Source: Actinomycetes bacterium (lineage in GTDB: Bacteria > Actinomycetota > Acidimicrobiia > Acidimicrobiales > Acidimicrobiaceae). Taken from it: a stretch of DNA of 7,386 nucleotides. Below, piece by piece: positions 1 through 7,386 of the stretch. The translations under genes were made by a program, and so were the position numbers. Each line of letters starts with the position of its first letter. The stretch's first letter is position 1. The stretch spans positions 1 to 7,386 of the forward strand of contig JAKBSX010000125.1 in the NCBI GenBank assembly GCA_021844725.1. The letters run 5' to 3'. Under the pieces are notes generated by a model. That model had not been told where the DNA came from. It saw nothing but the letters and a program-made list of their open reading frames with translations, and made no database searches.

Positions 1-600
1 GTCAAGCCCCGATATGGCGGGTCGTCGATTGGGATTGATGTGGTAGCCGATATTGGTACAGCGATTGCAAGACTTAAGTCAAATATCCACCTAAAGCAGG
101 GTGCAGTTATAGAGCCTTATCGCCCTGATCTTTTTGATTTGCAGGTAGCAGTAAGGGTGTACCCGGAGTTCGAGATTTCTGCAATAGAAAAGCCGGTCCG
201 CACAAAGAGCGGGTCGGAGATCCTTTCATATAAGGATAAGTATGTAGCCGGCGAGGGAATGGTTGCCGCCCCCAGAGAGCTTCCTGCTAACATTTCAGAC
301 CAGCAAGCAGTTAATATTCGCTCCTATGCAAGTTCCCTGGCGAGACTGCTTCCGATAAGGGGAATTTCAAGAATAGATTTTCTTAGCGACGGGTTAGGTG
401 AGCTTTATGTAAATGAAGTCAACACTATACCTGGGTCGTTATCGAAGTATCTCTTTGTTGATCCACCTATTGAATTTTCCCGACTACTTGATGACCTCTT
501 GAAGGAGGCATTCAGCAATAAGACATATTTGCCGGTAACCACAGGAGCGGATGGTTCTGCTCTATCGAGCGCCGGATCTATAGCCGCAAAGCTGGCATAG
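1..600 (+). CDS. D-alanine-D-alanine ligase-like ATP-grasp enzyme (3' part; 5' end outside the window)
   Basis: The reading frame is open from base 1 to the TAG at 598-600 and encodes 199 residues, so roughly the N-terminal 40% of a Ddl-sized protein lies upstream. The fragment opens with VKPRYGGSSIGI, the ATP-grasp motif that Ddl enzymes carry as VKPxxxGSSxG. Residues around SYKDKYVAGEGM match the Ddl segment near the flexible loop. RIDF followed by ELYVNEVNTIPGS is the Mg/ATP-binding and D-Ala-binding end. Such enzymes join two D-alanines using ATP in the cytoplasm for peptidoglycan precursors. The segment usually reading E..xxGxE is unusual here (EPYRPDLFDLQVAV), so this may be a divergent ligase or a paralogue with another substrate. 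The tail GADGSALSSAGSIAAKL resembles what I recall from actinobacterial members. The GTG at 40 is internal to the domain and is not the real start. Family is confident; exact substrate is not. Confidence 0.85.
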   Translation, partial: VKPRYGGSSIGIDVVADIGTAIARLKSNIHLKQGAVIEPYRPDLFDLQVAVRVYPEFEISAIEKPVRTKSGSEILSYKDKYVAGEGMVAAPRELPANISDQQAVNIRSYASSLARLLPIRGISRIDFLSDGLGELYVNEVNTIPGSLSKYLFVDPPIEFSRLLDDLLKEAFSNKTYLPVTTGADGSALSSAGSIAAKLA

Positions 601-668
601 AGTTAGACCTGGACTGGGTGACTTAGGCTACGGTAAAGTGGAAGGCCAGATAGCGGGAATAGCGACTA

Positions 669-698
669 TTGCCAGCCATGCTGGTAGATTCGTAATTT
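669..698 (+). promoter_or_regulatory. Possible promoter of the PH-domain/SHOCT gene
   Basis: TTGCCA at 669-674 matches five of six bases of the sigma70-type -35 box. TAATTT at 693-698 fits the TAnnnT pattern of a -10 box at 18-base spacing. An overlapping TATTAT at 698-703 is a better -10 by sequence but is too far from this -35. Either would give a very short leader before the gene at 721. Called by eye only. Confidence 0.25.
670..686 (+). terminator. Small hairpin after the ddl-like gene (possible terminator)
   Basis: TGCCAGC (670-676) pairs with GCTGGTA (680-686), with one G-T wobble, around the loop CAT. It is followed by AT-rich sequence rather than a clean T-run. It lies 70 bases after the ddl-like stop and before the next gene, so it could end that transcript. 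It overlaps the proposed -35 of the next gene, so only one of the two readings may be right. Confidence 0.3.
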
Positions 699-720
699 AT
701 TATTCGGTACGGGAATGGCA

Positions 721-1326
721 ATGGACTGGCAGCTGCAACTGAACGACAATGAAGATCTTGTAATTGATCAAACCCCACATTGGAGTCTTTTCATCTCCTC
801 GGTGGTTCAGGTGTTTGTGATCGTTATTGTCTCGATTGTAGCTATTAATATGCTTTCCGGGCTTCCAATTTGGACGTTAGTTTTTCCGGTAGTGGTCCTG
901 CTCCTTGGATTTGTAAAATTATTATCTCGCCTGGCCAAATACAGGTTTTCCCACTTGATCATCACAACCGAAAGGTTGATCGACGTTCAGGGGGTTTTCA
1001 GGCGACGAATAAGGGAGATTCCTATTCGCCAGATTTCAAATCTGACCAGTTCCCAGCGCTTTTTGGAGAGACTTTACCGCTGTGGGTCCCTGAGGGTTGA
1101 ATACTCAGGTGAAATTGGGCATGACGATTTTTCTTATGTTCGGCGGCCAGATCGCATAGTTAGGTTTTTGAGCGGCCGAATTGCCAGCGGATTTCAGCCG
1201 GCCTCCGATCTTACCAGGCGCTCTCCGTTGGATGAGTTAGTCAAACTTGAAGAGCTCAGAAATCGGGGCACCCTGACTGAGCAGGAGTATGATCGAGCAA
1301 AATCTCGTCTTCTTGATCAGCTGTAA
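721..1326 (+). CDS. Membrane protein with bacterial PH domain (bPH2) and C-terminal SHOCT domain
   Basis: A 201-residue protein. After a short polar N-terminus come two strongly hydrophobic stretches, about residues 22-46 and 50-70, which form a membrane hairpin. They are followed by FSHLIITTERLIDVQGVF and IPIRQISNLTSSQRFLERL, typical of the bPH2 family (YdbS/YdbT-like). Residues from about 168 to the end (LDELVKLEELRNRGTLTEQEY...) form a SHOCT domain, a short C-terminal oligomerisation module. The protein is expected in the cytoplasmic membrane with both domains inside; its function is unknown. Two in-frame ATGs exist, at 715 and 721. GGGA at 711-714 abuts the first but sits six bases before the second, so 721 is preferred. 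The methyltransferase follows after 23 bases, suggesting co-transcription. Domain calls are confident; the start is uncertain by two codons. Confidence 0.85.
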   Translation: MDWQLQLNDNEDLVIDQTPHWSLFISSVVQVFVIVIVSIVAINMLSGLPIWTLVFPVVVLLLGFVKLLSRLAKYRFSHLIITTERLIDVQGVFRRRIREIPIRQISNLTSSQRFLERLYRCGSLRVEYSGEIGHDDFSYVRRPDRIVRFLSGRIASGFQPASDLTRRSPLDELVKLEELRNRGTLTEQEYDRAKSRLLDQL

Positions 1327-1349
1327 GGACTCTCCCAGGACTAATCTGA

Positions 1350-2159
1350 TTGAATATGAGAAGTCATCAGCTTTGCAGTACCTGGAGAGATGAATTATCC
1401 AAGTGGGCTATTCCTGAATCGATAATAGAAACTTCCAAACAGTTGCCCTGGAAGCTGAGCCCCAAGAAGTTTGCGCCAACCGAAGCCAGGAAAACCAGTT
1501 TAACTGCCACCCGTATATCAGAATTTATTCATCAGAATTCTGAAGGTGGCATCAATACGATCTTGGATGTCGGATGCGGTGCCGGCGGATTGTCAATTTG
1601 CTTTGCAGATGACATACAGTGCTTTATCGGTGTGGATGAATCCGAGGAGATGCTTGCGGCGTTTAGAGCTAATTGGGCTACAGAAAACCTTGAGTCAAAG
1701 AATCTAAGGACCATAATCGGTAATTGGCCGGATGTTGCCCCGTTGGCTGGCCAGGCTGACCTGGCGATCTGCGCAAATGTGTTGTTTAACGTGGCAGACC
1801 CCTGTGAATTCATCACAGCATTGGACCGTGCTGCGAAACGGGCAGTTTTCATAGAGGTGCATGAGAACCATCCGCACCATGTGGCGAATCCGGTTTGGAA
1901 ACATTTTTGGGGGTTAGACAGGCCCGATTCGCCTACTGCACGGGATCTGGTTGCGATTATTGAGTCACTTGGAATTTCTCCGCAGTCTGAAAGATTTTTT
2001 CGTGACCCTGAAGGCCCACGGGAGGTCGATGACGAACTTGTATTTTCGATTGGGCAAAGGGCATGTATTAATCCTGGCGATTTCGACCGTCTAAGAGATT
2101 TTTTGATTGAGAATCCGATTCGGCGTCCGGAATATCGGCTTATTTGGTGGAAAAAGTAG
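1350..2159 (+). CDS. Class I SAM-dependent methyltransferase
   Basis: A 269-residue protein with a Rossmann-type methyltransferase core. Glycine-rich motif I reads ILDVGCGAGG at about 71-80, the acidic end of strand 2 is GVDES at 94-98, and motif IV lies in ADLAICANVLFNV at 136-148. The first 60 residues (WAIPESI...LPWKLSPKKFAPTEAR) look like a substrate-side cap. The C-terminal part contains a His-rich patch, HENHPHH (171-177), then W/R-rich sequence ending in IWWKK. It should transfer a methyl group from S-adenosylmethionine to a small molecule or lipid; nothing shows which. Start: TTG at 1350 has CCAGGA ending nine bases upstream (1335-1340), while the ATG at 1356 is 15 bases from it. I keep TTG, but ATG is possible. 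It follows the PH/SHOCT gene by 23 bases and is probably in the same operon. A long opposite-strand open frame across this gene has the composition of a shadow. Confidence 0.85.
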   Translation: MNMRSHQLCSTWRDELSKWAIPESIIETSKQLPWKLSPKKFAPTEARKTSLTATRISEFIHQNSEGGINTILDVGCGAGGLSICFADDIQCFIGVDESEEMLAAFRANWATENLESKNLRTIIGNWPDVAPLAGQADLAICANVLFNVADPCEFITALDRAAKRAVFIEVHENHPHHVANPVWKHFWGLDRPDSPTARDLVAIIESLGISPQSERFFRDPEGPREVDDELVFSIGQRACINPGDFDRLRDFLIENPIRRPEYRLIWWKK

Positions 2160-2161
2160 GT

Positions 2162-2198
2162 GATGGGCTGGGCGACAGTTTTACGAAACCGACCCATT
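2162..2198 (+). terminator. Imperfect hairpin after the methyltransferase gene (possible terminator)
   Basis: GATGGG (2162-2167) pairs with CCCATT (2193-2198) with one wobble at the base. Inner TGG/CCG pairs continue past one mismatch, and the loop is about 17 bases. It begins three bases after the methyltransferase stop and is followed by TTATTC rather than a long T-run. Position favours a terminator; strength is doubtful. Confidence 0.3.
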
Positions 2199-2209
2199 TA
2201 TTCGATAAT
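2181..2209 (+). promoter_or_regulatory. Possible promoter of the alpha/beta hydrolase gene
   Basis: GATAAT at 2204-2209 matches five of six bases of a -10 box. The -35 position at 17-base spacing, TTACGA (2181-2186), is a weak match. Transcription from here would leave a leader of about 30 bases containing the good ribosome-binding site of the hydrolase gene. The hairpin just upstream supports a new transcription unit. Confidence 0.3.
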
Positions 2210-2233
2210 CATTGCTTGAGATAGATTGGCATT

Positions 2234-2239
2234 GGAGAG
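2234..2239 (+). promoter_or_regulatory. Ribosome-binding site that fixes the hydrolase start
   Basis: GGAGAG (2234-2239) directly abuts a TTG at 2240 but is six bases before the in-frame ATG at 2246. Normal spacing therefore selects ATG 2246 and rejects the two-codon-longer TTG start. Confidence 0.6.
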
Positions 2240-2245
2240 TTGATT

Positions 2246-3124
2246 ATGACCAGAGCACATCTTGAAAAAGTAGAGATCGAGTTTGACACTTTCGGTGACC
2301 GGAGTAACCCCTGTCTTCTGCTGGTAATGGGCCTGGGGGTTCAGATGATAGCGTGGCCGGAACAGGTGTGCCAGGAATTGGCAGACCGGGGCTTTTTCGT
2401 AGTCAGATATGACAATAGAGACTGTGGACTTTCAACTAAGTTTGAAGATGCCGGAGTGCCAAATCTATTTGCCGGCCTATTGGGGGGTTCATCAACAGCG
2501 GCTTACACGCTAAAAGAGATGGCCGCAGATGCAGTCGGGCTGATGGATTTTTTGGAAATTGATCGTGCGAATATCGTAGGGATATCAATGGGCGGAATGA
2601 TTGCACAGCAAGCGGTGATTGACCACCCATCTCGTTTTATCTCGCTTTGTTCAATAATGTCTACAACAGGATCCCGTGATGTTGGTCAGCCATCTCCGGA
2701 GGTAATCAACGCTCTGCTCCAGCCTATGGCTCAAGACAGGGAATCAGCAATAGAGCGCTCAGTGGAGATATCGAGGGTTATTTCATCCCAATTATACTTT
2801 GACGAGGCAAGAGTGAGGGATCTGGCGGCGAGATCTTATGATCGTTGCAACTGCCCAGACGGCGTGGCAAGACAGTTAATGGCAATTGTGGTTTCCCCAG
2901 ATCGTACTGAAGCTCTAAAGGAAGTAAAAATTCCGACCTTGGTGATTCATGGTCTTCTGGATAAATTTGTGGATCCGAGTGGTGGAATCGCTACCGCAGA
3001 TGCAATCCCGGGTTCAAAGCTGGTCACGCTCGATGAAATGGCGCATGATATCCCAGTTCAGTTATGGCCGGCGATTCGAGATGCTATCATCGAAAATGCT
3101 GACAGGGGTAGGAGTTGGATGTAA
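2246..3124 (+). CDS. Alpha/beta-fold hydrolase
   Basis: A 292-residue cytoplasmic hydrolase with no signal peptide. The nucleophile elbow GISMGG puts the catalytic serine at 114. The acid is most likely Asp239 in HGLLD, and the histidine is His267 in EMAHDIP. MGLG at 28-31 occupies the oxyanion-hole loop, and RYDNRDCGLS (54-63) is typical of the family. The region EMAADAVGLMDFLEIDRANIVG resembles the large actinobacterial group annotated as esterases, non-haem haloperoxidase-like proteins or aclacinomycin-methylesterase-like proteins. The triad is complete, so an ester, thioester or similar hydrolysis is expected; the substrate cannot be told from sequence. Residues about 145-200 form the cap. 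It precedes an acyl-CoA racemase gene by 159 bases, which makes a lipid or acyl substrate a reasonable guess and no more. The start is set by GGAGAG six bases upstream. Confidence 0.88.
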   Translation: MTRAHLEKVEIEFDTFGDRSNPCLLLVMGLGVQMIAWPEQVCQELADRGFFVVRYDNRDCGLSTKFEDAGVPNLFAGLLGGSSTAAYTLKEMAADAVGLMDFLEIDRANIVGISMGGMIAQQAVIDHPSRFISLCSIMSTTGSRDVGQPSPEVINALLQPMAQDRESAIERSVEISRVISSQLYFDEARVRDLAARSYDRCNCPDGVARQLMAIVVSPDRTEALKEVKIPTLVIHGLLDKFVDPSGGIATADAIPGSKLVTLDEMAHDIPVQLWPAIRDAIIENADRGRSWM

Positions 3125-3266
3125 GTTCGTTGCAAGGCTGCATCAGTTAAGCAACTCTGGTTCACTTTGCTGTTTGGTGGATATGAAATTGGCATTACTA
3201 TGACGTGGCCTTATCTACTCGCGCTATCTTGATATTCCTATGTACTTTAGCCTTTCGGCCATGGAT

Positions 3267-3274
3267 GGGGAGGA
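3267..3274 (+). promoter_or_regulatory. Strong ribosome-binding site for the GTG start of the racemase gene
   Basis: GGGGAGGA at 3267-3274 is close to a full complement of the 16S rRNA tail and lies nine bases before GTG 3284. It supports this non-ATG start. The rest of the 159-base gap (3125-3283) shows no gene. It holds a weak AGCAA/TTGCT stem (3150-3171) and a possible -35 TTGGCA (3189-3194) with TATCTA 17 bases later. Confidence 0.65.
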
Positions 3275-3283
3275 ACTTGTATT

Positions 3284-4441
3284 GTGAACACTAGCAATGG
3301 CCCCTTGGCCGGAATTCGGATAATCGAATTCTCTGGTATTGGGCCGACACCATTTGCCTGCATGGTCATGGCTGGTCTTGGGGCGGAGATAATACGTATC
3401 GACAGACCTAACTTTGCTCCGAAACTTGTAAATCTCGGGCTGGATAATAATGCTGATCTTATGGGTCGAGATCGGCGGTCAATCGTGCTTGATTTGAAAT
3501 CGCCCAAGGGGGTGGATCTGGCAAAACGTCTTGTTGCAACTGCTGAGGGAGTGATAGAAGGCTTCAGGCCAATGGTGATGGAAAGATTGGGTTTAGGGCC
3601 AGATGTGCTGGCTAAGGTGAATCCTCAAGTGACATATGTGAGGATGACCGGCTGGGGCCAAAACGGATCCTTGGCAAAAACGGCGGGCCATGACTTGAAC
3701 TACATAGCGGTCACAGGGTTATTGAATGCTATCGGCACAAAGGATGAGCCAGTAATTCCTCTAAATGTTGTCGGTGATTTCGGAGGAGGGGCCTGCTTCG
3801 CGGTAGTCGGAATGCTAAGCGGGATACTTAGTAGCAGGGTTCACGGAAGGGGACGCGTTGTTGATGCTGCCATTGTCGACGGAGTTTCACTTCTGGGTTC
3901 TATGTTTAGAGGAATGCTCGATCAGGGACTTTGGAGCGATCAAAGAGCTTCGAATCTACTAGACGGTGGGTCACCATTTTATGCGCTTTACCGGTGCAAA
4001 GATGGAAGATATGTTTCCGTTGCTGCACTTGAGCCGCAGTTTTTTAATAATTTGGTCGTTCGACTGGGCCTTCAGGACAATCCAAATTTCAAAGAGCAGT
4101 ACAATAAGGACAGCTGGCCACGAATGCGCGAGGATTTGACAGAAATATTTCAGAATAACGATTCCACGTATTTTGGTGATTTGTTTTATGCCACTGATTG
4201 CTGTTGCGCAGTGGTAGAGGATTTCCATTCTGCATTGGCAAATCGGCATTTGGCGGAGAGAGACGGGTTTGTGGAACTAAATGGGGTTATGCATCCCAGG
4301 GAGGCCCCTCGTTTTGACAATTATTCCCATGAAATCACGGCCCCTCCGAGACAAGGTCAGCACACACGTGAGATACTTGCCGAAATAGGTCTTTCCGCCC
4401 ATGACATAGAGTCCCTTATTGATCAAGGGGTTTGCGCTTAG
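3284..4441 (+). CDS. Alpha-methylacyl-CoA racemase-like CaiB/BaiF family protein
   Basis: A 385-residue, full-length family III CoA-transferase-fold protein, most like the alpha-methylacyl-CoA racemases (AMACR/MCR). These enzymes interconvert the 2R and 2S forms of 2-methyl-branched acyl-CoAs so that beta-oxidation can proceed. Signature stretches are GLGAEIIRIDRP (31-42), GRDRRSIVLDLKSPKG (61-76), EGFRPMVMERLGLGP (92-106), MTGWGQNG (121-128) and AGHDLNYIAVTG (134-145). By recalled alignment to the Mycobacterium tuberculosis racemase, Arg91, His126, Asp156 and Glu241 map to Arg101, His136, Asp165 and Glu250, with nearly the same spacing, so activity is likely. An unusual run of three cysteines (306-308) stands where relatives usually have one. 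The GTG start is supported by a strong ribosome-binding site. The stop codon overlaps the ribosome-binding site of the next gene. A true CoA-transferase is less likely because of the His/Asp pair. Confidence 0.92.
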   Translation: MNTSNGPLAGIRIIEFSGIGPTPFACMVMAGLGAEIIRIDRPNFAPKLVNLGLDNNADLMGRDRRSIVLDLKSPKGVDLAKRLVATAEGVIEGFRPMVMERLGLGPDVLAKVNPQVTYVRMTGWGQNGSLAKTAGHDLNYIAVTGLLNAIGTKDEPVIPLNVVGDFGGGACFAVVGMLSGILSSRVHGRGRVVDAAIVDGVSLLGSMFRGMLDQGLWSDQRASNLLDGGSPFYALYRCKDGRYVSVAALEPQFFNNLVVRLGLQDNPNFKEQYNKDSWPRMREDLTEIFQNNDSTYFGDLFYATDCCCAVVEDFHSALANRHLAERDGFVELNGVMHPREAPRFDNYSHEITAPPRQGQHTREILAEIGLSAHDIESLIDQGVCA

Positions 4442-4444
4442 GAG
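4440..4444 (+). promoter_or_regulatory. Ribosome-binding site overlapping the racemase stop codon
   Basis: AGGAG (4440-4444) shares two bases with the TAG stop (4439-4441) and lies four bases before ATG 4449. This chooses ATG 4449 over the in-frame TTG at 4419, which is inside the racemase gene and has no such site. The arrangement points to translational coupling. Confidence 0.55.
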
Positions 4445-4448
4445 TGCA

Positions 4449-5723
4449 ATGTTTTATAGCGGTCACGGTTCCGGTGGGCCGGTATTTCTCCATCCCGAAT
4501 CGCATCTCTTGGTGCTTGGCCCTCCCCGTTCCGGCAAGACGCGCTCCGTGGTGGTGCCAAACATTTTGTGTGCCAATGGCCCGGTAATTGCGACGTCGAC
4601 CAAAAATGATCTGATCGAAGCGACTTCAGAAGCCCGCAATCGTCTGGGTAAAGTGATGGTGTTCGACCCATCCGGACGGGTGAGCATACCATCTCATGCC
4701 ACCAGGGTCTACTGGTCTCCTTTAAACCCGAACGGATCATATTCTGAAATACAGAGCATAACTCGGGCAATGATAGATTCATCGATATTGGCTGGCCAAT
4801 CCCACGGATATTCCCACTGGGTTGAGCGAGCAGCTTCTTTGTTGGCCCCGTTGATGCACGCCGCACAGATCGCTGGCTACGAAATGGACACCGTCATGGG
4901 TTGGTTGAATCTTAGAGAGTGCAAGGATCCGGCTGGAATTTTGCGGGCATGTGGTGAGAATATGGCTCTCGATTCACTAAAGGGAATTCTGCTCAGCGAA
5001 GATAGAGAACGAAGTGGTATTTTTTCAACCGCACTTGGCCTCCTCGGCAGTTACAATTTTCCGGAGCTCAATTCTCAGAGCAATTTTGAGAGGTTTGATT
5101 CTCAAAAGTTTCTAAATTCTCTGGACACTCTGTATGTTGTTTCGCCTTCTTATATCCAAAAACTGGTGGCGCCGGTGATTGTTGGCTTGATTGACGAAGT
5201 TAAGAATCGGTCCTTCGTCTTGAGTTCAAATCGTGAGTCAGACTCCGCGAGGCCATCACTGTCGCTGATACTTGATGAGATGGCGAATGTTGCTCCACTT
5301 GGAGCAATTTCTTCAATTCTTTCAGAAGGGGCGTCACAAAAGGTGTTGCTGCTTGGAGCTTTGCAAGATTTGTCTCAGGCAAGAGTCAGATGGGGAGAAG
5401 CATCTTCAGGGTTCGTAACCCTGTTCGGATCGATGATTGTATTTCCCGGGATAGCCGATAGCCAAACTTTGCGCCAGCTGTCGGAAATCTCTGGGGTAAG
5501 GACATTTGAAAGCATCTCTGACGCGTTTGCCACTCCGCTCCATTACAGATTCAAGGTGCCAAGTTCTCGCTTGAGATCGTATGGATATCGGAATGTTTTG
5601 GAACCTTGGCAGATTGCCCGGGCGCCATTAGGAGAAGCCTATCTTTTTCGTAAATATCATCAGGTCAACCGGGTTATTCTCAGAGATGTTCCTGAGATAA
5701 ACCCGAGGATCAGAGAGCTTTAA
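4449..5723 (+). CDS. VirD4/TraG-like type IV coupling-protein ATPase without membrane domain
   Basis: A 424-residue P-loop ATPase of the VirD4/TraG/TraD group. Walker A is GPPRSGKT at 24-31, followed by VVVPNIL and the family stretch GPVIATSTKNDL (44-55). The helical all-alpha region lies at about 100-215. Walker B is LILDE at 273-277, followed by ANVAPL, SEGASQKVLLLGALQDLSQ (292-310) and SQTLRQLSEISG (338-349), typical of T4CP motor domains. Classical coupling proteins are hexameric inner-membrane motors that feed relaxosome DNA or proteins into a type IV secretion channel. This one starts about 23 residues before Walker A and has no N-terminal transmembrane helices, so it would be soluble or recruited by a partner. 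No relaxase, VirB-type or other transfer gene is visible here. The frame is intact, and the gene overlaps the upstream racemase signals, suggesting co-expression. It may be a domesticated ATPase or a remnant of an integrated element. Family is confident; role is open. Confidence 0.88.
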   Translation: MFYSGHGSGGPVFLHPESHLLVLGPPRSGKTRSVVVPNILCANGPVIATSTKNDLIEATSEARNRLGKVMVFDPSGRVSIPSHATRVYWSPLNPNGSYSEIQSITRAMIDSSILAGQSHGYSHWVERAASLLAPLMHAAQIAGYEMDTVMGWLNLRECKDPAGILRACGENMALDSLKGILLSEDRERSGIFSTALGLLGSYNFPELNSQSNFERFDSQKFLNSLDTLYVVSPSYIQKLVAPVIVGLIDEVKNRSFVLSSNRESDSARPSLSLILDEMANVAPLGAISSILSEGASQKVLLLGALQDLSQARVRWGEASSGFVTLFGSMIVFPGIADSQTLRQLSEISGVRTFESISDAFATPLHYRFKVPSSRLRSYGYRNVLEPWQIARAPLGEAYLFRKYHQVNRVILRDVPEINPRIREL

Positions 5724-5777
5724 GATGGGGGAGTGAGCTGGTTAACATTTCCCGAAGGTACTATGCCGAGACCGTGA

Positions 5778-5806
5778 TTTAACAACGTTGAAGCTGGGTT
5801 TAACAA
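5778..5806. repeat. Two direct copies of TTTAACAA, 21 bases apart
   Basis: TTTAACAA occurs at 5778-5785 and 5799-5806, two helical turns apart, in the gap between the convergent ATPase and lrp-like genes. A related GTTAACA lies at 5741-5747, and an 8-base palindrome CAACGTTG (5783-5790) overlaps the first copy. This could be a paired protein-binding site, or chance in AT-rich DNA. Confidence 0.3.
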
Positions 5807-5821
5807 TCCTGTAACCGTTTC

Positions 5822-5858
5822 GAGGTGGTGCTAGCGATCGATCTCAGTTTCTTTTTTT
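5822..5858 (+). terminator. Possible rho-independent terminator of the ATPase gene
   Basis: GAGGT (5822-5826) pairs with ATCTC (5841-5845), including one G-T wobble, and is followed by TTTCTTTTTTT (5848-5858), the longest T-run in the window. The stem is short and the 14-base loop contains its own palindrome, so folding is uncertain. The T-run lies inside the 3' end of the opposing lrp-like gene. Confidence 0.25.
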
Positions 5859-6112
5859 AATAGAGGCGCACTGTTCAGCAAATGGGCAGAGGGGCAGGTG
5901 AGGGTCCTGGTAACTCCATTTATTTGTTGGACTGCCGCTACCACTTCTGAACCTAGCTGCTCGATTGATGAGCATTGCACAACCAAAATTACATCGTATG
6001 GGCCGGTAACGAGATCTACTGAAACCGAACTCGGTAGGTCGTGGCACTTTTTAGCCACTTCAGAGGCTTTCCCTATTTCAGTTTGTATCAGTATGAATGC
6101 CCTAACGTCCAT
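5831..6112 (-). CDS. Stand-alone Lrp/AsnC ligand-binding (RAM) domain protein
   Basis: A 93-residue protein consisting only of the Lrp/AsnC effector domain, a dimeric alpha-beta barrel. It has no helix-turn-helix DNA-binding part. Typical stretches are RAFILIQTEIGKASEVA (4-20), LVTGPYDVILVVQ (34-46) and INGVTRTLTCP (64-74). GPYD and the TRTLTC strand form the family ligand/dimer signature. Such solo domains oligomerise and may bind amino acids or other small effectors; their function in actinobacteria is not settled. ATG 6112 is preceded on its strand by GGAG (bases 6118-6121) at five-base spacing, so the start is well supported. The last 14 residues (after HLLN) are a charged tail beyond the usual end. 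The gene lies downstream of thiL on the same strand, with about 140 bases between them, and converges with the ATPase gene. Confidence 0.88.
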   Translation of the reverse strand: MDVRAFILIQTEIGKASEVAKKCHDLPSSVSVDLVTGPYDVILVVQCSSIEQLGSEVVAAVQQINGVTRTLTCPSAHLLNSAPLLKKETEIDR

Positions 6113-6164
6113 AGAAGCTCCATGCGTTGTCGTGAGTTGAATTCTATGTACAGATAACTTAGTG

Positions 6165-6193
6165 CGAAGATGAGATCTTCGATGAAGAGTCTT
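6165..6193 (-). promoter_or_regulatory. Alternating complementary segments in the thiL-lrp gap (attenuator-like or terminator hairpin)
   Basis: CGAAGAT (6165-6171) and ATCTTCG (6175-6181) form a perfect seven-base stem with a three-base loop. The inner TCTTC (6176-6180) can instead pair with GAAGA (6184-6188), which in turn can pair with TCTT (6190-6193). These mutually exclusive stems lie downstream of thiL and about 50-80 bases upstream of the lrp-like start. No T-run follows on the - strand. It could end thiL transcripts or form a switching leader. On the - strand, TATAAG (6227-6222) is a possible -10 for the lrp-like gene. The rest of the 6113-6253 gap shows no gene. Confidence 0.35.
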
Positions 6194-6253
6194 ACCTTTC
6201 CGGCATTTCTTTCAGTAAATACTTATAATCGTAACGGTTCCCGGCTTTTCTAA

Positions 6254-7186
6254 TCAAAGATCATGCGCATATCCTTTGACAACTAATGGCTTGTTCCGAT
6301 ATAAAATCCCTTTAGTTTCCCTGAATCTGCCGATAACGATGGGAAGTGAAATATTTTGTTCTGAAAAACTCTCCATCACCAATTCTGGATTTGGATGGGT
6401 GAATATTATTTCGTAGTCTTCGCCGCCATACATGCAATGTTCTAAGGTTGCGCCCTCTGCTGCTGGCATGGTTTCTATGACTGCTCCAAGATTGGATTGG
6501 GTGCAGATATGATTTAGGTCCCCGATAAGGCCGTCACTTACGTCGATAGCTGAATTTGCCGGGAGTCGTGCAATTACTGCAGCTACATCGACCCTTGCCT
6601 TGGGAAGCTTATGGCTCCGTTGCAGTGGCCCTGATGAGCTGGGGTCCTGCTGTAAAAGTTCCAATCCAGCAGCCGAGGCTCCGGTGGGACCGGTTAGAAA
6701 TATGTGATCATTTACCGTAGCTGTGGATCTTTTAATTGGTTGCCCGATAGAGGAGCCCAATATTGCAACTGATACAAACAAATTTTCGGATGAGGAAAGA
6801 TCCCCGCCGGCAACCCTGAGATTGTATTCTTGACAGGCAGCTTTGACGCCTACGTAAAAGTTTGTAATGTCGAAATCTTTCGGACACGCTATAGCAATGG
6901 TTACGTAGCGCGGCATTCCCCCCATGGCAGCTATGTCAGAAACATTCACTGAGATTGATTTATATCCAATTTCAGCTGGGGTGTAATAAAGCCGGGAGAA
7001 GTGTATACCTTCCGCCATCAGGTCTGACGCGAATAGGTCGATGTTTTGTCCGGCACCATCAATGATCGCGCAATCATCTCCTAGTAGACTATCGACATCG
7101 GAATTAAAAGCAAATGCGAACTGTGATATGGTTTGAAAAATCTCATTTAATTTTTCAAACTCGTTGCCTGTATGAATAGGTTTCAT
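6254..7186 (-). CDS. thiL: Thiamine-monophosphate kinase
   Basis: A 310-residue enzyme of the AIR synthase/ThiL fold. It phosphorylates thiamine monophosphate with ATP to thiamine diphosphate, the last step of cofactor synthesis, in the cytoplasm. Numbered from ATG 7186, the motifs run in the expected order. They are GDDC (36-39), SDLMAEGIHF (54-63, normally DxLVEGVHF), NVSDIAAMGG (81-90), AGGDLSSS (126-133), HKLPKAR (192-198), AIDVSDGLIGD (213-223) and YGGEDYEIIFT (253-263). All metal and nucleotide motifs appear intact and the length is normal. An in-frame TTG at 7195 would add three residues. Neither start has a visible Shine-Dalgarno sequence, so ATG 7186 is chosen by codon preference; a short-leader or leaderless mRNA is possible. 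No TPP riboswitch-like sequence is obvious upstream. The solo Lrp/AsnC gene follows on the same strand. Confidence 0.95.
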   Translation of the reverse strand: MKPIHTGNEFEKLNEIFQTISQFAFAFNSDVDSLLGDDCAIIDGAGQNIDLFASDLMAEGIHFSRLYYTPAEIGYKSISVNVSDIAAMGGMPRYVTIAIACPKDFDITNFYVGVKAACQEYNLRVAGGDLSSSENLFVSVAILGSSIGQPIKRSTATVNDHIFLTGPTGASAAGLELLQQDPSSSGPLQRSHKLPKARVDVAAVIARLPANSAIDVSDGLIGDLNHICTQSNLGAVIETMPAAEGATLEHCMYGGEDYEIIFTHPNPELVMESFSEQNISLPIVIGRFRETKGILYRNKPLVVKGYAHDL

Positions 7187-7246
7187 TTGAGACAAGTTAG
7201 CTTTGAATTAGGTACATGTGGGGCAATTTGTGTAAAAATATAGGTG

Positions 7247-7259
7247 CTCTCTGTGAGAG
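7247..7259. repeat. Short inverted repeat in the divergent thiL / downstream-gene region
   Basis: CTCTC (7247-7251) and GAGAG (7255-7259) flank TGT between two divergent genes. It could be an operator half-site pair serving both promoters, but at five bases per arm it may be chance. Confidence 0.2.
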
Positions 7260-7276
7260 TTTTCCCGCACGGTGTC

Positions 7277-7310
7277 TTGACAGGGCTTGATGCCAGTTGC
7301 TGAATAGATA
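7277..7310 (+). promoter_or_regulatory. Probable promoter of the rightmost gene
   Basis: TTGACA at 7277-7282 is a perfect -35 consensus. The -10 is less clear: TGAATA (7301-7306) is at 18-base spacing, and TAGATA (7305-7310) is closer to consensus but 22 bases away. GAGG (7317-7320) lies nine bases before the GTG at 7330. The -35 and ribosome-binding site support transcription into the partial gene. Confidence 0.4.
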
Positions 7311-7329
7311 TGAAACGAGGTTTCCGAGA

Positions 7330-7386
7330 GTGAAGTATCCAACTGAAAACAAAGAGCTCATCTACTGGGTAAGTGAAATTGATCGG
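7330..7386 (+). CDS. Probable GTP-dependent phosphoenolpyruvate carboxykinase (first 19 codons only)
   Basis: GTG 7330 opens a frame that runs to the window end and gives MKYPTENKELIYWVSEIDR. GAGG sits nine bases upstream, and a perfect TTGACA lies about 50 bases upstream. The pattern PTxNKELxxWV near the N-terminus is what I recall of actinobacterial GTP-type PEP carboxykinases (for example PTKNKELLNWI in Corynebacterium). These enzymes interconvert oxaloacetate and phosphoenolpyruvate in gluconeogenesis. With only 19 residues the product call is tentative; that a gene starts here is more secure. Confidence 0.5.
   Translation, partial: MKYPTENKELIYWVSEIDR

Follow-up and report, generated by a model that had tools for sequence, protein, structure and literature searches.

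The 424 aa VirD4/TraG-type ATPase encoded in the window (hereafter A) is proposed to serve as the coupling ATPase on the relaxase side of a DNA translocation system of conjugation type. In some of the Acidimicrobiales this system would be a fixed component of the chromosome, distributed over three loci; to this reading we assign a probability of roughly 0.56. The window, meaning the whole stretch of DNA that was analyzed, comprises positions 1-7,386 (7,386 nt) of the forward strand of JAKBSX010000125.1 (GCA_021844725.1, Acidimicrobiaceae). Besides the locus of A, the system would include those of a MobF/TrwC-type relaxase and of a cluster encoding SCO6881-like (VirB6-like) and SCO6880-like proteins, a VirB4 motor domain and the second VirD4 protein of the genome (B). 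Computation established the gene content, how well the genes are conserved, and where they adjoin or occur together. It also gave predicted folds, catalytic residues that are intact, purifying selection, and a membrane segment that B has and A lacks. A chromosomal location of the system is supported by the genome sequences compared.

The ATPase gene, its family and its genomic setting

Open reading frames were taken mechanically as the longest frame and some lengths and starts are therefore overlong. The frame of A is genuine (ATG at 4449, stop at 5723), and the protein matches the Pfam models T4SS-DNA_transf (80.7 bits, cut-off 20.1) and TraG-D_C (47.9 bits, cut-off 22). As in coupling proteins (T4CPs), there is a nucleotide-binding domain with Walker A and Walker B motifs and, by prediction, an all-alpha domain and a TrwB-like fold. 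The intact motor domain and the ribosome-binding site overlapping the upstream stop codon, both described in an earlier note on this DNA, were found in place (Table 1); the upstream gene, called a racemase there, instead encodes a CoA-transferase of family III (PF02515, 232 bits). Conservation was counted over 131 A rows, 96 of them distinct and repeats of the same genome counted, which score at least 400 bits against the A4 profile, the line of about 400 bits between A and other T4CPs having been chosen post hoc with the tables already seen.

Table 1. Positions of features in the window, and the channel cluster of the same genome (G000)
Feature	Position	Strand	Basis
D-Ala-D-Ala ligase gene, 3' part; anchor of syntenic block	1..600	+	Pfam, synteny
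Bacterial PH-domain membrane protein, syntenic block	715..1326	+	Pfam, synteny
Methyltransferase, syntenic block	1350..2159	+	Pfam, synteny
Alpha/beta hydrolase, syntenic block	2240..3124	+	Pfam, synteny
CoA-transferase family III gene, in syntenic block, no conserved functional partner	3284..4441	+	PF02515, neighbour counts
Ribosome-binding site of A, TAGGAG	4439..4444	+	Overlaps CoA-transferase stop TAG 4439-4441; read directly
A, VirD4/TraG-type ATPase without membrane domain, 424 aa (nucleotide-binding and all-alpha domains)	4449..5723	+	ORF reading, Pfam, predicted fold
Walker A GPPRSGKT, residues 24-31 of A	4518..4541	+	Pattern in 130/131 A rows
Walker B LILDE, residues 273-277 of A	5265..5279	+	Pattern in 129/131 A rows
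QDLSQ, residues 306-310 of A	5364..5378	+	QD[LM][ST]Q in 129/131 A rows
Lrp/AsnC ligand-binding domain protein, convergent with A	5831..6112	-	Pfam, synteny
ThiL-type protein (AIRS domains), syntenic block	6254..7195	-	Pfam, synteny
SCO6881-like protein (six hydrophobic segments), SCO6880-like protein (two), VirB4-type motor domain (408 aa) and VirD4 B (437 aa, one N-terminal segment); four genes on contig C40 of G000			

A transmembrane domain is present in most T4CPs; the nucleotide-binding domain is described as the defining motif in PMC7431656. The N-terminal transmembrane region usual in these proteins is missing from A, as the note had stated: no 19-residue window reaches a KD hydropathy of at least 1.6, and just 23 residues precede Walker A. 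An N-terminal stretch at this threshold was detected in 3 of the 131 rows and, by hydropathy only, 128 are devoid of it; two of the three (L122 and L136) are overlong mechanical ORFs and the third (L155) comes from Kineococcus. An upstream membrane domain in all close relatives, the outcome named in the note as contrary to its reading, is therefore not what these rows contain. Judged by hydropathy, the missing membrane segment is a trait of the A family.

Trees were computed with IQ-TREE in 'quick' mode, with SH-aLRT as the only support measure. A tree of 68 coupling proteins, which included every third of the 96 distinct A rows (33) and left out rows spanning fewer than 300 model positions, placed the A rows in one group (SH-aLRT 100) together with the T4CPs of plasmids pDK5 and pFLAC0026, separate from other mobile T4CPs and from B. 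Among seven plasmid T4CPs, taken as annotated, six carry the hydrophobic stretch (KD 1.98 to 2.81) and that of pFLAC0026 (Mycobacterium marseillense, 440 aa) has none. The dN/dS values of A were 0.073 and 0.085 in the closest same-genus pairs, with dS near saturation in most pairs, and by these estimates the gene is under purifying selection.

The two small plasmids deserve a separate description. Those from Rhodococcus (pDK5, L175) and Mycobacterium (pFLAC0026, L176), whose T4CPs fall inside the A clade, have no T4SS genes in their annotated gene lists. A hydrophobic stretch is present at the N-terminus of the pDK5 T4CP and missing from the annotated pFLAC0026 protein; pFLAC0026 is typed as mobilizable. 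A truncation or pseudogene was also considered for A and ruled out by purifying selection and by the short N-terminus found across families.

In the family of the window the gene is found in a recurrent order, with local changes, that reads murF-ddl-bPH-methyltransferase-(hydrolase)-CoA-transferase-A-asnC-thiL-pckG-hemH. At least two genes of this block were present at 29 of the 80 A loci examined (the best 80 of 278 named); neither the block nor a relaxase was present at 19 of these best 80 of 278, many of them on cut contigs, and this counts against the proposed reading. Three of the 43 family genomes lack A (G022, G030 and G031); in the other 40 it scores more than 300 bits (39 genomes) or is a contig-edge fragment (one). 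A is also found in 16 of 56 genomes from other families of the order Acidimicrobiales. Matches at 1e-60 were obtained in 24 of 198 genomes of an even sample of the class and in 27 of 296 of the phylum, with the best 8 and best 5 candidates per genome scored, respectively; class and phylum matches outside the order reached 207-321 bits, mostly in frames longer than 500 aa.

Complete conjugative elements around close relatives, for which a neighbourhood check had been suggested, were not encountered: VirB4, SCO6880, SCO6881 and B were absent from all of the best 80 out of 278 named loci of A, in flanks that extend at most about 10 kb to each side and are often shorter. Neither a contiguous set of relaxase, T4CP and T4SS genes, as in an integrative element or conjugative plasmid, nor any other T4SS gene was found in these stretches of the 80 loci, and the setting in the window's family is one of housekeeping synteny. 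Contiguity having been looked for and not found, the conjugation system is not filed under any kind of mobile element.

The coupling of A to a metabolic gene, also claimed in the note, is not conserved. The CoA-transferase gene lies within 50 bp of A in just 34 of the 54 loci holding both (repeats of one genome included), which makes the coupling a local one and no conserved partnership; in the other 20 the gap is at least 858 bp (19 loci) or the mechanical frames overlap by 509 bp (one locus). A partnership of the two proteins was ruled out on these 20 loci and on the finding of at least two block genes at none of 32 A-relaxase loci. A fused protein (P0031, below) had suggested a partnership with the AsnC gene as well; in all 54 loci that contain both, this gene and A lie on opposite strands.

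Two further observations concern these neighbours. One protein (P0031), on a single 4.5 kb contig, is an in-frame fusion of an A-type ATPase with an AsnC ligand-binding domain and is probably an assembly or inversion artefact. Two genomes of the same genus carry a 259 aa ORF between the CoA-transferase gene and A (L035:7153-7932 and L036:9024-9803), and that of L035 has no Pfam match.

Relaxase, channel cluster and co-occurrence

The statement that no relaxase or secretion-channel gene was in view holds among the larger ORFs of the window; the genome does contain a relaxase, VirB4, B and two conjugation-type membrane proteins. The relaxase of G000 (contig C23) matches PF08751, as MobF/TrwC relaxases do, with 125.1 bits (cut-off 25), and a match at E ≤0.001 was obtained for 16 of 16 members of the relaxase alignment. 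Residues which we take, after TrwC, to be the catalytic Tyr and the three-His metal site are present in 67 of 67 relaxase rows, three of which are plasmid-borne or the second protein of G000. In TrwC itself Tyr18 is described as catalytic (PMC10359608). The C-terminal helicase domain is mostly missing: AAA_30 was detected in 4 of 16 relaxases, and the G000 protein has PF08751 alone. Within the window's family PF08751 occurs in 41 of 43 genomes, and in a tree that left out rows spanning fewer than 180 model positions the relaxases of this family form one group (SH-aLRT 84) that follows the genera. MobP-type relaxases (PF03432) were rejected as candidates, with 0 of 99 genomes matching.

An oriT was not found beside the relaxase or A, which counts against the proposed reading: no repeats of at least 8 bases common to seven same-genus relaxase flanks were recognised, and an exact-repeat scan of four stretches gave a single hit, inside an upstream gene. 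Upstream of the relaxase gene of seven same-genus genomes (L075, upstream of 6503, and six other loci) there is a TTGAC block, followed about 20 bases later by another conserved box. A second MobF-like protein of G000, 1140 aa long and with a Walker A motif, is encoded on contig C82 (L076:2749-6171, minus strand), with no T4SS-type matches in the 12.7 kb around it; PF08751 is found in frames of similar length in three more genomes of the family (G017, G023 and G040).

These data bear on the possibility that the scattered genes were left behind by mobile elements or help such elements, so that A and the relaxase would mobilise plasmids or integrated elements and be kept by repeated acquisition. 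A plasmid of Iamia that carries SCO6880, a VirB4-type ATPase, a T4CP and a MobF relaxase together speaks for it, as do the pDK5 and pFLAC0026 T4CPs within the A clade and the 1140 aa MobF-like protein of G000; the A-clade T4CP without a membrane segment (as annotated) on pFLAC0026, a mobilizable plasmid, also counts against a fixed chromosomal system. However, in the window's family the loci lie in conserved housekeeping synteny, its relaxases are a single group following genera, A is under purifying selection, and T4SS genes were absent near A at the best 80 of 278 named loci. We regard this explanation as quite unlikely.

The channel cluster of G000 is located downstream of serS, fur and genes for a response regulator and a histidine kinase; clusters in families f1, f47, f48, f49 and f50 again adjoin fur, response regulator, kinase or serS genes, that of f38 (L060) is not beside them, and in f21 (L056) the contig ends. 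That the VirB4 cluster of G000 has four genes counts against the proposed system. An N-terminal segment with KD of at least 1.6 is present in 21 of 24 B rows, the three below this value belonging to the window's genus. The NCBIfam scores in G000 are 34.6 bits for SCO6880_fam and 17.4 bits for SCO6881_fam, below the curated cut-offs of 60 and 325, and 6 of 10 and 7 of 10 aligned proteins, respectively, match at E 0.01.

Genes beside the cluster were also recorded. In L074:8383-15940 genes for flagella and chemotaxis come after VirB4 and B (flgN, flgK, a flagellin-type gene, fliW, cheA and cheW), as do flgK, cheA and cheB in L065:10314-17370. A 153 aa Ser/Thr-rich frame, open-ended at the contig end, adjoins B in G000 (L005:18158-18619, minus strand), and a related frame follows B in G001 (L069).

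The cluster may represent a Cmd-type gene set (VirB4-like ATPase with SCO6880- and SCO6881-like proteins, at low family scores), and A is no part of Cmd as described. A Cmd-like process, in which a chromosomal VirB4/SCO6880/SCO6881 complex serves segregation or differentiation instead of cell-to-cell transfer and A moves DNA inside the cell, would agree with this weak similarity and with the reported mis-segregation of chromosomes in cmd mutants whose plasmid transfer is unchanged (PMC2782261). We consider it unlikely nonetheless, because VirD4, relaxase, coupling protein and TraG do not appear in the Cmd text consulted (PMC2782261) and a relaxase with intact catalytic residues, for which an internal segregation machine has no obvious need, tracks A.

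Outside the family, co-occurrence was evaluated with one genome from each of 56 families. VirB4 scores at least 250 bits in 16 of 16 genomes with A vs 8 of 40 without it (Fisher 1.8e-8, uncorrected for ancestry; this 250-bit line and that of the second sample were chosen post hoc, with the tables already seen). PF08751 is found in 16 of 16 vs 18 of 40, and its presence in the latter counts against the proposed reading. Inside the family, VirB4 reaches at least 180 bits in 37 of 40 genomes with A; the three with A and no VirB4 at this score (G017, G027 and G040) are all at most 85% complete, and G005 has only the long-frame kind of VirB4. The reverse case, VirB4 and B in the absence of A, is seen in G022 (96% complete) and G030. 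Both kinds of exception count against the reading.

A further sample comprised 30 genomes from the class search. The 11 of family f23 with A all have VirB4 and the relaxase, and in 10 of 11 the relaxase adjoins A on the same contig in convergent orientation; among 13 genomes without A (f7, f20 and f53) VirB4 is found in one and the relaxase in two. The remaining six, with A4 matches of 258-313 bits, are off the pattern (VirB4 3/6, relaxase 3/6) and likewise count against the reading. Since f23 is one family and its controls are three, few independent events are represented. As to gene order, A and relaxase form one locus in other families of the order, the relaxase of G057 adjoins SCO6881-SCO6880-VirB4 (L088), and in the one-contig genome of G015 A lies at 609.6 kb, the relaxase at 580.9 kb and VirB4 at 209.5 kb.

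By these counts the relaxase, VirB4, B and the two conjugation-type membrane proteins track A across genomes, and A is probably a component of a dispersed, conserved system and not a solitary pump. An independent role of A, as a soluble DNA motor that acts in repair, replication or defence and has no tie to the other parts, is regarded as highly improbable. Both readings offered in the earlier note stood in part. Its soluble, domesticated pump agrees with the A gene, which the word "domesticated" fits given the missing membrane segment, the conserved housekeeping synteny and the purifying selection; the pump is probably not solitary, with conjugation-type parts elsewhere in the genome. Its visible edge of a transfer system is half right, in that probable partner genes that track A do lie elsewhere in the genome; A itself sits in conserved housekeeping synteny.

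Proposed working of the system

The retained nickase centre, the decaying helicase part and the soluble motor gene that travels along suggest that the motor work at the relaxase is supplied by A, and that the membrane-anchored B acts as gate to the VirB4/SCO6880/SCO6881 channel. In the proposed sequence of events, the relaxase would nick a chromosomal origin (a putative oriT) and remain bound through its Tyr; a cytosolic hexamer of A would contact the relaxase and bind the single strand, drive unwinding and delivery, and so replace the lost helicase domain of the relaxase; the cargo, presumably DNA, would then be passed by contact with the membrane-anchored B to the channel and exported. Adjacency and co-occurrence are what suggest that A links relaxase and channel, and we infer the outward direction and a possible purpose in the exchange of chromosomal DNA.

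TrwB, PcfC and MobB stop functioning when their membrane domain is taken away, although a TcpA mutant without it still conjugates at lower frequency, according to PMC7431656; the loss in the first three counts against A as a coupling ATPase. Two specialised VirD4 proteins would offer a simple way for A to work without this domain.

The same types of parts (relaxase, coupling ATPase and channel) would also suit a machine that secretes single-stranded chromosomal DNA into its surroundings, for uptake, for biofilm or as a signal, instead of mating, in the fashion of the gonococcal genetic island, whose machine is described as working without donor-recipient contact (PMC12857230). We regard this as decidedly improbable. 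To return to the relaxase-side coupling ATPase, a wider claim is put forward tentatively, with the odds against it: that a whole branch of the Acidimicrobiales inherits vertically a conjugation machine that is not mobile, has an intact relaxase and moves the cell's own chromosomal DNA, a bacterial counterpart of Ced/Ted, in which coupling is split between a soluble VirD4 travelling with the relaxase and a membrane-bound VirD4 at the channel.

If true, a bacterial lineage would have domesticated a conjugation machine, relaxase included, which would bear on gene exchange in Acidimicrobiia. There would also be a natural coupling ATPase working without the membrane domain that TrwB, PcfC and MobB need (PMC7431656), and the two docking roles, at the relaxase and at the channel, could be tested separately in two proteins.

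Comparison with known systems

In the open-access literature no description of such a system was found in the titles and abstract openings among the matches listed. TrwB of R388 and the VirD4/TraG proteins (PF02534, PF12696) resemble A in the nucleotide-binding and all-alpha domains, which cover full A, in the Walker motifs and in the position of the gene beside a TrwC-type relaxase in many relatives. Unlike them, A is without a transmembrane domain (128/131 A rows), its gene lies apart from channel genes, and its genome has a second VirD4 (B) with a membrane segment. In its proposed working the system resembles the coupling and relaxase side of MobF conjugation.

The nearest mobile arrangement found is plasmid unnamed2 of Iamia sp. 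SCSIO 61187, a MobF conjugative plasmid of Actinomycetota. It shares the SCO6880 family, the VirB4-type ATPase, the T4CP and the MobF relaxase, but these form one mobile locus with a single T4CP bearing an N-terminal hydrophobic segment, whereas the A system has separate chromosomal loci, two T4CPs and a relaxase mostly without a recognisable helicase.

Among chromosomal systems, CmdABCDEF of Streptomyces coelicolor is alike in its location and may be so in its VirB4-like ATPase with SCO6880/SCO6881-type membrane proteins, to which the cluster of G000 has weak similarity; it differs in that no VirD4 or relaxase is named in the text consulted and in its phenotype, sporulation and segregation (PMC2782261). 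The archaeal Ced/Ted systems are chromosomal conjugation-type machines described as domesticated, but also as importers with no apparent relaxase (PMC9905601), whereas the A system is bacterial and the catalytic residues of its relaxase are intact. The T4SS of the gonococcal genetic island likewise pairs a relaxase and a T4SS acting on chromosomal DNA, although it is described as F-like, with one island and a MobH relaxase (PMC12857230), in contrast to the dispersed MobF arrangement of the A system. The chromosomal T4SS of Patescibacteria is similarly lineage-wide, with VirD4 mostly far from virB4, but most of its clusters are reported to be without a relaxase (PMC12102498), whereas PF08751 is found throughout nearly all of the window's family.
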